Below are positions 1-64,000 of a stretch of DNA of 64,000 bases, piece by piece. The stretch lies in NCBI RefSeq assembly GCF_009720625.1, contig NZ_CP046266.1, positions 3,791,501 through 3,855,500 of the forward strand. Reading direction: 5' to 3'. Position numbers and translations under genes: made by a program. Source of the stretch: Metabacillus sediminilitoris (GTDB taxonomy: Bacteria > Bacillota > Bacilli > Bacillales > Bacillaceae). The notes under the pieces were generated by a model. The model was not told the origin of the DNA. It made no database searches and worked only from the letters and a program-made list of their open reading frames with translations. The first letter of the stretch is position 1. The number at the start of each line of letters is the position of its first letter.

Positions 1-260
1 TAAACGGAACATTCGGTATCTCATTAAAGCCATTTTTAGAAAATGCTGAGATTCAAGAAGATGCGTCAACCGTTCAGTTTGTCACAGTCAATGAAATAAT
101 ACCGTTAACGCTTGATGAAGCAAAGGAAGTTATAGTTGGTTTTAGTTTAAAAGGAAAGCCATTAGGTGAAGAAATCGGTGGACCAATACATGTTTATTAT
201 GGAGACGGCTCGAATGCCACTGATCCAATAAAAAATGTAAAAGAAATTCTTATCAAATAA
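1..260 (+). CDS. 3' end of an unidentified protein (clipped by window edge)
   Basis: An open frame enters from the left edge (codons start at position 3) and stops at TAA 258-260, giving about 85 C-terminal residues with no start in view. The end reads GEEIGGPIHVYYGDGSNATD followed by a short beta-like tail. The layout of small beta segments with a G-PIHVYYG motif is reminiscent of the C-terminal part of molybdopterin-binding oxidoreductase domains, but this is a weak impression and I do not assign a function. A hairpin about 50 bases downstream probably terminates it. Frame and stop are certain; identity is not. Confidence 0.6.
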   Translation, partial: NGTFGISLKPFLENAEIQEDASTVQFVTVNEIIPLTLDEAKEVIVGFSLKGKPLGEEIGGPIHVYYGDGSNATDPIKNVKEILIK

Positions 261-311
261 AAACTCCATTTAATTCCATTGGTTTAATATATTGCTTTAT
301 GGGGTCTAGCC

Positions 312-365
312 GCTCATGAAAAGAAGGTAAGAAACATACTTTCTATTCATGAGCTTCATTTTTGC
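312..365. terminator. Probable bidirectional terminator
   Basis: Inverted repeat GCTCATGAA (312-320) and TTCATGAGC (346-354), followed on the plus strand by TTCATTTTTG. It sits between the convergent clipped CDS and ylaK. Confidence 0.6.
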
Positions 366-391
366 CCATGACATTTCAAGATACTAAGTCA

Positions 392-1720
392 TTATAATAA
401 ATCTGCTGCAAGTTGTGCTAAGCCAGAACGTTCCCCTTTAACAAGACGAACATGCCCTGCAATCGGTTGATCTTTGAATTTTTCAACTACATAAGTAAGT
501 CCATTATTGTATTCATCTAAATACGGATGATCAATTTGTTCAGGATCACCCATAAGCACGATCTTACTTCTTTCACCAACACGAGTTAATATTGTTTTCA
601 CTTCATGCTTTGTTAAGTTTTGCGCCTCATCAATTAGTATGATCTGATCAGGTATACTTCTTCCTCTAATATATGTCAGTGCTTCTACTTCAATTGATCC
701 CATTCCTGCTAAGATCGCATCAAGCTCACCTGGTTTTTTAGTATTGAATAAATACTCTAAATTATCATAAATTGGCTGCATCCATGGTCTAAGCTTTTCT
801 TCCTTTTCACCTGGTAAAAATCCTAGATCTTTTCCCACTGGTACAATTGGCCTAGCAACTAATAATTTTTTGTAGGTACCTAAATCTTCAGTTTGCATGA
901 GTCCAGCAGCCAAAGCTAGTAAAGTTTTACCAGTGCCAGCTTTTCCAATTAGAGTTACTAAAGGCACATCAGTTCGAAGCAATAGTTCTAACGCCATTGT
1001 TTGCTGAACATTTCGTGGACGGATTCCCCAAATATGATCCTGATCAAATACAAGACGTTGGATTTTCTTGCCTAATTGATCCACTTTTCCTATTGCTGAG
1101 GAAGAACCTCCTAATGCATCTTTCATGATGACAAATTGATTAGGATAAAATGGATGGTTTGTAATTTCAGAAATAATTAATTCATTTTTTTCATAAAAAC
1201 GATTTAAATTTTCGCTGCTAATATACAAATCGAGAAAGCCGGTATATATATGATCAATCTCGACTACTCGATCACTTAGAAAATCCTCTGCTATCAGCCC
1301 GATAGCGTCAGCCTTGACACGTACAAGTGTATCTTTGCTAACTAAGATAACAGCTCGGCCATTTTCCTTTGTCTGCTCCTCCAATGATAAATTTTTTGCA
1401 ACTGCTAAAATTCTGTTATCATTTGTTTTTTCAACAAATATTTCTTGCAGCTGATGAAAAGATCGGTGATTAAGCTCAATTCTTAATGATCCTCCATTTG
1501 GCAATGGGATTTTTTCATGTAATTTTCCAGTTTCCCTTAGCTGATCAATTAATTTTGATACTTGTCTTGCATTTCGACCAATTTCATCCATATATCTCTT
1601 TTTTGAATCAACCTCTTCTAAAACAACTGCTGGGATAATCACTTCATTTTCTTCAAAGGAAAATATTGATTTCGGATCTTGTAACAATACATTTGTGTCT
1701 AGAACATAAATCTTCCTCAA
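392..1720 (-). CDS. ylaK: PIN domain-PhoH-type ATPase, YlaK family
   Basis: 442-residue cytoplasmic protein joining a nuclease-like PIN domain (residues 1-150, starting MRKIYVLDTNVLL with the early acidic residue typical of PIN metal sites) to a PhoH-type ATPase domain. Walker A is GKAGTGKT at about 259-266 and Walker B is IILIDEAQN at about 360-368. PIN-PhoH proteins are thought to be RNA helicase/nucleases; the YlaK function is not established. The start is TTG at 1720, preceded by two purine-rich ribosome sites (GGAGG, GGAGG). It is monocistronic and divergent from ylaJ. The family assignment is firm; the physiological role is inference. Confidence 0.92.
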   Translation of the reverse strand: MRKIYVLDTNVLLQDPKSIFSFEENEVIIPAVVLEEVDSKKRYMDEIGRNARQVSKLIDQLRETGKLHEKIPLPNGGSLRIELNHRSFHQLQEIFVEKTNDNRILAVAKNLSLEEQTKENGRAVILVSKDTLVRVKADAIGLIAEDFLSDRVVEIDHIYTGFLDLYISSENLNRFYEKNELIISEITNHPFYPNQFVIMKDALGGSSSAIGKVDQLGKKIQRLVFDQDHIWGIRPRNVQQTMALELLLRTDVPLVTLIGKAGTGKTLLALAAGLMQTEDLGTYKKLLVARPIVPVGKDLGFLPGEKEEKLRPWMQPIYDNLEYLFNTKKPGELDAILAGMGSIEVEALTYIRGRSIPDQIILIDEAQNLTKHEVKTILTRVGERSKIVLMGDPEQIDHPYLDEYNNGLTYVVEKFKDQPIAGHVRLVKGERSGLAQLAADLL

Positions 1721-1927
1721 ACCTCCGCCTCCTACTCCGTTGCTATTTTTTTATGGAGTGAACCATTTAGGTAGTGATTAGTCAAGCTGTGAATGAAGCG
1801 TTGCTAAAATATATGAAAGAATGAATAAAGATAGAAGGTTTATTAGACAATAAAATTAAAAAGCAAGGAAAAAATCTACATTCTAGACTTCCATATATGT
1901 AGTTAAATTTACAATAGGAGTGATTTC

Positions 1928-2533
1928 ATGCGAAATTTATTCTCTGTCTTTCTGATTTCTGCTCTTGTACTTTCTGGTTGTACAGTTAATCAAGGTGCAC
2001 CAAAAACAGATGAGGAGAATGATAACGGTACGCCAATTAATGTGAAAAATAGTGTAGATGAACATGTTGATCGAAAAACAGGTCAACAGATTTCAAAACA
2101 TTTGGTGGAAATTGCAACAAAAGTACCTGAAGTAAATGATGCAACAGCTGTTGTGTTAGGTAATTTTGCTGTAGTCGGTATCGATGTTAATTCTAAATTA
2201 GATCGAAATAAAGTGGAATCAGTTAAGTATACTGTTTCAGAAAGCTTAATGCATGATCCTTATGGTGCAAACGCAGTTGTTATTGCTGACGCCGATACAA
2301 ATACGCGCCTGCGTGAAATGGCCCGCGAAATTGAGGAAGGCCGTCCAATCGTCGGAATACTTGATGAATTAGCAGCAATTGTAGGACGAGTTATTCCTGA
2401 AATTCCTAGTGAAATCCTTGACAACCAAGAAAAACAACCTACAGAGCAATCTAAAAATCAATTAGATAAAGATGAAGAGCAGCAATTAGAAAAAGAACAA
2501 GAGGACCAATCTCTCGACCATATGAAAAAATAA
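1928..2533 (+). CDS. ylaJ: YhcN/YlaJ family sporulation lipoprotein
   Basis: 201 residues. The N-terminus is a lipoprotein signal: hydrophobic run then VLSGC, with Cys at about residue 18 as the lipidation site. The central domain (roughly 60-150) shows the YhcN/YlaJ pattern of paired beta-alpha units around AVVLGNFAVVGIDV. The tail is highly charged, rich in E, Q and K. Members of this family are spore-associated lipoproteins in B. subtilis, so a role in spore coat, inner membrane or germination is likely but inferred. The ribosome site AGGAG lies 8 bases before ATG. It is divergent from ylaK, as its neighbour in B. subtilis. Confidence 0.88.
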   Translation: MRNLFSVFLISALVLSGCTVNQGAPKTDEENDNGTPINVKNSVDEHVDRKTGQQISKHLVEIATKVPEVNDATAVVLGNFAVVGIDVNSKLDRNKVESVKYTVSESLMHDPYGANAVVIADADTNTRLREMAREIEEGRPIVGILDELAAIVGRVIPEIPSEILDNQEKQPTEQSKNQLDKDEEQQLEKEQEDQSLDHMKK

Positions 2534-2619
2534 TTACAGAGTAATAATAAAAAGGACTGCCATCAATAGAGTGATGAACTTATTAAAAATTTAACCAATT
2601 TTTAATCATAAAGTTCTTA

Positions 2620-3099
2620 TCATAAACACTCACTATTTTTGGAAGTCCTTTTCTTCATTGCCTCTAAAACTTGATTATCAAGTTTTGCTGCTGCAAACTC
2701 ATCATATGTTTTTTCAATTTTTGGTTCTAAAGATATTTTCGATCCGTAAAACATGACATCTCTAACTTCTGAAATCGTTAACTCGATTAAACTAAGCTTA
2801 ATTTGAACATTTTCAAGGCTTTCTTCAATTAAATGTGCATAACCATTGATGGAATATGTAGATTCATTCGCAATAATATTCATCACAATTGCTGGATGTT
2901 TTTTAATATTTTCAATTATTCTGGAATCTTGATCAATCGCAAAGAAAATTCGGTCTCTATCAGGTGCAAAAACCCATGATATTGCAATGACAATTGGTGA
3001 TCCAGTTTCATAATCAATTGTTGCAATTGTTACAAAGCGCTCTTTTTGAAGAGATAAATATAACGGATCAATCAGCACTGTTTCTATCAAATTTGCCAT
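2620..3099 (-). CDS. ylaL: Pyridoxamine 5'-phosphate oxidase-like FMN-binding protein, YlaL family
   Basis: 159 residues from the ATG at 3099, chosen because GGAGGG lies 6 bases upstream on the coding strand; a longer in-frame extension lacks a ribosome site. The fold is a PNPOx-like split barrel: FVTIATIDYETGSP near the start, then a beta strand with IFFAIDQDSRIIENIKKHP, a typical nucleotide-binding half-barrel. Such small proteins usually bind flavin and act as oxidoreductases of unknown substrate. The position between ylaJ and ylaI fits B. subtilis YlaL. The biochemical role is unknown. Confidence 0.8.
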   Translation of the reverse strand: MANLIETVLIDPLYLSLQKERFVTIATIDYETGSPIVIAISWVFAPDRDRIFFAIDQDSRIIENIKKHPAIVMNIIANESTYSINGYAHLIEESLENVQIKLSLIELTISEVRDVMFYGSKISLEPKIEKTYDEFAAAKLDNQVLEAMKKRTSKNSECL

Positions 3100-3298
3100 T
3101 AGATACCCTCCATTTCCAGTTGATACATCTATCATACCTTTTTTTAAAACCAGATCCAACTATTAACAATTTTTTTATTTCATTTTAGTAATTGATGATA
3201 GAACTACATAATGTTATGTTCTTTTTGTGATATACTATTTGTTAGGATTGGTCTTTTGTGAAAATCTAGACAGCTATTCTAATTGTTTGAGGTGTAAT

Positions 3299-3499
3299 AT
3301 GAAAGTTAAATGCGTAATTTGTGATCTTGTTGAAACAATCGATGATGAAACTTTAATTGCAAAACGACTTAGAAACCGTCCGATTCATACATACATGTGC
3401 AAAACTTGTCATGAGCGTATAGAAGAAAAAACAAACGCTCGTATTGCATCTGGAAAATTTCGTTTTTATCAGGATAAAAAGACGGAAGAATCTTGGTAA
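3299..3499 (+). CDS. ylaI: YlaI family small zinc-ribbon-like protein (DUF2197)
   Basis: 66 residues starting MKVKCVICD, ATG at 3299 with GAGGTG just upstream. An in-frame extension back to 3227 lacks a ribosome site. Two Cys pairs, CVIC near the N-terminus and CKTCH at about 41-45, form a probable zinc knuckle. The C-terminal half is charged. It matches YlaI in size and place, between ylaL and ylaH. No function is known. It ends next to a perfect bidirectional terminator shared with ylaH. Confidence 0.85.
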   Translation: MKVKCVICDLVETIDDETLIAKRLRNRPIHTYMCKTCHERIEEKTNARIASGKFRFYQDKKTEESW

Positions 3500-3530
3500 T
3501 TGCTTTCCTTTAAAACGTTTTTAATCCTTA

Positions 3531-3571
3531 ATAAACAAAAGGTTCTGACTCTGTCAGAACCTTTTGTTTAT
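3531..3571. terminator. Bidirectional terminator, 19-bp perfect stem
   Basis: ATAAACAAAAGGTTCTGAC is followed by a 3-base loop and its exact complement. AT-rich outer arms give T-runs on both strands. It serves ylaI on plus and ylaH on minus, and overlaps the ylaH stop codon. Confidence 0.9.
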
Positions 3572-3885
3572 TTTGCTTCTTCTGCTTCCTGCTTCTTTGA
3601 TTGGTGAAGTCTTATTTTATAAATAATTAAAATAAGCGCTGCAACACACAAACCTTCAGCAACAGGTAAGAATATACCTAAAAATGTTAGCACCGTACAT
3701 CCAAATGCTAAAAAGAGATAAATCACAAGTGATTTTAAAATTGGCAGCCTTTTTGCAAACCCTAACTTATAAACTAGAATCGATAATAGCAATATAGTAA
3801 GGTATAGCATCCACATTCCTACTTTTGGATGTTCAACAACATTATATAAGCTTGGAAAAAAAGACAACCTTTCAGTTATATCCAT
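3568..3885 (-). CDS. ylaH: YlaH-like integral membrane protein
   Basis: 105 residues with three hydrophobic segments (about 24-41, 50-66 and 69-90) and a charged C-terminal tail ([12 protein letters not shown]). The ATG at 3885 has GGAGGAG 6 bases upstream. It lies downstream of typA on the same strand, as in B. subtilis, but about 300 bases away with a hairpin between, so it is probably a separate transcript. No catalytic motif is visible; function unknown. Confidence 0.85.
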
Positions 3886-4097
3886 TTTTTCTCCTCCTTA
3901 TTTACACCTATTATATTAAGGAAGGGAGATGAACCTGCTTAACATCATACTTTCCAAATAGGGTAATAACCATTCGGATAAAAACATTGTGGTTAGCAAG
4001 CTTCCCCCAATAAGTTAAAGCCGGGACTAGTATGAAAATTTTTCCTTCACGTTAAAAGTTAGTGGTATTATTTCAAAAAACAGCTATGTATGGAAAG

Positions 4098-4121
4098 AGG
4101 CTGACTCTTTAGAATCAGCCT
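4098..4121 (-). terminator. Hairpin downstream of typA
   Basis: AGGCTGA and TCAGCCT arms around TTCTAAAGAG lie about 60 bases after the typA stop on the minus strand, followed only by a weak T-rich stretch. A smaller GTGCC/GGCAC stem lies nearer at 4154-4168. It may be a terminator or a transcript-end stabiliser. Confidence 0.45.
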
Positions 4122-4182
4122 AATTATATAAATTTTATAAACCATATAGCTTCGTGCCACTCGGGCACTCCAGCTTTTCTAA

Positions 4183-6024
4183 TTAAATCCCAGCTAACTT
4201 TTTCTTTTTCGCTGCTTTTTCACGTTCGTTTTTGTCAAGAATTTTCTTTCTTAGTCTGATGGATTCTGGTGTTAATTCACAGTATTCATCTTCATTCAAA
4301 TATTCAAGTGCTTCTTCTAATGACATGATTCTTGGTTTTTTCATCGTGTTGGTTTGATCTTTGTTAGCTGAACGAATATTTGTTTGTTGTTTCATTTTAC
4401 AAATATTAACAACTAGATCATTTTCACGAGTATGCTCTCCAACGATCATACCTTCATAAACATCTACTCCTGCTTCAACGAAGATAATCCCACGATCTTC
4501 TACTCCTTGAATGCCATAAGTTGATGATTTACCATTTTCCATTGAAACAAGTACACCTTGACGACGTCCTCCAACCTGACCTGGTTGCATTGGTTGGTAG
4601 CTATCAAATGTATGATTAATGATACCGAAGCCGCGAGTTAAAGACATAAATTCAGTTGAGTAACCAATTAAGCCACGTGCAGGTACGTTAAAAATTAATC
4701 GAACTTGACCATTACCGTTATTGATCATATCGACCATTTCACCTTTACGAGCACCGATTGATTCCATTACACCACCAGTATGTTCTTCAGGTACATCAAT
4801 TTGTACTCGTTCTACTGGCTCACATCTTACACCATCAATTTCTTTGACGATAACTTCTGGTTTAGATACTTGAAGTTCAAAACCTTCACGACGCATATTT
4901 TCAATTAAGATGGAAAGATGAAGTTCTCCACGTCCTGAAACGGTCCAAGCATCTGGTGAAGATGTTGGATCAACACGTAAGCTTACATCTGTTTGTAATT
5001 GAGACATTAAGCGTTCTTCTATTTTACGAGAAGTAACATATTTACCTTCACGTCCAGCGAATGGACTGTTGTTAACTGCAAACGTCATTTGTAATGTTGG
5101 CTCATCAATACGAAGAATTGGTAATGCTTCTTGATGTTCAACTGGACAAACTGTTTCACCTACGTTTATATCTTCCATACCAGAAACTGCAACAAGATCC
5201 CCTGCGATTGCTTCATTAATTTCCACTCGTTTTAAACCTTGGAAACCAAATATTTTCGTTACACGAAAGTTTTTAATCGATCCATCAATTTTCATTAATG
5301 ATACTTGTTGACCTACTGTCATTGTTCCACGGAATACTCGACCAATCCCAATACGTCCAACGTAGTCATTATAATCAAGTAATGCCACTTGAAATTGTAG
5401 TGGTTCCTCCTTGTTATCAACAGGTGCAGGAATATGTTCAACAATAGCATCGAATAATGATGCCATATTTTCTTCTTGGTCTGCAGGATTAGGACTAACA
5501 CTTGCAGTACCATTAATAGCTGAAGCAAATACAACTGGGAACTCTAATTGCTCTTCATTTGCATCTAGCTCAATAAATAAATCTATTACTTCATCAACAA
5601 CCTCTGATGGACGAGCAAAGTCACGGTCAATTTTATTAACTACAACGATTGGTGTTAAATTTTGTTCCAACGCTTTCTTTAATACAAATCGTGTTTGAGG
5701 CATACAACCTTCATATGCATCAACAACAAGTAAAACACCATCTACCATTTTCATGATACGTTCTACTTCTCCACCGAAGTCTGCATGTCCTGGCGTATCC
5801 ATAATGTTAATACGAGTGTCTTTATAATTAATTGCTGTGTTTTTAGCTAAGATTGTAATACCGCGTTCACGTTCTAGATCATTTGAGTCCATTGCACGTT
5901 CCTCAACATGTTCATTAGAACGAAATGTCCCAGATTGGTGTAAAAGTTGGTCTACTAATGTTGTTTTCCCATGGTCAACGTGGGCAATAATGGCTATGTT
6001 GCGAATATCGTTACGTAATTTCAC
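4183..6024 (-). CDS. typA: Ribosome-associated translational GTPase TypA/BipA
   Basis: 613 residues, the usual TypA length. The GTPase domain carries the P-loop AHVDHGKTT at 14-22, switch II DTPGH at 76-80 and NKID at 130-133. It is followed by a beta-barrel domain, EF-G-like domains III and V, and the TypA-specific C-terminal domain ([20 protein letters not shown] region). It binds the 70S ribosome and supports assembly and growth under stress such as cold. The start is GTG at 6024 with AGGAGAT upstream. Flanking ylaF and ylaH match the B. subtilis order. Confidence 0.97.
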
Positions 6025-6253
6025 TCTTTCATCTCCTAAAATGTATATTCAAATAGACTCTACTAAAAGGTTATCCATACTAATAATAAGAAATACAGTA
6101 AGACTTTTCGAGAGGTTTCGATTGAACATATAATAATTTCAAAATTACCCTCGATATTATACCATAAACAATGTAGAAAAGTGATAGTATTTTATGTAAA
6201 CTAAAGAAAGCACTCTAATTTTTTTCGAAACTGGATGGGAGTTGGCGATATTC

Positions 6254-6442
6254 ATGAAAGTTGGCAAGTGGATTTTTCTCTTATTAGCATCATTAGCAGC
6301 AGCTTGTATGATCGGGATAGGGATTGCAGTTGGTGAACGAAGTATCCTCGGAATCGTACTGGCAATTATCGGATTAAATGCTGTGATGGCATCAGGTTTT
6401 ATTTTAAAAAAGAGAATGCGTGAAAAAGGGCTTTTAGAATAA
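6254..6442 (+). CDS. ylaF: YlaF family small membrane protein (DUF5325)
   Basis: 62 residues beginning MKVGKWIFLL. Two hydrophobic helices (about 5-25 and 31-49) are separated by a short GERS turn, and the end is basic (KKRMREKG). I chose ATG 6254 over the in-frame TTG at 6242 because GGGAG at 6237-6241 is abutting the TTG and the ATG gives the family length, although the spacing is long at 12 bases. It is divergent from typA. Function unknown. Confidence 0.8.
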   Translation: MKVGKWIFLLLASLAAACMIGIGIAVGERSILGIVLAIIGLNAVMASGFILKKRMREKGLLE

Positions 6443-6450
6443 AACATACA

Positions 6451-6485
6451 AAAACTGCTAGCCCTTTAAAGGGCTAGCAGTTTTT
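6451..6485. terminator. Bidirectional terminator
   Basis: AAAACTGCTAGCCCTTT pairs with AAAGGGCTAGCAGTTTT, a long palindrome ending in T-runs both ways. It separates ylaF from the convergent acetyltransferase remnant. Confidence 0.9.
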
Positions 6486-6505
6486 CATTTTACCTTTAGT
6501 ATTCA

Positions 6506-6972
6506 TTACAATAAAGGTTTAACGGTTATCATATATTCTTTTGATGTCGTATCATCTTTCTCTACTTTGAACTGTTGGAATCCACATTTCCCAAGAAATT
6601 GCAACCAAGGATCTTGGTTAATCGGACAAGCAGCAAATAACGCCTTATGACCTCTTTGATGAAGTTCGTCTCCTATCATCGCCAGTATCTTTCTTCCATA
6701 TCCCTTGCACTGGAACACAGGATGAATGAGCACGGTCCCCACCCAGGGCTTTTCGTTTGCTGGCGACCATTCTAATACATAACTAACTCCTACTAGTTTG
6801 TTTTCAGAAGTCCAGATTCTCCATTGACCATTATACATTTTGTAAGACAGTAGATAGGTTTGTAAGTCTTCTGCTAAACATTCTTCTTTTGCCAAGCTGG
6901 ACTGACTTCAATAATCTCTTTCAGAAAACGATAATCATTCACATGCAATTCTCGTGCAGAAAGATTTGTCAC
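6506..6972 (-). pseudogene. GNAT N-acetyltransferase interrupted by a single-base frameshift
   Basis: The C-terminal ~129 residues (open from 6895) form the acetyl-CoA-binding half of a GNAT fold, with VGTVLIHPVFQCKGYGRKIL as the Q/R-x-x-G-x-G/A-type motif. The matching N-terminal piece lies in a different frame: a GTG at 6972 overlaps the suhB stop (GTGA) and encodes about 32 residues (VTNLSARELHVNDYRFLKEI...) ending in TAG just after the A-run at about 6895-6900. Restoring one A in that run would join them as ...PAWQKEECLAED. This is either a true disabling indel or a sequencing error; the 4-base overlap with suhB implies the intact gene was translationally coupled. Confidence 0.75.
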
Positions 6973-7760
6973 CTGTTTAAATATTCCTTTAACATGTGTT
7001 CATGAAGATTTTTTTCCCCGACGAAGAAGCTATTTTTCGTTAACAAATTTAGCTTCTCTCCTGTTAATGTTGACGCAGTTCCTCCAACCTCTTCAATCAA
7101 GATCAAACCAGCAGCAATATCCCATGGAGCGAGTCTCATTGTTAAGTAAGCATCTAATCGTCCTGATGCAACATATGCACATTCAAGCGCGGCTGAACCA
7201 TATGAACGTGCGCCACGAACCTTTTTAACTATTGGTGCTATGATAGTATGATCGATACGCTTATTTTCCGTTACCCACACAGGATTTATGCCAATTACCG
7301 CTTCTTCTATCTTTACCTTATCGAGCATTGGTAACTGAATTTCATTCATATATGCTCCCTCGCCCTTAAATGCATGGTATAGCTCATTATGTACGACATC
7401 ATAAATTAATCCAATATAACCAATGCCATCCCCATAGATACCAACTGAAATCGCAAAATTTCGTTGCTGGTGAACAAAATTCATCGTACCATCGATAGGA
7501 TCAATAATCCATATTACTCCATCTAATGAAGTAACGTCATCACCATAACCCTCTTCACCTAATATTTTATGACCAGGGTATGTTTCTTGAATTTTTCCAA
7601 TCAGGAATTGCTCAATGTCCTTATCCATATTTGTCACTAAATCGTTGGGGTTTGATTTAAATTGAATAGAGAGTGAGGACTTAAAGGAATCTCTTATTCT
7701 TTCTCCTGCTTCCCTTACCCATTCTTTAGCCTTTTGATCAATTTCTTTCCAATTTGTCAT
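6969..7760 (-). CDS. suhB: Inositol-1-monophosphatase family phosphatase (SuhB/YktC)
   Basis: 263 residues. Metal-site motifs of the family are all visible: GEEG at about 69-72, WIIDPIDGTMNF at about 85-96 and WDIAAGLIL near 209-217. It hydrolyses inositol monophosphate or related phosphomonoesters such as NADP in some relatives; the in vivo substrate is not shown by sequence. The start is ATG 7760 with AGGTTG upstream, a modest site. It lies next to the ykzI-like and yktB genes as in B. subtilis, and its TGA overlaps the start of the broken acetyltransferase. Confidence 0.93.
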   Translation of the reverse strand: MTNWKEIDQKAKEWVREAGERIRDSFKSSLSIQFKSNPNDLVTNMDKDIEQFLIGKIQETYPGHKILGEEGYGDDVTSLDGVIWIIDPIDGTMNFVHQQRNFAISVGIYGDGIGYIGLIYDVVHNELYHAFKGEGAYMNEIQLPMLDKVKIEEAVIGINPVWVTENKRIDHTIIAPIVKKVRGARSYGSAALECAYVASGRLDAYLTMRLAPWDIAAGLILIEEVGGTASTLTGEKLNLLTKNSFFVGEKNLHEHMLKEYLNR

Positions 7761-7860
7761 TTGGCAACCTCATTTCTATGTATAAATCAATGATTCCTTA
7801 ATAAGGATACTGTATTAATTTAAAGGAATGCAAGTAAGTACCATAATTGTTGGGCAGATA

Positions 7861-7884
7861 AAAACGAACCTTACAAGGTTCGTT
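7861..7884 (-). terminator. Terminator of the ykzI-like gene
   Basis: AAACGAACCTTGT pairs with AAGGTTCGTTT on the minus strand, followed by TTTAT. It lies between the stop of the 62-residue gene and suhB. Confidence 0.75.
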
Positions 7885-7905
7885 TGTAGATTTACTCATC
7901 CCCTA

Positions 7906-8094
7906 CTATGTTTGGAGTTTCATCCACTCTTTACGTAACTTTTCCAGCTTTTGTTTGCATTCTGTTGTTTTCTTGCTATCATTATTTTGCATTGCTTCGT
8001 AAAGGGTGGCTAATTCATAATCCATTTCGAGCCTTAACACCCCTATACGATTGTTAATGATTTTTTGATTACCCGGTTTAACAATTTGTTTCAT
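7906..8094 (-). CDS. Small conserved protein, YkzI-like by position
   Basis: 62 residues starting MKQIVKPGNQK at ATG 8094, preceded by AAGGGGCGGTAGAAAG. An upstream in-frame extension to 8130 lies inside the ribosome site and is rejected. The sequence is charged and predicted mostly helical (LRLEMDYELATLYEAM... then KQKLEKLRKEWMKLQ), with no Cys and no hydrophobic segment, so it is a soluble cytoplasmic protein. B. subtilis has a similar-sized gene, ykzI, between yktB and suhB; homology is inferred from place and size only. Function unknown. Confidence 0.7.
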   Translation of the reverse strand: MKQIVKPGNQKIINNRIGVLRLEMDYELATLYEAMQNNDSKKTTECKQKLEKLRKEWMKLQT

Positions 8095-8385
8095 CTTTCT
8101 ACCGCCCCTTTCATTTTCTTTTCTCTTCATCTCATAACAATCAAAACGATTTCAAAGATTCTTAAAGAAATATTTAATAGTTTTTTATATACTATGTGAA
8201 TGGAAAATAAGTTGGAACTGATCGTAAGAAATTGTGTATTTACCTAATTCATACCACCACTCATTTTTCACGAAACATTCTGGATATTTTTCTAAGCATT
8301 TCATTGTGCTAACATATGCTTATCCCTTTATAATGGAATTTCAGTATTTAAATTGCAATGTATAACTACAGGAGGAGTTAAGGAT

Positions 8386-9000
8386 ATGAATTTTGCAGGA
8401 TTTACTACGAAGGATTTTGAAACATTTACCATAGACGGCCTTGATGAACGCATGGAAGCAATACGTGAGAGAATTCAACCTAAATTTAACGAATTAGGAC
8501 AAGTATTATCAGACGATTTATCACTCCTATTACAAAACGAAATGCATTTACATATTGCGAAACATTTAAGACGAACGATAAATCCTCCTAAAGATACATG
8601 GTTAGCCATCGCTGCAAACAAACGAGGATACAAACAGCACCCACACTTTCAAGTTGGCTTATTTGATGATCATCTTTTTATATGGCTTGCGTATATATAT
8701 GAATTACCAAATAAAGAAAACATTGCTGAAAAGTTCTTAAATAATATCGAAACGATCACAAAGATAATACCAAATGATTACTATGTGTCATTAGATCATA
8801 CAAAAAAAGATGCTAAGCCATTAACTGAAATTGATTTATATGCTTCATTAGAACGTTTTAGAGATGTAAAAAAAGCCGAATTTCTAATAGGACGTCATAT
8901 TAATGCAAATGATCCTCTAGTTAATGATGGTGACAAACTTTATTTGTTTATAAAGGAAACATTTAAAGCACTTGTTCCTTTGTATAAAATTTCTATTTAA
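8386..9000 (+). CDS. yktB: YktB family protein (UPF0637/DUF1054)
   Basis: 204 residues from ATG 8386, which has AGGAGGAG 8-9 bases upstream; the earlier in-frame ATG at 8353 lacks a site. The opening NFAGFTTKDFETFTIDGLDE and the later RHLRRTINPPKDTWLAIA are typical of the DUF1054 family. It is soluble, with no signal peptide or membrane segment. The family structure is known but not its function. It is convergent with yktA, with a dispersed repeat and a terminator in between. Confidence 0.88.
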   Translation: MNFAGFTTKDFETFTIDGLDERMEAIRERIQPKFNELGQVLSDDLSLLLQNEMHLHIAKHLRRTINPPKDTWLAIAANKRGYKQHPHFQVGLFDDHLFIWLAYIYELPNKENIAEKFLNNIETITKIIPNDYYVSLDHTKKDAKPLTEIDLYASLERFRDVKKAEFLIGRHINANDPLVNDGDKLYLFIKETFKALVPLYKISI

Positions 9001-9001
9001 T

Positions 9002-9228
9002 AAAGGCTGTTTTCGTAAACTTTGTTGCTATTACCAAGCAGTGCGGTACGGTTGATTGCAGCGAGAGCTGCTCGCTTTCCGTGGGGCGGGCGGTGAGCCT
9101 CCTCGGCGTAAAACGCCTGCATGAGTCTCACCTGACCCGCTGCTCTAAGCAGGAGTCTCGCAATCTGCTCCAATCAACCTTAAATAGTTTCCATTTTAAA
9201 AACAACAATCACTTAGAAAAAAGCCTTA
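9002..9228 (+). repeat. Dispersed hairpin repeat, copy 1
   Basis: About 227 bp beginning AAAGGCTGTTTTCG and ending in the imperfect complement (..AGAAAAAAGCCTT). Inside are further nested complements: GGTTGATTGCAGC near the left and GCTCCAATCAACC near the right, flanking a GC-rich centre. The whole unit can fold into one long imperfect hairpin. Closely related copies occur at 33837-34070 and 55819-56047, degenerate ones at 21089-21259 and 45478-45615. No coding capacity. Confidence 0.85.
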
Positions 9229-9235
9229 ATAAAAA

Positions 9236-9272
9236 AACGTCCAGGTATCTTCTTAATAAGAACTGGACGTTT
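9236..9272. terminator. Bidirectional terminator between yktB and yktA
   Basis: AACGTCCAG and CTGGACGTT arms with an inner TTCTTAATAAGAA, flanked by an A-run on the left and TTTATC on the right. Confidence 0.8.
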
Positions 9273-9287
9273 ATCTTCAATTAAATC

Positions 9288-9557
9288 TTACATTTTAACA
9301 GTTTGTTTTTCCTCAATATCCTTTGCTTTTTTAATCACACGATAGGAGGAATAACCACTTACCTCTTCGAATTCGTTACAAATTGTTTTTTCCTCTGCTT
9401 TACTTGGTACAATCTCTTTAAACCTCCGATATGCACTTAATAGCTCGGTACGCTCAATTCCTTTTTCATAAGCCTTTTCAATACTTTCAAAAAACTTTAT
9501 GACATCTACTGTTTCTTCTGTACTCCAGTCTAAGGAGATCGGATATTGATAATCCAT
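9288..9557 (-). CDS. yktA: UPF0223 family protein YktA
   Basis: 89 residues starting [20 protein letters not shown], the family hallmark. I chose ATG 9557 on this conserved start. The frame is open further upstream and overlaps the next gene, and a second ATG at 9572 abuts GAGAGG, so the initiation site is slightly uncertain. Small helical cytoplasmic protein of unknown function. It lies immediately after the nitronate monooxygenase-like gene on the same strand. Confidence 0.88.
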
Positions 9558-9609
9558 CCTGCTGTTTTCCATCCTCTCATTTAAATAACTTAGCCGATCA
9601 TCGTAGGAT

Positions 9610-10566
9610 TTAAGACCACTTTTTACGAATAGCCTCGGCATCATTAATCATTTTAGCGATCAGGTCATATGCGGTTGGTATATCAGAGATTAACCCTGTT
9701 ACTTGTCCAGCCCATGCAAAACCCTCATCTATTTTACCATCATATATATATCTTTTGTTAGCAACGCCACTAATATAATCTTTTAATTCCTCATAACCAC
9801 TTGAATTTTCTTCAATCTTAAGGATTTTCTCTGTCCATTTATTTGTTAGTACTCTACCAGGGGCGCCGATTGATTTTTTAATTACAACTGTATTATTTTC
9901 ATCACTATCGAGTAAGGCTTGTTTATAAAGATGATGGGCATGTATACATTCTTTAGTGGCTATAAAACGAGTCCCCATCTCAATCCCTTCCGCACCAAGG
10001 CTAAGGGCAGCCATTAATCCTCTGCCATCGCCAATTCCACCTGAAGCTATGACAGGTATTGAAACTGCATCAACAACTTGTGGAATTAAAACAAATGTGC
10101 CTACATCGCTTCTACCTATATGACCGCCACCTTCTTGTCCAACAACCATAACAGCGTCTGCACCGAGCTCCTCTGCTTTTATTGCTTGTCTTTTAGCAGC
10201 AACTAATACTAGTTTTTTTACATCCACACCTTTAAGCATGTCGAAAATCGGCGAAGGGTTTCCACCTGTCATTGAGATGACTGGAACACTTTCCTCTATG
10301 GCAACTTCTACCAACTCTTTGTAACCCTTTCCGTATTGACCAATAGCAAAATTCACACCAAATGGTTTAGATGTCAGTTCACGAAGTTTTTTAATTTCGT
10401 TTCTTAAAGCTTCTGCTGTCCCAAGGGACATTGCTGTTATTTGACCCAAGCCGCCAGCATTTGACACTGCTGCTGCTAATTCCGAGTATGCTAAATAAGC
10501 TAAACCACCTTGTACAATTGGATATTGCACACCTAAAATATCTGTTATTCTAGTATTCCAATTCAT
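9610..10566 (-). CDS. Nitronate monooxygenase / FabK-like FMN oxidoreductase
   Basis: 318 residues forming an FMN TIM barrel. Visible family signs are [11 protein letters not shown] near the N-terminus, the [12 protein letters not shown] motif with its conserved His (about 142-153), and the phosphate-binding [13 protein letters not shown] then [10 protein letters not shown]. Members either oxidise alkyl nitronates or act as enoyl-ACP reductase II (FabK). Sequence alone does not separate these, though FabK normally travels with fab genes and none are here. Transcribed divergently from speA. Confidence 0.85.
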
Positions 10567-10680
10567 CTCTCACCCTCCTATTATCATTTGTATTCTAGGT
10601 TAACCATTAAATTCCTTCATGAATGAGATAAACCATATACGATGATATTATGAAAAGGGCAGAAAATATTACACTTATTA

Positions 10681-10709
10681 TTGACTCACAGATACGATAA
10701 AGGTATAAT
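10681..10709 (+). promoter_or_regulatory. SigA promoter for speA
   Basis: TTGACT (10681-10686), exactly 17 bases, then TATAAT (10704-10709). This predicts a leader of about 175 bases before the speA start. A 13-codon open frame (ATG at about 10829) lies in the leader but has a poorly spaced ribosome site. Confidence 0.85.
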
Positions 10710-10891
10710 TCATTTGTTTTATAATTATGCAGAATTCGACATTTTCCGTACGATCTGCTGCTGCTATTTCTTTCTTTTTGATACATGCTGAACCATTGAA
10801 TTACATAAGGAGATTGCAGTTTTTCATTTATGATTAAATTTTTAACATTTAATAAATTAGTAAAATATTGAAAAAGAAGGTGGGAACAGCA

Positions 10892-12370
10892 TTGTCACAA
10901 TTTGAAACACCATTGTTCACAGGATTAGTTGAACACGCAAAAAAAAATCCAATCCAATTCCATATCCCAGGTCATAAAAGAGGGGCAGGAATTGATCCTG
11001 AATTCAGAAACTTTATCGGTGATAACGCCTTATCGATCGATTTGATTAATATAGGCCCTTTAGATGATCTACATGCACCTAAAGGTATGATTAAAAAAGC
11101 ACAAGAGCTTGCTGCAGAAGCATTTGGAGCTGATTATACATTTTTTTCAGTTCAAGGTACAAGCGGGGCGATCATGACGATGGTGATGGCTGTTTGTGGA
11201 CCAGGAGATAAAATAATCGTACCTCGTAATGTTCATAAATCTGTTATGACAGCCATTGTATTTTCAGGAGCAGTTCCTATTTTTATTCATCCAGAAATCG
11301 ATAAAAATTTAGGCATATCGCACGGTATTACAACGGATGCAGTTGAAAAAGCTCTTGAGCAGAATCCAGATGCAAAAGGTGTCTTAGTTATTAATCCAAC
11401 ATACTTTGGAGTATCAGCAGACTTAAAAAAAATTGTAGAGATTGCTCATTCTTATCATGTTCCAGTTTTAGTTGATGAGGCACATGGAGTACACATTCAT
11501 TTTCATGAGGAATTACCTTTAAGTGCTATGCAGGCTGGTGCTGATATGGCTGCAACCAGCGTTCATAAATTAGGTGGTTCAATGACACAAAGTTCTGTTT
11601 TAAATGTAAGAGAAGGATTAGTGTCACCACAGCGTGTGCAATCAATTTTGAGTATGATGACAACAACTTCAACTTCCTATTTATTATTGGCCTCTCTTGA
11701 TGTTGCAAGAAAACAATTAGCTACAAAAGGGAAAGAATTAATTGACAAAACAATTGAGTTGGCTAATTATACTCGTGAAAAAATAAATAATATTAATAAT
11801 ATTTATTGTATTGGCAAAGAAATTTTAGGGTCGAAAGCAACCTTTGATTATGACCCTACAAAATTAATCATTCCAGTTTTTGAATTAGGTATAACTGGAT
11901 ATGACGTAGAAAAATGGCTTCGTGAAAACTATCAAATCGAGGTAGAACTATCTGACTTATATAACATTTTATGTATTGTTACACCAGGAGATACGAAGCA
12001 AGAGGTTGATATGTTAATCAAAGCTTTACAAGAGCTCTCTGATTCGTTTCAATTAAAAAATAATCCACAAGACGACAATAAGGAACGAATTTTACTTCCT
12101 GATATTCCCGTCTTAGCTTTAACGCCGCGTGATGCCTTTTATGCAAAGACTGAAATTGTGCCTATAGAAGAATCTGCTGGCAGAATCATTGCTGAATTTA
12201 TTATGGTCTATCCGCCGGGAATACCAATTTTTATTCCAGGTGAAATCATTACTGAAGATAATTTAACATATATTAAGAAAAACCTGGATGTTGGTTTACC
12301 TGTTCAAGGACCAGAAGATCAGACGTTACAAACTCTTAGAGTGATTAAAGAGCATCATGCGATAAGATAG
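10892..12370 (+). CDS. speA: Biosynthetic arginine decarboxylase (PLP fold type I)
   Basis: 492 residues. It converts arginine to agmatine, the first step of Bacillus polyamine synthesis. The N-terminus QFHIPGHKRGAG, the FFSVQGTSGAIM phosphate/PLP region, DEAHGVHIHFH, and the PLP-lysine motif TSVHKLGGS (about residue 230) define the Orn/Lys/Arg decarboxylase family; the order and length match B. subtilis SpeA rather than the larger proteobacterial enzymes. The start is TTG 10892 with AAGGTGGG 7 bases upstream; a TTG at 10868 lacks a site. It is convergent with the SR1 RNA gene, as in B. subtilis. Confidence 0.94.
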   Translation: MSQFETPLFTGLVEHAKKNPIQFHIPGHKRGAGIDPEFRNFIGDNALSIDLINIGPLDDLHAPKGMIKKAQELAAEAFGADYTFFSVQGTSGAIMTMVMAVCGPGDKIIVPRNVHKSVMTAIVFSGAVPIFIHPEIDKNLGISHGITTDAVEKALEQNPDAKGVLVINPTYFGVSADLKKIVEIAHSYHVPVLVDEAHGVHIHFHEELPLSAMQAGADMAATSVHKLGGSMTQSSVLNVREGLVSPQRVQSILSMMTTTSTSYLLLASLDVARKQLATKGKELIDKTIELANYTREKINNINNIYCIGKEILGSKATFDYDPTKLIIPVFELGITGYDVEKWLRENYQIEVELSDLYNILCIVTPGDTKQEVDMLIKALQELSDSFQLKNNPQDDNKERILLPDIPVLALTPRDAFYAKTEIVPIEESAGRIIAEFIMVYPPGIPIFIPGEIITEDNLTYIKKNLDVGLPVQGPEDQTLQTLRVIKEHHAIR

Positions 12371-12479
12371 CAAGCACCTACACTTCTTTATACTCTGTAG
12401 CGTCTTATAACCTTGTGAGGTTACGCTTAGAAGCTTGAAAGCAAATCTAATATGCGAATCCTTTCATTTTTTAAACAAA

Positions 12480-12515
12480 AATAAAACACGCAAAACAATA
12501 TTTGCGTGTTTTATT
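12480..12515. terminator. Bidirectional terminator of speA and SR1
   Basis: AATAAAACACGCAAA pairs with TTTGCGTGTTTTATT across a 6-base loop. On the minus strand it is the expected 3' end of the SR1 transcript; on plus it lies about 110 bases after speA. Confidence 0.88.
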
Positions 12516-12543
12516 ACCCCTTAAAAACTATATACTTAACCCC

Positions 12544-12678
12544 TTATTTGACCTCGACAACCTGCTTATTTTCTTTACTGCAATCATGATGATCGCATTT
12601 ACCATACAAAGTTGTCACCTTTTCCACTTCAATATGACCGATTGTAGAGTTGCAGTGTTGACAAACGATTGTTCCCAT
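12544..12678 (-). CDS. sr1P: GapA-binding peptide SR1P
   Basis: 44 residues opening MGTIVCQHCNSTIGHIEVEK and continuing VTTLYGKC, clearly the SR1P family. The Cys pattern CQHC then C-x5-C suggests a small metal site. In B. subtilis SR1P binds the glycolytic GAPDH GapA, stabilising gapA mRNA and promoting GapA-RNase J1 interaction; both pdh and rnjA lie within 13 kb here. I chose ATG 12678, preceded by AAGGGG about 8-9 bases upstream, because it gives the conserved family start; a longer in-frame extension to 12744 overlaps the promoter-proximal cre. Confidence 0.9.
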   Translation of the reverse strand: MGTIVCQHCNSTIGHIEVEKVTTLYGKCDHHDCSKENKQVVEVK

Positions 12679-12730
12679 CTCCATACCCCTTTCAATCATT
12701 AATTTTCCACTCTCAAAGTCTTTCAATCTT

Positions 12731-12743
12731 TGAAAGCGTTTCA
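12731..12743 (-). promoter_or_regulatory. cre site (CcpA operator) at SR1
   Basis: TGAAAGCGTTTCA fits the cre consensus (TGWAANCGNTNWCA type). It lies about 8-20 bases after the predicted start of transcription, a position that would block elongation or initiation. Confidence 0.82.
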
Positions 12744-12757
12744 CCTTTGTTAACTCT

Positions 12758-12786
12758 ATAATAATATGTCACAATTGATCCGTCAA
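12758..12786 (-). promoter_or_regulatory. SR1 promoter (SigA)
   Basis: On the minus strand TTGACG (12786-12781), 17-base spacer, TATTAT (12763-12758). Confidence 0.82.
12763..12773 (-). promoter_or_regulatory. CcpN-type operator overlapping the SR1 -10 box
   Basis: TGTGACATATT agrees at every position with the degenerate CcpN motif TRTGHYATAYW as I recall it from B. subtilis. It occupies the spacer and touches the -10, where a repressor of SR1 would act. Confidence 0.65.
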
Positions 12787-13190
12787 GCACTAATTTGTAT
12801 AACACATTTAATTTTTTTTAGAAAATAATCATCCTTTAAATAGGCATTTATACGATTACGGATGTTATAATTTTAAATAGCTGTAAATAGCAATTTCTTT
12901 TGTTCAAGATGTTTATCTGTTTTATTTTATTGTGGCTAAAAAACTTGAAAAAGTTTATACCTATTAATATTTACCTGTCCGATAAGTACTCGTCCATATT
13001 TTTATTTGTCGATTTTCAGTTTTGAAATATCTGTGTATTGGTTTAGTCATCCTCGCTAACAGTGTTTATAGAAGTACTGAGATTTTCATAATCGTTATTG
13101 CAGCTACTTTTTGGAATAGTAAATACATGGGCTTGGAAACACTCAAATTGGTAGAATACAATGAGAAAAATACCTGGGTTCAAAACTGGA
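12787..13190. other. Intergenic, no gene recognised
   Basis: AT-rich stretch between the SR1 promoter and the small membrane protein gene. Short open frames on either strand lack ribosome sites. No strong hairpin was noticed. Confidence 0.5.
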
Positions 13191-13439
13191 TTAGTTAAAA
13201 ACCCCCAAATTGAAAGCTTTTTGCCCAACTAAAAACAAGAAGAGTGTTGTACACGAAATGAAAATTGCACCTTTTCTTGTTTTTATGAATGTAAAAGCAA
13301 TAAGATAAGCCAAATAATAAAACATAATGAGTAAAATGAGCTTTGCTGCTATACCGTCCTTCTTAGAGAGCCATTCTACTACGCTATATCCACTCCATAA
13401 AAAAAAATGAAAACAGCAAACGCTCCAGGTTCGTTTCAT
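13191..13439 (-). CDS. Hypothetical small membrane protein
   Basis: 82 residues from ATG 13439 (MKRTWSVCC...), with GGGG 11 bases upstream. An in-frame GTG at 13460 has no site. Three hydrophobic segments are visible: around 4-16, 29-45 (LILLIMFYYLAYLIAF) and 52-68 (AIFISCTTLFLFLVG), separated by basic loops (SKKDG, KTRKG), suggesting an integral membrane protein. I do not recognise the family. It is monocistronic and divergent from slp. Confidence 0.55.
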   Translation of the reverse strand: MKRTWSVCCFHFFLWSGYSVVEWLSKKDGIAAKLILLIMFYYLAYLIAFTFIKTRKGAIFISCTTLFLFLVGQKAFNLGVFN

Positions 13440-13756
13440 ACTAAAAAATACCCCTTTCACAATACATTGCCATGTATTAAGTCTATGCTTTCAAAATGAG
13501 ATACATCAATTGTTTGTACGTTATTTTAATTGAATATTTTTACAATTATCATCATGTAATTTATATTGCTTTTGAATGAAGCATCTACTATATATTTTTC
13601 ATTTATGTAACAATTAAGTGACATGAGGAAGAATATTCAATTAATATGTTAAAATAGGTGTAATTTAACAGTTGAATGTTCATTTATAGCTCTATATACG
13701 TGTTTTTTACATAATGAATTAGACCTATTTAAACTATTATAAAGAGGTGGGTAAGG

Positions 13757-14131
13757 ATGAACAGATCAATACTCATTGCCTTCATTATTTTGGTTTTTAT
13801 TCTTTCTTCATGTCAAAATGGCGCATTTTCACAAGGTGAAATTGATAAAGAATTTCCTCAAGATAAGCAGTTATTGTTTTTTTCTGATGATGACAATATT
13901 GATCGAGAAGCAGTCTACTATGATGCATTACTAGATATAAGGAAAGAGTTTCCTGAAGAATTTGAAAATATGAGGATTATTACTGATAACAATAATAAAT
14001 CCCAGTATGAGGTAGATATATATCCTTCCCTTCTCGTTGTAAAACATGAGGAAATTGTAGTCCAAATAGAAGGGGACGTCTTTACAAAAGAAGAGATTAT
14101 GAAACCTGTTATTGATGCTTTGTCCCATTAA
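13757..14131 (+). CDS. slp: Small peptidoglycan-associated-type lipoprotein Slp
   Basis: 124 residues with a lipoprotein signal: hydrophobic FIILVFILSSC, lipidation Cys at about 19. The mature part is acidic with a thioredoxin-like flavour (FFSDDDNIDREAVYYDALLDI ... IYPSLLVV), but no CxxC. Slp in B. subtilis occupies the same position next to pdhD. The start is ATG 13757 with AGAGGTGGG upstream. It is convergent with pdhD and shares a terminator. Outer surface of the membrane; biochemical role unknown. Confidence 0.82.
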   Translation: MNRSILIAFIILVFILSSCQNGAFSQGEIDKEFPQDKQLLFFSDDDNIDREAVYYDALLDIRKEFPEEFENMRIITDNNNKSQYEVDIYPSLLVVKHEEIVVQIEGDVFTKEEIMKPVIDALSH

Positions 14132-14233
14132 GTTAGAAATCAATTGGTTATCTTAATTAAATATTTTAAAGTATCTCCTAATTTTGAATGTTCATTGTTT
14201 GGATTTGAAATTAGGGGTATTTTCCTATTAATA

Positions 14234-14269
14234 AAATAATCCTTGGCCAATATAGGCCAAGGATTATTT
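14234..14269. terminator. Bidirectional terminator between slp and pdhD
   Basis: AAAATAATCCTTGGCC and GGCCAAGGATTATTTT around a 6-base loop, with T-runs on both sides. Confidence 0.93.
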
Positions 14270-14284
14270 TTATGAGATATTATA

Positions 14285-15694
14285 TTACTTTACGATATGG
14301 ATTGGCGAACCAATTGCTACTTCAGCAGCTTCCATCGTAATTTCACCAAGTGTTGGGTGTGCATGGATTGTCATAGCAATATCTTCAGCTGTCATTCCAG
14401 CTTCAATTGCTAAACTTAATTCTGAAATCATATCCGAAGCACTAGGTCCAGCTATTTGCGCACCAATAACTAAGCCATCCTCTTTAAGAGTAATAAGCTT
14501 TAAGAATCCATCTGTGTCATTAAGCGATAATGCACGACCATTAGCAGCAAATGGGAATTTAGCAGCAATTACTTCAAGACCTTCTTCTTTTGCCTGTGCT
14601 TCTGTATATCCAACAGTTGCTAATTCAGGTTCAGAGAAGACAACAGCAGGAATACCTAAATAATCTATTTCAGCTTTTTCTCCAGCAATTGCTTCTGCAG
14701 CAATTTTACCTTCATATGAAGCTTTATGAGCTAATTGAGGACCTTCAACAATATCACCGATCGCATAAATGTTTGAAACATTTGTGCGGCATTGTTTGTC
14801 AATTTTGATGATTCCTCTTTCAGTCATTTCAACTCCAACTTGCTCTAAACCAAGCTCATCAGTGTTTGGTCGACGTCCAACAGATACTAACAAGTAATCA
14901 GCATCGATAGTTTTTTCTTCACCTTTTACTTCAAATGTTACTTTAACGCCAGTTTCACTTTCTTCAACACTTTTAGCTGAAGCTTTCGTGAAAATTTCTA
15001 CGCCTTTTTTCTTTAGGCCGCGTGCAACAAGTGAAGTCATTTGTTTTTCAAAGCCTGCTAAGATATCATCAGCTGCTTCAATAAAAGTAACTTCAGTCCC
15101 AAAGTTAGCATATACAGAACCAAGCTCGATTCCGATTACGCCCCCGCCAATAACAACTAGTTTCTTTGGAATCTCTTGAAGATTTAAAGCACCAGTCGAA
15201 TCAATTACACGTTTTGAGTATTTGAATACTGGGATTTCAACAGGACGAGATCCAGTTGCAATAATAACATTTTTAAATTTGTACGTTTGTGATTTTGTTT
15301 CATCCATAACTTTAACTGTTTCGTTATCAACGAAATATGCTTCACCATAAACAACGTCAACTTTATTACCTTTAAGTAATCCAGCAACACCGCCAGTTAA
15401 TTTTTTAACGACACCAGCTTTGAATTCTTGAACTTTTGAGAAATCAACTGTTACGTTATCAGCCTTAATTCCCATATCTTCAGAATGTTTTGCTGTTTCG
15501 TAGCGGTGACCCGCAGAGATTAATGCTTTAGAAGGAATACAACCTACGTTTAAACAAACTCCTCCTAATGTACCTTTTTCAACTACTGTTACTTTTTGTC
15601 CTAATTGAGCAGCGCGGATTGCTGCAACATATCCACCAGGACCTGCTCCTATGACAAGAGTATCTGTTTCAATCGGGAAATCTCCAACTACCAT
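14285..15694 (-). CDS. pdhD: Dihydrolipoamide dehydrogenase, E3 of pyruvate dehydrogenase
   Basis: 469 residues. It reoxidises dihydrolipoyl groups on E2 with FAD and NAD. FAD motif GAGPGG at 16-21, redox-active disulfide GGVCLNVGC (Cys47, Cys52), NAD motif [13 protein letters not shown] near 178-190, and C-terminal active-site HAHPTLGE. Its ribosome site GGAGG lies inside the last codons of pdhC, with only 3 bases between the pdhC stop and its ATG, so the two are translationally linked. Last gene of the pdhABCD cluster; a strong terminator follows. Confidence 0.98.
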
Positions 15695-15697
15695 CGA

Positions 15698-17032
15698 TTA
15701 CGCCTCCATTAAAATTAGTTGTGGATCATTAAGTAAACGCTTGATGTGGTTAAGAGCATTTTGTGCAGTAGCACCATCGATCATTCTATGATCAAAGCTT
15801 AGTGATAAAGCAAGAACTGGAGCTACTACAATTTCTCCATCACGAACAACAGGTTTTTCAGCAATACGTCCAATTCCTAAAATAGCAACTTCTGGGTGGT
15901 TTATAACAGGTGTAAACCATTGTCCACCAGCAGAACCAATGTTAGAGATTGTACAAGAAGCACCTTTCATTTCGTTTGGAGCAAGCTTACCATCACGAGC
16001 TTTTGTAGCTAGTCCATTAATTTCATCAGAAATTTCAAAAACAGACTTGCGTTCTGCATTTTTTACAACAGGTACTAATAGACCTTTTTCAGTGTCAGCA
16101 GCAATACCGATGTTGAAATAATGTTTTTGAACAACTTCTTCTGTTTTATCATCAAGTGAAGTATTAAGAACCGGATACTTTTTAAGAGCTGAAGTAAGAG
16201 CTTTCACCACGTACGGTAAATATGTTAACTTAATACCCTGGTCCGCTGCAACACTTTTAAATTGTTTTCTGTGAGCAACTAAGTTTGTTACATCAACTTC
16301 ATCCATTAATGTTACGTGTGGAGCAGTATGTTTAGAGTTAACCATCGCTTTTGCGATTGCTTTACGAATTGGGCTCATTTTTTCGCGAGTTTCTGGGAAT
16401 TCGCCTTCTGGAGCTGCTTTTGCTGCTGCAGGTTTAGCTTGTTTTTCTTCAGGTGCTGCTGGAGCTTCTTCAGTTAATGCTACACCGCCACCTTGTAGGA
16501 ATGTTTCAACATCCTCTTTCAACACACGACCGTTTTTGCCGCTTCCAGATACTTGACGAATATCAACATCTTTTTCGCGAGCGTATTTACGAACAGAAGG
16601 CATAGCGATGATACGCTTGTTTGGATCTACTTCAATTTCAGGTTGTACACCTTCTTGTTTTTCTTGTTTAGGTGCTTCTGCTTTATTTAGATCTTGACCA
16701 GCTTCTGCAGTAGCTTGAACTTGAGCTTCTGTTTTTTCTTCAGACTTAGGCTCGTCATCACCATGATCACCTTTAAATTTCAAGTTTTCATAACCTGGTG
16801 CATCAAAAGTAATGATTGTTTGACCAACTGTTGCAACTGTTCCCTCTTCAACATTTACTTTCGTAACTGTCCCTTTAACTGGTGATGGAATTTCAACAAC
16901 AGCTTTATCATTTTGTACTTCTGCTAAGACATCATCTTCTTCAACTTTATCGCCTTCTTTAACGAACCACTTTACGATCTCACCTTCGTGAATTCCTTCA
17001 CCGATATCAGGCAATTTAAATTCGAATGCCAA
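15698..17032 (-). CDS. pdhC: Dihydrolipoamide acetyltransferase, E2 of pyruvate dehydrogenase
   Basis: 444 residues in the standard Bacillus layout: one lipoyl domain (lipoyl Lys43 in [10 protein letters not shown]), an Ala/Pro/Glu-rich linker, the E1/E3-binding domain (about 137-170, [13 protein letters not shown]), a second Ala/Pro linker, and the catalytic acyltransferase domain ending with active-site SFDHRMIDG near 412. It transfers acetyl from E1 to CoA and forms the complex core. The start is TTG 17032 with AAGGAGG 9 bases upstream. It is separated from pdhB by 118 bases that hold a hairpin, so pdhCD dosage may be set separately. Confidence 0.97.
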
Positions 17033-17069
17033 ATCATTCTACCTCCTTAAGATTTTAAAAATCATGACG

Positions 17070-17108
17070 AAAACCTGGCTTTACCAATTGGTAAAAGCTT
17101 CAGGTTTC
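17070..17108 (-). terminator. Intercistronic hairpin between pdhB and pdhC
   Basis: AAACCTG...CTTTTACC pairs with GGTAAAG..CAGGTTT around AATT on the coding strand. It is not followed by a clean T-run, so attenuation or mRNA processing is more likely than full termination. Confidence 0.65.
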
Positions 17109-17150
17109 TTTTACCGTCAATTAAATACTGACGAATAACATACTTTAGTA

Positions 17151-18128
17151 TTAGAAATTCACTACTTTTTTAGCAGTTTCAATAATATCTTTATAAATTG
17201 GTAACCAAACATTTTCTGCCTCAGTAAATGCATAAACTGTGTCAGGTGCAGTAACTCGCATTACTGGAGCTTCTAAGCTAAGAATTGCGCGTTCTGTAAT
17301 TTCAGCAACAACACTTGCTGCAATACCAGCTTGTTTTTGTGCTTCTTGTACAACGATCGCACGACCTGTTTTCTCTACTGATGAGATAATTGTTTCAATA
17401 TCTAACGGACTAATTGTACGAAGATCTACAACCTCTACAGATACGCCTTCTTTTTCTAGCTCTTCAGCAGCTTTTAAAGACTCATGTACCATTGCACCAT
17501 AAGTGATGATTGATAAATCTGTACCTTCACGTTTTACATCAGCTTTACCGATTTCAATTGTGTACTCTTCTTCAGGAACTTCCTGACGGAATGAGCGGTA
17601 CAATTTCATATGCTCCAAGAAGACAACTGGATCGTTATCACGAATTGCAGAGATTAAAAGTCCTTTTGCATCATATGGAGTTGAAGGAATAACAACTTTC
17701 AATCCAGGTTGTTGTGCAACTAGACCTTCTAAGCTATCAGCATGAAGCTCAGGAGTATGTACGAAACCTCCAAATGGAGAACGGATTGTGACTGGAGCTG
17801 TCCAACGTCCGCCAGAACGATAACGCATACGTGCTAATTGTCCGCTTAATGAATCCATTACTTCGTAGACGAAACCGAAGAATTGAATTTCCATTACCGG
17901 ACGGAATCCTGTTAAACCAAAACCGACAGTTAGACCACCAATACCAGACTCTGCAAGAGGAGTGTCAAATACACGATCTTCTCCAAATTCTTTTTGAAGT
18001 CCTTCCGTTGCACGGAATACGCCACCGTTTACGCCAACGTCTTCTCCGTATACGAGGACGTTTTCGTCATTTTTTAGCTCTGTGCGCAATGCATCAGTGA
18101 TGGCTTGAATCATTGTCATTTGTGCCAT
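17151..18128 (-). CDS. pdhB: Pyruvate dehydrogenase E1 beta subunit
   Basis: 325 residues of the transketolase-like pyrimidine-binding and C-terminal domains. [20 protein letters not shown] at about 24-43, the [14 protein letters not shown] segment, and the [13 protein letters not shown] region are typical. It pairs with PdhA in the thiamine-diphosphate E1 heterotetramer that decarboxylates pyruvate and acetylates lipoyl-E2. It starts 3 bases after the pdhA stop, with AGGAGT in the end of pdhA. The N-terminal [14 protein letters not shown] is the conserved family start. Confidence 0.97.
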
Positions 18129-18131
18129 GGC

Positions 18132-19831
<1,700 letters not shown>

Positions 19832-19882
19832 AATCACAATAAAAAAACCTAATCGCATGATTAGGTTTTTTTATTGTGATTT
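19832..19882 (-). terminator. ykyA terminator with long perfect stem
   Basis: A perfect stem of more than 20 bp (centre CCTAATC-GCAT-GATTAGG), flanked by seven As and seven Ts. It overlaps the last codons of ykyA. Confidence 0.93.
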
Positions 19883-20551
19883 ACTTCCTTCTACATTCAA
19901 CTCTGCTTGATTATAAAATTCTAATTTTAACTCATTAAAATCTTCTGTTGTTTGATTGAATATTTCATTATATTCCATAACAGTTTTATAAGAATCATTT
20001 ACCTTTTTAATTTGAGATTCTAGATCATCAAGTGTTAAATCCTCTTTTTGAAGCATCGTGTAAAGCTCTTTATCAAGGGAAATGGAAGATTTATATGCAT
20101 CATACAAACTTTCATATGTGCTGTAACGATTCTCCATTGTCGTTTTCAATTTTGAAGCTTGTTTTGCAAGGCTTTCGTCTTTTATTTTTTCAATTTCTTC
20201 ATCAATTTTAGCAAATTCCTCTTTTGACGACATCATACTTTCATACTCTTTGTTTATTTTCGTTTCACGCTCTTCCACAAGAGTTAATGCTTCTTTTGAC
20301 AAGGAAATTACCTTATCAAATTCCTTCATACCAAGATCCATAATTTGGTTATAAAGATCAGATTCTTTTTTCTCAAGCTCTTGTAAAGGCTTCTGCTGAT
20401 CATTAAATGCTTCCTCTAGCGTGACAACTTTTTCTAATGTTGTGTAAATATTTTCTTCTGGAGATGGACCTAAACAACCGGATAGAAAGGTTAATAGAAT
20501 ACATGATACTAAAAATACACGTAACGTCTTTTTTTTCCTAAATGTGAACAA
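19871..20551 (-). CDS. ykyA: YkyA-like lipoprotein
   Basis: 226 residues from TTG 20551, chosen because GGGGG lies 8 bases upstream; an in-frame TTG at 20578 precedes the ribosome site. A lipoprotein signal (RVFLVSCILLTFLSGC) gives lipidation at about residue 26. The mature protein is almost entirely charged helix with heptad-like patterns (LQELEKKESDLYNQI ... DESLAKQASKLKTTM), predicting a surface coiled-coil rod. YkyA lies between def and pdhA in B. subtilis, as here. Function unknown; a cell-wall-binding role is a guess. Confidence 0.85.
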   Translation of the reverse strand: MFTFRKKKTLRVFLVSCILLTFLSGCLGPSPEENIYTTLEKVVTLEEAFNDQQKPLQELEKKESDLYNQIMDLGMKEFDKVISLSKEALTLVEERETKINKEYESMMSSKEEFAKIDEEIEKIKDESLAKQASKLKTTMENRYSTYESLYDAYKSSISLDKELYTMLQKEDLTLDDLESQIKKVNDSYKTVMEYNEIFNQTTEDFNELKLEFYNQAELNVEGSKSQ

Positions 20552-20710
20552 ATCATTTTCCCCCTTACGCTCAGACAATTTCTACTATAAGCTGTTCTGA
20601 CATTTTTTACAATTACCTATCGATTTTCATTATATAAAAAAATATGTACGTCTAATTATAAAAGTCAAAATTTGTGACTATTACGTTAACTTAGACATCA
20701 TGTCATACCA

Positions 20711-20759
20711 TGATCATTTTTAAATGATCAACGCGTTTTATTATAAAAGGCGCTTTTTT
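20711..20759 (+). terminator. Palindrome plus terminator-like hairpin with no known upstream gene
   Basis: A perfect 20-base palindrome (TGATCATTTTTAAATGATCA, 20711-20730) is followed by GCGTTTT-ATTAT-AAAAGGCGC and TTTTTT on the plus strand. No plus-strand gene ends before it. Confidence 0.4.
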
Positions 20760-20935
20760 GAATTGGATTATTATCAGTTATGATTAATGGCATTTACTAC
20801 ATCCTATGTGCTTGTCTACCCTTTAGAACTAAATAAATAAAATTCATACTGGGCTTTTGTCTATACACAAATGAACTAGTTGAATAGTGTGTACTATACG
20901 TCATATGGCGTATGATCACGGGGAGGTTGTTAAAA

Positions 20936-21073
20936 ATGTATCATTACGATTGTGGTTGTAACTACGGTCACGGTTATGCAGCTCCAACTTACGGTTATGG
21001 AAATAGCTTTGCATTAATCGTTGTTCTGTTTATTCTTCTGATTATTGTCGGTGCTACTTATTTTAATTACTAA
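20936..21073 (+). CDS. YjcZ family sporulation-type small membrane peptide
   Basis: 45 residues: a Gly/Tyr/Cys-rich N-terminal half ([20 protein letters not shown]) followed by a single hydrophobic helix ([19 protein letters not shown]). This is the pattern of the YjcZ family, often annotated as sporulation proteins and related to SscA, a spore coat assembly factor. ATG 20936 has GGGGAGG 9-10 bases upstream. It stands alone between ykyA and a degenerate dispersed repeat. It is short enough to be missed by standard calling. A mother-cell sporulation promoter is expected but was not clearly found. Confidence 0.85.
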
Positions 21074-21088
21074 GATGTTTTAAAAAAT

Positions 21089-21259
21089 GGTTCTTTTTTA
21101 AGAGATTGTTACTTTTAAAACGACATTTATTTAAGGTTGATTGTAGTGGAGTGTGAGACCCAACAGGCGATTACACTGAGGAGGCTCGCCACCCTCCCCG
21201 CTGAAATTAACCACATCGCAATACTTGGTAAACAGCAACAAAGTTTGTGAAAAAAACCT
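21089..21259 (-). repeat. Dispersed hairpin repeat, copy 2 (degenerate, inverted)
   Basis: Reading the minus strand gives AGGTTTTTTTCACAAACTTTG, then TTGCTGTTTACCAAGTATTG, GCCTCCTCA, GGGTCTCAC, CAATCAACCTTAAATA and a terminal AACAATCTCTTA, the same order of blocks as the copies at 9002, 33837 and 55819. About 60 bases are lost from the centre. Confidence 0.75.
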
Positions 21260-21267
21260 AAAAAAAT

Positions 21268-21320
21268 GAGCTAACAAATAAAATTCACTTGGCTTTTGGC
21301 CAATACTTATTTGTTAGCTC
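21268..21320. terminator. Hairpin upstream of def
   Basis: GAGCTAACAAATAA pairs with TTATTTGTTAGCTC, enclosing a second stem TTGGC/GCCAA. It is followed by TTTGCC. A partial resemblance to 20830-20866 (AAATAAAATTCA..GGCTTTTG) suggests shared ancestry of the two stretches. Confidence 0.6.
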
Positions 21321-21434
21321 TTTGCCTTCCTACATACACATAATTGGAAGAAAAGTACTGAAATCTTTTCGTTTTACGTATGTTCCTATATAATCAAATA
21401 TATCAATTATTGTTCCGTTAAGGAGTGTTACATC

Positions 21435-21989
21435 ATGATTACAATGGAAAATATTATTAGAGAAGGTCATCCTACCTTAAGGAAAGTAGCAGAGGAGGTT
21501 CCTTTTCCAGCTTCAGATCATGACAAAGATACATTATCTAAGATGCTTGAATATGTAAAAAATAGTCAAGATCCTGAAATATCCAAAAAGTATGGTTTAC
21601 GACCAGGTATTGGACTTGCTGCACCGCAAATTAATGTTGCAAAAAGAATGATTGCAATCTATGCTCAAGATGAAAAAGGTGTGCAACATAGTTACGCACT
21701 GTTCAACCCAAAAATTGTTAGCCACTCTGTCGAGAAAAGTTACCTAACAAGCGGAGAAGGTTGTCTATCTGTTGATCGAGCTGTTCCAGGAATCGTTCCA
21801 CGTTATGCAAGAATACGTGTAAAAGCAACTAACATAGAAGGAGAGAAAATTGATATCCGACTTAAAGGTGTGTTAGCTATTGTCTTTCAGCATGAAATCG
21901 ATCATTTGAATGGTGTTATGTTTTATGATCATATTAATAGTGAAAACCCTTTTCAGGAACCTGATAATGCAATTGCGATTGATCGATAA
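21435..21989 (+). CDS. def: Peptide deformylase
   Basis: 184 residues. It removes the formyl group from nascent proteins at the ribosome exit. Three diagnostic motifs are present: GIGLAAPQ at 58-65, EGCLSV at 108-113 with the metal-ligand Cys, and QHEIDHLNG at 152-160 with the two His ligands and catalytic Glu. Length and the HDKDTLSKMLEYVKNSQDPE insertion are typical of type 2 Gram-positive enzymes. ATG 21435 has AAGGAGTG upstream. Position corresponds to B. subtilis defB (ykrB). Confidence 0.96.
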   Translation: MITMENIIREGHPTLRKVAEEVPFPASDHDKDTLSKMLEYVKNSQDPEISKKYGLRPGIGLAAPQINVAKRMIAIYAQDEKGVQHSYALFNPKIVSHSVEKSYLTSGEGCLSVDRAVPGIVPRYARIRVKATNIEGEKIDIRLKGVLAIVFQHEIDHLNGVMFYDHINSENPFQEPDNAIAIDR

Positions 21990-22137
21990 ACAAGTAAATA
22001 TCTAAATATACTGTAAATCTTAATGCATTCATGTGTTTCTTTTGCGCCTATTACCTAACTAAATCTCAATTTTCAAGGGATTTCGGCGTTATAAGAGAAT
22101 TCAACTAAATTTCAAAAAACGTGTACTTTTTTCCATA

Positions 22138-22167
22138 AAAATAAGAAGGGCTTACCCTTCTTATTTT
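22138..22167. terminator. Bidirectional terminator between def and ykrA
   Basis: AAATAAGAAGGG and CCCTTCTTATTT around a 4-base loop, overlapping the ykrA stop. Confidence 0.88.
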
Positions 22168-22934
22168 ACAAGTTCTAATTGTTGAATCCCGTATAAAATA
22201 CCATCTTCATTAACTGGCTTTGTTATATAATCTGCAATTTCCTTTAATGACTGAACTGCATTCCCCATTGCTACCCCTGTACCGACATATTCAATCATTT
22301 CTAAATCATTTAATCCATCGCCAAATGCGTATATATTTTCACGATCTATGTTTAACCTCTTAGCTAATTGCTTAATACCCTCAGCTTTTGAACCATTTAC
22401 AGGTAATATATCTGTAGACAATTCATGCCATCTAATAAGCTTTAGTTCTGAATAATGTTGATATCGTTCTTCCTCGGCAGATTCACAAAAAAGTAGAGTT
22501 TGATAAATATTTTTCTCACGATAATAGTGACGGTTTTCTTTTGGGTGTGTAAATTTTAAACTCCCCATGCTTTGTTCAATAAATGGGTGCTCACCTGTTG
22601 TCGACATCATATCTTCTTCACTCATAAACACAAGTGGATGATTTTCTTTATCTGCAAATTGTAAAAGATTCTCCAGTGTTTCTTTTTTTAATGGATTCTC
22701 AAATATCACCTCGTCTTCAAAAACAACATATTGACCATTAAAACTAACATACGAGTGAATATCGAGTTCTTTTCGTAAATCTTCAAACATAAATGGGGCA
22801 CGACCTGTTGCAATTGCAACATGGTGTCCATGATCTTTAAGCATTTGTATTGCATCTCTCGTTGAGGAAGGAATTTCTTTATTATGGTCTAATATAGTTC
22901 CGTCAATATCAAAAAATATTACTTTTTCATCCAT
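22161..22934 (-). CDS. ykrA: Cof-type HAD phosphatase, YkrA
   Basis: 257 residues of the HAD IIB (Cof) group. Motif I FFDIDGTIL near the N-terminus supplies the nucleophile Asp; motif II is IATGRAPFM; the C-terminal motif IV is YAFGDGLNDLEMI. Such enzymes hydrolyse sugar phosphates, FMN or similar small phosphates; the substrate is not predictable. I chose ATG 22934 with GGAG 7 bases upstream over a TTG two codons earlier. Neighbours match B. subtilis. Confidence 0.92.
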   Translation of the reverse strand: MDEKVIFFDIDGTILDHNKEIPSSTRDAIQMLKDHGHHVAIATGRAPFMFEDLRKELDIHSYVSFNGQYVVFEDEVIFENPLKKETLENLLQFADKENHPLVFMSEEDMMSTTGEHPFIEQSMGSLKFTHPKENRHYYREKNIYQTLLFCESAEEERYQHYSELKLIRWHELSTDILPVNGSKAEGIKQLAKRLNIDRENIYAFGDGLNDLEMIEYVGTGVAMGNAVQSLKEIADYITKPVNEDGILYGIQQLELVK

Positions 22935-23217
22935 ATACAAGCTCCTTCATTTTTTACTGTGTTAACCTGACTAATCTTTTTTAAATACGAATTATATAAA
23001 TTGTTTTTTGTAAACCAATTACCATATTAGCGAAGTTATTTATATCAAGCAAATAATATTGTTAAGTTAAAACCAAATTTTTTCCACGAATATCCATGTA
23101 AATCTAAATGAACACTACATATACTAACAGGGAAAATATAGATATTGGACGGTTAATGTCTACACATCCTTAATGTGTAATAAAGACACCCTATTTAAGA
23201 AACAGGAGGTAATAAAT

Positions 23218-23289
23218 ATGTTAAAAAGGTTAAAAAAATCAATAAGAAAACAATGGAAGCATCTATTAAAACGCCGAACAATTGCTTAA
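23218..23289 (+). CDS. Uncharacterised 23-residue basic amphipathic peptide
   Basis: ATG 23218 is preceded by AGGAGGT with 7-base spacing, one of the strongest ribosome sites in the window. It encodes MLKRLKKSIRKQWKHLLKRR plus TIA and a TAA. 11 of 23 residues are Lys or Arg, spaced with Leu, Ile and Trp so that a helix would have one basic and one apolar face. No signal peptide. It stands alone between ykrA and rpoY. Alternatives are a leader peptide, a nucleic-acid-binding or membrane-active peptide, or chance. I do not recognise a family. Confidence 0.6.
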   Translation: MLKRLKKSIRKQWKHLLKRRTIA

Positions 23290-23492
23290 GCCTACTTTTT
23301 TAGGTAAATTAAACTAAACTAATCCAATTTTATCAATTATAATAACATTTTATAGATAACTAAAAAATAAAAGTTGTTTATTACTTATATAGATGAATGA
23401 ACACATCCCTTCTAGACTTGGCTTGAACGTAAATATCGCATATAATAGAAAAAGTTAGTCTAACAAACGGTAGTTAAGGAGAGATTTGGTAA

Positions 23493-23702
23493 ATGATTTT
23501 TAAAGTATACTATCAAGATAAGATTACAGAGGTTCCTGTTCGTGAAAGAACAAACACTCTTTATATTGAAGGAAAAACTGAAGGGGAAGTTCGTTCTAAA
23601 TTAAAAGACCGTCCTTATAATATCGAATTTGTTTCACCATTAGATGGAGCATATTTAGAATATGAAAAACAAAGTGAAAACTACAAAGTATTGGAGATTT
23701 GA
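23493..23702 (+). CDS. rpoY: RNA polymerase epsilon subunit
   Basis: 69 residues ([20 protein letters not shown]...), matching RpoY/YkzG, a small Firmicutes RNA polymerase subunit that resembles the phage protein Gp2 and may protect against phage or modulate transcription. ATG 23493 has AAGGAGAG upstream. It is followed immediately by rnjA, whose ribosome site lies within its last codons, a conserved two-gene operon that couples RNA synthesis and decay functions. Confidence 0.95.
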
Positions 23703-23707
23703 TTGTT

Positions 23708-25375
23708 ATGAAATTTGTTAAGAATGACCAAGTTGCCATTTTTGCATTAGGCGGACTTGGTGAAATCGGTAAAAACACGTACGGTGTGCAATTCCAGGAT
23801 GAGATCGTCCTTATTGATGCTGGTATTAAGTTTCCAGAAGACGAGCTGCTTGGTATTGATTATGTTATTCCAGATTACACGTATTTATCAAAAAACGAAG
23901 ACAAAATCAAAGGTTTATTTATTACGCACGGACATGAAGATCATATTGGCGGTATTCCATATTTATTACGACAAGTTAATATTCCAATCTATGGTGGAAA
24001 ACTCGCACTTGGTTTATTAAGAAACAAACTTGAAGAGCACGGACTTTTACGCCAAGCGAAATTAATCGAAATTAAAGAAGATGACATTATAAAGTTTAGA
24101 AAAACATCTGTTACGTTTTTTAGAACAACACATAGTATCCCAGATTCATATGGAATTGTTGTTAAAACACCTCCAGGTAACATTGTACATACAGGTGACT
24201 TTAAATTTGATTTTACACCAGTTGGCGAGCCGGCAAATTTAACAAAAATGGCTGAAATTGGCCGTGACGGTGTACTTTGCTTATTATCTGATAGTACAAA
24301 TAGTGAAGTACCTAATTTTACAATGTCAGAAAGACGAGTTGGTGATAGCATCAATGAAATCTTCCGTAAAGTTGATGGGCGGATTATTTTTGCTACATTC
24401 GCTTCCAACATCCATCGTCTGCAGCAAGTTGTTGAGGCAGCCGTTACACATGGTCGAAAAATCGCAGTATTCGGAAGAAGCATGGAAGCTGCCATTCAAA
24501 TCGGACAAGATTTAGGATACATCAGCTGTCCAAAAGATACATTTGTAGATGCACATGAAATTAACCGTATGCCTTCACATCGTGTAGCTATTTTATGTAC
24601 TGGTAGTCAAGGCGAACCAATGGCTGCACTTTCTCGTATTGCTAATGGAACACATCGTCAAATTCAAATCATTCCTGGTGATAATGTTGTTTTCTCTTCT
24701 TCACCTATTCCAGGTAATACATTGAGCGTCAGCAAAACAATTAATCAGCTTTACCGTGCTGGTGCAGAGGTTATTCATGGTCCATTTAATGACATTCACA
24801 CATCTGGTCATGGTAGCCAAGAAGAACAAAAACTCATGCTCCGCTTAATGAAACCTAAATATTTCATGCCAATCCACGGTGAGTACCGCATGCAAAAAAC
24901 GCACGCAAAAACAGCCGTAGATTGTGGTGTTGAAGAAAAGAACTGTTTTATTATGGATAATGGCGAAGTATTGGCTATCGGTGATAATGAAGTAGGTGTC
25001 GCTGGAAAAATCCCATCTGGATCAGTATATATCGATGGAAGTGGTATTGGGGATATTGGCAATATCGTATTACGTGATCGTCGTATTCTTTCTGAAGAAG
25101 GACTCGTTATCGTAGTAGTTAGCATTAATATGAAGGACTTTAAAATATCAGCAGGACCTGATATTATCTCAAGAGGATTTGTCTATATGCGTGAGTCAGG
25201 TGATTTAATTAATGATGCACAATCACTTATCACAAAGCATTTATCTAAAATAATGGAACGTCGTACGAGCCAGTGGTCTGAAATTAAAAATGAGATAACA
25301 GATACACTTGCACCTTTCTTATATGAAAAAACAAAACGCCGTCCAATGATACTCCCAATTATTATGGAAGTATAA
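23708..25375 (+). CDS. rnjA: Ribonuclease J1
   Basis: 555 residues. A 5'-3' exoribonuclease and endonuclease of the metallo-beta-lactamase/beta-CASP class, central to Bacillus mRNA turnover and 16S rRNA maturation. Zinc motif HGHEDHIGG at 74-82, beta-CASP segment with [13 protein letters not shown], and the late HGEYRM and SGHG motifs are visible. I chose ATG 23708 ([10 protein letters not shown], the conserved start), with GGAG about 11 bases upstream. SR1P, encoded at 12.6 kb, is known in B. subtilis to promote GapA-RNase J1 contact. Confidence 0.97.
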
Positions 25376-25390
25376 GAAATAATATAAAAT

Positions 25391-25433
25391 AAAAAAGAGT
25401 GAGATTGACGAAATGTCAGCCTCACTCTTTTTA
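25391..25433. terminator. Bidirectional terminator between rnjA and ktrC
   Basis: AAAAGAGTGAG.TTGAC pairs with GTCAG.CTCACTCTTTT, flanked by A and T runs. Confidence 0.88.
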
Positions 25434-25434
25434 T

Positions 25435-26097
25435 TTAATCTCCTAATAAACGCTTTTCGAACCGATTTATATCTGTATCTGCTCCAATTACGATTAAAAC
25501 ATCATTTTTTTTAATCATTTCATTTGCTTGCGGTGAAACAATAATATCTCTGTTTCGCTTCATTGCAACTATGTTTATCCCGTATTTAGCACGTATATCC
25601 AAGTCAATGATTGAATTCCCATGAATTTTTTCATTTGCGACGATCTCAACAATACTATGCTCATCAGAAAGCTCTAGATAATCTAATACATTATTTGAAA
25701 TGATTTTGTGAGCAATTCTTCTTCCCATATCTCTTTCCGGATGAACGATTCGGTCTGCTCCAATTTTAGAAAGTACTTTTTCATGGTAATCATTTGTTGC
25801 TTTAACTGTAATATCTTTAACGCCTAATTCCTTAAGAATTAATGTTGTAAGGATACTCGCTTGAATGTTATCTCCTATTGCAACAATGACATGATCAAAA
25901 TTACGAATCCCAAGGCTTTTTAAAACAGTTTCATCTGTCGTATCCCCAACAACTGCATGTGAAGCAATATTGGCAAATTCATTCACTTTATCTTCATCTG
26001 TATCAATGGCCATTACTTCAAGACCCTCTTCACTAAGAGCGCGGCAGATACTACCCCCAAATCGACCGAGACCAATTACTGCAAATTCTTTTTTCAT
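25435..26097 (-). CDS. ktrC: Potassium uptake regulatory subunit KtrC (RCK protein)
   Basis: 220 residues. The RCK_N Rossmann domain has GLGRFGGS at 9-16 for ATP/ADP (and NAD) binding; the RCK_C domain (about 135-220) is the c-di-AMP-binding module in homologues. It forms octameric rings gating a KtrB/KtrD membrane channel. I chose ATG 26097 (MKKEFAVIG) with GGAGG 7 bases upstream over a TTG-type extension. It stands alone, as in B. subtilis next to rnjA/rpoY, with no membrane subunit beside it; the KtrB at 58.7 kb could be a partner. Confidence 0.93.
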   Translation of the reverse strand: MKKEFAVIGLGRFGGSICRALSEEGLEVMAIDTDEDKVNEFANIASHAVVGDTTDETVLKSLGIRNFDHVIVAIGDNIQASILTTLILKELGVKDITVKATNDYHEKVLSKIGADRIVHPERDMGRRIAHKIISNNVLDYLELSDEHSIVEIVANEKIHGNSIIDLDIRAKYGINIVAMKRNRDIIVSPQANEMIKKNDVLIVIGADTDINRFEKRLLGD

Positions 26098-26346
26098 CAC
26101 TATACCTCCGCTCATATAAAATGCGCAAGCCGCATCTTTAACACAAAAATCTTACCATAAAATCTCAATTTTATATATAGTGATCATCATGTTAACTGTA
26201 GAAACACTTTCATGAAAAAGCTATATCTTTTCGATTCCACCTATCATCTACAAATCGTATTTTCCCCTTAAATAGCATTACTAATTAAACTCCTAATGTT
26301 GAATCGTGTGGTAAAATAACAAGACAGTCAATTAATGGAGGTACAT

Positions 26347-27414
26347 ATGATTCAATCTATTACCAATGTGCTATTACCATATATTATCGGTTCGATTGGT
26401 GGTTTGCTTTTTAGTTTTTTCCATATCCCGCTTGCATGGATTCTCGGTCCAATGACAATATTAATCATTTGGCGATCAATTTTCGTTACAGGTAAACAAT
26501 TATATCAACCTCTCATTATTAAAAACGGATCATTTATCATTTTAGGTATTTCCTTTGGCTTAGCTTTTACAAAAGAAACGTTTTTAATAGTAGGCCCTTA
26601 TTTGGTCCCTTTTTTAATAACAGTTATTTCCCTAATCCTGATAAGTATTTTAAATGGTTTCTTAATAAGCAAACTCGTAAAAATCGATATAAATACGAGT
26701 ATTTTCGCATCCATTCCTGGCGGTCTATCAGAAATGGTTGCTGCAAGTCAATCTCTCCATGCCAATACGTCATTAGTAACAATCTTCCAAACAGTAAGAC
26801 TATTAACTGTTGTATTGTTTGTTCCTTTTACTATCCAACATTTGTTCCAACCACAATTAGATGTCCAATCTTTTGATGCCCTCCAAGGTCAATCAAGCTT
26901 CCTATCATATAGTTGGTTTGTTCTTGCTGGTATCGTAGGGTGGTTACTGAACAAGAAGGTCCCAGCTGCATTTGTAATAGGCCCACTTTTAACTACTTCG
27001 ATAGTAAATATTCTTGGTATTTCATTACCTTCTATTCATGATTTCTTCTTAATCCTTGCACAACTAACGATAGGGATTGGATTAGGATTAATGATTACTT
27101 TTGAGGATTTAAAATTGGGCGGGAAGTATTGTGGCTACTATTTTTTAACGAGCATTCTTTTAATTATAGCCAGCTTTGGTTTTGGCTATTTATTTTCACT
27201 TGTCACTGATTTAGATATAGCAACTGCTATTCTGTCATTAGCTCCAGGCGGTCTTGTCGAAATGGTGTTAACAGCTTCGGTCATTGATGCAAATCCAGCA
27301 ATTGTAAGTTCTCTGCAATTTATTCGCTTACTTTTTATTATTGGTTTCGTACCAAGTATATTAAAATACTGGTTAAATAACTCTTCATTAGAAGAAAAAA
27401 CTTTATCAAAATAA
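26347..27414 (+). CDS. AbrB family putative membrane transporter/regulator
   Basis: 355 residues, almost all hydrophobic, with about ten transmembrane helices in two similar halves. Each half carries the family repeat: ASIPGGLSEMVAASQSL in the first and LSLAPGGLVEMVLTASV in the second. This is the membrane AbrB group (named after ammonia monooxygenase regulation), unrelated to the DNA-binding AbrB. Some members are thought to transport small organic compounds; substrate unknown. ATG 26347 with GGAGG 5 bases upstream; an in-frame ATG at 26335 overlaps that site. Not at this locus in B. subtilis. Confidence 0.85.
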   Translation: MIQSITNVLLPYIIGSIGGLLFSFFHIPLAWILGPMTILIIWRSIFVTGKQLYQPLIIKNGSFIILGISFGLAFTKETFLIVGPYLVPFLITVISLILISILNGFLISKLVKIDINTSIFASIPGGLSEMVAASQSLHANTSLVTIFQTVRLLTVVLFVPFTIQHLFQPQLDVQSFDALQGQSSFLSYSWFVLAGIVGWLLNKKVPAAFVIGPLLTTSIVNILGISLPSIHDFFLILAQLTIGIGLGLMITFEDLKLGGKYCGYYFLTSILLIIASFGFGYLFSLVTDLDIATAILSLAPGGLVEMVLTASVIDANPAIVSSLQFIRLLFIIGFVPSILKYWLNNSSLEEKTLSK

Positions 27415-27419
27415 AAACA

Positions 27420-27476
27420 ACGTTCACATACAATCTGATTTCATCTTATCGATGCGAATCTTATGGATGTGAACGT
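27420..27476. terminator. Probable terminator between convergent genes
   Basis: ACGTTCACAT (27420-27429) and ATGTGAACGT (27467-27476) with a 37-base partly structured loop. It is preceded by AAAACA and followed by GTCCTTTG. Confidence 0.55.
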
Positions 27477-27493
27477 GTCCTTTGACACATATT

Positions 27494-29632
27494 TTAATGT
27501 TTAACAGACTCTAGTTGTAATTTACAAATTGTTGCCTTGATTTGAAAATAATTAATATGATCTGGAAGTGCTTCTTTAATTGGTTTTAACATTTCCGTTC
27601 CAAGCTCATAAACTTTTTCAATGATAAGCGCCTCTTCTTCATCTGAAATGATTTGTGACCATTGGATTGGATAGCCTTCACTTGCAGCACGAATAAGATG
27701 GTTTTGTACGGTAATTTCTGATAAACCCCTATTTATACAAATATCTTTAATTGAAGTTCCTTCCTGATAGCATTCATAGGTAGTGAGATAGCTAGCGGTT
27801 TTATTTGAAACAACTTTTTGTAAAGTTGGATTAGCTTCACTGTTTATAGGTGTTTTTCTTTCCACCTTCATAAACTCACAAATGACTGCAAGAAAGTCAT
27901 TACCATATTTTTCGAGCTTCGCCTTTGCAACACCCTTTACTTCTAAAAATTCATCTTCATTTATTGGGCATTTACTGCTCATATCTTTTAAACTACTATC
28001 TGAAAATATAATATAGGGCGGCACTGCTAGCTTTGAGGCTAAATCTCTTCTCACCTGCTTAAGTTTTTCAAATAAAGTATCATTTGCCTCAATTGCCTGA
28101 ATTATCATTTGTTCTTTCTTATAGATCTGCTGTTTCTCAACAATTACTTGCCTAGCTTTATTACTAAGCTCTAGAACAGGATATTGAGCATTTGTTAAGG
28201 ATAAGTAACCTTCAGCAATTAGAAAATCAATAAAATCAACAATTTGTTTCTCCGTTTTATGCTTCATTAAGCTATATGTTGAAAGCTTTTCAAATCCCAT
28301 TTGTGTTATACGTTTGTTTTTTGAGCCTTTTAATACTTGTGCAACAAGTGTTTTACCAAATCTTTCATTCATTCTTTTGATACAAGAAAAAACCATTAAA
28401 GCATCTGTTGTAACATCAATTTTTGAACGTGTATCCCGACAATTAATACATTTCCCGCAATCCGAATCTGGGGAATTTTCTCCAAAATATTCTACAATAT
28501 ATGATTGAATACATTTTTCAGTATGACAGAGATCCACCATCTGTTGGAGCTTTTGATATTCGTGCATTTTTTTATCATGACTTAATGTTGTTTGTTCAAT
28601 TAAAAACTTTTGAAGCTGAATATCATGACCTGCAAACAATATTATACATTCACTTTTTTCACCATCACGACCAGCTCGACCAGCTTCCTGATAGTAAGCC
28701 TCAATATTTTTAGGGAGGTTGTGATGAATAACATATCGCACATTAGACTTATTTATTCCCATTCCAAATGCATTTGTTGCAACCATGACATCTAGTCTAT
28801 CAAAAAGAAACTGATCCTGCTGATCTGATCGTTCCTGTTCTGATAAACCAGCATGATATTTCCCAACTTTTAAGCCGCTCTTTTTTAAGTATTGATATAG
28901 CTCATCAACTTCCTTTCGTGTAGAAGCATAGATAATACCAGCCTGATCGGGATTTGCTTTAATATATTTCGTTATATAATCTCGTTTATTTTCACCTTTT
29001 ATTACATTAAACGTTAAATTCTCGCGAGCAAACCCAGTTACAAAAGTATTTAATTCAGAGATATTTAATAGCTGACAAATATCTGAAGTAACTTCCCTTG
29101 TTGCAGTAGCCGTTAATGCCATAACAAGTGGCTTTTGCTCAAATTCATAAATCAACTCTTTTATCCTACGATAGCTTGGTCGAAAATCATGTCCCCATTG
29201 AGAAATACAATGCGCTTCATCAACCGCGACCATCGATACATTCATCGATAAAAGAAACGAGTGGAAAACTTGAGAATCAAGACGCTCTGGAGCAATATAA
29301 ATAATTTTATAAACACCTGCTCTTACTGCAGTCAATCGTTCATTTAATTCAGTCGCAGAAAGACTGCTATTAATATAGGTAGATGAGATACCAACACTCG
29401 TTAGCGCATCTACTTGATCCTTCATTAATGAGATAAGTGGAGAAATAACGATTGTGATGCCATCCATTAGTAATGCTGGAATCTGATAGCATATGGATTT
29501 CCCTCCACCTGTAGGCATAATTGCTAAAGTATCATTTCCATTTAATACGTTGTCTATTATTTCTTCTTGGCCTTTTCTAAAAGAAGAGTAGCCAAAATAT
29601 TCATTCAATTTATTCTCAGCCAGTTGTATCAT
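27494..29632 (-). CDS. recQ: ATP-dependent DNA helicase RecQ
   Basis: 712 residues. 3'-5' helicase for fork repair and recombination. Motif 0 FRKGQEEII, Walker A MPTGGGKS at 39-46, DEAH at 138-141 followed by the RecQ aromatic loop ISQWGHDFRPSY, and motif VI QEAGRAGRDG. The RQC zinc ligands (CHTEKCIQSY, CGKCINC) are present, then an HRDC domain (about 515-590) and a C-terminal helix-turn-helix segment (about 620-705, SIKDICINRGLSEITVQNHL) typical of longer Bacillus RecQ proteins. ATG 29632, AAAGGTGAT upstream. Confidence 0.95.
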   Translation of the reverse strand: MIQLAENKLNEYFGYSSFRKGQEEIIDNVLNGNDTLAIMPTGGGKSICYQIPALLMDGITIVISPLISLMKDQVDALTSVGISSTYINSSLSATELNERLTAVRAGVYKIIYIAPERLDSQVFHSFLLSMNVSMVAVDEAHCISQWGHDFRPSYRRIKELIYEFEQKPLVMALTATATREVTSDICQLLNISELNTFVTGFARENLTFNVIKGENKRDYITKYIKANPDQAGIIYASTRKEVDELYQYLKKSGLKVGKYHAGLSEQERSDQQDQFLFDRLDVMVATNAFGMGINKSNVRYVIHHNLPKNIEAYYQEAGRAGRDGEKSECIILFAGHDIQLQKFLIEQTTLSHDKKMHEYQKLQQMVDLCHTEKCIQSYIVEYFGENSPDSDCGKCINCRDTRSKIDVTTDALMVFSCIKRMNERFGKTLVAQVLKGSKNKRITQMGFEKLSTYSLMKHKTEKQIVDFIDFLIAEGYLSLTNAQYPVLELSNKARQVIVEKQQIYKKEQMIIQAIEANDTLFEKLKQVRRDLASKLAVPPYIIFSDSSLKDMSSKCPINEDEFLEVKGVAKAKLEKYGNDFLAVICEFMKVERKTPINSEANPTLQKVVSNKTASYLTTYECYQEGTSIKDICINRGLSEITVQNHLIRAASEGYPIQWSQIISDEEEALIIEKVYELGTEMLKPIKEALPDHINYFQIKATICKLQLESVKH

Positions 29633-29773
29633 GTCATCACCTTTGTTCCTTGATGGTATACAAAATCATTTGCTATTAAGTATATCATGATTAAAAGAAA
29701 CCAAAGGTCTTTCTGTCAATTTTTCATTTTATCAAATTAGTAAAAATCTATTTTCATGTACCGTAAAAAATAA

Positions 29774-29828
29774 AAAGCTAACACATGATTTTCTTTTTTA
29801 TTCTAAGAAAATCTAATGTGCTAGCTTT
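29774..29828 (-). terminator. Terminator of inhA
   Basis: AAAGCTAGCACAT..GATTTTCTT pairs with AAGAAAATC..ATGTGTTAGCTTT on the minus strand, followed by TTATTTTTT. Confidence 0.85.
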
Positions 29829-29842
29829 GAATAGATATATCC

Positions 29843-32248
29843 TTATTTATGGATCCAAACCGCTCCAGCAGAATTGTCTTTTGCTTCACCGATTACTTCA
29901 AATTTCAAACCATATGTTGGAACAAGACGTCCAGCATCTTTAATATTAGAATCAATGTATGGGATTGAATCATTAAAGATACGGTTCCCTTTCAAACTTA
30001 CAAAGTTATATGCACCACGAGATGGTGAATCAACATAAAATTTTGGAGTTTCATCATATGAAAAAGCTGCATCAGCTATTTGATAGCGTGTACTTTGAGA
30101 GACCGTCTTTTGTCCATTCAATGTTCCAAAAACAGCTTCAGGATGTGAGTCTACAACACCTAAAAAGCCCTCCCCTGGATGAACACCAACCCAGTTATCT
30201 GTAAAACTTTCATCAGCATACCAAACGACTAATCCTGTGTTGTAAACAGCATCTCTTGAATAGGCAAGCGCTTTATCAGATCCTGCATAATTTCTCCATT
30301 CAAGATAATAGTAGTTGTCCGCTTTAGAATACCCATTTGTGACGATGAATCCATCTAAAGATACTTTTGCATCACCTTCTGCATTATCTGTAAAAATTTC
30401 TGTTCCATCAGCTGTTACTTTCAACTCATCGATCGCAAAACCATTTGGAGCTAATCCGCCGTCTGTAACATATTCAAATACAAGTTTTACTTTCTTGCCG
30501 GCATATGGAGTAAGATCATAGGTGATATCGCTCCATTTCCCTAGAGTAGATTCATAGCCACCTGATGTATTTTCATCACCAATGACATCTAATTGCACTG
30601 GATCTTCACCTTCTATTTCAGCATTCACATACACATAGTCATAATCAAATTCAACTTCATAAAAAGCCTTAGCCTGGAATGTTGCAGATGTAACATTTGT
30701 TAAATCAAATTCAGGAGTAGTTAATAATGTGTGAAGATCATCGCCTTTTGTACTGTAATAGTACTTTTCACCGAATGCAGGCATGATTCCTTTTACATCT
30801 TTTTGTGGTAAATTCACTTTCACAATCCCAGGATTTTTAGACTTCGTTACACTTTGGTCAATATACGAGGCTATTCCATTTTTATCAATATCTTCATAGT
30901 CAACCTCTACAATATTTGCCCAATTTCCACCCATAGTTGTTTGGAAAAATTCTTTATTTTGCGGTGAAAAACTCGTTGGTGCTGTTCCAGCGATTTTACC
31001 ATTCCAACTGCCTCCACTCATAATTGACCACGATGCAATCGGTTCACCCTGTCCAGAATATTGTGTATCATATTCATCAGGTAAACCCAGGTCATGGCCA
31101 AATTCATGTGCAAACACACCAACAGCACCATCTTCTGGCTGAATAGTATAATCAAATGCACCCATTGAGCCGCCCCAATAATCAACTTGCGCTTTTGTAC
31201 CTGTTACAGGATAGACCCCATCTAATGTCCAGCGATGTGACCATATTGAATCATCACCTAACGCTCCGCCGCCAGCTTCCTGTCCAGAACCAGCGTGGAT
31301 GATCATTAAATGATCAACTAATCCATCAGGCTCATTTTGATTGCCATCACTATCAAGATCATATAAGTCAAATTGGTCATATTCTGCTAAATTAATGCCT
31401 GATGCTACAGCAGCATTTAAAGCATCTTTCACAAGATCACGCGGACCTTCGGGATCTAAGTTATCATGACCGCCAGCAGGATTATCATCACCGTAGTCTC
31501 TTGCTTTTCCAGGTACTGTGAGCCAATCTGAAACTGTTCCATCTACCGTATAACTTCCGCCTGATTGCTCTTCATAATATTGCTTAAATGTTTTAACCTT
31601 TTCACCATTAAATAAAGTAAATTCTTTATCACCAAACATTAATTTATCGTAATGTTCGCGGTTAAAATCATCTGCATACATATATCCTTCTTCCTGTATG
31701 ACATTGTTGTGTTTGAAATCATCAAATTCAGTTAACAAGACTAGCACCTTATCCGTTCGAACTCCACCATTATATGGAGCTTGCTTTGCAGAATTTACTT
31801 TTACATATCCATTTCGATTGCCTTTATCAATTTTCTTATGCCCTTTATTTAGCTGCTTTGTTAATTTTTCCTTTTGTTTTTCTAAAAAATCCTTTGATTT
31901 CTTATCATTCATTTTTTTACTTGAGTGATCCTCTGAATCTACTTTCTCCTTTTCACCTTGCTTTTTCTCAATATATTGTTTTAAGGTCTTTTTCACTTGC
32001 TCTGGCGAAGCATTTTTTGCGATGATACCTTTTTCTTTTAATGCATTTACCAAACGTTCATCAGGTACAAGATTCCAGTCAATAGGTGCTGATTCCGGAA
32101 CCGTTACTGCAGCTTGTACACTTGAAGAAGCTGGAAAATATGTACTGAATAATAACCCTCCCACAACAAGTGAACTTGCTGTCATTTTAAACATCTTATT
32201 CCATTGACTCCTTCTTTTTGTCTCAATTCCCCTTTTTAATTTCCTCAA
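29843..32248 (-). CDS. inhA: Secreted M6 metalloprotease, immune inhibitor A type
   Basis: 801 residues. A Sec signal peptide lies behind an unusually long basic n-region (hydrophobic core about 22-40, cleavage near SSVQA-AV). It is followed by a charged propeptide-like stretch rich in K/E (about 60-150), and the M6 catalytic domain with zinc motif [14 protein letters not shown] around residue 380. A C-terminal galactose-binding/jelly-roll-like part ([20 protein letters not shown]) follows. Homologues degrade host antimicrobial peptides and surface proteins; in non-pathogens they are scavenging proteases. The start is TTG 32248 with AAGGGGG 8 bases upstream. Not at this site in B. subtilis. 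Confidence 0.93.
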
Positions 32249-32767
32249 AAAATAATCCCCCTTATTCTTGTAAATTATTTTTCTAGTAAAAAATTAAAGT
32301 ATTAAATTCTATTATAATTTTTATATAGATATAATAAATAGTCCGATTAATCTATTTTCAGAAAATTAAAACAGATTACTTTATCCTATGAAATATATGG
32401 TAAATAGGAAAATATAAACATTTTTTCACCTCAATAAATTCCCTTTTATTTCAACAATCCTGTCAGTTTATTTACTCAAGTAGTTTTTTATCTTATTCGA
32501 AAAGGATTTTACCTAATATCATCAACTATATTTATAAATCCAATAAAAACATTTTTGCTTTAAAGTTTTATATCAATAAAGTAAATTATTCTACTAACTT
32601 AATAATAACGTTTGAAGAGTTTATAAACTGTTAAAACCTGTCACCTTTATGACGAAAAGATGACAAAGAGATGACGATCTTTTTTCAGATAAAAAGCAGC
32701 CCCCAAAAAACTACAAACTTCCACAAAATCTATAATAAAGTGAGAAGAAATGAGGTTTGATTAAATC
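32249..32767. other. Divergent control region of inhA and mreBH
   Basis: 519 AT-rich bases without a supported gene. For mreBH, a TATAAT at 32731-32736 lacks a matching -35. A CCCCC run at 32699-32704 in front of it recalls the C-rich -35 of SigI promoters, which drive mreBH in B. subtilis, but the expected CGAA -10 element is not evident. No inhA promoter could be fixed. Confidence 0.45.
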
Positions 32768-33775
32768 ATGTTAACAAATACTGAAATTGGAATAGATTTA
32801 GGAACAGCAAATATATTGGTTTATAGTAAAAATAAAGGAATTGTTCTAAATGAACCCTCTGTGGTAGCGATCGATACTGTAACAAAAAAAGTTTTAGCGG
32901 TGGGATCTGAAGCAAAAAGTATGATTGGTAAGACGCCAGGTAAAATAGTTGCCGTTAGGCCACTAAAAGATGGTGTAATCGCAGATTACGATATTACAAC
33001 AGACATGTTAAAACATATTATGAAGATTGCCTCTCGTAAACTAGGTATATCTATGCGTAAACCAACTGTTGTTGTTTGCACGCCATCAGGTGCTACATCT
33101 GTAGAAAGAAGAGCTATTCAAGACGCAATTAGAAGCTCAGGTGCAAAGCAAGTCCATTTAATTGAAGAACCGGTAGCAGCTGCGATTGGTGCAGATTTAC
33201 CAGTTGATGAACCGATTGCCAATGTGATTGTTGATATTGGCGGGGGAACTACTGAAGTAGCAATCATTTCATTTGGTGGTGTCGTTTCATGCAATTCTAT
33301 TCGAATTGGCGGTGACCAATTAGATGAAGATATCATTCAATATATTCGTAAAAATTACAATCTATTAATTGGTGAACGTACTGCTGAAGATATGAAAATA
33401 GAAATAGGCTACGCATTAGCTAAACATGAAAAAGTAACAATGGATATTCGCGGCCGTGACTTAGTAACAGGCTTACCGAAGACAATCAATGTGTCATCGT
33501 ATGAAATGCAGGAAGCTATGAGAGAATCACTATTACACATTTTAGAAGCAATTCGTGCTACACTGGAAGATTGTCCACCTGAGCTTAGTGGCGATATTGT
33601 TGATCGAGGTGTCATTCTGACAGGTGGTGGAGCTTTAATGAATGGTATACAAGATTGGCTAAGTGAGGAAATTGTTGTTCCTGTCCATATTGCTCCAAAC
33701 CCACTTGAAGCTGTCGCAATTGGTACAGGTAGATCTTTGACAGTTATCAGTAAATTATTAAAGGCTGCAAAATAA
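32768..33775 (+). CDS. mreBH: Actin-like cell-shape protein MreBH
   Basis: 335 residues, the MreBH length. Actin-fold nucleotide motifs are [12 protein letters not shown] at 8-19, [13 protein letters not shown] near 157-169 and [11 protein letters not shown] near 285-295. It forms membrane-bound filaments guiding lateral wall synthesis and, in B. subtilis, the LytE hydrolase. Call as MreBH rather than Mbl/MreB rests on neighbours ykpC and ykpA and on length; sequence signatures of the three paralogues overlap. ATG 32768 with GAGG about 10-13 bases upstream, a weakly spaced site. Confidence 0.9.
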
Positions 33776-33795
33776 ATAGATATCTATCATACTTA

Positions 33796-33834
33796 AAGAC
33801 TTAAAGAAATTCGATTTTCTTTAAGTCTTTTTTT
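33796..33834 (+). terminator. mreBH terminator
   Basis: AAAGACTTAAAGAAA and TTTCTTTAAGTCTTT arms around a 5-base loop, then a T-run. Confidence 0.92.
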
Positions 33835-33836
33835 AG

Positions 33837-34070
33837 AAAGGCTGTTTTCGCAAACTTTGTTGCTATTTACCAAGTATTGTGGTGTGGTTGATTGCAGCTG
33901 AAGATGCTCGCTTTCTGTAGGGGCGAGCGGCGAGGGTGAAGCATCCTCGGCGTAAACGCCTGCATGAGTCTCACCTGTCCTGCTGCTCCCGCAGTAGTCT
34001 CGCAATCCGCGCTAATCAACCTTAAATAGTTTTCGTTTTAATAGCAACAATCTCTTAGAAAACAGGCTTT
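33837..34070 (+). repeat. Dispersed hairpin repeat, copy 3 (best terminal repeats)
   Basis: 234 bp. The left end AAAGGCTGTTTTCGCAAAC continues TTTGTTGCTAT; the right end is its imperfect complement (..ATAGCAACAATCTCTTAGAA then AACAGGCTTT), giving a roughly 30-base terminal inverted repeat. The inner GGTTGATTGCAGC/GCTAATCAACC arms and GC-rich core match copies 1 and 6. It starts 3 bases after the mreBH terminator. Confidence 0.88.
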
Positions 34071-34263
34071 AAAAAAAGAAAAATCGAAACTGCTATTTGC
34101 TTTGTTTATCATTTTGTCATGAAATTTACATAAAATTAACATTTTTTATATCATCATTTCCCTTATTTATGAATAAATTATGTTTGGTTCAATACTTTCA
34201 AATGATAAAACATTCTTCATCACCAATTTGTTTAATAATTGAAAAATTTTGGGAGGTTTCTTA

Positions 34264-34401
34264 GTGAAGGATTTAAGCAGACGTATCATTATTAGTTTAA
34301 CATTAGCAGTTATTATCATGGGAGGAATGAGTGTTTCCCTTGCAAATATGCCAGCGAGTTCATCAAACAATAAAGAATTAGTCCAAGTTCAAGGGGAATA
34401 A
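34264..34401 (+). CDS. ykpC: YkpC-like small single-pass protein
   Basis: 45 residues from GTG 34264 with GGGAGG 7 bases upstream. It opens KDLSRRIIISLTLAVIIMGG, one hydrophobic helix (about 8-20), then MSVSLANMPASSSNNKE, a short polar tail. Size, the GGMS-SLANMP motif and the place next to mreBH fit YkpC of B. subtilis. Function unknown; perhaps a membrane peptide acting with the cell-shape gene. It is separated from mreBH by a dispersed repeat. Too short for most gene callers. Confidence 0.75.
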   Translation: MKDLSRRIIISLTLAVIIMGGMSVSLANMPASSSNNKELVQVQGE

Positions 34402-34498
34402 TCATTATGTCCTCATTCCTCATTTATGAGTGTTTTCAAACAACTAAAGACTTACATTGTTGCTTGTATAGACCGTGAAAACTACATATTATGGAATT

Positions 34499-34545
34499 GC
34501 ATTCAAGAATCTCACTGAAAATCAGCTGACTAGATTCTTGAATGC
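34499..34545. terminator. Inverted repeat between ykpC and the acyl-CoA dehydrogenase gene
   Basis: GCATTCAAGAATCT (34499-34512) and AGATTCTTGAATGC (34532-34545), perfect 14-base arms with a 19-base loop. No clear T-run follows on either strand, so it may be a terminator or a protein-binding site. Confidence 0.5.
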
Positions 34546-34582
34546 TAGTAATTGTTATTTACCCCACATTTTCATTAATGAT

Positions 34583-35749
34583 TCAATCAACTTGAAACGC
34601 TCGATCCGCTACAATTTTCATCGTAATATCATCTGAGGGAGGATTGTGTAACCCTGCACGTACATCACGATAATGTCTTTGAAGAGCATTTGACCTAAAC
34701 AAACTTTGCCCTCCAACAATTCTCATTGCAAGATCCACAACCTCAACGGCCATATTCGTAACGATTGTCTTTGCGATTGCTAAATCATATGCAAGCTTTG
34801 CTCTTCCACTTGGACATGAATCCCATTTTTCAGCAATAGAATACATGTGGGTCCTCGCAGTCATTAATTTTATATCCATTTCAGCTACTTTTCTACGAAC
34901 CTCAGGAATATCTTTAATTGGATGTGTTAGACTAGTTGGCTGATATGTTTTAGAAAATTCTACTGCCTCATTCCTGGCTGCAATCGCAATTCCACTATAA
35001 CAAGCGGGAATATGGAGTAACCAGCCTTGTGCAAATGGCTTTTCTTTTTTCTGTTTCGTTTCTACTAATGCTTCAATTGGCAATTTAACATCTTTGAGGA
35101 TTAAATCATCACTTCGTGTTCCGCGCATCCCTAACGTATCCCAAGTTTCTTCAATGGCTAATCCATTCTGAGACCTTGGAATAAGAAAATCACCAATCTC
35201 TCCAGTTTCTTCAATAGTAGCTGGTACAATAAAATAATCTAAAGCAGGTGCTAAAGAGGTGAAAATTTTCTTACCATTTATCACCCATTTTCCATCTTTT
35301 TTTGAAGCAATTGTTTCTGGCTTCCCTCCTCTTGCAGGACTACCAGAATTAGGCTCTGTTGCGGCACTATTTATCAATTTATTACTTGAAACGATTTCCT
35401 TACAAATTTTTTTATATGTATCTATCTTCCATTTCTGTGTGTCGTTAAGATGCATCAATAACCCCAAGTGCCATCCTAACGATAAAGCTGTTGCAGCATC
35501 ACCTTGTGCAATTTTTTCTTGTACTAATAAAAACTCATATAATGTTGCACCTTCACCTCCATATTGCTGTGGAATCGTTAACTTTAATAACCCTTTTTCT
35601 TTTAATCGATCAAAATGCTTAAATGGAAAAGCACCTTCACGGTCAAACTGATCAGCTGTTAAGGCAAATTCTGCTGCTAGTCCAGCTGCCTTTAATAGGT
35701 ATTCCTTTTGTTTTGGAGTTTTTATAAAGGATTCATCCAAAAAGTTCAC
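34583..35749 (-). CDS. Acyl-CoA dehydrogenase family flavoprotein (YdbM-like)
   Basis: 388 residues with the three-part ACAD fold: N-terminal helices, the FAD-contacting beta domain (NSAATEPNSGSPARGGKP around 124-141 and MRGTRSDDLILKDVKLP near 209-225), and the C-terminal helical domain with MRIVGGQSLFRSNALQRHYR. It oxidises an acyl-CoA or related thioester, or is a flavin monooxygenase of the same fold; the position of the catalytic Glu is not obvious from inspection. It most resembles B. subtilis YdbM in layout. It is divergent from the aminopeptidase gene. Substrate unknown. Confidence 0.82.
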   Translation of the reverse strand: MNFLDESFIKTPKQKEYLLKAAGLAAEFALTADQFDREGAFPFKHFDRLKEKGLLKLTIPQQYGGEGATLYEFLLVQEKIAQGDAATALSLGWHLGLLMHLNDTQKWKIDTYKKICKEIVSSNKLINSAATEPNSGSPARGGKPETIASKKDGKWVINGKKIFTSLAPALDYFIVPATIEETGEIGDFLIPRSQNGLAIEETWDTLGMRGTRSDDLILKDVKLPIEALVETKQKKEKPFAQGWLLHIPACYSGIAIAARNEAVEFSKTYQPTSLTHPIKDIPEVRRKVAEMDIKLMTARTHMYSIAEKWDSCPSGRAKLAYDLAIAKTIVTNMAVEVVDLAMRIVGGQSLFRSNALQRHYRDVRAGLHNPPSDDITMKIVADRAFQVD

Positions 35750-35919
35750 GTTATCACCTCATTACCACTAATTGTAATCATTTTCCCACATGACTGAAAG
35801 TATTTTGGCTTATGAATAGGCTTTCTCGTTCCTTTCTTGCATTTGATTTGATAAAATATGTAGTAACTTCCAACAATGGAGGTATCGTATAGGGATATTG
35901 AATAATGAGGAGGTTAACC

Positions 35920-37152
35920 ATGTCTACTTTTCAACAAAATTTAGAAAAATATGCAGAACTAGCTGTTCGCGTAGGTGTAAATATTCAACAAAATCAAAAT
36001 TTAAACATAAACGCTTCTACCGAGGTAGCTGAATTTGTGCGCCTTGTTGTCAAAAAGGCCTATGAAGCAGGAGCACGAAATGTATATGTTGATTGGCATG
36101 ATGATGTCATTACAAGAACTCGCTTTGAGCTTGCATCAGAAGAATCATTAAATGATTACCCAGAATGGAAGGCACAAGGATTGGAGACATTAGCAGAAAA
36201 TGATGGAGCTTTTATGTCCATTATTTCATCTGATCCTGACCTGCTTAGCGGGATTGATCCAAAGCGGATTGCAGCATCAACAAAAGCTGCAGGTATGGCA
36301 TTAACAAAATATCGCAACTATTTGCAAGCTGATAAAGCAAGCTGGACCGTTATTGCAGCAGCTTCGAAGGAATGGGCTGCTAAAGTATTTCCTGAGGAAA
36401 ATGAAAATAAACAAGTTGAAAAGCTTTGGGAAGCAATTTTTAGAACAACTCGTGTTGATCAAGCAGACCCTGTTCAGGCATGGAAAGATCATAATGACGC
36501 CTTACATAAAAAAGTAGAATACTTAAATAGCAAAAAATATAAAAAACTCCATTATAAAGCGACTGGTACTGATTTAACAATTGAGCTTCATGACACACAT
36601 ACTTGGGTAGGAGCAGGGAGTGAAAATGAAAAGGGAAATTTCTTTATGGCGAATATGCCAACAGAAGAAGTGTTCACTGTTCCATCACGCAATGGAGTAA
36701 ATGGCATCGTAAAAAGTACGAAACCATTAAGCTATAGCGGAAATCTAATTGATAACTTCTCCCTTACATTTGAAAATGGACGCATCGTCGATGTGAGAGC
36801 TGAAAAAGGTGAAGAAGTATTAAAGCAATTAGTTGACACAGATGAGGGTTCTCATTATTTGGGAGAAATAGCTTTAGTTGCACATGATTCACCTATTTCT
36901 CAGTCTGGCATCCTTTTTTACAATACATTGTTCGATGAAAATGCCTCTAATCATTTAGCGATTGGAAATGGCTATGCCTTTTGCGTTGAAGGCGGAAAAA
37001 AAATGTCTCGTGAAGAGTTGGAAAAAGTCGGGGTGAACTCTAGTATTACTCATGTTGATTTTATGATTGGTTCAGCTGATATGGACATTGACGGGATATT
37101 AGAAGATGGAACAACTGAAGCAATATTCCGTAAAGGCACATGGACATTTTAA
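35920..37152 (+). CDS. ampS: M29 family metallo-aminopeptidase (AmpS/PepS type)
   Basis: 410 residues from ATG 35920 with GAGGAGG 6-7 bases upstream; an in-frame start at 35905 overlaps the site. M29 hallmarks include the metal-site motifs FMANMPTEEVFTVPSRNGVNG (about 245-265), EIALVAHDSPISQSG (about 312-326), and FYNTLFDENASNHLAIGNGY near 330. A thermostable-type broad-specificity cytosolic aminopeptidase releasing N-terminal residues from peptides. Ends at a terminator before the CobW-type gene. Confidence 0.93.
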   Translation: MSTFQQNLEKYAELAVRVGVNIQQNQNLNINASTEVAEFVRLVVKKAYEAGARNVYVDWHDDVITRTRFELASEESLNDYPEWKAQGLETLAENDGAFMSIISSDPDLLSGIDPKRIAASTKAAGMALTKYRNYLQADKASWTVIAAASKEWAAKVFPEENENKQVEKLWEAIFRTTRVDQADPVQAWKDHNDALHKKVEYLNSKKYKKLHYKATGTDLTIELHDTHTWVGAGSENEKGNFFMANMPTEEVFTVPSRNGVNGIVKSTKPLSYSGNLIDNFSLTFENGRIVDVRAEKGEEVLKQLVDTDEGSHYLGEIALVAHDSPISQSGILFYNTLFDENASNHLAIGNGYAFCVEGGKKMSREELEKVGVNSSITHVDFMIGSADMDIDGILEDGTTEAIFRKGTWTF

Positions 37153-37182
37153 TCCTATTTTAATAGCCAAAAGTAGTGCATT

Positions 37183-37221
37183 GGGGTCAGACTATTTCAC
37201 TTTAAGTCAGACCCCTTTTTT
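37183..37221 (+). terminator. Terminator after ampS
   Basis: GGGGTCAGAC and GTCAGACCCC arms (one mismatch) around a 13-base loop, then TTTTTTG. Confidence 0.75.
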
Positions 37222-37249
37222 GTGAATGAATCATGAAAGGAGAACTACA

Positions 37250-38179
37250 ATGAAACCTGTTGAGGTTTACATTTTATCCGGTTTTCTCGGAGCCGGCAAA
37301 ACAACACTTCTACAAACAATACTTACTCAAGAAAAACAACAAGATCGAAAAATTGCGGTCATTATGAATGAGCTTGGAGAAGTTTCTATTGATTCAAATG
37401 CTGTACCAAAGGAAACCCCATTAATGGAGCTTTTAAATGGATGTGTATGCTGCACCATTCAAGGACAACTTGAAGTACAGCTTGAAAATATGTTAAAGGA
37501 TTATGAACTAGATGCCATTTATATTGAAACAACAGGGGTTGCCCACCCGATTGAGGTTCTTGATGCATGTATGTCACCCCTTTTTGCTGACAAACTAGCT
37601 GTCCAAGCAATTGTAACAATCATTGATAGTAAACGATGGCAAGATCGTTCACATTTAAGCATTCAATTAAGAAAGCTATTAGTTGAACAAGTTCAACATG
37701 CTGATATTGTGCTTTTAAATAAAATAGATAGTCTAACAGAAAGTGAAAAAGCAACGATTGTTTCAGAAATACAAGCTATAAACAATCATGGAAGACTGCT
37801 CATGACTGAATATGCCAATATACCATTAGCACAGCTGCAGCCAAAACAAAGAATGAAGAGAAAGCAACATGAAGAAGCACATGTTCATCATACATTACAT
37901 ATGCGGACATATGTCCATACATTTTCGAAATCTATTAATTTAGATCGATTTGAACAATTTTTAAGAGACATGCCTGATACAATCTATCGTATAAAAGGCT
38001 ATCTCTCCTTTACACATTCGAAGGATACTTATCTATTTCAGTATTCATATGGGATGCCATTGTATTTGAAAGAGCAACTAAAAATGAAACAAACACTTGT
38101 TTTTATCGGTGAAAATTTGGACCATGAGATGTTAAAAAGAAAGCTTCTTTTATTAGAAGAAGACATAGATCAAAATTAG
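37250..38179 (+). CDS. CobW/COG0523 family metal-chaperone GTPase
   Basis: 309 residues from ATG 37250 with AAAGGAG 8 bases upstream. P-loop LSGFLGAGKTTLL near 10-22, the metal-binding CxCC motif in LNGCVCCTIQG near 63-73, ETTGVAHP, and LLNKIDSL for guanine recognition. A His-rich stretch EEAHVHHTLH (about 207-216) adds metal ligands. Family members insert or traffic zinc or cobalt (ZagA, YeiR, CobW). No zur box or metal gene sits nearby, so the metal is unassigned; zinc is most likely for Bacillus. Confidence 0.9.
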   Translation: MKPVEVYILSGFLGAGKTTLLQTILTQEKQQDRKIAVIMNELGEVSIDSNAVPKETPLMELLNGCVCCTIQGQLEVQLENMLKDYELDAIYIETTGVAHPIEVLDACMSPLFADKLAVQAIVTIIDSKRWQDRSHLSIQLRKLLVEQVQHADIVLLNKIDSLTESEKATIVSEIQAINNHGRLLMTEYANIPLAQLQPKQRMKRKQHEEAHVHHTLHMRTYVHTFSKSINLDRFEQFLRDMPDTIYRIKGYLSFTHSKDTYLFQYSYGMPLYLKEQLKMKQTLVFIGENLDHEMLKRKLLLLEEDIDQN

Positions 38180-38218
38180 TCATTTTGTTGTTCGTATTAC
38201 AATTATTTTCAATAAAAA

Positions 38219-38386
38219 GGCTCTGTTAAACTTAACTGTTGATTGCGACAAGTGATGTTCGCTTTCCGCAGGCGGTCCGGGATCCTCCACAGCGCCATGC
38301 GCCTGTTGGGTCTCCCTTTGATTCGCTTTTCTAAGCAGAAGTCTAATCAACATAGTGCCAAATCAACAATGAGCTTTAACAGAGCC
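38219..38386 (+). repeat. Second hairpin repeat type, single copy
   Basis: 168 bp with terminal inverted repeats GGCTCTGTTAAA..TGTTGATT and AATCAACA..TTTAACAGAGCC. The centre shares short blocks (TTCGCTTTCCGCAGGCGG, GGGTCTC) with the AAAGGCTGTTTTCG family, but the ends differ. It lies between the CobW-type gene and its terminator. Confidence 0.8.
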
Positions 38387-38395
38387 AATAAAAAA

Positions 38396-38425
38396 AGGAG
38401 ATAGCGAAATGTCGCTATCTCTTTT
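38396..38425. terminator. Bidirectional terminator
   Basis: GAGATAGCGA/TCGCTATCTC with a 4-base loop, flanked by A and T runs, between the CobW-type gene and ykpA. Confidence 0.88.
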
Positions 38426-38448
38426 CATATGAGCTTATTAATGGGTGA

Positions 38449-40068
38449 TTATGCGTATAATTCTTTCACTTGTTTTTGTACTGTTGCATCTTCTAAGAAC
38501 TCATCATAAGTCATTTGTTTATCTACCGTTCCATTTGGTGTTACTTCAATAATTCGATTCGCAATCGTTTGAACAAATTGATGGTCATGCGAACTGAAAA
38601 TCATTGCACCTTTATAAGCTGTCAAACCATTGTTTAAAGCTGTAATTGATTCAAGATCCAAGTGGTTTGTTGGCTCTTCTAGTAAAAGAACATTTGAACC
38701 ACTTAACATCATTTTAGAAAGCATACAACGTACTTTCTCTCCCCCTGATAATACACTTGGCTTTTTCATTACTTCCTCGCCAGAGAAAAGCATACGTCCT
38801 AAGAAACCACGTAAAAAGCTTTCACTTTGATCATTTGGAGAGTATTGACGTAACCAATCAACAAGACTTTGTTCAGAACCAGTGAAATATTCACTATTAT
38901 CCTTTGGAAAATAAGCTTGTGATGTTGTAACACCCCATTTAAATGTTCCACTGTCAGGCTCCATTTCACCTGCTAAAATTTTGAATAGAGTTGTAATCGC
39001 AATTTCATCACGGCCTACAAGTGCAATTTTATCTTCTTTGTTCATAATAAAGCTAATATTATCTAATACTTTCACACCATCGATTGTTTTAGAAATACCT
39101 TCTACACGTAATACATCATTACCAATTTCTCGTTCAGGTGTGAAATGAACATATGGATAGCGACGTGAAGATGGTTGAATATCGTCTAATGTAATCTTAT
39201 CTAATAACTTTTTACGAGATGTTGCCTGTTTCGATTTAGAAGCATTTGCACTAAATCTAGCAATAAAATTTTGAAGCTCTTTAATTTTCTCTTCTTTTTT
39301 CTTATTTGCTTCAGAACCTAATTTAAGTGCCAATTGACTTGATTCGTACCAGAAATCATAGTTACCAACATAAATCTTGATTTTAGAAAAGTCTAAATCA
39401 GCGATATGTGTACAAACTTTATTTAGGAAATGACGGTCATGTGAAACAACGATAACGGTATTTTCAAAGTTAATTAAAAACTCTTCAAGCCAACCTATCG
39501 CATGAATGTCAAGATGGTTCGTAGGCTCGTCCAGTAATAGGACATCAGGTTCACCGAAAAGAGCTTGGGCTAAAAGAACCTTTACCTTCTCTCCACCAGT
39601 TAAATCAGCCATTTTCTTTGTATGAAGATCCTCTGAAATGCCAAGACCCTTTAATAAAATAGCTGCTTCACTTTCTGCTTCCCAACCATTTAGCTCAGCG
39701 AATTCACCTTCTAATTCAGCAGCCTTCATACCATCTTCATCTGTAAAGTCAGCTTTCATATAAATGGCATCTTTTTCTTGCATAACTTCATAAAGACGTT
39801 TATGGCCCATAATAACTGTTTTAAGAACTTCATGCTCTTCGTATTCAAAGTGATTTTGTTTTAACACAGCTAAACGCTCACCAGGAGCCATGCTAACATC
39901 ACCTGATTGTGCTTCAATTTCACCAGATAATATTTTTAAAAACGTGGATTTTCCTGCACCATTCGCACCAATTAAACCGTAGCAGTTCCCCGGAGTAAAC
40001 TTAATATTAACATCTTCAAAAAGCTTGCGATCACCGAATCGTAAGCTAACATTCGTAACTTGAATCAT
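38449..40068 (-). CDS. ykpA: ABC-F family ATPase YkpA
   Basis: 539 residues with two ABC ATPase domains and no membrane segment. Domain 1: Walker A GANGAGKST at 34-42, LTGGEKVKV signature, LLLDEPTNHLD. Domain 2: signature LSGGEKVRCML and LLLEEPTNHLD, but the Walker A position reads VGRDEIAITTL, lacking the normal GxGKS/T core. The inter-domain linker (about 240-310) is Lys/Glu-rich helix. ABC-F proteins bind the ribosomal E site and aid translation. Place next to sipT/mreBH genes matches YkpA. ATG 40068 with GGAGGAT upstream. Confidence 0.93.
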   Translation of the reverse strand: MIQVTNVSLRFGDRKLFEDVNIKFTPGNCYGLIGANGAGKSTFLKILSGEIEAQSGDVSMAPGERLAVLKQNHFEYEEHEVLKTVIMGHKRLYEVMQEKDAIYMKADFTDEDGMKAAELEGEFAELNGWEAESEAAILLKGLGISEDLHTKKMADLTGGEKVKVLLAQALFGEPDVLLLDEPTNHLDIHAIGWLEEFLINFENTVIVVSHDRHFLNKVCTHIADLDFSKIKIYVGNYDFWYESSQLALKLGSEANKKKEEKIKELQNFIARFSANASKSKQATSRKKLLDKITLDDIQPSSRRYPYVHFTPEREIGNDVLRVEGISKTIDGVKVLDNISFIMNKEDKIALVGRDEIAITTLFKILAGEMEPDSGTFKWGVTTSQAYFPKDNSEYFTGSEQSLVDWLRQYSPNDQSESFLRGFLGRMLFSGEEVMKKPSVLSGGEKVRCMLSKMMLSGSNVLLLEEPTNHLDLESITALNNGLTAYKGAMIFSSHDHQFVQTIANRIIEVTPNGTVDKQMTYDEFLEDATVQKQVKELYA

Positions 40069-40288
40069 GAAACATCCTCCAATACTTTAAACATCTAAAC
40101 AATTATAACACTTAAAAACGGTTTTTTATACCTTTGAACAAGCGCGAATAAGGAAATTCATACGCATATTTTCCTTCAAATTTGTTAAGTGTAAAAGAAG
40201 AAAAAGAATTTCACAATTCTTTCTATTCCAACTGCAGCTGCCAACATACTAGGGAACTTAGCTTTTTTTATAGATTGGAGGTTAGATA

Positions 40289-40711
40289 ATGACTTTATTT
40301 CGCGGTGATGCACATAAATTTTTTTTAAAATTAAAAGAAACAACAATTAATCAACATTCATTAGATGAATTAAGTGAATTAATAGAAATTGCAGAAATTC
40401 AATCATTTTATCAAAATCTTAATAGTTCAACACTGAAAAGAGTTTATTATCGTGTTTTGAAAGAAGAAAACGGGATGGGGATGATTCCAATTTTTATTTC
40501 AGCTGGTCCGTGGGTCTTATTTCTGTTTTCCAAGCAATTACAAGAGTTATTATTTAAAAATGGGGTCATGCCTTTTTTTATTTTTATCACTATTTATTTA
40601 CTTATTCTTGTTGTAAGTGTGATTCTACACTTTCGTGAGAAAGCTTGGGCTGCTATCCATGCCACCATTATTAAAGATATTTTAACCGAGAGAAAAGCAG
40701 AGAGTAACTGA
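40289..40711 (+). CDS. Hypothetical protein with two membrane helices
   Basis: 140 residues from ATG 40289 with TTGGAGG 7-8 bases upstream. The first ~65 residues are a soluble charged helical part (FFLKLKETTINQHSLDELSE...), then two hydrophobic helices (about 66-82 and 95-113), and a short C-terminal cytoplasmic tail. I do not recognise the family. It is divergent from ykpA and ends before a terminator. A membrane-anchored regulatory or structural role is possible but unsupported. Confidence 0.65.
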   Translation: MTLFRGDAHKFFLKLKETTINQHSLDELSELIEIAEIQSFYQNLNSSTLKRVYYRVLKEENGMGMIPIFISAGPWVLFLFSKQLQELLFKNGVMPFFIFITIYLLILVVSVILHFREKAWAAIHATIIKDILTERKAESN

Positions 40712-40766
40712 CGAACTTTTTCAGTTTAATCATCCATACTAAGTCATGAAGTGATTAACTATAAAT

Positions 40767-40797
40767 AACACGTGCATCATTCAAATGCACGTGTTTT
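40767..40797. terminator. Bidirectional terminator
   Basis: AACACGTGCAT/ATGCACGTGTT around a 7-base loop, then TTTCG, between the two-helix protein and the VOC gene. Confidence 0.82.
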
Positions 40798-40804
40798 CGT
40801 GATT

Positions 40805-41218
40805 TTAATTTTTATTTTCAAGTGTTAATTGCCATGTCACCCCATATTTATCCCCAACCCATCCAAACTTCTCACTAAACGGGTATGATGCTAAAGGCAT
40901 ATATACGTTTCCACCTTCAGACAACTTTTCAAAAAGGTGATCAACTTCCTCTTCTGTCTCACATGTAACAAATAATGAAATTGCAGGTGTAAAGGAAAAT
41001 TCATGCTTTATGCTACTGTCGATGCACATAAATTGTTGTCCATTAAGCGAAAATGTAGCATTTAATACCGTTCCTTCCGCTCCAGGCTCATTCGCACCAT
41101 AACGGGAAATTGTAAGGATCTCAGAATTTTCAAATAAAGAAATGTAAAAATTCATTGCTTCTTCTGCTTTTCCTTCGAACATTAAAAACGTTGTAATCTT
41201 TTGTTTAGGATTTCCCAT
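40805..41218 (-). CDS. VOC superfamily protein, PhnB/3-demethylubiquinone methyltransferase-like
   Basis: 137 residues from ATG 41218 with AAAGGAG 8 bases upstream. It has the pattern of the PhnB-like glyoxalase group: ITTFLMFEGKAEEAMNFYIS at the N-terminus, SLFVTCETEEEVDHLFEKLS in the middle and SEKFGWVGDKYGVTWQL at the end. These small dimers are of mostly unknown activity; the 3-demethylubiquinone name is a database legacy and Bacillus makes menaquinone. Role unknown. Confidence 0.85.
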   Translation of the reverse strand: MGNPKQKITTFLMFEGKAEEAMNFYISLFENSEILTISRYGANEPGAEGTVLNATFSLNGQQFMCIDSSIKHEFSFTPAISLFVTCETEEEVDHLFEKLSEGGNVYMPLASYPFSEKFGWVGDKYGVTWQLTLENKN

Positions 41219-41296
41219 ACTTTCCACTCCTTTATCATTCTAATTAATATGTAAAATTTTTAATCATACGACAATCATTAATCTGTCAACTTCTAT

Positions 41297-42190
41297 TCAC
41301 TTAAACTGATAATCATTACGTTGCTTTCTTAATACAACAAATAAGAAGATCAGTCCCGTCGTTATCGTCGTAAATGCTGAAAGCATCTCATTTACATTTG
41401 TTACTAGAAATAATGAAGGAATATCGCCAACAACAGTATCATCCATTGTTAGAAAAATACATAAAAACATATTATTTGCTGCATGGGCACCAATTGCATA
41501 TTCGGAACTGTTCGTTTTGATTGTAATATATGTCCAAATGAAGCCCATTGCTAGATAATCAATTGCCACCCAAAAAGCACCATGTTCCATTTCAGGATTA
41601 CCGAAATGAAGACCGCCAAAGATTCCGCCTACAATCATCATTAATATAATTGGATTTTTCGTAAACTTACCTGCCCATTGTAATAAAAACCCTCTGAATA
41701 GTAATTCTTCTGACGTGGTTTGAATCGGTACTAACACGATCGCTGCGACTACCAGCAGAGCAAAGCGTGTTCCATCAAAATCATTTAATGCATAATCATT
41801 TGGAAAAATCGCAAAATCTAAAATAGCAAACAACGCAAATAATAAAAATGAAATAAAAAATCCAAACATGATTTTCGACCAATTTATCCGAGCATTAGGT
41901 GTGATAAATGAGATCAATTTTCTTTTTAGTATGGTTCTTGCCACTAACCACATTCCCAATAGAGCAATAAAATTCACGATATGATACAAATAAAAATCAA
42001 GTAATGGATCTAAAATGAGAAAGTCATCTGTGTTCACAAGGCCCGGTTTAAAAAGTGATAAAACAATGATTACGCTACTATATATGATTGTAGCGATTAT
42101 GAATATAAATGCTAATATGACGAACAAAGAGGATATATATCGCAAATGTGTATTTTTCCCATCATTGATATGTATGAAATTACGATCCAT
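41297..42190 (-). CDS. CPBP (CAAX-like) intramembrane metalloprotease
   Basis: 297 residues with about eight hydrophobic segments. The catalytic motif EELLFRGFLLQW lies at about 164-175 and the second His motif as GGIFGGLHFGNPE near 189-201, followed by HAANN at about 237-241, together the Abi/CPBP signature. In bacteria the family includes immunity proteins for bacteriocins and proteases of unknown targets. It is monocistronic; no bacteriocin gene is seen alongside. ATG 42190 with GGGAG upstream. Confidence 0.88.
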   Translation of the reverse strand: MDRNFIHINDGKNTHLRYISSLFVILAFIFIIATIIYSSVIIVLSLFKPGLVNTDDFLILDPLLDFYLYHIVNFIALLGMWLVARTILKRKLISFITPNARINWSKIMFGFFISFLLFALFAILDFAIFPNDYALNDFDGTRFALLVVAAIVLVPIQTTSEELLFRGFLLQWAGKFTKNPIILMMIVGGIFGGLHFGNPEMEHGAFWVAIDYLAMGFIWTYITIKTNSSEYAIGAHAANNMFLCIFLTMDDTVVGDIPSLFLVTNVNEMLSAFTTITTGLIFLFVVLRKQRNDYQFK

Positions 42191-42311
42191 TTCCCTACTC
42201 CCTTCACTCTATATCCCATTTCTATCTACACATCATTTTATACAGAAATTAACATATTTTTCAATGAATTTATTATTCTATTCAATCTTTCTAAATAGGA
42301 AAGTATAATAC

Positions 42312-42338
42312 AAAAAAACAAACTGATTAATCAGTCTC
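42312..42338 (-). terminator. Terminator of the 50-residue protein gene
   Basis: GACTGATTAATCAGT palindrome on the minus strand, followed by TTGTTTTTTTG, directly after the TAA. Confidence 0.8.
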
Positions 42339-42491
42339 TTAAATGTTATCTTTATTTTTTTTAATCTTTGATGTGCCTGATGCTTCTTTGACATAATCTG
42401 ATACATTAAATGTTCGATCAATATCAAGATATGCTTTGCCAACTATTCCGTTAAAACCATTTTCAACAGCTTCTTCCTTATATTTCGTCAT
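42339..42491 (-). CDS. Uncharacterised 50-residue soluble protein
   Basis: ATG 42491 has GGAGGTG 6-7 bases upstream, and the TAA at 42341-42339 abuts a terminator, so this looks like a complete small gene. The product opens MTKYKEEAVENGFNGIVGKA, continues YLDIDRTFNVSDYVKEASGT and ends in a Lys-rich tail. It has no hydrophobic segment and no Cys. I do not recognise the family; size and composition would suit a small regulatory or spore-associated protein, but this is a guess. It lies between a CPBP protease gene and a DUF4349 lipoprotein gene, all on the minus strand. Confidence 0.68.
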   Translation of the reverse strand: MTKYKEEAVENGFNGIVGKAYLDIDRTFNVSDYVKEASGTSKIKKNKDNI

Positions 42492-42571
42492 ATTAAACAC
42501 CTCCATTCCATCATAGCTTTAACGATGAAGGTGTGACTCATTCACTTTTGTTTCGAACAAAAACAGGATGG

Positions 42572-43513
42572 CTACTCTTTTGGATTTGTTGGTGGCTTCT
42601 TTCTTCTTATTCTTCTAATAATCAAGAATAGAAATAAGAGGAGACCTAAAACTATTATGATCGGTAAGCTTCCTACAATGAAAACGAAAAGTGCAGAGCA
42701 AATTTTCAATAAGAAATTCACGCTATTCATGAATTGTTGCTTCGTTTTTTCCCACGTGTTTAACTCATTATTTTCTAATTGGGGCACTTTCACTTTATCT
42801 TCTATTACATGGATTGTAACTGTTGCCATATCTATTTTATTATTCAAGTAATTCATTCTGCCTTTAATTTGCTCAATTTCTCCTTGCACAGTCGCTAAAT
42901 CAGTTGAAATTTTTAATAAATCCTCTGTTTTTTCTGCTTTTTCCATAAAATCCAATAATCGATTCTCAACAACTTGCTTTGATTTTAATCGCGATTCGAG
43001 ATCAACAAATTCTTCTGTCACATCCTGTCCAGTAATGGATCGATCGACAACTTTTGTACTTTCTTTTTCAACTGATTGTAAAAATGAATCAAATGTACCT
43101 TGAGGTATTCGTACCGTTATCATCCCTTCAAGGGATTCGCCATCTCCAGTTGAATACGAATTTGATTCAACGATATATCCATTTGCAGATGTAAGCTGTT
43201 GTTTGACTAGCTTCAAAGTATCCTTAAAGCTTACAACTCGAATGGTGAGATTTGCTGAATAGATGACCATCCGATCTTCTGTACTATTTGTATCTATAGA
43301 TTGATTTGTTTCTTTATCCTCCACTACTACTTGTTCACTGTTTTCTTCTGTTGCTAATTCAGGTTGTTGAATACTGTTCTTAGCTTCGCTCGTCGTGCTG
43401 TCTATTTCCCCAACTGTTCCTTCAGCTTTATTACTATCCTCGCTAACACTACTACAACCGCTTATGAACAAAGTAAAGAAAAGTGCAAGAAAAATCATCT
43501 TCCTACTATTCAT
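42572..43513 (-). CDS. DUF4349 lipoprotein
   Basis: 313 residues. A lipoprotein signal (FLALFFTLFISGC) gives lipidation at about Cys20; then a low-complexity acidic linker (about 25-80), the DUF4349 domain (MVIYSANLTIRVVSFKDTLK onwards) with a coiled-coil central part (EKAEKTEDLLKISTDLATVQ), and a C-terminal transmembrane helix (about 270-298) followed by basic RRIRRKK. It is thus tethered at both ends, spanning the outside face of the membrane. Function unknown; the shape suggests a scaffold or sensor. ATG 43513. Confidence 0.86.
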   Translation of the reverse strand: MNSRKMIFLALFFTLFISGCSSVSEDSNKAEGTVGEIDSTTSEAKNSIQQPELATEENSEQVVVEDKETNQSIDTNSTEDRMVIYSANLTIRVVSFKDTLKLVKQQLTSANGYIVESNSYSTGDGESLEGMITVRIPQGTFDSFLQSVEKESTKVVDRSITGQDVTEEFVDLESRLKSKQVVENRLLDFMEKAEKTEDLLKISTDLATVQGEIEQIKGRMNYLNNKIDMATVTIHVIEDKVKVPQLENNELNTWEKTKQQFMNSVNFLLKICSALFVFIVGSLPIIIVLGLLLFLFLIIRRIRRKKPPTNPKE

Positions 43514-43619
43514 CCCGCCACATCCTTTATGAATTTTGCTACTATTAAAATAGTCGGTGTTGAAATAAGGAATGTTACAAAATTATGACAAAAAAATAAA
43601 AAACCGATGAAAACGACTT

Positions 43620-44013
43620 TGATCTGCCCCAAGAAAGTTAGATTTATTTGATTAAGCGGCTTCCAAGACCTAAGTTCGGTATTCTACCGGGCTTAGGTCT
43701 TTTAATTTTGCCTTCATGTGTTTGTGATTATAGTACTCAATATATTGCTTCAATTCCTCTTCAAAATGTTCGATACTATCAAATTCTTGTAAATAAAGCA
43801 ATTCAGATTTTAACACGCCAAAGAAACTCTCCATCGAATCCACGTACTAAGTTCTGCTTGGTGAACATTTTTCATCCCTCGGAATTTAATTTAAACTTTC
43901 TTGTCCATTTAAATAGCGTAATATGATTCGGATTTTTTCTTCTTTTGTAGTTTTAGTCATAAAAACACCCCTTAAATGTTAGATTAGGTGTCTAACTTTT
44001 AAGGGGCAGTTCA
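43620..44013 (-). mobile_element. Internally deleted IS3-family element (IS150-like)
   Basis: 394 bp bounded by imperfect inverted repeats TGATCTGCCCCAAGAAAGTT and TGAACTGCCCCTTAAAAGTT (end of the minus strand) and flanked by a 3-bp direct repeat CTT (43617-43619, 44014-44016), the duplication size usual for this family. It keeps the first 24 codons of orfA (43960-43886, MTKTTKEEKIRIILRYLNGQ) and the last 54 codons of orfB (43834-43670). The rest of both genes is gone. It cannot transpose by itself. Confidence 0.88.
43670..43834 (-). pseudogene. IS3-family transposase OrfB, C-terminal remnant
   Basis: 54 residues, [20 protein letters not shown] ... [11 protein letters not shown], carry the last catalytic Glu region and C-terminal tail of an IS3-family integrase-type transposase (DNA-x-MESFFG-x-LKSE pattern). 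The first two catalytic acidic residues are missing, so it is inactive. Confidence 0.88.
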
Positions 44014-44036
44014 CTTTTCAATCGGCTTTATAATTA

Positions 44037-44597
44037 TTATTCTGTTTTACTTATGTGGCTAAAAGGAAAGAAAATAAATTCTGATTTACCTAAGATACGG
44101 TTTTCATCAATCAAACCAAGTCCATTACGGCTATCCATGCTATTAAGACGATTATCTCCCATTACAAAATAACTGTTTTGTGGAACTTCAATATCTTCAA
44201 AGTCATTTGTTAATGGCATACCAAATTGTTCAGCTTCCTTTTTATTTCCTTCTAGGTACGGTTCTTTTAACTCTCTGCCATTAACATATACCTTGCCTTC
44301 TTCTGCACTTACAATGTCACCTGGAAGACCAATAATTCTTTTAACATAGCGAATATTTTCATCTTCTCCATCGATAATAACAATATCCCCTTTCTCAATG
44401 TCACCAATGAATTGCAGTGTTTTATTAACAAACAGACGGTCCCCATCCTTTAAAGTTGGATCCATCGAAGTCCCCTCTACCAAATATGGTTCAAATAAGA
44501 AGATCCGAATGATCATTGCAAGCCCTACTGCTAGAATGATTGCCTTTATCCATTCCCATAATTTTGATTTTTGTGTTTCTGTTTCAGTTTGTGACAT
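44037..44597 (-). CDS. sipT: Type I signal peptidase SipT
   Basis: 186 residues. One N-terminal membrane helix (about 15-34), then the extracytoplasmic catalytic domain with Ser44 in EGTSMDPTL and Lys86 in YVKRIIGLPGD forming the Ser-Lys dyad, and MGDNRLNSMDSR near 146-157. It cleaves signal peptides from secreted proteins such as InhA in this window. ATG 44597 with AGGAGG 6-7 bases upstream. Its location by fruA matches B. subtilis SipT; paralogues SipS, U and V have near-identical motifs, so the letter rests on synteny. Confidence 0.94.
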   Translation of the reverse strand: MSQTETETQKSKLWEWIKAIILAVGLAMIIRIFLFEPYLVEGTSMDPTLKDGDRLFVNKTLQFIGDIEKGDIVIIDGEDENIRYVKRIIGLPGDIVSAEEGKVYVNGRELKEPYLEGNKKEAEQFGMPLTNDFEDIEVPQNSYFVMGDNRLNSMDSRNGLGLIDENRILGKSEFIFFPFSHISKTE

Positions 44598-44752
44598 GAT
44601 GATCCTCCTATTTTAAACTCTTCTTTCATTATACCTATATTCATTTGTTTATTTACGAAAAAATGAAAAAAAGTCCTTTATCTTTTTTGTTCATTCCTAC
44701 AAAATGGTAATGGATGTTAAAAAGAAAAAAGCTGAAAAGAGGTGTTCTTGCA

Positions 44753-45445
44753 ATGGAACTAATTTTTAGTATAGTAAGAGTTTTACATATTATTGGTGGA
44801 TTTACTGCTCTTTTTGTCTTTTGGATTCCTATTGTTACTAAAAAAGGGGGAAAAGTTCATAATACTGTCGGCTGGATTTACGTATATGGCATGATAGTCG
44901 TCGCAGTTAGTGCTTTTTATATGGGTTTTTACAAAATATTTTTCGATCCGTCAGCATCAAATGAAGACGTTTCATTTTCATGGTTTCTTATCTTTATTAG
45001 TATTTTAAGCTCTGCATCCGCTTACTATGGATTAAGGGTTTTACGATTTAAAACTCGTAAAAAGCCTCATACACACCTGCTTGATATTACATATCCAACA
45101 CTGTTACTTACATCAGGAATTGGCATTAGTATATATGGATTTTTTCAACATTCCCCTCTACTCTCATGGTTTCCTATTCTAGGTATATTTTTAGGATTGA
45201 ATCATTTACTCTATTGGCTTCAAAAACCAAAAAGAAACATGCATTGGTTATTTGAACACTTCGCAGGTATGCTTGCATGTAGCATCTCGACATTGACTGC
45301 GTTTATTGTCTTTGGTGCACCGAGACTGCTAAACATTGAATCTGTAAATGTCTTCTTGTGGTTTTTACCAACCATAGTGATCACTCCATTAATTATCGCT
45401 CTTGGTATTTATTATGGAAGAAAATATAACAAACCAAAAAATTAA
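44753..45445 (+). CDS. DUF2306-type membrane protein
   Basis: 230 residues from ATG 44753 with AGAGGTG 8-9 bases upstream; the frame extends back to 44714 but without a site. Seven or so hydrophobic helices; the HNTVGWIYVYGMIVVAVSAF segment (about 36-55) is typical of the DUF2306 family, whose members carry conserved His residues and may bind haem or metal. Function unknown. It is divergent from sipT and followed by a degenerate dispersed repeat. Confidence 0.78.
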   Translation: MELIFSIVRVLHIIGGFTALFVFWIPIVTKKGGKVHNTVGWIYVYGMIVVAVSAFYMGFYKIFFDPSASNEDVSFSWFLIFISILSSASAYYGLRVLRFKTRKKPHTHLLDITYPTLLLTSGIGISIYGFFQHSPLLSWFPILGIFLGLNHLLYWLQKPKRNMHWLFEHFAGMLACSISTLTAFIVFGAPRLLNIESVNVFLWFLPTIVITPLIIALGIYYGRKYNKPKN

Positions 45446-45477
45446 AGTTTTTAATGGGAAATTCAATCATTCTTCAT

Positions 45478-45615
45478 AAAGGCTGTTTTCGCATACTTTA
45501 CACACGAATAACCTAGATTGCGGGCGGCCTCTGAAGTCTCCGCAGGAGTCTCGCTTATCCACAACAATCAACAGCTGTTCGAATTTGTTACTTGCTAAAT
45601 ACTATAAGAGACTTC
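45478..45615 (+). repeat. Dispersed hairpin repeat, copy 5 (degenerate)
   Basis: It begins AAAGGCTGTTTTCGCATAC like the other copies and contains GCGGGCGG, CCGCAGGAGTCTCGC and CAATCAAC blocks in the same order, but the right terminal repeat has decayed and the length is only about 140 bp. Confidence 0.7.
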
Positions 45616-45625
45616 AAAAAAAAAA

Positions 45626-45658
45626 CAGACAGTTGATATATTTTGATCAACTGTCTAT
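45626..45658 (-). terminator. fruRKA operon terminator
   Basis: AGACAGTTGAT/ATCAACTGTCT around a 9-base loop on the minus strand, followed by GTTTTTTTTTT. Confidence 0.93.
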
Positions 45659-45673
45659 TCTGCTATTTGCTAT

Positions 45674-47545
45674 TTATTTTTCATTAACAGGCTTTTTAAG
45701 AATACCTAGCATGATAGCTGTAATAACAGCTCCAATTAAAATAGCTAATAAATAAAGGAAAGGATTACCTTCAACTAAAGGAATGACAAATGCACCGCCG
45801 TGTGGCGCCCTTAAACCATTCCCAAAAAACATTGCTAATGCCCCTGCAACTGCTGAACCTGTAACAACAGACGGAATTACTCGAGCTGGATCTGATGCAG
45901 CAAACGGTATTGCACCCTCAGTAATAAAAGATGCTCCCATAATATAGCACGTTATTCCTGCTTCTCTTTCACGCTTCGTAAATTTACTGCGGAAACATGT
46001 TGTTGCCAGCGCAATTCCTAATGGAGGTACCATTCCTCCAGCCATAACTGCTGCATGCGGTGCAAAATTGCCGGCATCAATCATGGCAATTCCAAATGTA
46101 AAAGCTGCTTTGTTAATCGGACCACCCATATCTATTGCCATCATTCCACCGAGAAGCAATCCAAGAAGAATTAAATTACCAGTCCCTAACCCGCCTAAAA
46201 AGTCACTAATAAGTACGTTAAGTGCACTAACTGGCTTATTTACAACAAAGAACATAATCATACCAACTGAAAAAATACTAAGCACAGGATATAATAATAC
46301 TGGCTTAATTCCTTCCAATGAAGCCGGCAAGGTAGATAAAAGTTTTTTGAGTAAAACAACAATATAACCTGCTAAAAATCCTGCAATCAATCCACCTAAG
46401 AAACCGGCGCCGCCTTGAGCTGCCATAAAACCTCCGACCATACCAGGTGCAAGTCCCGGGCGGTCAGCAATACTCATAGCGATAAATCCGGCTAATACTG
46501 GAATCATTAGTCCAAATGCATTGCCACCCCCGATTGTACTTAAGGCTTCAGCAAATACATTATATGATTCATGATCTGGATTCGCTGATTGAATTCCAAA
46601 CATAAAGGAAAGGGCAATTAAGATACCTCCGCCGACAACGAATGGCAGCATGTTTGAAACACCATTCATTAAATGTTTATAAAAGCCATTACGTTCAGAA
46701 CGATGATTATCTTTTTTAGCCTCGCCGCTGCCTTGATAAATTGAAGCTTCTTGATTCATTGCTCGTTCTATTAACTCTTTAGGCTTTCTAAGGCCATCAG
46801 CTACAGGGACAATAATGACATGTTTTCCTTTAAATCGCTCCATATCAACCTGCTTATCTGCGGCAACGATAATAGCTGTTGCTTCCTCAATCTCAGCAGG
46901 AGTTAAAACATTTTTTGCACCTCCAGAACCGTTCGTCTCTACCTTAATCGGCACATTCATTTCTTTTGCTTTTTCCTTTAGTGCATCTGCCGCCATATAA
47001 GTATGAGCGATTCCTGTAGGACAAGCTGTAACTGCCAAAATTTTACCGCTACTAGGTGTTGTTACTTCTTCTTCTTCTTCTTCTTCTTCTTGCTCATCAT
47101 ATTGATCAATAATGGCTAAGATTTCATCAGCAGTTACAGCAGATACTAATTGTTCACGTGCTTCCTGTTTCATCAAAATAGTAGATAATTTTGAAAGAGC
47201 CTCTAAGTGTGTGTTATTAGCACCTTCTGTTGCTGCAATCATAAAAAATAAAAAGCTTGGTTGTCCATCAAGTGCTTCATATTCAACACCGCTTTTTGAA
47301 CGACCAAAAACAATTGCCGGATATTTTACTGCATTTGTCTTTGCATGTGGAATGGCAATACCATCGCCAATACCAGTAGTACTTTGCTGTTCACGTGCAA
47401 AGATTGCACGCTTATACTCCTCTTTATCTATAAGCTTTCCTGCTTTATCCAAAACATCAACTAGTTCAGGAATAACATCTGCTTTTGATGTTGATTTAAG
47501 ATCCAATGTAATCGTATCTTTTGTTAATAATTCTGTAATTCTCAC
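45674..47545 (-). CDS. fruA: Fructose-specific PTS enzyme IIABC
   Basis: 623 residues in the order IIA-IIB-IIC. IIA phosphorylation His67 in GIAIPHAKT; IIB Cys175 in VTACPTGIAHTYMAA; IIC from about 285 to the end with eight or more helices (GVSNMLPFVVGGGILIALSF). It imports fructose as fructose 1-phosphate. The IIA-IIB linker contains eight consecutive GAA Glu codons (47066-47089), a short tandem repeat. The start is GTG 47545 with AAGGGGG 7 bases upstream, 12 bases after fruK. Last gene of fruRKA. Confidence 0.96.
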   Translation of the reverse strand: MRITELLTKDTITLDLKSTSKADVIPELVDVLDKAGKLIDKEEYKRAIFAREQQSTTGIGDGIAIPHAKTNAVKYPAIVFGRSKSGVEYEALDGQPSFLFFMIAATEGANNTHLEALSKLSTILMKQEAREQLVSAVTADEILAIIDQYDEQEEEEEEEEVTTPSSGKILAVTACPTGIAHTYMAADALKEKAKEMNVPIKVETNGSGGAKNVLTPAEIEEATAIIVAADKQVDMERFKGKHVIIVPVADGLRKPKELIERAMNQEASIYQGSGEAKKDNHRSERNGFYKHLMNGVSNMLPFVVGGGILIALSFMFGIQSANPDHESYNVFAEALSTIGGGNAFGLMIPVLAGFIAMSIADRPGLAPGMVGGFMAAQGGAGFLGGLIAGFLAGYIVVLLKKLLSTLPASLEGIKPVLLYPVLSIFSVGMIMFFVVNKPVSALNVLISDFLGGLGTGNLILLGLLLGGMMAIDMGGPINKAAFTFGIAMIDAGNFAPHAAVMAGGMVPPLGIALATTCFRSKFTKREREAGITCYIMGASFITEGAIPFAASDPARVIPSVVTGSAVAGALAMFFGNGLRAPHGGAFVIPLVEGNPFLYLLAILIGAVITAIMLGILKKPVNEK

Positions 47546-47557
47546 AATTCTTCCCCC

Positions 47558-48469
47558 TTATACCTTTTTCACTTGAATATGTGGTAATAGCTCTTCTATT
47601 TTTTCTTTTGTACATAGTTCAAGCGAAAATGCAGTTGCACTGCCAGCTGCTACACCAAGTTTAAAAGCCTCTTCAAACGAATAATTTTTTGATAAGGCAC
47701 TTAAAAATCCGCCTACTACTGAATCGCCAGCACCAACAGAATTTAATACCTTACCTTTTGGAACATTGGCAACATATGAATAATCTTCAGTTATTAGCAA
47801 AGCACCTTTCTCGGCTAGAGAAACAATGACATGTTTAACCCCTTTTTCAATTAATTTCTTACCATACATAAGTGCTTCTTCAACTGATTTGATTTCTGTT
47901 CCAAATAACTCACCAAGCTCGTGGTGATTTGGTTTTATTAAATAAGGCTTTTCAGAGACAACTTGTTTTAGTGCTTCTCCAGAGACATCTGCCACAACTT
48001 TGATCCCTTTTTCATTACAAATTAAAATGATTTTTTTATAAATCGAAGCTGGTAACGTACCTGGAATACTTCCAGCTAATACGACGATGTCATCCTTGTT
48101 CATCTTGTAAAACGCTTCAAAAAATTCTTCTTGATGACTTTCTGTAATAATTGGACCTTGTCCATTTATCTCTGTTTCCTCTTCGGTCTTTAATTTAATA
48201 TTAATGCGTGTATCACCGGAAACCTTAATAAAATTTGTTTGAATGTGTTCATTTTTCAAGAAGTCCTCGACAAATGTACCAGTAAACCCTCCGATAAATC
48301 CTAATGCGTTTGATTCGACACCTAATCGATTCATAACGCGTGATACATTAATCCCTTTTCCGCCTGGAAATTTAGTATCTGCAGCTGTTCGGTTCAAAGA
48401 ACCTATTTCAAAATGTTCAACACTTACGATGTAATCAACTGATGGATTTAATGTCACGGTATAAATCAT
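47558..48469 (-). CDS. fruK: 1-phosphofructokinase
   Basis: 303 residues of the PfkB ribokinase family. Substrate motif PGGKGINVSRVMNRLG at about 35-50 and the C-terminal nucleotide/catalytic motif NSVGAGDSVVGGFLSA with the base Asp near 250. It phosphorylates fructose 1-phosphate to fructose 1,6-bisphosphate. Middle gene of fruRKA; ATG 48469 with AAAGGTCG about 9 bases upstream, 28 bases after the fruR stop. Fructose 1-phosphate made by FruA is the usual inducer acting on FruR. Confidence 0.96.
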   Translation of the reverse strand: MIYTVTLNPSVDYIVSVEHFEIGSLNRTAADTKFPGGKGINVSRVMNRLGVESNALGFIGGFTGTFVEDFLKNEHIQTNFIKVSGDTRINIKLKTEEETEINGQGPIITESHQEEFFEAFYKMNKDDIVVLAGSIPGTLPASIYKKIILICNEKGIKVVADVSGEALKQVVSEKPYLIKPNHHELGELFGTEIKSVEEALMYGKKLIEKGVKHVIVSLAEKGALLITEDYSYVANVPKGKVLNSVGAGDSVVGGFLSALSKNYSFEEAFKLGVAAGSATAFSLELCTKEKIEELLPHIQVKKV

Positions 48470-48497
48470 TCATTCACGACCTTTATTCCTATATTTT

Positions 48498-49247
48498 TTA
48501 AGAGTTAGTACGCCAAAGATATTTCAAATATGGATGGAGGATATCCTCCTCTGCCTCATCCGTAATTATTTTTGCTTCAGTAAGGTGGGCAATTTTTGAA
48601 AACGAGATTTCACCAAATTTAGTGTGATCAGCTAACACGTATTTTTCTCTAGATAACTGGAGGGCAGCCATTTTCACTGCAGCTTCCTCTGGGTCTGGAG
48701 TTGTAAAACCAAATTCCACATGGATTCCATTGACACCTAAAAAACATTTATCAAAACGATACAGCTCTAATGAGGTTAAAGCACCTCGTCCAATTATGGC
48801 TCCTGTTGAAGGTTTAATAAAACCTCCGATTAGATACGCTTTAATTCCATTTTTCATAAGCGGCTCAATCATTGTTAAACCGTTTGTCACAACGACTATT
48901 TCTTTATCTATCGGCAAGTAATCAACCATCTGGAAAGTAGTAGTCCCTGCATCTAAATAAATACAATCACCTTCCTCAACCAAAGAAGCAGCTTCTTTTG
49001 CAATGTATTTCTTTTGTTGAAGGTTTGTTGCAGATTTCTCAATTATATTTGGCTCTTTAAGCTTTCCTTGAAGCAAAGCAGCGCCGCCATGGATTCTTTT
49101 TAAATATTTCTCTTCCTCTAATAAAGTTAAATCACGTCGGATAGTAGATTCAGATGAATTAGTTAAATCGACAAGTTCTTGTATCTTTACTGACTCTTTT
49201 TCTTTAAGAGCCTTTAATATTAGTCGATGTCGTTCAGGAGTTAACAT
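48498..49247 (-). CDS. fruR: DeoR family repressor of the fructose operon
   Basis: 249 residues. N-terminal winged helix-turn-helix (about 5-57, KIQELVDLTNSSESTIRRDL) and C-terminal DeoR sensor domain of the isomerase-like type (DCIYLDAGTTTFQMVDYLP). It is first in the operon and most likely binds the repeated TTGATTG motifs in its own promoter, released by fructose 1-phosphate. ATG 49247 with AGGAGGTG upstream. Autogenous control is inferred from the operator arrangement. Confidence 0.94.
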   Translation of the reverse strand: MLTPERHRLILKALKEKESVKIQELVDLTNSSESTIRRDLTLLEEEKYLKRIHGGAALLQGKLKEPNIIEKSATNLQQKKYIAKEAASLVEEGDCIYLDAGTTTFQMVDYLPIDKEIVVVTNGLTMIEPLMKNGIKAYLIGGFIKPSTGAIIGRGALTSLELYRFDKCFLGVNGIHVEFGFTTPDPEEAAVKMAALQLSREKYVLADHTKFGEISFSKIAHLTEAKIITDEAEEDILHPYLKYLWRTNS

Positions 49248-49269
49248 ACAATAACACCTCCTACTCTTT

Positions 49270-49283
49270 TGTAAGCGAATACA
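49270..49283 (-). promoter_or_regulatory. cre-like site in the fruR leader
   Basis: TGTATTCGCTTACA, within the longer symmetric TTGTA-ttcgct-TACAA, one mismatch to the CcpA consensus. It lies between the predicted transcription start and the fruR ribosome site, so CcpA would act as a roadblock. Confidence 0.65.
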
Positions 49284-49300
49284 AATGTTATTTCATGTTT

Positions 49301-49329
49301 ATTATACTTTCACTTTCATTCAAAATCAA
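49301..49329 (-). promoter_or_regulatory. fruRKA promoter (SigA)
   Basis: On the minus strand TTGATT (49329-49324), 17-base spacer, TATAAT (49306-49301). Confidence 0.82.
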
Positions 49330-49384
49330 TCATAAAATATCACATTCTATCATATTCAATCAAAAATATTTCGAATATCAATCA
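49327..49384 (-). promoter_or_regulatory. Putative FruR operator repeats
   Basis: Three TGATTG copies (49332-49327, 49362-49357, 49384-49379), plus TGATAG at 49352-49347, lie at and just upstream of the -35. The two upstream copies share the longer TTTTTGATTGA..AT. Direct repeats of this kind are typical of DeoR-family operators. Confidence 0.6.
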
Positions 49385-49490
49385 AAAACACTTATAATTA
49401 TATTGAAATACTAAATTTTTCTAATAATTATGCCCTTTTAATCACTTTTAAATGAATCCTTTTTTTGCCACATATTTCGATAAAACCCAA

Positions 49491-49537
49491 AAAAATCTCC
49501 ACTTTTGAGATATTAATTGTTCAAAAGAGAGATTTTT
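49491..49537 (-). terminator. yknWXYZ operon terminator
   Basis: AAAAAATCTCTCTTTTGA pairs with TCAAAAGTGGAGATTTTT (one mismatch and a bulge) on the minus strand, followed by TTGGG. It lies just after the yknZ stop. Confidence 0.82.
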
Positions 49538-49542
49538 TAATT

Positions 49543-50736
49543 TTATTCATATCTTAATGCTTCTATCGGGCTTAAACGTGCCGCTTTATTGGCTGGAAGC
49601 ATACCAAAAATGACTCCTATAAACATGGAGAATAATAATCCACCAACAACTACTTGCCATGAGATAAGTGACGGCCATCCTGCAAAAATGGATACAATAT
49701 TAGCAGCGACTGCTCCTATAATTATCCCAATGATACCACCTATTAATGTTAATGTAACTGATTCGATTAGGAACTGTGTTAATATTTGCCGCTTTGTTGC
49801 ACCTAAAGCTTTTCTTATACCAATTTCCTTTGTTCGTTCTGTAACAGAAACAAGCATAATATTCATGACACCAATTCCACCAACGACTAGAGAGATTCCT
49901 GCAATCGATCCAATAATTAGCGTCATGATTGTTGTGATTTGACCAATTCCTGCTGCCATCTCTTCCATATTAAATACTTTATAAGACTCATCGGTATTAT
50001 GTGCGGTATTTAATAGATTTGTTGCTTTTTCACCAGCTTCTTTCATCACATCAGCATTTATTGCTTGAAGGGTAACTTGATTATAGTCAGAGATTCCGAA
50101 AGTTGAACGGAATGTATTCCATGGGATATATACCTCCATTGCCCCAAAGGCAAATATACCAGTAGGCTTTTCTAATACACCAACAATTTCAATTGGCTGA
50201 CCTTTAATCCATACTACTTCACCAATCGGATCTTTCCCATTAAACATCTCTTTCATAAGTTCATCACTTATTACTCCGACACGAGTACCGCCAATAAAAT
50301 CTACTTCCAAAAGATTTCGACCTGATTGGATCTTTAAATCGTTTACTTCGATGTATGCTTGGTTCACACCGTACACACTTGTTTCTGCAGTTTCTTCTCG
50401 ATATCGTGACGTGAAGAATTCTGATGATGAAGCAACGACTTTTTTCACCTCAGGTATATTACTTAACGAATTGACATCTTCCTGCGTAAAAGCAGCATTC
50501 ATATAAGCATTAGGATTTGACATTAATTCCTCTTCACTTGGCTCATAATAAACTTCAATAGTATTACCAGGACCTGTTATAGAGGTTTTTAATAACTGTT
50601 CCCCACCTTGACCGATTGCCACGACTAATATGACAGATGCTACACCAATAATAATTCCCAGCATAGTCAAAATCGATCTTAGCTTATGCGCAAGTACAGA
50701 ACTTAGCGCCATTTTCATATTTTCTGATAATCCCAT
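49543..50736 (-). CDS. yknZ: MacB-type ABC transporter permease YknZ
   Basis: 397 residues: one N-terminal membrane helix (about 20-40), a large extracytoplasmic MacB periplasmic-core-like domain (40-270) and three C-terminal helices of the FtsX domain (about 275-385, GGIGVMNIMLVSVTERTKEI). Together with YknX and YknY it forms a tripartite mechano-transmission pump. In B. subtilis YknWXYZ protects against the SDP cannibalism toxin. ATG 50736, 3 bases after the yknY stop, with GGGGGAG upstream. Confidence 0.93.
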   Translation of the reverse strand: MGLSENMKMALSSVLAHKLRSILTMLGIIIGVASVILVVAIGQGGEQLLKTSITGPGNTIEVYYEPSEEELMSNPNAYMNAAFTQEDVNSLSNIPEVKKVVASSSEFFTSRYREETAETSVYGVNQAYIEVNDLKIQSGRNLLEVDFIGGTRVGVISDELMKEMFNGKDPIGEVVWIKGQPIEIVGVLEKPTGIFAFGAMEVYIPWNTFRSTFGISDYNQVTLQAINADVMKEAGEKATNLLNTAHNTDESYKVFNMEEMAAGIGQITTIMTLIIGSIAGISLVVGGIGVMNIMLVSVTERTKEIGIRKALGATKRQILTQFLIESVTLTLIGGIIGIIIGAVAANIVSIFAGWPSLISWQVVVGGLLFSMFIGVIFGMLPANKAARLSPIEALRYE

Positions 50737-50739
50737 ACA

Positions 50740-51420
50740 TTATCTCCCCCGCTCTTCATCGGAGAGAATCATTCCATCCCTAACCGTAATGATTCGTTTT
50801 GCATAGTCTGCTACCTCTCGCTCATGTGTTACAAGAATAACTGTAGTACCTTCCTTATTTAACTGTGTAAATTGATTCATTATCGCAACACTTGTATGAC
50901 TATCAAGTGCACCTGTAGGTTCATCCGCCAAGATGATTTTAGGTTCATTCACAATGGCTCTTGCGATCGCCACACGCTGCTTTTGTCCGCCTGACAACTC
51001 ATTAGGTAAGTGTTTCATTCTTTGTGAAAGTTCAACCTTCTCAAGCGCACGGCACGCACGTTCTTCTCTTTCCTTTTTACTATATCCCGCATATATCATT
51101 GGCAACTCGACATTTTTTAATGCTGTTAATCGGGGTAATAATTGAAATTGCTGAAAAACAAAACCGATTGAAAGATTTCTTACTTTTGCAAGCTCTTCAT
51201 CTTTATATGTCGAAATATCCTCATTATCAAGTAAATAAGTTCCTGAAGTTGGATTATCTAAACAACCAATTACGTTCATTAACGTTGATTTACCAGATCC
51301 AGATGGACCCATTATTGCAACAAACTCTCCCTTATGGATAGTGAGGTTAATATCTTTTAAAACATTCAATGTTTCTATCCCAACTTTATAACTTTTTGTA
51401 ATAGAAGTAAGGTTGATCAT
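50740..51420 (-). CDS. yknY: ABC transporter ATP-binding protein YknY
   Basis: 226 residues of the LolD/MacB ATPase class. Walker A GPSGSGKST at 38-46, signature LSGGQKQRVAIARA near 142-155 and Walker B ILADEPTGALD. It powers YknZ-YknX. Its ATG overlaps the yknX stop by ATGA, and it ends 3 bases before yknZ, so the three are tightly co-translated. Confidence 0.95.
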   Translation of the reverse strand: MINLTSITKSYKVGIETLNVLKDINLTIHKGEFVAIMGPSGSGKSTLMNVIGCLDNPTSGTYLLDNEDISTYKDEELAKVRNLSIGFVFQQFQLLPRLTALKNVELPMIYAGYSKKEREERACRALEKVELSQRMKHLPNELSGGQKQRVAIARAIVNEPKIILADEPTGALDSHTSVAIMNQFTQLNKEGTTVILVTHEREVADYAKRIITVRDGMILSDEERGR

Positions 51421-52535
51421 TTCACACTCACTTCCATGTCTTGTTTGAGATTATCTGGTGGACGAACGATAACCTCCTCTTCTTTCGTTAAGCCTGATTT
51501 TATTTCCATAAATTCATTATTTGTTGTACCTGTCTCTACTTTTTTACGCATTGCCTTTCCGTTTTCAACGACAAATACATAATAATCTTCTCCATCTTGC
51601 TTAACTGCTTCTAAAGGAAGTGCTAGAGCTGTTCGCTTTTCAGTTTCAATTTCCATAATGAGCTTAAAGCCTGGCTTTATTTCAACATCTTTTGAATCAA
51701 TTGATACTTCAATTGGATATTGAACTGCAGCATCTTCATTTACCGTGACATTTTCAGTTTGTTGCGGCAATAGTCCAACTTTTGTTACTGTACCCTTCCA
51801 TTCCTTATTAGGTAAAACATCAGACTTAAGGATAACTGGCTGCTTTTCTTTAATTTTTAACGAATCGTATTCTGAAATAGATGCTTTCACAACATAGTTA
51901 CCTTTTTTTCCAACATGTAATATTGGTGTCTGAGAAATACCTGCTATAGCTTCTTCATCAACAGAAAGTACGGTTCCAGCTAAGTCACTCTTAATTACTA
52001 ATTCCTTTACCTTGTTTTCGATGGTTTCTTTTTGTAACTGAACCTGTCTTGCTTCAATATCTGCTACTTTTAAATCAATTTTCAACTGATCTCGTTCAGC
52101 CTCAACTGTTTTTTCCGCTTCATCTTTACTTACTTGCTTCGATAAATCATCCTCTTTCTCGTCTAATGCATCAAGTTGATCATCAATTTGATTAATACGT
52201 AAATAGGCTGATTCAATTGAAAGTGCATTTTGTTCTTTTTCTAATTGAAGTTGTTCATTTTCATAACGTACTAATGGAGTTCCAACTTCAATTTGGTCAC
52301 CTTCTTTGACAAGAACTTCTTTCACTTCACCCTTTTCAGGATCTAAATAAACATAGTTTTCCTGACTAAAAGATAAAGTGCCTGGAACCATTACATTCCC
52401 AGTGATTTCACGTTCGTCTACCTTTACTGTTTCGACAGTAAGTTCTTCTTTAGCAAGTGTTCTAAATACATTAAAGCCAACTAAGCCTAATATTAGTATT
52501 ACAACCCCTATTGAGATCCAAATCTTTTTCTTCAT
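51417..52535 (-). CDS. yknX: Membrane fusion-type accessory protein YknX
   Basis: 372 residues. One N-terminal membrane helix (about 5-24), then an HlyD/AcrA-like adaptor: a lipoyl half-motif (YLDPEKGEVKEVLVKEGDQI), a Glu/Lys-rich helical hairpin (about 105-180), the second lipoyl half and beta-barrel domains (PVILKSDVLPNKEWKGTV). It links YknZ to the outside face in Gram-positive MacA fashion. ATG 52535 overlaps the yknW stop by 4 bases. Confidence 0.93.
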   Translation of the reverse strand: MKKKIWISIGVVILILGLVGFNVFRTLAKEELTVETVKVDEREITGNVMVPGTLSFSQENYVYLDPEKGEVKEVLVKEGDQIEVGTPLVRYENEQLQLEKEQNALSIESAYLRINQIDDQLDALDEKEDDLSKQVSKDEAEKTVEAERDQLKIDLKVADIEARQVQLQKETIENKVKELVIKSDLAGTVLSVDEEAIAGISQTPILHVGKKGNYVVKASISEYDSLKIKEKQPVILKSDVLPNKEWKGTVTKVGLLPQQTENVTVNEDAAVQYPIEVSIDSKDVEIKPGFKLIMEIETEKRTALALPLEAVKQDGEDYYVFVVENGKAMRKKVETGTTNNEFMEIKSGLTKEEEVIVRPPDNLKQDMEVSVK

Positions 52536-53203
52536 TGAATTTGTGTTAATCCTTCCATTGCTCCAGAAACTGCTGCGATAATAAGTCCTAAAACAAAGAA
52601 AACGATGGTAATAATAATGGCTGTAGTTTTAGAAAGCTTTGCTACTTTATTAAGTCCTATTGCTAATAAGAAATAATACCAAATATTGAACACTTCAATT
52701 GAATTAAGGATTGCACCTAAAACACCTGTCTCACCAATAAAACTATTTAGGCTTGTTGTGATCATAAATGGATCACCATCTATTGCCATGATGATTAGTT
52801 GATTAAGAAGTTGACCAATCGTAACAATGAAGCTACTAAAAATAGTCATCGATAACATTTGCTTATATGTTGCATCAGATTTTGCAATCTTTGTTATTCC
52901 CCAAAAAATAAGTGCAAAAAAAAGATATCCTATTGGTGCTGCAAAAAAACCTGTTATTGCTGCTCCGACAACTCCGAACGTTTTTGCGATTTCTGCATCT
53001 TCGGCAGTCATTTCCATTCCTGGCAATGCTGAATAATCAATATTAAATGCCGACATTAGAGAAACGACCGTCATGACGATTGTCAAAAGGATTAACGGAA
53101 ACCAAATGACTGGCTTTTCTCGAATTCTCTCAAACTGTTCACCAGGACTGAAAATCATCCCAAATAATGACGGCTTTTTAATCTGTACTGTTTCTTGTTC
53201 CAT
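52532..53203 (-). CDS. yknW: Yip1-family membrane protein YknW
   Basis: 223 residues with a short cytoplasmic N-terminus (KKPSLFGMIFSPGEQFERIR) and five hydrophobic segments, the Yip1 domain layout. In B. subtilis YknW associates with YknXYZ and is needed for full resistance to the SDP toxin. ATG 53203 with GGAGG about 9 bases upstream. First gene of the operon, transcribed from a SigW-type promoter 37 bases upstream. Confidence 0.93.
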   Translation of the reverse strand: MEQETVQIKKPSLFGMIFSPGEQFERIREKPVIWFPLILLTIVMTVVSLMSAFNIDYSALPGMEMTAEDAEIAKTFGVVGAAITGFFAAPIGYLFFALIFWGITKIAKSDATYKQMLSMTIFSSFIVTIGQLLNQLIIMAIDGDPFMITTSLNSFIGETGVLGAILNSIEVFNIWYYFLLAIGLNKVAKLSKTTAIIITIVFFVLGLIIAAVSGAMEGLTQIQ

Positions 53204-53239
53204 ATAAATCTACCTCCAATTTATGTATTCATTTACATA

Positions 53240-53265
53240 TACGTCTAAAAAATGGAATAGTTTCA
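53240..53265 (-). promoter_or_regulatory. SigW (envelope-stress ECF) promoter of yknWXYZ
   Basis: TGAAAC (53265-53260), exactly 16 bases, then CGTA (53243-53240) followed by TATG. This agrees fully with the SigW consensus TGAAAC-N16-CGTA, and yknWXYZ belongs to the SigW regulon in B. subtilis. Confidence 0.88.
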
Positions 53266-53447
53266 CAAATTAGTATTTTTATATAAAAATTATTAATCCA
53301 TAATTATCATTTACCGACTTCTAAAATAATTATTTTGTAAAATTTATTTCGAACTTCATTTCTTTCTGATTGAATTTTTCATTCGTATAAAATGACATTT
53401 ACAGGGAATAATTTTTATAAGAACTATTCTAATAAAAGAGGCCTTTT

Positions 53448-53960
53448 ATGTATTTATTATTGGTAATTGCTATTTTCATCATATTAATTTTCCTTTTTGT
53501 AGATAGAAAACAGTTGAAAGAATATTATCCAACGATCCAATTCTATATTATTTGCAACCTTCTTTATAATTTTATCTTTTATCAACATACACTTTGGTCG
53601 TACGAACTGGATCTATTTAAATGGTTAAATCATACAAACACAGAAATTATATTTACTTTTCTCATCATCCCTCTTTTTATTATTGTTTATCTTCGCTTTT
53701 TTCCTGTTGGTTGGAAGGGAATTGCATATATTGTTATATGGATTATTTCTTTTTGGTTAATTGAATATTATTACTTAAGGAAAGGGTTTTTCGACTATAA
53801 GAACGGATGGAATGAATGGTGGTCGCTGCTATTTAATGTCATCATGTATCCAACTTTATACTTACATTACAAGAAACTGTTAATTGGAATTCTCGTATCC
53901 ATTCCAATAATCATTTTATTATTACTTTTTTTCCATCCTCCATTTAGTAAATTAAAATGA
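53448..53960 (+). CDS. CBO0543-type membrane protein
   Basis: 170 residues with five hydrophobic segments and short loops. The motif pair LIEYYYLRKGFFDYKNGWNEWW then a long aromatic helix with MYPTLYLHYKK is characteristic of the CBO0543 family found in many Bacillus and Clostridium genomes, often in paralogous sets. Function unknown. ATG 53448 with AGAGG upstream at short spacing. It is divergent from yknW. Confidence 0.75.
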   Translation: MYLLLVIAIFIILIFLFVDRKQLKEYYPTIQFYIICNLLYNFIFYQHTLWSYELDLFKWLNHTNTEIIFTFLIIPLFIIVYLRFFPVGWKGIAYIVIWIISFWLIEYYYLRKGFFDYKNGWNEWWSLLFNVIMYPTLYLHYKKLLIGILVSIPIIILLLLFFHPPFSKLK

Positions 53961-54260
53961 ACATATGAGGAAACGGTAGGATGCCGGCAAATGCATTTAG
54001 TGTTTCCTTTAGTTATTTGCTAAAAATTTAGTAATAAAAATGATAACTAAGGTCGAATCGATTTCTAAGTACTATTATTAGTGAGAATCCAATTTGGATT
54101 GTATCCTTATTGGGCTACGTATCTTTTTTCTAGCTGGAATATTGAAAGACTCCTAATTAATTTTTATTGTTTCATGTAGAAAATATGCTAACCTTATTTT
54201 CTGCGCAATTTAATTAAAAAAGTTCAAGTTAGAGCTATTCTTTACATAATTGAATATAAA
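53961..54260. other. Intergenic, no gene recognised
   Basis: 300 AT-rich bases after the CBO0543-type gene. AGGAAAC...GTTTCCT (about 53969-54007) may form its terminator. Nothing else was supported. Confidence 0.5.
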
Positions 54261-54286
54261 AACAAGACAGAAAGACTGTCTTGTTC
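54261..54286. terminator. Hairpin after the aldehyde dehydrogenase remnant
   Basis: AACAAGACAG/CTGTCTTGTT with a short loop, AT-rich on both sides. Confidence 0.7.
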
Positions 54287-54294
54287 AAAAAGGA

Positions 54295-54860
54295 TATTTT
54301 GATATTCAGTTTGTACCGAAATCCACTTTGTCCCAGTGAATTCATTATCGATCAATATGTTTCCAAATCCCCCCATTCCACTTGCCTTTGTACTTCCGAA
54401 TGGTACAGTCTGAGTATCATTACCGTTTGATCATTAAGATTGGTCATTCCTCTTTCTACTTGTAAACCTAACTCTCTTCCTTGCTCTAGATTCCCCGTAA
54501 ATATAGCTGAACTAAATCATATTCAGTATCATTTGCTAATTTAATAGCATTTTCATCTGATTGTGCTTTAATAATGGTAGATATAGGAGCAAATAATTCC
54601 GTTTGGGCTCGTTTACTGTCGTTATCTACATTTATAAAGACAAACGGAGTTATTAGGTTTCCAATTCGTTTGCCTTCTAAAGCTAATTGAATTCCTTCTC
54701 CTTTTGCGTCTTCAATAATCTTCATTGCTTTATCAGCCTGATTTTCGTTAATTTATGAGCCAATTATTCTTTTTGGATCTTTTGGATCACCATAAGGAAT
54801 CTGTTATACTCTTTCAATATACTTTTGAACGAATTCATTATAGTTATCCTTGTATGTGAA
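54295..54860 (-). pseudogene. Aldehyde dehydrogenase, C-terminal remnant with stops and frameshifts
   Basis: The minus strand encodes recognisable successive pieces of an NAD(P)-aldehyde dehydrogenase: YNEFVQKYIERV, stop, QIPYGDPKDPKRIIGS, stop, INENQADKAMKIIEDAKGEG...FVFINVDNDSKRAQTELFAP (the conserved Glu-Leu-Phe-Ala-Pro), then after a frame change GRELGLQVERGMTNLNDQTV and VPFGSTKASGMGGFGN. The NAD-binding half with the catalytic Cys is absent. It resembles the broad benzaldehyde/salicylaldehyde dehydrogenase group. Clearly decayed; nothing translates through it. Confidence 0.9.
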
Positions 54861-54949
54861 CCATTACAGAAAAAGGAAATGACATAGCAGTATCATTTCT
54901 TGTTAATAAGCTCTGAATATTCGGTGCTAAGAACATTTACGTAATTAAT

Positions 54950-55696
54950 TTAGTTCACAGTTTCATCAATTTGAACGATCTTTTTAAAATCATCAAGTGT
55001 TGTAGAATAAGTAATATAGATCCTTGGTAATAAATAAAGCTCATCTCTTATTTTCTTTTTAGAAAATAGTTCAGGTGTCGTCGTAAGTCCAAATGAATAA
55101 TACTTTTTTGTTTCAGCTACAACCTTGTCATTAAAATTCCCATAAGGATATGAAAGAGCGATAACTGGCTTCCCTGTTATTTGTTGTATTTTTTCTTTCG
55201 ATCCTTTCAGTTCATATTCATAATTATTTATCTTTGTCAAATCAGGATGTGTTGCCGTGTGAGACTGAATAGAAAAAAGACCTGAATCAGCAAGCATTTT
55301 TAATTCAGCCTTGGTTAAGCGGTTTGAACGATCGATAAAGTCAGAGATCACAAAGATTGTACCTGAAGCTTTAAAACGCTCATTATTCACTTTTTTAAAA
55401 ATGGCAAATGCGTTTAAATTATTTTTATACCCATCATCAAAGGTTATGATTATCGGTTTGTTCACGTTATCAATTTCTTGCCAGCGCTCAAAGGTTAATA
55501 AGGTATAGCCATGATCACGTAAATAAATCATTTGCTCTTCAAAACTTTTTGGCGTTACATAAAGCTCTCTAGAACCAAGGCCCTTATAATTGTCTATTGA
55601 ATGATAAATTAATATCGGTACTTTTTTCACAGCTATTACTTGTGTTGGGAGAAATAAACAAAAAATACAAAGCAATATCGTCGAAATCTTTTTCAT
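54950..55696 (-). CDS. Secreted polysaccharide deacetylase (CE4/NodB domain)
   Basis: 248 residues. Signal peptide at the N-terminus (MKKISTILLCIFCLFLPTQV, cleavage near VIA-VKK). The NodB domain follows with the catalytic Asp-Asp motif ITFDDGYKNN near 87-96, SHTATHPDL with the two zinc-ligand His near 146-154, and LSYPYGNFND. Such enzymes remove acetyl groups from peptidoglycan or exopolysaccharide at the cell surface. ATG 55696 is preceded by GTGGGGG at short spacing; a TTG one codon earlier is also possible. It lies beside the decayed aldehyde dehydrogenase. Confidence 0.88.
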   Translation of the reverse strand: MKKISTILLCIFCLFLPTQVIAVKKVPILIYHSIDNYKGLGSRELYVTPKSFEEQMIYLRDHGYTLLTFERWQEIDNVNKPIIITFDDGYKNNLNAFAIFKKVNNERFKASGTIFVISDFIDRSNRLTKAELKMLADSGLFSIQSHTATHPDLTKINNYEYELKGSKEKIQQITGKPVIALSYPYGNFNDKVVAETKKYYSFGLTTTPELFSKKKIRDELYLLPRIYITYSTTLDDFKKIVQIDETVN

Positions 55697-55818
55697 CAAA
55701 CCCCCACTTTATTTTTAATATGATGTTTTCATTTTATTATTTCTTAATTTTTATAATGAATTCCTACAAATAGAATCGGTCATATCCTATTTTAAAAAAT
55801 GAATATTTGGATCTTTTA

Positions 55819-56047
55819 TTTAGGCTGTTTCGGCAAACTTTGTTACTATTTACCAAGTAGTGCGGTGTAGTTGACTGCAGAGAGAGATGTCAGCTTTCCG
55901 CAGGGCGGGCGGTAAGCCTCCTCGGCGTAAACGCCTGCTTGAGTCTCACATGTCCCGCTGTTCCCGCAGGAGTCTCACAATCTGCTCCAATCAACCTTAA
56001 ATAGTTTTCTTATTAAAAGCAACAATCTCTTTGAAAAGAGCCTTTAT
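55819..56047 (+). repeat. Dispersed hairpin repeat, copy 6
   Basis: About 229 bp beginning TTTAGGCTGTTTCGGCAAAC and ending ..AGCAACAATCTCTTTGAAAA then GAGCCTTTATT. Same block order as copies 1 and 3, with GGGCGGGCGG, GCCTCCTCGGCGTAAACGCC and GTCCCGCTG in the core. Confidence 0.87.
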
Positions 56048-56090
56048 TTAAGTTAACGGTTTAGTGCCTGAAAATATTTTATATATTAAA

Positions 56091-56119
56091 AAACGCTTAG
56101 GGATAAATTACCTAAGCGT
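56091..56119 (-). terminator. Terminator of the ATP-grasp gene
   Basis: ACGCTTAGG/CCTAAGCGT on the minus strand, followed by TTTTTTAA. Confidence 0.88.
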
Positions 56120-56137
56120 AAATCAGATCTATTTTTA

Positions 56138-57373
56138 TTATTCTCGAGGATAAAGACCTTCATTCGCCATTAAATCCATCACACTCTCTACCTCATTAAC
56201 AGAGTCCCCAATTACGAGGCCAATCACTTTTGATGGTCGATTTTCTCCTGGAAAATAACTTGCATCAAGTAAGCTTAATGGAACAAATTGATTATTTGAC
56301 ATGTATTTTTCAATCACGGGTACGATTTGAATAAAATCTTTTTCCCATTCTAGATTACAAAGACGCACGACTGCTTTTCCATATTTTTTTTGAAGTTCAT
56401 GATATAAAAACAATCCGCATGTTGAAGCATTAAAACGAATATTTAAATCAATAAAATAATAACGATCACCGCGGATAAGGACATCAAAACCAGCAACACC
56501 AACATACCCTTTCTCCGCAACATTCTTCATAACTATATAGCCAGTTTCAACAATATCTGCTATTTTGTCTTCAACATCTACAGTGATCCAACTTCCGCGG
56601 AAGCATCCTTCTTTATTAACAACTTGCTCTGACTTACCAAGGAAATTGATTTCCCCATTTTTGCTCACCATATAATGAACTGAGATATTTTCATCATATC
56701 GTATCCATTCTTCTACGATTATTTCAGATAAATCTCCAAACGATTCGTCGATTTCATATAGCTGTTTTTCCTCTTCAACAAGAAGGACTCCGCATCCCCC
56801 TGAAGTAGGTCGGCCATCACCCGTTTTTAAGACAATTGGCAGTTCCGGTTTTTCTTCCAAAATTTGCTTTAGGCTCATCTTTTTCCGTTTAGGCACATTT
56901 TCAGGGGGAACTAGGTCAGGTATACTTCTTTTATCACATAAATATGCTAACAGTTCTGGTTCAATCCACGATAAATTTGGCGGAACCTCTTCTTGCGGAT
57001 GTGGATATTGAAAGATTAATTTTTTCTTCTTTTTATCTAATTTTTTTAACAACTGCAGATATTCATTATCTGTTCTGTAAGTATATTGAACAGTCGGTAC
57101 GTGTAATCCCGCTTTTCTAAGCAATGATAATGCTTGTTTTGTGACAGCACCTGCATGGCAAATAACCGGCATATCTCCAATTACACTAAGTTCTCGCCCT
57201 GTTAATGCTTCTAAGCTCTGCAAATCCCCAGCAAAATGCTGATAATCATCTGCAAATAACTTTGGATTATAAATAAAACCTTTTCCGTAAATATCATGCA
57301 TGCAATAAGAAGGACGAATTTGTTCTACTTGTTGATCTTCTATAAGTTTTAATTGCTGTGCTGTTTCTCCCAT
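56138..57373 (-). CDS. ATP-grasp domain protein of unknown substrate
   Basis: 411 residues from ATG 57373 with AGGAGG 8 bases upstream; a TTG two codons earlier is possible. The C-terminal two thirds are an ATP-grasp fold: LPIVLKTGDGRPTSGGCGVL (nucleotide Lys and Gly loop) near 180-199, EIIVEEWIRYDENISVHYM, GYVGVAGFDVLIRGDRYYFI and DLNIRFNASTCG (metal-binding Asp/Asn). The N-terminal ~130 residues are a pre-ATP-grasp domain. Relatives include peptide ligases (PGM1-like) and carboxylate-amine ligases; no partner biosynthetic gene is adjacent. Cytoplasmic. Confidence 0.75.
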   Translation of the reverse strand: MGETAQQLKLIEDQQVEQIRPSYCMHDIYGKGFIYNPKLFADDYQHFAGDLQSLEALTGRELSVIGDMPVICHAGAVTKQALSLLRKAGLHVPTVQYTYRTDNEYLQLLKKLDKKKKKLIFQYPHPQEEVPPNLSWIEPELLAYLCDKRSIPDLVPPENVPKRKKMSLKQILEEKPELPIVLKTGDGRPTSGGCGVLLVEEEKQLYEIDESFGDLSEIIVEEWIRYDENISVHYMVSKNGEINFLGKSEQVVNKEGCFRGSWITVDVEDKIADIVETGYIVMKNVAEKGYVGVAGFDVLIRGDRYYFIDLNIRFNASTCGLFLYHELQKKYGKAVVRLCNLEWEKDFIQIVPVIEKYMSNNQFVPLSLLDASYFPGENRPSKVIGLVIGDSVNEVESVMDLMANEGLYPRE

Positions 57374-57379
57374 TAACAA

Positions 57380-57943
57380 AACCTCCTATTATCATTCTTG
57401 TTTGTAAAAATGTTACATAAGCATTTATGACATAAAGGTAAAAATCATTTTTATATCATAAATAATAGGAAAATAGAATTTATCTCTTTTAAATAGAAAA
57501 TGACTTGAATTGAAATGACTAATTTGATTAATAACAATTACTTGTTCCTTATTTCGAGCTCGTCTTACTCTTTCCATCATTTTCTTCCCTTTTTCGAATC
57601 TTCCAAAACATATTTACTAGCTAAATTAGTCACGAAAATTCGTGATGATTCAAAGAATAATAGCTTAGATAAACAAATGACCCCGGTTCAAAACCGGGGT
57701 TATTTGTATTCATCATCGGATATTCTTCATTTTTCATTACGGATTTATGGAGCTTTATGTAATTTGACAAGACTTTGAATTACTTTAGATCTTTTTGTTT
57801 CTTCTACAGTTAAAGAAAAAATAATAATAGGGAATATTCTAAAATAGAATATCCCCTTAATAAAAATTTCGAATTTAATCTACTTGAATCCCATTAACTA
57901 TATATCCAATTTCTTGAATTAGATGTTATTTATTAAAAATAGA
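57380..57943. other. Intergenic with two orphan hairpins
   Basis: 564 bases with no supported gene. AACCCCGGTT-TTG-AACCGGGGT (about 57678-57700) is GC-rich and flanked by AAAT/ATTT; GGGAATATTCTA-AAATAGAATATCCCC lies at 57830-57855. Short open frames on either strand lack ribosome sites, though the minus strand around 57520-57660 has a mildly protein-like look with interrupting stops. Confidence 0.5.
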
Positions 57944-57970
57944 AGAAAGGTCCTTAAAATTGACCTTTCT
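57944..57970 (-). terminator. Terminator of the ktrB-ktrA operon
   Basis: AGAAAGGTC/GACCTTTCT around a 9-base loop, followed on the minus strand by TCTATTTTTAA. Confidence 0.8.
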
Positions 57971-57971
57971 A

Positions 57972-58628
57972 TCATTCCAAGTTTGAAAAGTCTGCAAGAT
58001 CTTCCCTATTTCCTATTACGACTAATAAATCTCCATTATGAATATTTTGATCTGGTGAAGGTGATATGATGATATTTCCATCCCTAACAATGGCGATTAC
58101 ACTAACATTATATTTAGCCCTTATGTCAAGGTCCCTTAAACTCTTTTCTGCCATCCATGATGGAACAATAATTTCTTCTATATTATATTCTTTTGACAAT
58201 TCAATGTAATTTAACATATTTGGTGATAGTAACTGATTAGCAACACGTTCTCCCATGTCACGTTCAGGATAAATAATCCAATCAGCCCCTACCTTATCTA
58301 ATACTTGACCATGGTTTTTCCCTAAAGCCTTTGCAATAACTTTTTTAACACCTAGTTCCTTTAAGAGCAGCACAGTTAAAATACTCGACTGCATATCATT
58401 TCCAATTGCTACAATAACACAATCAAAATTGCGAATACCTACAGAAATTAGTGCCTTTTCTTCTGTGGTATCAGCCACGACTGCATGTGTTACATAAGAT
58501 ACAGCTTCATCCACTCGTTCCTCATTTACATCCATTCCTAAAACCTCTTGCCCAGCCTCTTGTAATCTTCTTGCTACACTTACTCCGAATCTTCCTAATC
58601 CTATAACTGCATATTGTCGTTTAGCCAA
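57972..58628 (-). CDS. ktrA: Potassium uptake RCK subunit, KtrA/KtrC family
   Basis: 218 residues, a second Ktr ring protein and paralogue of the one at 25.4 kb. RCK_N nucleotide motif GLGRFGVS at 9-16 and RCK_C from about 130 (EYNIEEIIVPSWM onwards). It gates the KtrB channel encoded just upstream in response to ATP/ADP and c-di-AMP in known homologues. The start is TTG 58628 with AAGGGAG 10 bases upstream, 25 bases after ktrB. The gene order is channel first, the reverse of ktrAB in B. subtilis. Confidence 0.88.
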   Translation of the reverse strand: MAKRQYAVIGLGRFGVSVARRLQEAGQEVLGMDVNEERVDEAVSYVTHAVVADTTEEKALISVGIRNFDCVIVAIGNDMQSSILTVLLLKELGVKKVIAKALGKNHGQVLDKVGADWIIYPERDMGERVANQLLSPNMLNYIELSKEYNIEEIIVPSWMAEKSLRDLDIRAKYNVSVIAIVRDGNIIISPSPDQNIHNGDLLVVIGNREDLADFSNLE

Positions 58629-58653
58629 TTAACTTACACTCCCTTCTCTTCGA

Positions 58654-59985
58654 TTAACCGATCATAATCTTTCCTCTAGGATGACGGAATGCATCTGGTT
58701 TCCGCCTCATCGCGATAGCAAAGCCAATTGTTAATGGACCAAGTCTACCAGCAAACATCGTAAAAATAATAAGTAATTTGCCAAGAGGAGATAGTTCCGG
58801 TGTTAATCCCATTGATAGCCCTACTGTCCCAAAGGCAGATGTAGCCTCAAATAAATACATAAGAAAATCGAAATCCTTTTCAGTGATACTAAGCAGCATT
58901 GTCATGATGATGACCAGAAATAACCCACTAACTGTTACAGTTAGTGCTTTTAGTATTGTTTCCATTACTATACGTCGTTTAAATAATACAACATCCTCTT
59001 TCCCTCGAATTTGAGACCAGACAGATGCAATTAATACAACAAAAGTAGTTATTTTAATACCACCGGCAGTTGATCCGGGGCCGGCACCAATAAACATAAA
59101 TATGATCGTCAGGAATAATGTTGATTGGGTTAAATCTCCAATTGGCAACGTATTAGCACCAGCTGTACGCGGAGTGACAGCTTGAAATAATGCTCCTAAG
59201 CCTTTTCCTGAAATGGATAATGGTGCTAACGTATTCTTGTATTCTAAAAAGAAGATAAATATGGTTGCACTACATGTTAATATGATCGTTGTAAACAATA
59301 CTACCTTCGCATGCATGGATAATCTATGGGTATCACGATATTCATAAAGTTCGTTCATCACAATAAATCCTAACCCGCCTAATGTAATTAGGGAGCACAC
59401 TGTAAGTACGACTGTTGGATCATCTACGTAAGGTGTAAGACTCCGAAATCCACCCATTAAATCAAAACCGGCATTATTAAACATTGATATCGCATGGAAA
59501 AAGCCATAATAAACAGCTTTCCCAATTGACATGTCAAAAGAAAAACGAATGGCTAATATTATTCCACCAACACTTTCAATTACTGCCGTAAATATTAAAA
59601 TTCGCCTTACAAACTTTACAATCCCTTCGATTGTTAGATTATTTAATGATTCTTTTAATAGTAATCTTTCTTTTAATGAAATCTTTTTCCCTAATAAGAA
59701 AAAGAAAAAAGTTGCAAATGACATAAAACCTAATCCGCCAATTTGAATGAGCGTTATTATTACCAACTCACCAAACATCGAAAATGTATCTGCTGTATCT
59801 ACCACAACAAGACCTGTCACACATGTTGCAGAAGTAGCAGTAAATAAAGCGTTAATAAACGAAAGTCCGTTGCCATCTTCTGTCGCGATAGGAAGAGTCA
59901 ATAAAAATGTCCCTAAAAGAATGAGCATCGCAAAGCCTAATACAAGAATTTTCGGCGGATCAAGAGTAATGTTTAATTTTTTCAT
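58654..59985 (-). CDS. ktrB: Potassium channel-like membrane subunit KtrB/KtrD
   Basis: 443 residues of the Trk/Ktr/HKT superfamily. The four pore-loop repeats are visible: TATSATCVTGLVV (about 50-62), AISMFNNAGFDLMG (about 166-179), AVTPRTAGANTLPI (about 271-284) and EATSAFGTVGLSMG (about 388-401), each with the pivotal Gly of the selectivity filter. It imports potassium, driven by membrane potential with sodium help. Sequence does not separate KtrB from KtrD; I use ktrB because an RCK gene follows. ATG 59985 with AGGAG. A c-di-AMP riboswitch precedes it. Confidence 0.92.
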   Translation of the reverse strand: MKKLNITLDPPKILVLGFAMLILLGTFLLTLPIATEDGNGLSFINALFTATSATCVTGLVVVDTADTFSMFGELVIITLIQIGGLGFMSFATFFFFLLGKKISLKERLLLKESLNNLTIEGIVKFVRRILIFTAVIESVGGIILAIRFSFDMSIGKAVYYGFFHAISMFNNAGFDLMGGFRSLTPYVDDPTVVLTVCSLITLGGLGFIVMNELYEYRDTHRLSMHAKVVLFTTIILTCSATIFIFFLEYKNTLAPLSISGKGLGALFQAVTPRTAGANTLPIGDLTQSTLFLTIIFMFIGAGPGSTAGGIKITTFVVLIASVWSQIRGKEDVVLFKRRIVMETILKALTVTVSGLFLVIIMTMLLSITEKDFDFLMYLFEATSAFGTVGLSMGLTPELSPLGKLLIIFTMFAGRLGPLTIGFAIAMRRKPDAFRHPRGKIMIG

Positions 59986-60137
59986 TGTCTTCTCCTAATG
60001 TGTAAATTTTGGCGATTTACCCCAAAAATAATTATGTAAACGTTCTGAAACATAAAGATTTTTCACTAAAATTTAAGAACTCTTTAATACTTTCTCCTAC
60101 CTCTTTACTAATTATTTGAATCATTTTCATTAAAAAA

Positions 60138-60277
60138 GACCAATGGTTACCTTTTTCTCCAAAGTTTGTAATGCAATTGTACAATCATTCTTATTTGATC
60201 TGTATGATCAGTAAAAGAAAGATTGAACGTATTGTAAAAGCAAACTATTTGTATTGGAGAAAAAGAACCCATTGGTC
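60138..60277 (-). repeat. 140-base imperfect inverted repeat in the ktrB leader
   Basis: On the minus strand GACCAATGG..TTCTTTTTCTCC (60277-60256) pairs with GGAGAAAAAGG..CCATTGGTC (60160-60138). The region between keeps pairing with interruptions (AGTTTG/CAAACT, CAATC/GATTG, TGATC/GATCA). It is followed by TTTTTTAATG, so it resembles a giant terminator, or a small inserted palindromic element. An open frame across it (60398-60147) has no ribosome site and is rejected. Confidence 0.7.
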
Positions 60278-60397
60278 TACTTAACGCCCAGCTAGCCTTC
60301 AGGCTTTCTTTGCGTTCTGTCTTCCACGAATCTTTTTCAAATATAGGTATGAAAAAAAGACCTACGTATCGCTCAAGCTGCTCTTTTGCTTTACACA

Positions 60398-60571
60398 CAA
60401 AAAAGCCCCCTGAAATAAGGTGGTCTTATGACCTCCTTCGCTTTAGCCGACGAAGTTAGCTGACGGGTAGGATGGCGAAAGAGTATCACATCCCTTCTGC
60501 ATTTGCAGAATTAACCCCAAAAAAATGGGTCCTCCGTTCTCAATTTCTTGAGATTAGACTGTTATGAATTT
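60398..60571 (-). promoter_or_regulatory. c-di-AMP riboswitch (ydaO-yuaA class) with terminator
   Basis: The minus strand holds the class's conserved blocks in order: GAACGGAGGACCC, TTGGGGTTAATTC, a variable hairpin, GGGATGTGATAC, CATCCTACCCGTCAGCTAAC and GCGAAGGAGGTC. Directly after, AAGGAGGTCATAAGACCACC and AGGGGGCTTTTTTG supply overlapping stems and a T-run for an on/off terminator. In B. subtilis this RNA controls ktrAB and kimA and is turned off by c-di-AMP, whose level follows potassium. The boundaries are approximate. Confidence 0.92.
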
Positions 60572-60587
60572 GTTATTGATCAGGATT

Positions 60588-60616
60588 ATTTTACGCTCGC
60601 TTTTGTTCGTTGTAAA
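60588..60616 (-). promoter_or_regulatory. Promoter of the riboswitch-ktrB-ktrA transcript
   Basis: TTTACA (60616-60611), 17-base spacer, TAAAAT (60593-60588) on the minus strand, about 10-15 bases before the riboswitch. The predicted leader is close to 600 nt. Confidence 0.78.
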
Positions 60617-60802
60617 CCCCAAACAATAACCAAAAACAACTAAATTCATCGATTTACCTTCATTTTCCTAAATTAAATACACCATGCTCTATTTTTCTTT
60701 ATAATACTATATATTTTGCAAGATAATAAAATTATATTGACAAGATCTTCATTTGGACATTATGATAAATCCCATAAATTACAGAAATGTAACGGAGGCA
60801 AT

Positions 60803-61177
60803 ATGCTACAATCCAAAAAGAAATTAGAGTCTGAAATCAGTGCAGCATTTATTAAGTTCCAGCGTGATCTAATCGGCAGGGGCCCACAGGAAGCAAAAAC
60901 GTATATTATTAGTGATATGTTGATTACTCGTTTCAAAGGTGTTCTGACAGTTGAAGAAAAGCACCTTGTGAATCGTGATTCAGGAAAAAAACTAGTAAAA
61001 AAAATGCGTGCACTTCTTCGTGAAATGTACAGTAATGATTATGAAAAAATTGTTGAAGAATATACTGGTTGTAAGGTTCTTTCCTCTCACAGTGATATTA
61101 GTACAAAGACAGGTGAACGAATTGAGGTATTTATTTTGGATAAAAATTTCGAAAAAATGATAGAAAGCACAAAATAA
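60803..61177 (+). CDS. DUF2294 protein
   Basis: 124 residues from ATG 60803 with CGGAGG 4 bases upstream, preferred to an in-frame start at 60716 that has none. The pattern ESEISAAFIKFQRDLIGRGP then VRD-like NRDSGKKLVKKM, with GRGPQEAKTYIISDMLITRF, marks the DUF2294 family found across Firmicutes, sometimes annotated as Na+-translocating membrane potential-generating system MpsC. It is soluble here. Divergent from the ktrB transcript. The activity is not known from sequence. Confidence 0.8.
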   Translation: MLQSKKKLESEISAAFIKFQRDLIGRGPQEAKTYIISDMLITRFKGVLTVEEKHLVNRDSGKKLVKKMRALLREMYSNDYEKIVEEYTGCKVLSSHSDISTKTGERIEVFILDKNFEKMIESTK

Positions 61178-61293
61178 TAATTTGTCAGTTTCTGATTATT
61201 TAAGATTTATAGATTGTTTACTTACATGCTTTGAATATTACAGTGAATTTAAGTGCAACTGATTCTCATGAAATTTTAATAAGGGTGGAAGCT

Positions 61294-61488
61294 ATGGGAA
61301 AAACAACTCATCGATTTGTTGTTAGTGCCGTTGGAAAAGGCGGCCAAACCTATTTAACGAATTGTCATGATAAATATGAACTAAAGAAATGGTTAGCAGA
61401 CCACGAAGATGATTTGATTATGAATGAGGTAAAAATCATTGATAAGAAAAAACATCCTATCTTAAAATTATTTTCTCTAAAAAGATAA
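61294..61488 (+). CDS. Small basic protein of unknown function
   Basis: 64 residues from ATG 61294 with GGGTGG 5-6 bases upstream; an in-frame extension to 61231 lacks a ribosome site. It opens MGKTTHRFVVSAVGKGGQTY and ends with a basic tail HPILKLFSLKR. Predicted beta-rich N-terminal half and helical centre (KYELKKWLADHED), soluble. It follows the DUF2294 gene by about 115 bases on the same strand and ends at a terminator, so the two may share a transcript. Family not recognised. Confidence 0.72.
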   Translation: MGKTTHRFVVSAVGKGGQTYLTNCHDKYELKKWLADHEDDLIMNEVKIIDKKKHPILKLFSLKR

Positions 61489-61535
61489 TCAAATTATATG
61501 CATGATCTCATTTTGATTAAAAAAACGAAAGATGT

Positions 61536-61567
61536 GGGCCTGACTTGATAATATGTCAGGCCCTTTT
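61536..61567. terminator. Bidirectional terminator
   Basis: GGGCCTGAC/GTCAGGCCC around a 10-base loop, then TTTT; overlaps the end of the convergent GNAT gene. Confidence 0.9.
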
Positions 61568-62023
61568 CACGTTCCGTTTTTCCATGAAGACAAATACTGT
61601 CTCCTCCCTATCTAATTTCTCCGTTTTAAAAGCTTGATAACCTAACTTTTCATAAAATGAAATATTTTTTAAACTTTGACTGCCAGTAAAAAGTTCATAC
61701 CGTTTATTTATAAATTTACTTTCAATTTCTTTCATTAAGACTTTTCCAATTCCCTTATTTTGAAAATCTGGATGGACCATTAATTTACTTATCCTGCATG
61801 TTCCATCTGCCGCGTTTGCCCTTACTGAACCAATTATTTTATCATTGTGGATATATTTTAGAACGAGATAACGATTAAATTCATTTTCTAAACCCTCCAG
61901 TGTTTGCGTCATTGGTTGAATCGTGTAATCACCTGCTGCTTCAGCTTCACTTTTATATGCTATTTTTTGCAATGCAAGTATTTCTGAAGCATCCTCAATA
62001 ACAGCTGTCTTAATATGATTCAT
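61556..62023 (-). CDS. GNAT family N-acetyltransferase
   Basis: 155 residues. The acetyl-CoA motif A is ISKLMVHPDFQNKGIGKVLM at about 78-97 with the Q-x-x-G-I-G loop, followed by NISFYEKLGYQAF (motif B). The N-terminal half (DASEILALQKIAYKSEAEAA) is the substrate-facing part. Intact, in contrast to the frameshifted GNAT gene near 6.5 kb. Substrate unknown; monocistronic. ATG 62023 with AAAGGATAAG upstream. Confidence 0.9.
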   Translation of the reverse strand: MNHIKTAVIEDASEILALQKIAYKSEAEAAGDYTIQPMTQTLEGLENEFNRYLVLKYIHNDKIIGSVRANAADGTCRISKLMVHPDFQNKGIGKVLMKEIESKFINKRYELFTGSQSLKNISFYEKLGYQAFKTEKLDREETVFVFMEKRNVKRA

Positions 62024-62163
62024 TTTTCACTTATCCTTTCATTTTCGGATTTATAAAGAAATAGTTAAATAAACTAAAATGACAATAAAATCAACCATTT
62101 ATATGTAAATCATACCAAATTTCAAATTCCATTATAAGAATTTTCCAACAAATACGGATAATT

Positions 62164-62192
62164 AAAGAGGCAACATTAATCGCTGCCTCTTT
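62164..62192 (-). terminator. Terminator of the chemotaxis receptor gene
   Basis: AAAGAGGCA/TGCCTCTTT around an 11-base loop on the minus strand. Confidence 0.8.
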
Positions 62193-62209
62193 ATCATAAA
62201 TTCATTTGC

Positions 62210-64000
62210 TTATACTTTAAACTTCTCTATAAGGGCTTGCAGTTCTTCAGCCATTGTTGTTAAAGATTTAGCAGCAAGAGTAATTTCCTCCATTGAGGCT
62301 AACTGTTGTTCTGTCGTCGCTGCTACTTCCTCTGAAGTCGCCGAACTTTCTTTGGCAATAATTGTAATCTCGTTCGCAGAAGCACTCACTTCTTGAATAG
62401 CAGCAGACATTTGCTGAACAGTTGCTGAAACTTCTTCAATTTGTGGTGTCATTGCGTTCATGCTAATCATAATAGCATCAAATTTTTCAGATGTTTCGGT
62501 TGAAATAGCCAGACCATCTTTTGCATTTTTAGAAACATCGTTCATGATATCAACAGACTTTGTTGTATCTTGTTGAATAGAAGAAATGATCGTTGAAATT
62601 TGACCGGCCGATTCTTGAGATTGTTCAGCTAATTTCCTTACTTCATCTGCAACAACTGCAAATCCCCTTCCATGCTCACCGGCTCTAGCCGCTTCAATTG
62701 CTGCATTTAGTGCAAGTAAATTTGTTTGGGCAGCAATGTCAGATATTGCATCAAGGATTTTCCCAATTTCTTTTGATCGATTCGACAATGATCGAATAAC
62801 TTTATTCGATTCAGTCACTGATTCATGGATGAATTTCATTTGTTCAAGATTGTCTTTTACAAACTTTGCACCTATCTCTGCTTCTTTCACCGTTTCATGA
62901 GCCATTTCAGAAACATTTGAAGAGCTTCCTGCAATTAGCAATACACCGTGAAGGACTTCTTCAAGTGCTTGAGTATTTGCCTCTAATTGTGTTGTTTGAT
63001 TTTCAGCACCTACTGCTACTTGCTGCATGACTTCTGTAACCTGCTTTGTTCCTATCGTTGTTTGGTCTGCACTTGCAATCAATTCCTCTGAGGAGGAACT
63101 AACACGTTCAGATGCCGTTTGTAAATTCATAATAACTGTCCGCAGATTATCAACCATATTTTTAAAGCTTTTGGTCAGCATGCCAACTTCATCATTAGAA
63201 TCACTACTAATTTCCTCTGTTAAATCTCCATTACTAATTCGCTCAGCTGATATTACAAGTGATCTTATCGGATTAAGGATAAACTTAATAATACAAAAAA
63301 TAACAAAGCCGCCTAATAGTAGTGAGACAACTATCACAATGATTGTTTTGTTAAAGATCTCCTGTGCTGCATGATCAATCTCACTTGAATACATCGTTCC
63401 AGCAATCTTCCATCCAGTTAATTCATTTGTCATAAAATCCATTACTTTACTTGAACCGTTGAATGTATATGAAAAACGATCATTCTCACTTTCAAATAGT
63501 GTTTTCACCCAATCGCCAGTTGCCTCTTCACCCTGATCTGTAGGATGGACTATATATGATTTCGTATTATCAATTATGGTTATATACCCATTCTCACCAA
63601 TCTTAACTTGACTTGTTAACTCACCCAAAGCAGTTATATTAATATCGATTCCGACAACACCAGAACCGTCATCTAATACTTTAGCAAAGGTAACAGATGC
63701 CTCGTTTGTATTTACATCGATATATGGATCTGTTATAACAACTTCACCTTTATTTTCCATCGCCAACTTATACCAAGGCCGCTCTCTTGGATCAAAATCC
63801 TCTGGTAGCTCGGCAGGAGGTGAAATGATTAAATCGCCTGTCTCGAACCCTATGTAAATTGCTTGTGCTTCTTGCTTTGTTTTAATGTATTGATTAAATC
63901 TCTGTTTAATCGTTTCTATATCTTCTGAATTAATTGATGCATAAGCTGTTTTGGCCGTTTTAGCAAAATAATCAACATCTCCTTTAATTGGATCTAATTG
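62210..64000 (-). CDS. Methyl-accepting chemotaxis protein, N-terminus beyond the window
   Basis: 597 residues are visible; the frame is open to position 64000, so the true start lies outside and the ATG at 63766 is internal. The visible N-terminal part is an extracellular dCache sensor ([20 protein letters not shown], then [20 protein letters not shown]). A membrane helix (about 220-242) and HAMP domain follow, then the cytoplasmic signalling domain with the conserved hairpin tip [20 protein letters not shown] and [20 protein letters not shown]. It senses a small ligand, by family an amino or organic acid, and controls CheA. Same layout as B. subtilis McpA/TlpA types. Confidence 0.95.

Follow-up and report, generated by a model that had tools for sequence, protein, structure and literature searches.

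The window analyzed, a stretch of 64,000 nt from Metabacillus sediminilitoris (contig NZ_CP046266.1), contains on its minus strand gene ktrB (58654–59985), coding for a TrkH-family K+ uptake protein (TIGR00933, 382 bits; PF02386), and gene ktrA (57972–58628), for a TrkA-N/TrkA-C regulatory subunit (PF02254, PF02080). A divergent gene on the plus strand (60803–61177) codes for a DUF2294 protein of 124 aa (Pfam MpsC), with 129.5 bits against PF10057 for a cut-off of 23, this being the only Pfam family found. The ktrB leader lies on the minus strand and might start from a promoter-like sequence (TTTACA-17-TAAAAT, 60616–60588) that matches 10 of 12 consensus positions and is in the right place for the leader; it is one of seven such sites found, which is the frequency expected by chance (6.7 in shuffled sequences). 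The aptamer of a c-di-AMP (ydaO) riboswitch (RF00379) occupies positions 60570–60430 with 77.5 bits, versus a gathering score of 38, and the match comprises the aptamer only, not the element downstream. A short hairpin directly 3′ of the aptamer (AAGGAGGTC ATAA GACCACCTT, 60438–60417) is probably part of the riboswitch expression platform, as deduced from its sequence, and the first U-tract (AGGGGGCTTTTTTG, 60411–60398) presumably corresponds to the riboswitch terminator, designated T1. These are followed by box A (GTAGGTCTTTTTTTC, 60365–60351), by a putative antiterminator-like hairpin, P1/P2 (GGAAGACAGAACGC...GGCGTTAAGTAGACC, 60325–60274), by a long putative terminator hairpin, T2 (60277–60138), and by a tract of six T.

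Most of the riboswitches linked to the downstream element belong to a variant displaying GGGUUAAU and CCUACCCG where others show GGGUGAAU and CGAACCCG. The variant scores 65–85 bits, against 89–106 for other copies nearby, and also occurs in ten leaders lacking the element, in a comparison that counted L116–L118 as element-less although they carry the element under other identifiers.

The original prediction was that transcripts leaving the riboswitch meet a second terminator-like hairpin of ~140 nt ending in TTTTTT before ktrB, and both the hairpin (60277–60138, minus strand) and the T-tract (60137–60132) are indeed there. The arms of the inverted repeat span 60137–60155 and 60260–60278 (84% identity), and 60151–60162 and 60254–60265 (100%). 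The RNA from 60290 to 60125 folds with −56.7 kcal/mol, compared to −26.6 ± 3.5 kcal/mol for 200 shuffled sequences (z = −8.7), none of which equaled it. A simple terminator scan did not report a site at T2, because it accepts only loops of 3–8 nt. Nevertheless, a stem followed by a U-tract, as in intrinsic terminators, could be assigned in 79 copies of the element, with a 3′ arm picked partly by its T content; the pattern did not catch L119 and L121, three weak matches were left out, and a row with a wrong 3′ arm (L200:2033) remains among the 79. These relatives preserve the predicted T2 stem through compensatory changes, and a T-rich tail follows it; the fifth pair of the stem is A-U in 65 copies, G-C in 10, C-G in two and G-U in two. 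The only listed ORF across the hairpin (60147–60398, 83 aa) has no NCBIfam match, and the length of the hairpin varies in relatives; a leader peptide was consequently rejected.

A palindrome of ~140 bp could also be a MITE-like insertion into the leader, as the original prediction contemplated along with a search for further copies. In the 5.6-Mb genome, the repeat matched nothing besides itself, its palindromic counterpart and short fragments with E values of 0.12 or worse. Being single-copy, where several copies would be required, the repeat is not a MITE; its homologues moreover occupy an equivalent position after the riboswitch in many genera and show covariation, leaving a mobile element next to no probability. 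The duplex, of 73–176 nt among relatives and with variable arms, would likewise suit an RNA processing or stability site, for RNase III or a similar enzyme, but this is hardly probable at all since it leaves unexplained both the T-rich tail and the overlap with P1/P2.

Homologs of the leader were first identified by searching the DNA of 80 genomes from the family, 20 of which gave a match. The element was present in the own leader and in 13 further leaders (L114–L126); L127, cut by a contig end, is a ktrB leader with the riboswitch and without the element, and the short matches L128–L132 were not counted as element. A covariance model (R1) made from the core of these leaders was then run against the order, where 40 out of 397 genomes matched at E ≤ 0.01 and 39 were accepted, and against the class, where 37 out of 398 matched at E ≤ 0.001; six genomes are common to both sets, for a total of 70 genomes with the element. 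Three matches were judged to be due to chance: that in G042 (L198), with neither terminator arm nor DUF2294 protein, a second match in G067 (L197), without terminator arm, and that in G011 (L032). Comparison of leaders, as had been proposed for ktrB, shows the repeat to be conserved behind the riboswitch in relatives. There were no matches to the element in phages, and the plasmid matches to the leader (from Peribacillus sp. R9-11 and two from Alicyclobacillus) comprised only the riboswitch.

The element precedes kdp, ktr or kimA genes, and some operons carry a further copy without riboswitch. A tblastn analysis of the downstream flank of 74 loci identified kdpA in 62, ktrB in six and neither gene in six; among the latter, L153, L157, L191 and L195 contain the start of a similar permease, assigned to PF13520 in L153, the only one tested. 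Other sequences were found at the loci of relatives. Small proteins (130–134 aa) whose terminal part includes a TrkA-like motif are situated downstream of the element in L114, L115, L116 and L208 (6793–7185), and those in L207 (1106–1621) and L208 (6793–7182) had no Pfam match. In L208 (4349–5010), a copy of the element lies before a 114-aa protein with a Nlig-Ia-like domain (45.8 bits) and, by eye, an aspartokinase-like ORF, rather than before a K+ transporter. Also, ca. 60 nt situated 3′ of the element in L169 (1718–1779) match ten places in one plasmid record of Paenibacillus cellulosilyticus, with up to 87% identity, and are a dispersed repeat.

Judging from these comparisons, P1/P2 and the T2 repeat together make up a conserved RNA element of ~190 nt, with T2 as the terminator half. 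The original prediction mentioned neither the P1/P2 hairpin overlapping the repeat nor the link to the divergent DUF2294 gene. In 68 aligned copies, 12 of the 15 pairs of P1/P2 changed on both sides, amounting to 102 cells with double-sided changes, against 29.6 ± 3.7 after shuffling, and 96.9% of the cells contained standard pairs, versus 20–32% for slid structures; fitting of the alignment to the model biases it towards the modeled structure. By its covariation, P2 is a real helix. The P1/P2 hairpin includes two near-invariant purine mismatches, G.A in columns 9/82 (68 of 69 copies) and A.G in columns 20/72 (68 of 70), in an alignment that left out two opposite-strand matches to the palindrome, and the upper part of P2 varies much in distant members. 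T2 is overwhelmingly stable and could simply be a constitutive second terminator, damping transcription without any signal, with P2 as a mere structural spacer; we deem this improbable, because the conserved and covarying bases of P1/P2 would be superfluous for a plain terminator. Instead, a second control point, as originally put forward, is supported by the conservation of the element across many genera, by its compensatory changes and by the T-rich tails of the 79 copies scored.

The last four bases of P1, GACC (60277–60274), are the first bases of T2. Pairing of P1 (GG/CC) and pairing of the T2 base (GACC/GGUC) compete for these nucleotides, so that only one of the two can form. In folding predictions with 80 sequences, which left out four matches, the probability of P1 exceeded 0.5 in 78 for the isolated hairpin, in only 28 when 25 nt more were added, and in none for the full element, in which T2 won in 79. 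Forcing P1 cost 5.9–13.6 kcal/mol, with a median of 10.0 (78 sequences; six matches left out). The dominance of T2 and the cost of P1 imply that a switch would depend on kinetic control or on a strong binder, or else argue against a switch.

The element is associated with the riboswitch, as RF00379 was directly upstream and on the same strand in 70 of the 71 first copies scanned, the exception being L186; the scan left out nine loci from the class (L170–L174, L176–L178, and L183). Additionally, GGUC/GACC words recur in both, and box A could pair by eye with the GACC behind the aptamer, so that element and riboswitch might form a single c-di-AMP expression platform. Nevertheless, there are copies of the element without their own riboswitch (L186/L209 and the second copies in L193/L208, L200/L207 and L187/L206), and riboswitches without the element, in L127 and in a Peribacillus plasmid (L230), that belong to the same subtype as those linked to it. 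These copies and leaders make a single platform very improbable, and indicate that the element is a separate module. Box A was counted with the riboswitch platform: its GGTCTTT motif occurs at most 170 nt upstream in 78 of 79 core copies (four riboswitch-less copies left out), is absent from all four copies of the element without riboswitch, and is kept in two element-less leaders (GGTCTATTT in L127). For this reason, box A was dropped as a candidate antiterminator strand.

In the genomes compared, the element and one subfamily of DUF2294 proteins occur together with hardly any exception. A DUF2294 protein was found (E ≤ 1e-18) in 124 of the 397 genomes of the order, with at least 65% identity in 40 of them, which define the subfamily, and at most 44% in the rest. 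All 39 genomes of the order with the element contain the subfamily, with the gene 312–754 nt from the element, and a single genome (G097) has the subfamily without a detected element. The subfamily is also present in 44 of the 398 class genomes, including the 37 with the element; among these, the gene is 2.8–7.8 kb from the element in nine genomes and on another contig in G523. Conversely, the subfamily gene was beside none of 37 element-less K+ loci, examined with flanks of mostly 1.5–2.5 kb. DUF2294 was found neither at 17 element-less ktrB loci (2.5-kb flanks), nor at L127 and L230, nor at 18 element-less kdpA loci (1.5-kb flanks), some of them with a riboswitch motif. These 18 were the controls among 29 kdpA loci, with seven more having the element in the flank (five also with DUF2294), and four set aside because the element is further upstream (L245, L246, L248) or the locus is a fragment (L261). 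Since the genomes are related, this linkage is partly shared inheritance, and Fisher values of co-occurrence are not probabilities of function.

Six DUF2294 paralogs unlinked to the element were 24–27% identical. The genome of M. sediminilitoris itself codes for two additional DUF2294 paralogs (C1:2750012 and C1:2128905), also unlinked to the element, and its kdpA gene (L252, C1:1080676) has neither riboswitch motif nor element within 1.5 kb.

If the subfamily and the element are linked, eight genomes in which only the protein had been detected should contain an element that has diverged in sequence. A refined covariance model (R2), built from 68 copies, identified it beside the gene in seven of them with E ≤ 0.001 (L326, L330–L335). 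The eighth (L336) reached only 12.2 bits, similar to a chance match in L230 (12.1 bits), but a hairpin, the GACC and a GGTC-T5 end are discernible by eye between duf2294 and ktrB. No match at E ≤ 1 was obtained in 44 control loci (217 kb), whose unlinked DUF2294 paralogs come from L285–L291 only. In all eight genomes the downstream gene is kdpA, ktrB or one for a KimA-type APC permease. Furthermore, six operons show the order riboswitch-element-duf2294-element-K+ transporter, the transporter being kdpA in L206, L207 and L335, ktrB in L333, KimA in L334 and a KimA-like permease in L337; KimA itself was identified only in L334, with an E value of 1.9e-234 to the solved KimA structure 6s3k. The riboswitch was identified with Rfam in L206 and L207 (as L187 and L200), and by a short motif in L333, L334, L335 and L337. 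The second copies of the element were weak matches in L333 (E = 0.055) and L335 (E = 0.062).

The occurrence of the element tracks with DUF2294, and not with the riboswitch or the transporter, which makes the protein its most likely partner. The explanation we favor, giving it an even chance, is that the leader contains two attenuators in series, the second of which is probably run by the DUF2294 protein. The first would be the c-di-AMP riboswitch with its own terminator, of a known kind, and the second would consist of the P1/P2 hairpin and the long terminator T2. P1/P2 would form first, while the polymerase is still transcribing the long segment that separates the T2 arms. If held, P1/P2 would block the four base pairs beside the U-tract, allowing read-through into the K+ uptake genes; otherwise, T2 would form and transcription would stop. 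P1/P2 would most likely be held by the DUF2294 protein encoded next to it, which would regulate attenuation by binding RNA, comparably in genetic terms to PyrR or LicT, and may answer a signal of K+ or osmotic need. Expression of the K+ uptake genes would in that case require both low c-di-AMP and the DUF2294 signal. The antitermination sign, suggested by the GACC overlap, is the less certain part of this explanation. Binding of DUF2294 to the element RNA, and its regulation of K+ genes, are proposed from co-occurrence. A sequence search of solved structures with DUF2294 returned nothing (best E = 0.53) and, although its fold was predicted with confidence, fold searches gave no clear relative, such that the fold lends no support to RNA binding.

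Alternatively, P1/P2 could be the aptamer of a riboswitch that senses an ion or small molecule involved in K+ or osmotic homeostasis, with T2 as its expression platform and DUF2294 as just one more member of the regulon. The conserved purine mismatches, the overlap with the terminator and the K+ genes downstream are consistent with this possibility, as is the occurrence of Na+-I riboswitches beside c-di-AMP riboswitches with the same logic (PMC9337991). However, we consider it rather unlikely, because it leaves unexplained both the absence of duf2294 from element-less K+ loci and the discovery of the element in the protein-only genomes, and because of the large changes in the upper P2 of distant members.

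Searches with Rfam on the element of the window produced only matches below the gathering score (MIR821, RMST_10, ES036), and on 20 element-only loci only sub-gathering matches to eukaryotic miRNA models, the best being MIR5998 in L222 (E = 0.00072; 31.4 bits for a gathering score of 180). The Na+-I riboswitch family is included in Rfam 15, and its model had no match up to E = 5 in the window or in these 20 loci. The RAT hairpins of the LicT/BglG system are about 30 nt long and overlap a terminator arm. The element hairpin is longer (52 nt), and resembles RAT in being a hairpin with internal loops whose stabilization by a protein would counteract a terminator. In the RAT hairpin, two bulges are contacted by LicT; no CAT/PRD domains were found in DUF2294, for which PF10057 was the only Pfam match. 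In the pyr operon of Bacillus subtilis there are attenuation regions before pyrR, pyrP and pyrB (PMC7430163), and the regulator gene is similarly flanked by putative attenuators in L206, L207, L333, L334, L335 and L337. Unlike this system, duf2294 is divergent in the window itself, its product is not a phosphoribosyltransferase (only PF10057 was found), the element has no Rfam match above gathering, and the proposed sign of regulation differs.

Tandem Na+-I/c-di-AMP riboswitches also place two terminators in series, and combine c-di-AMP with a second input before osmotic genes, but there the second input is upstream of the c-di-AMP riboswitch (PMC9337991), and the element described here does not match Rfam. 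A c-di-AMP riboswitch of the same family precedes the K+ uptake genes in the kdp operon of B. thuringiensis, where the leader has 370 nt, and the passages on this leader describe one terminator, 143 bp before the kdpF start, and no second element (PMC6488665). Likewise, the sections of a review on tandem riboswitches that deal with Na+-I/c-di-AMP and c-di-AMP doublets contain nothing like the element (PMC9481103), and the main text of a survey of 26 genomes does not include kdp, ktr, potassium or DUF2294 (PMC8632094). Within the open-licence PMC literature, we found neither the element, nor an attenuator role for DUF2294/ybcI, nor a K+ riboswitch, which is weak evidence of absence. A second RNA switch-like element beside the c-di-AMP riboswitch is thus apparently undescribed.

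In these bacteria, transcripts for K+ uptake have so far been viewed as controlled by c-di-AMP. We tentatively propose, with slightly less than even confidence, that the DUF2294 subfamily represents a novel type of regulator, dedicated to K+ uptake, that controls transcription attenuation by binding RNA. A second checkpoint, if true, would imply that the same transcripts respond to another signal, which could be traced through the conserved protein partner. In addition, a family labeled so far just as a domain of unknown function, or through homology to a membrane-potential system, would acquire a testable role.
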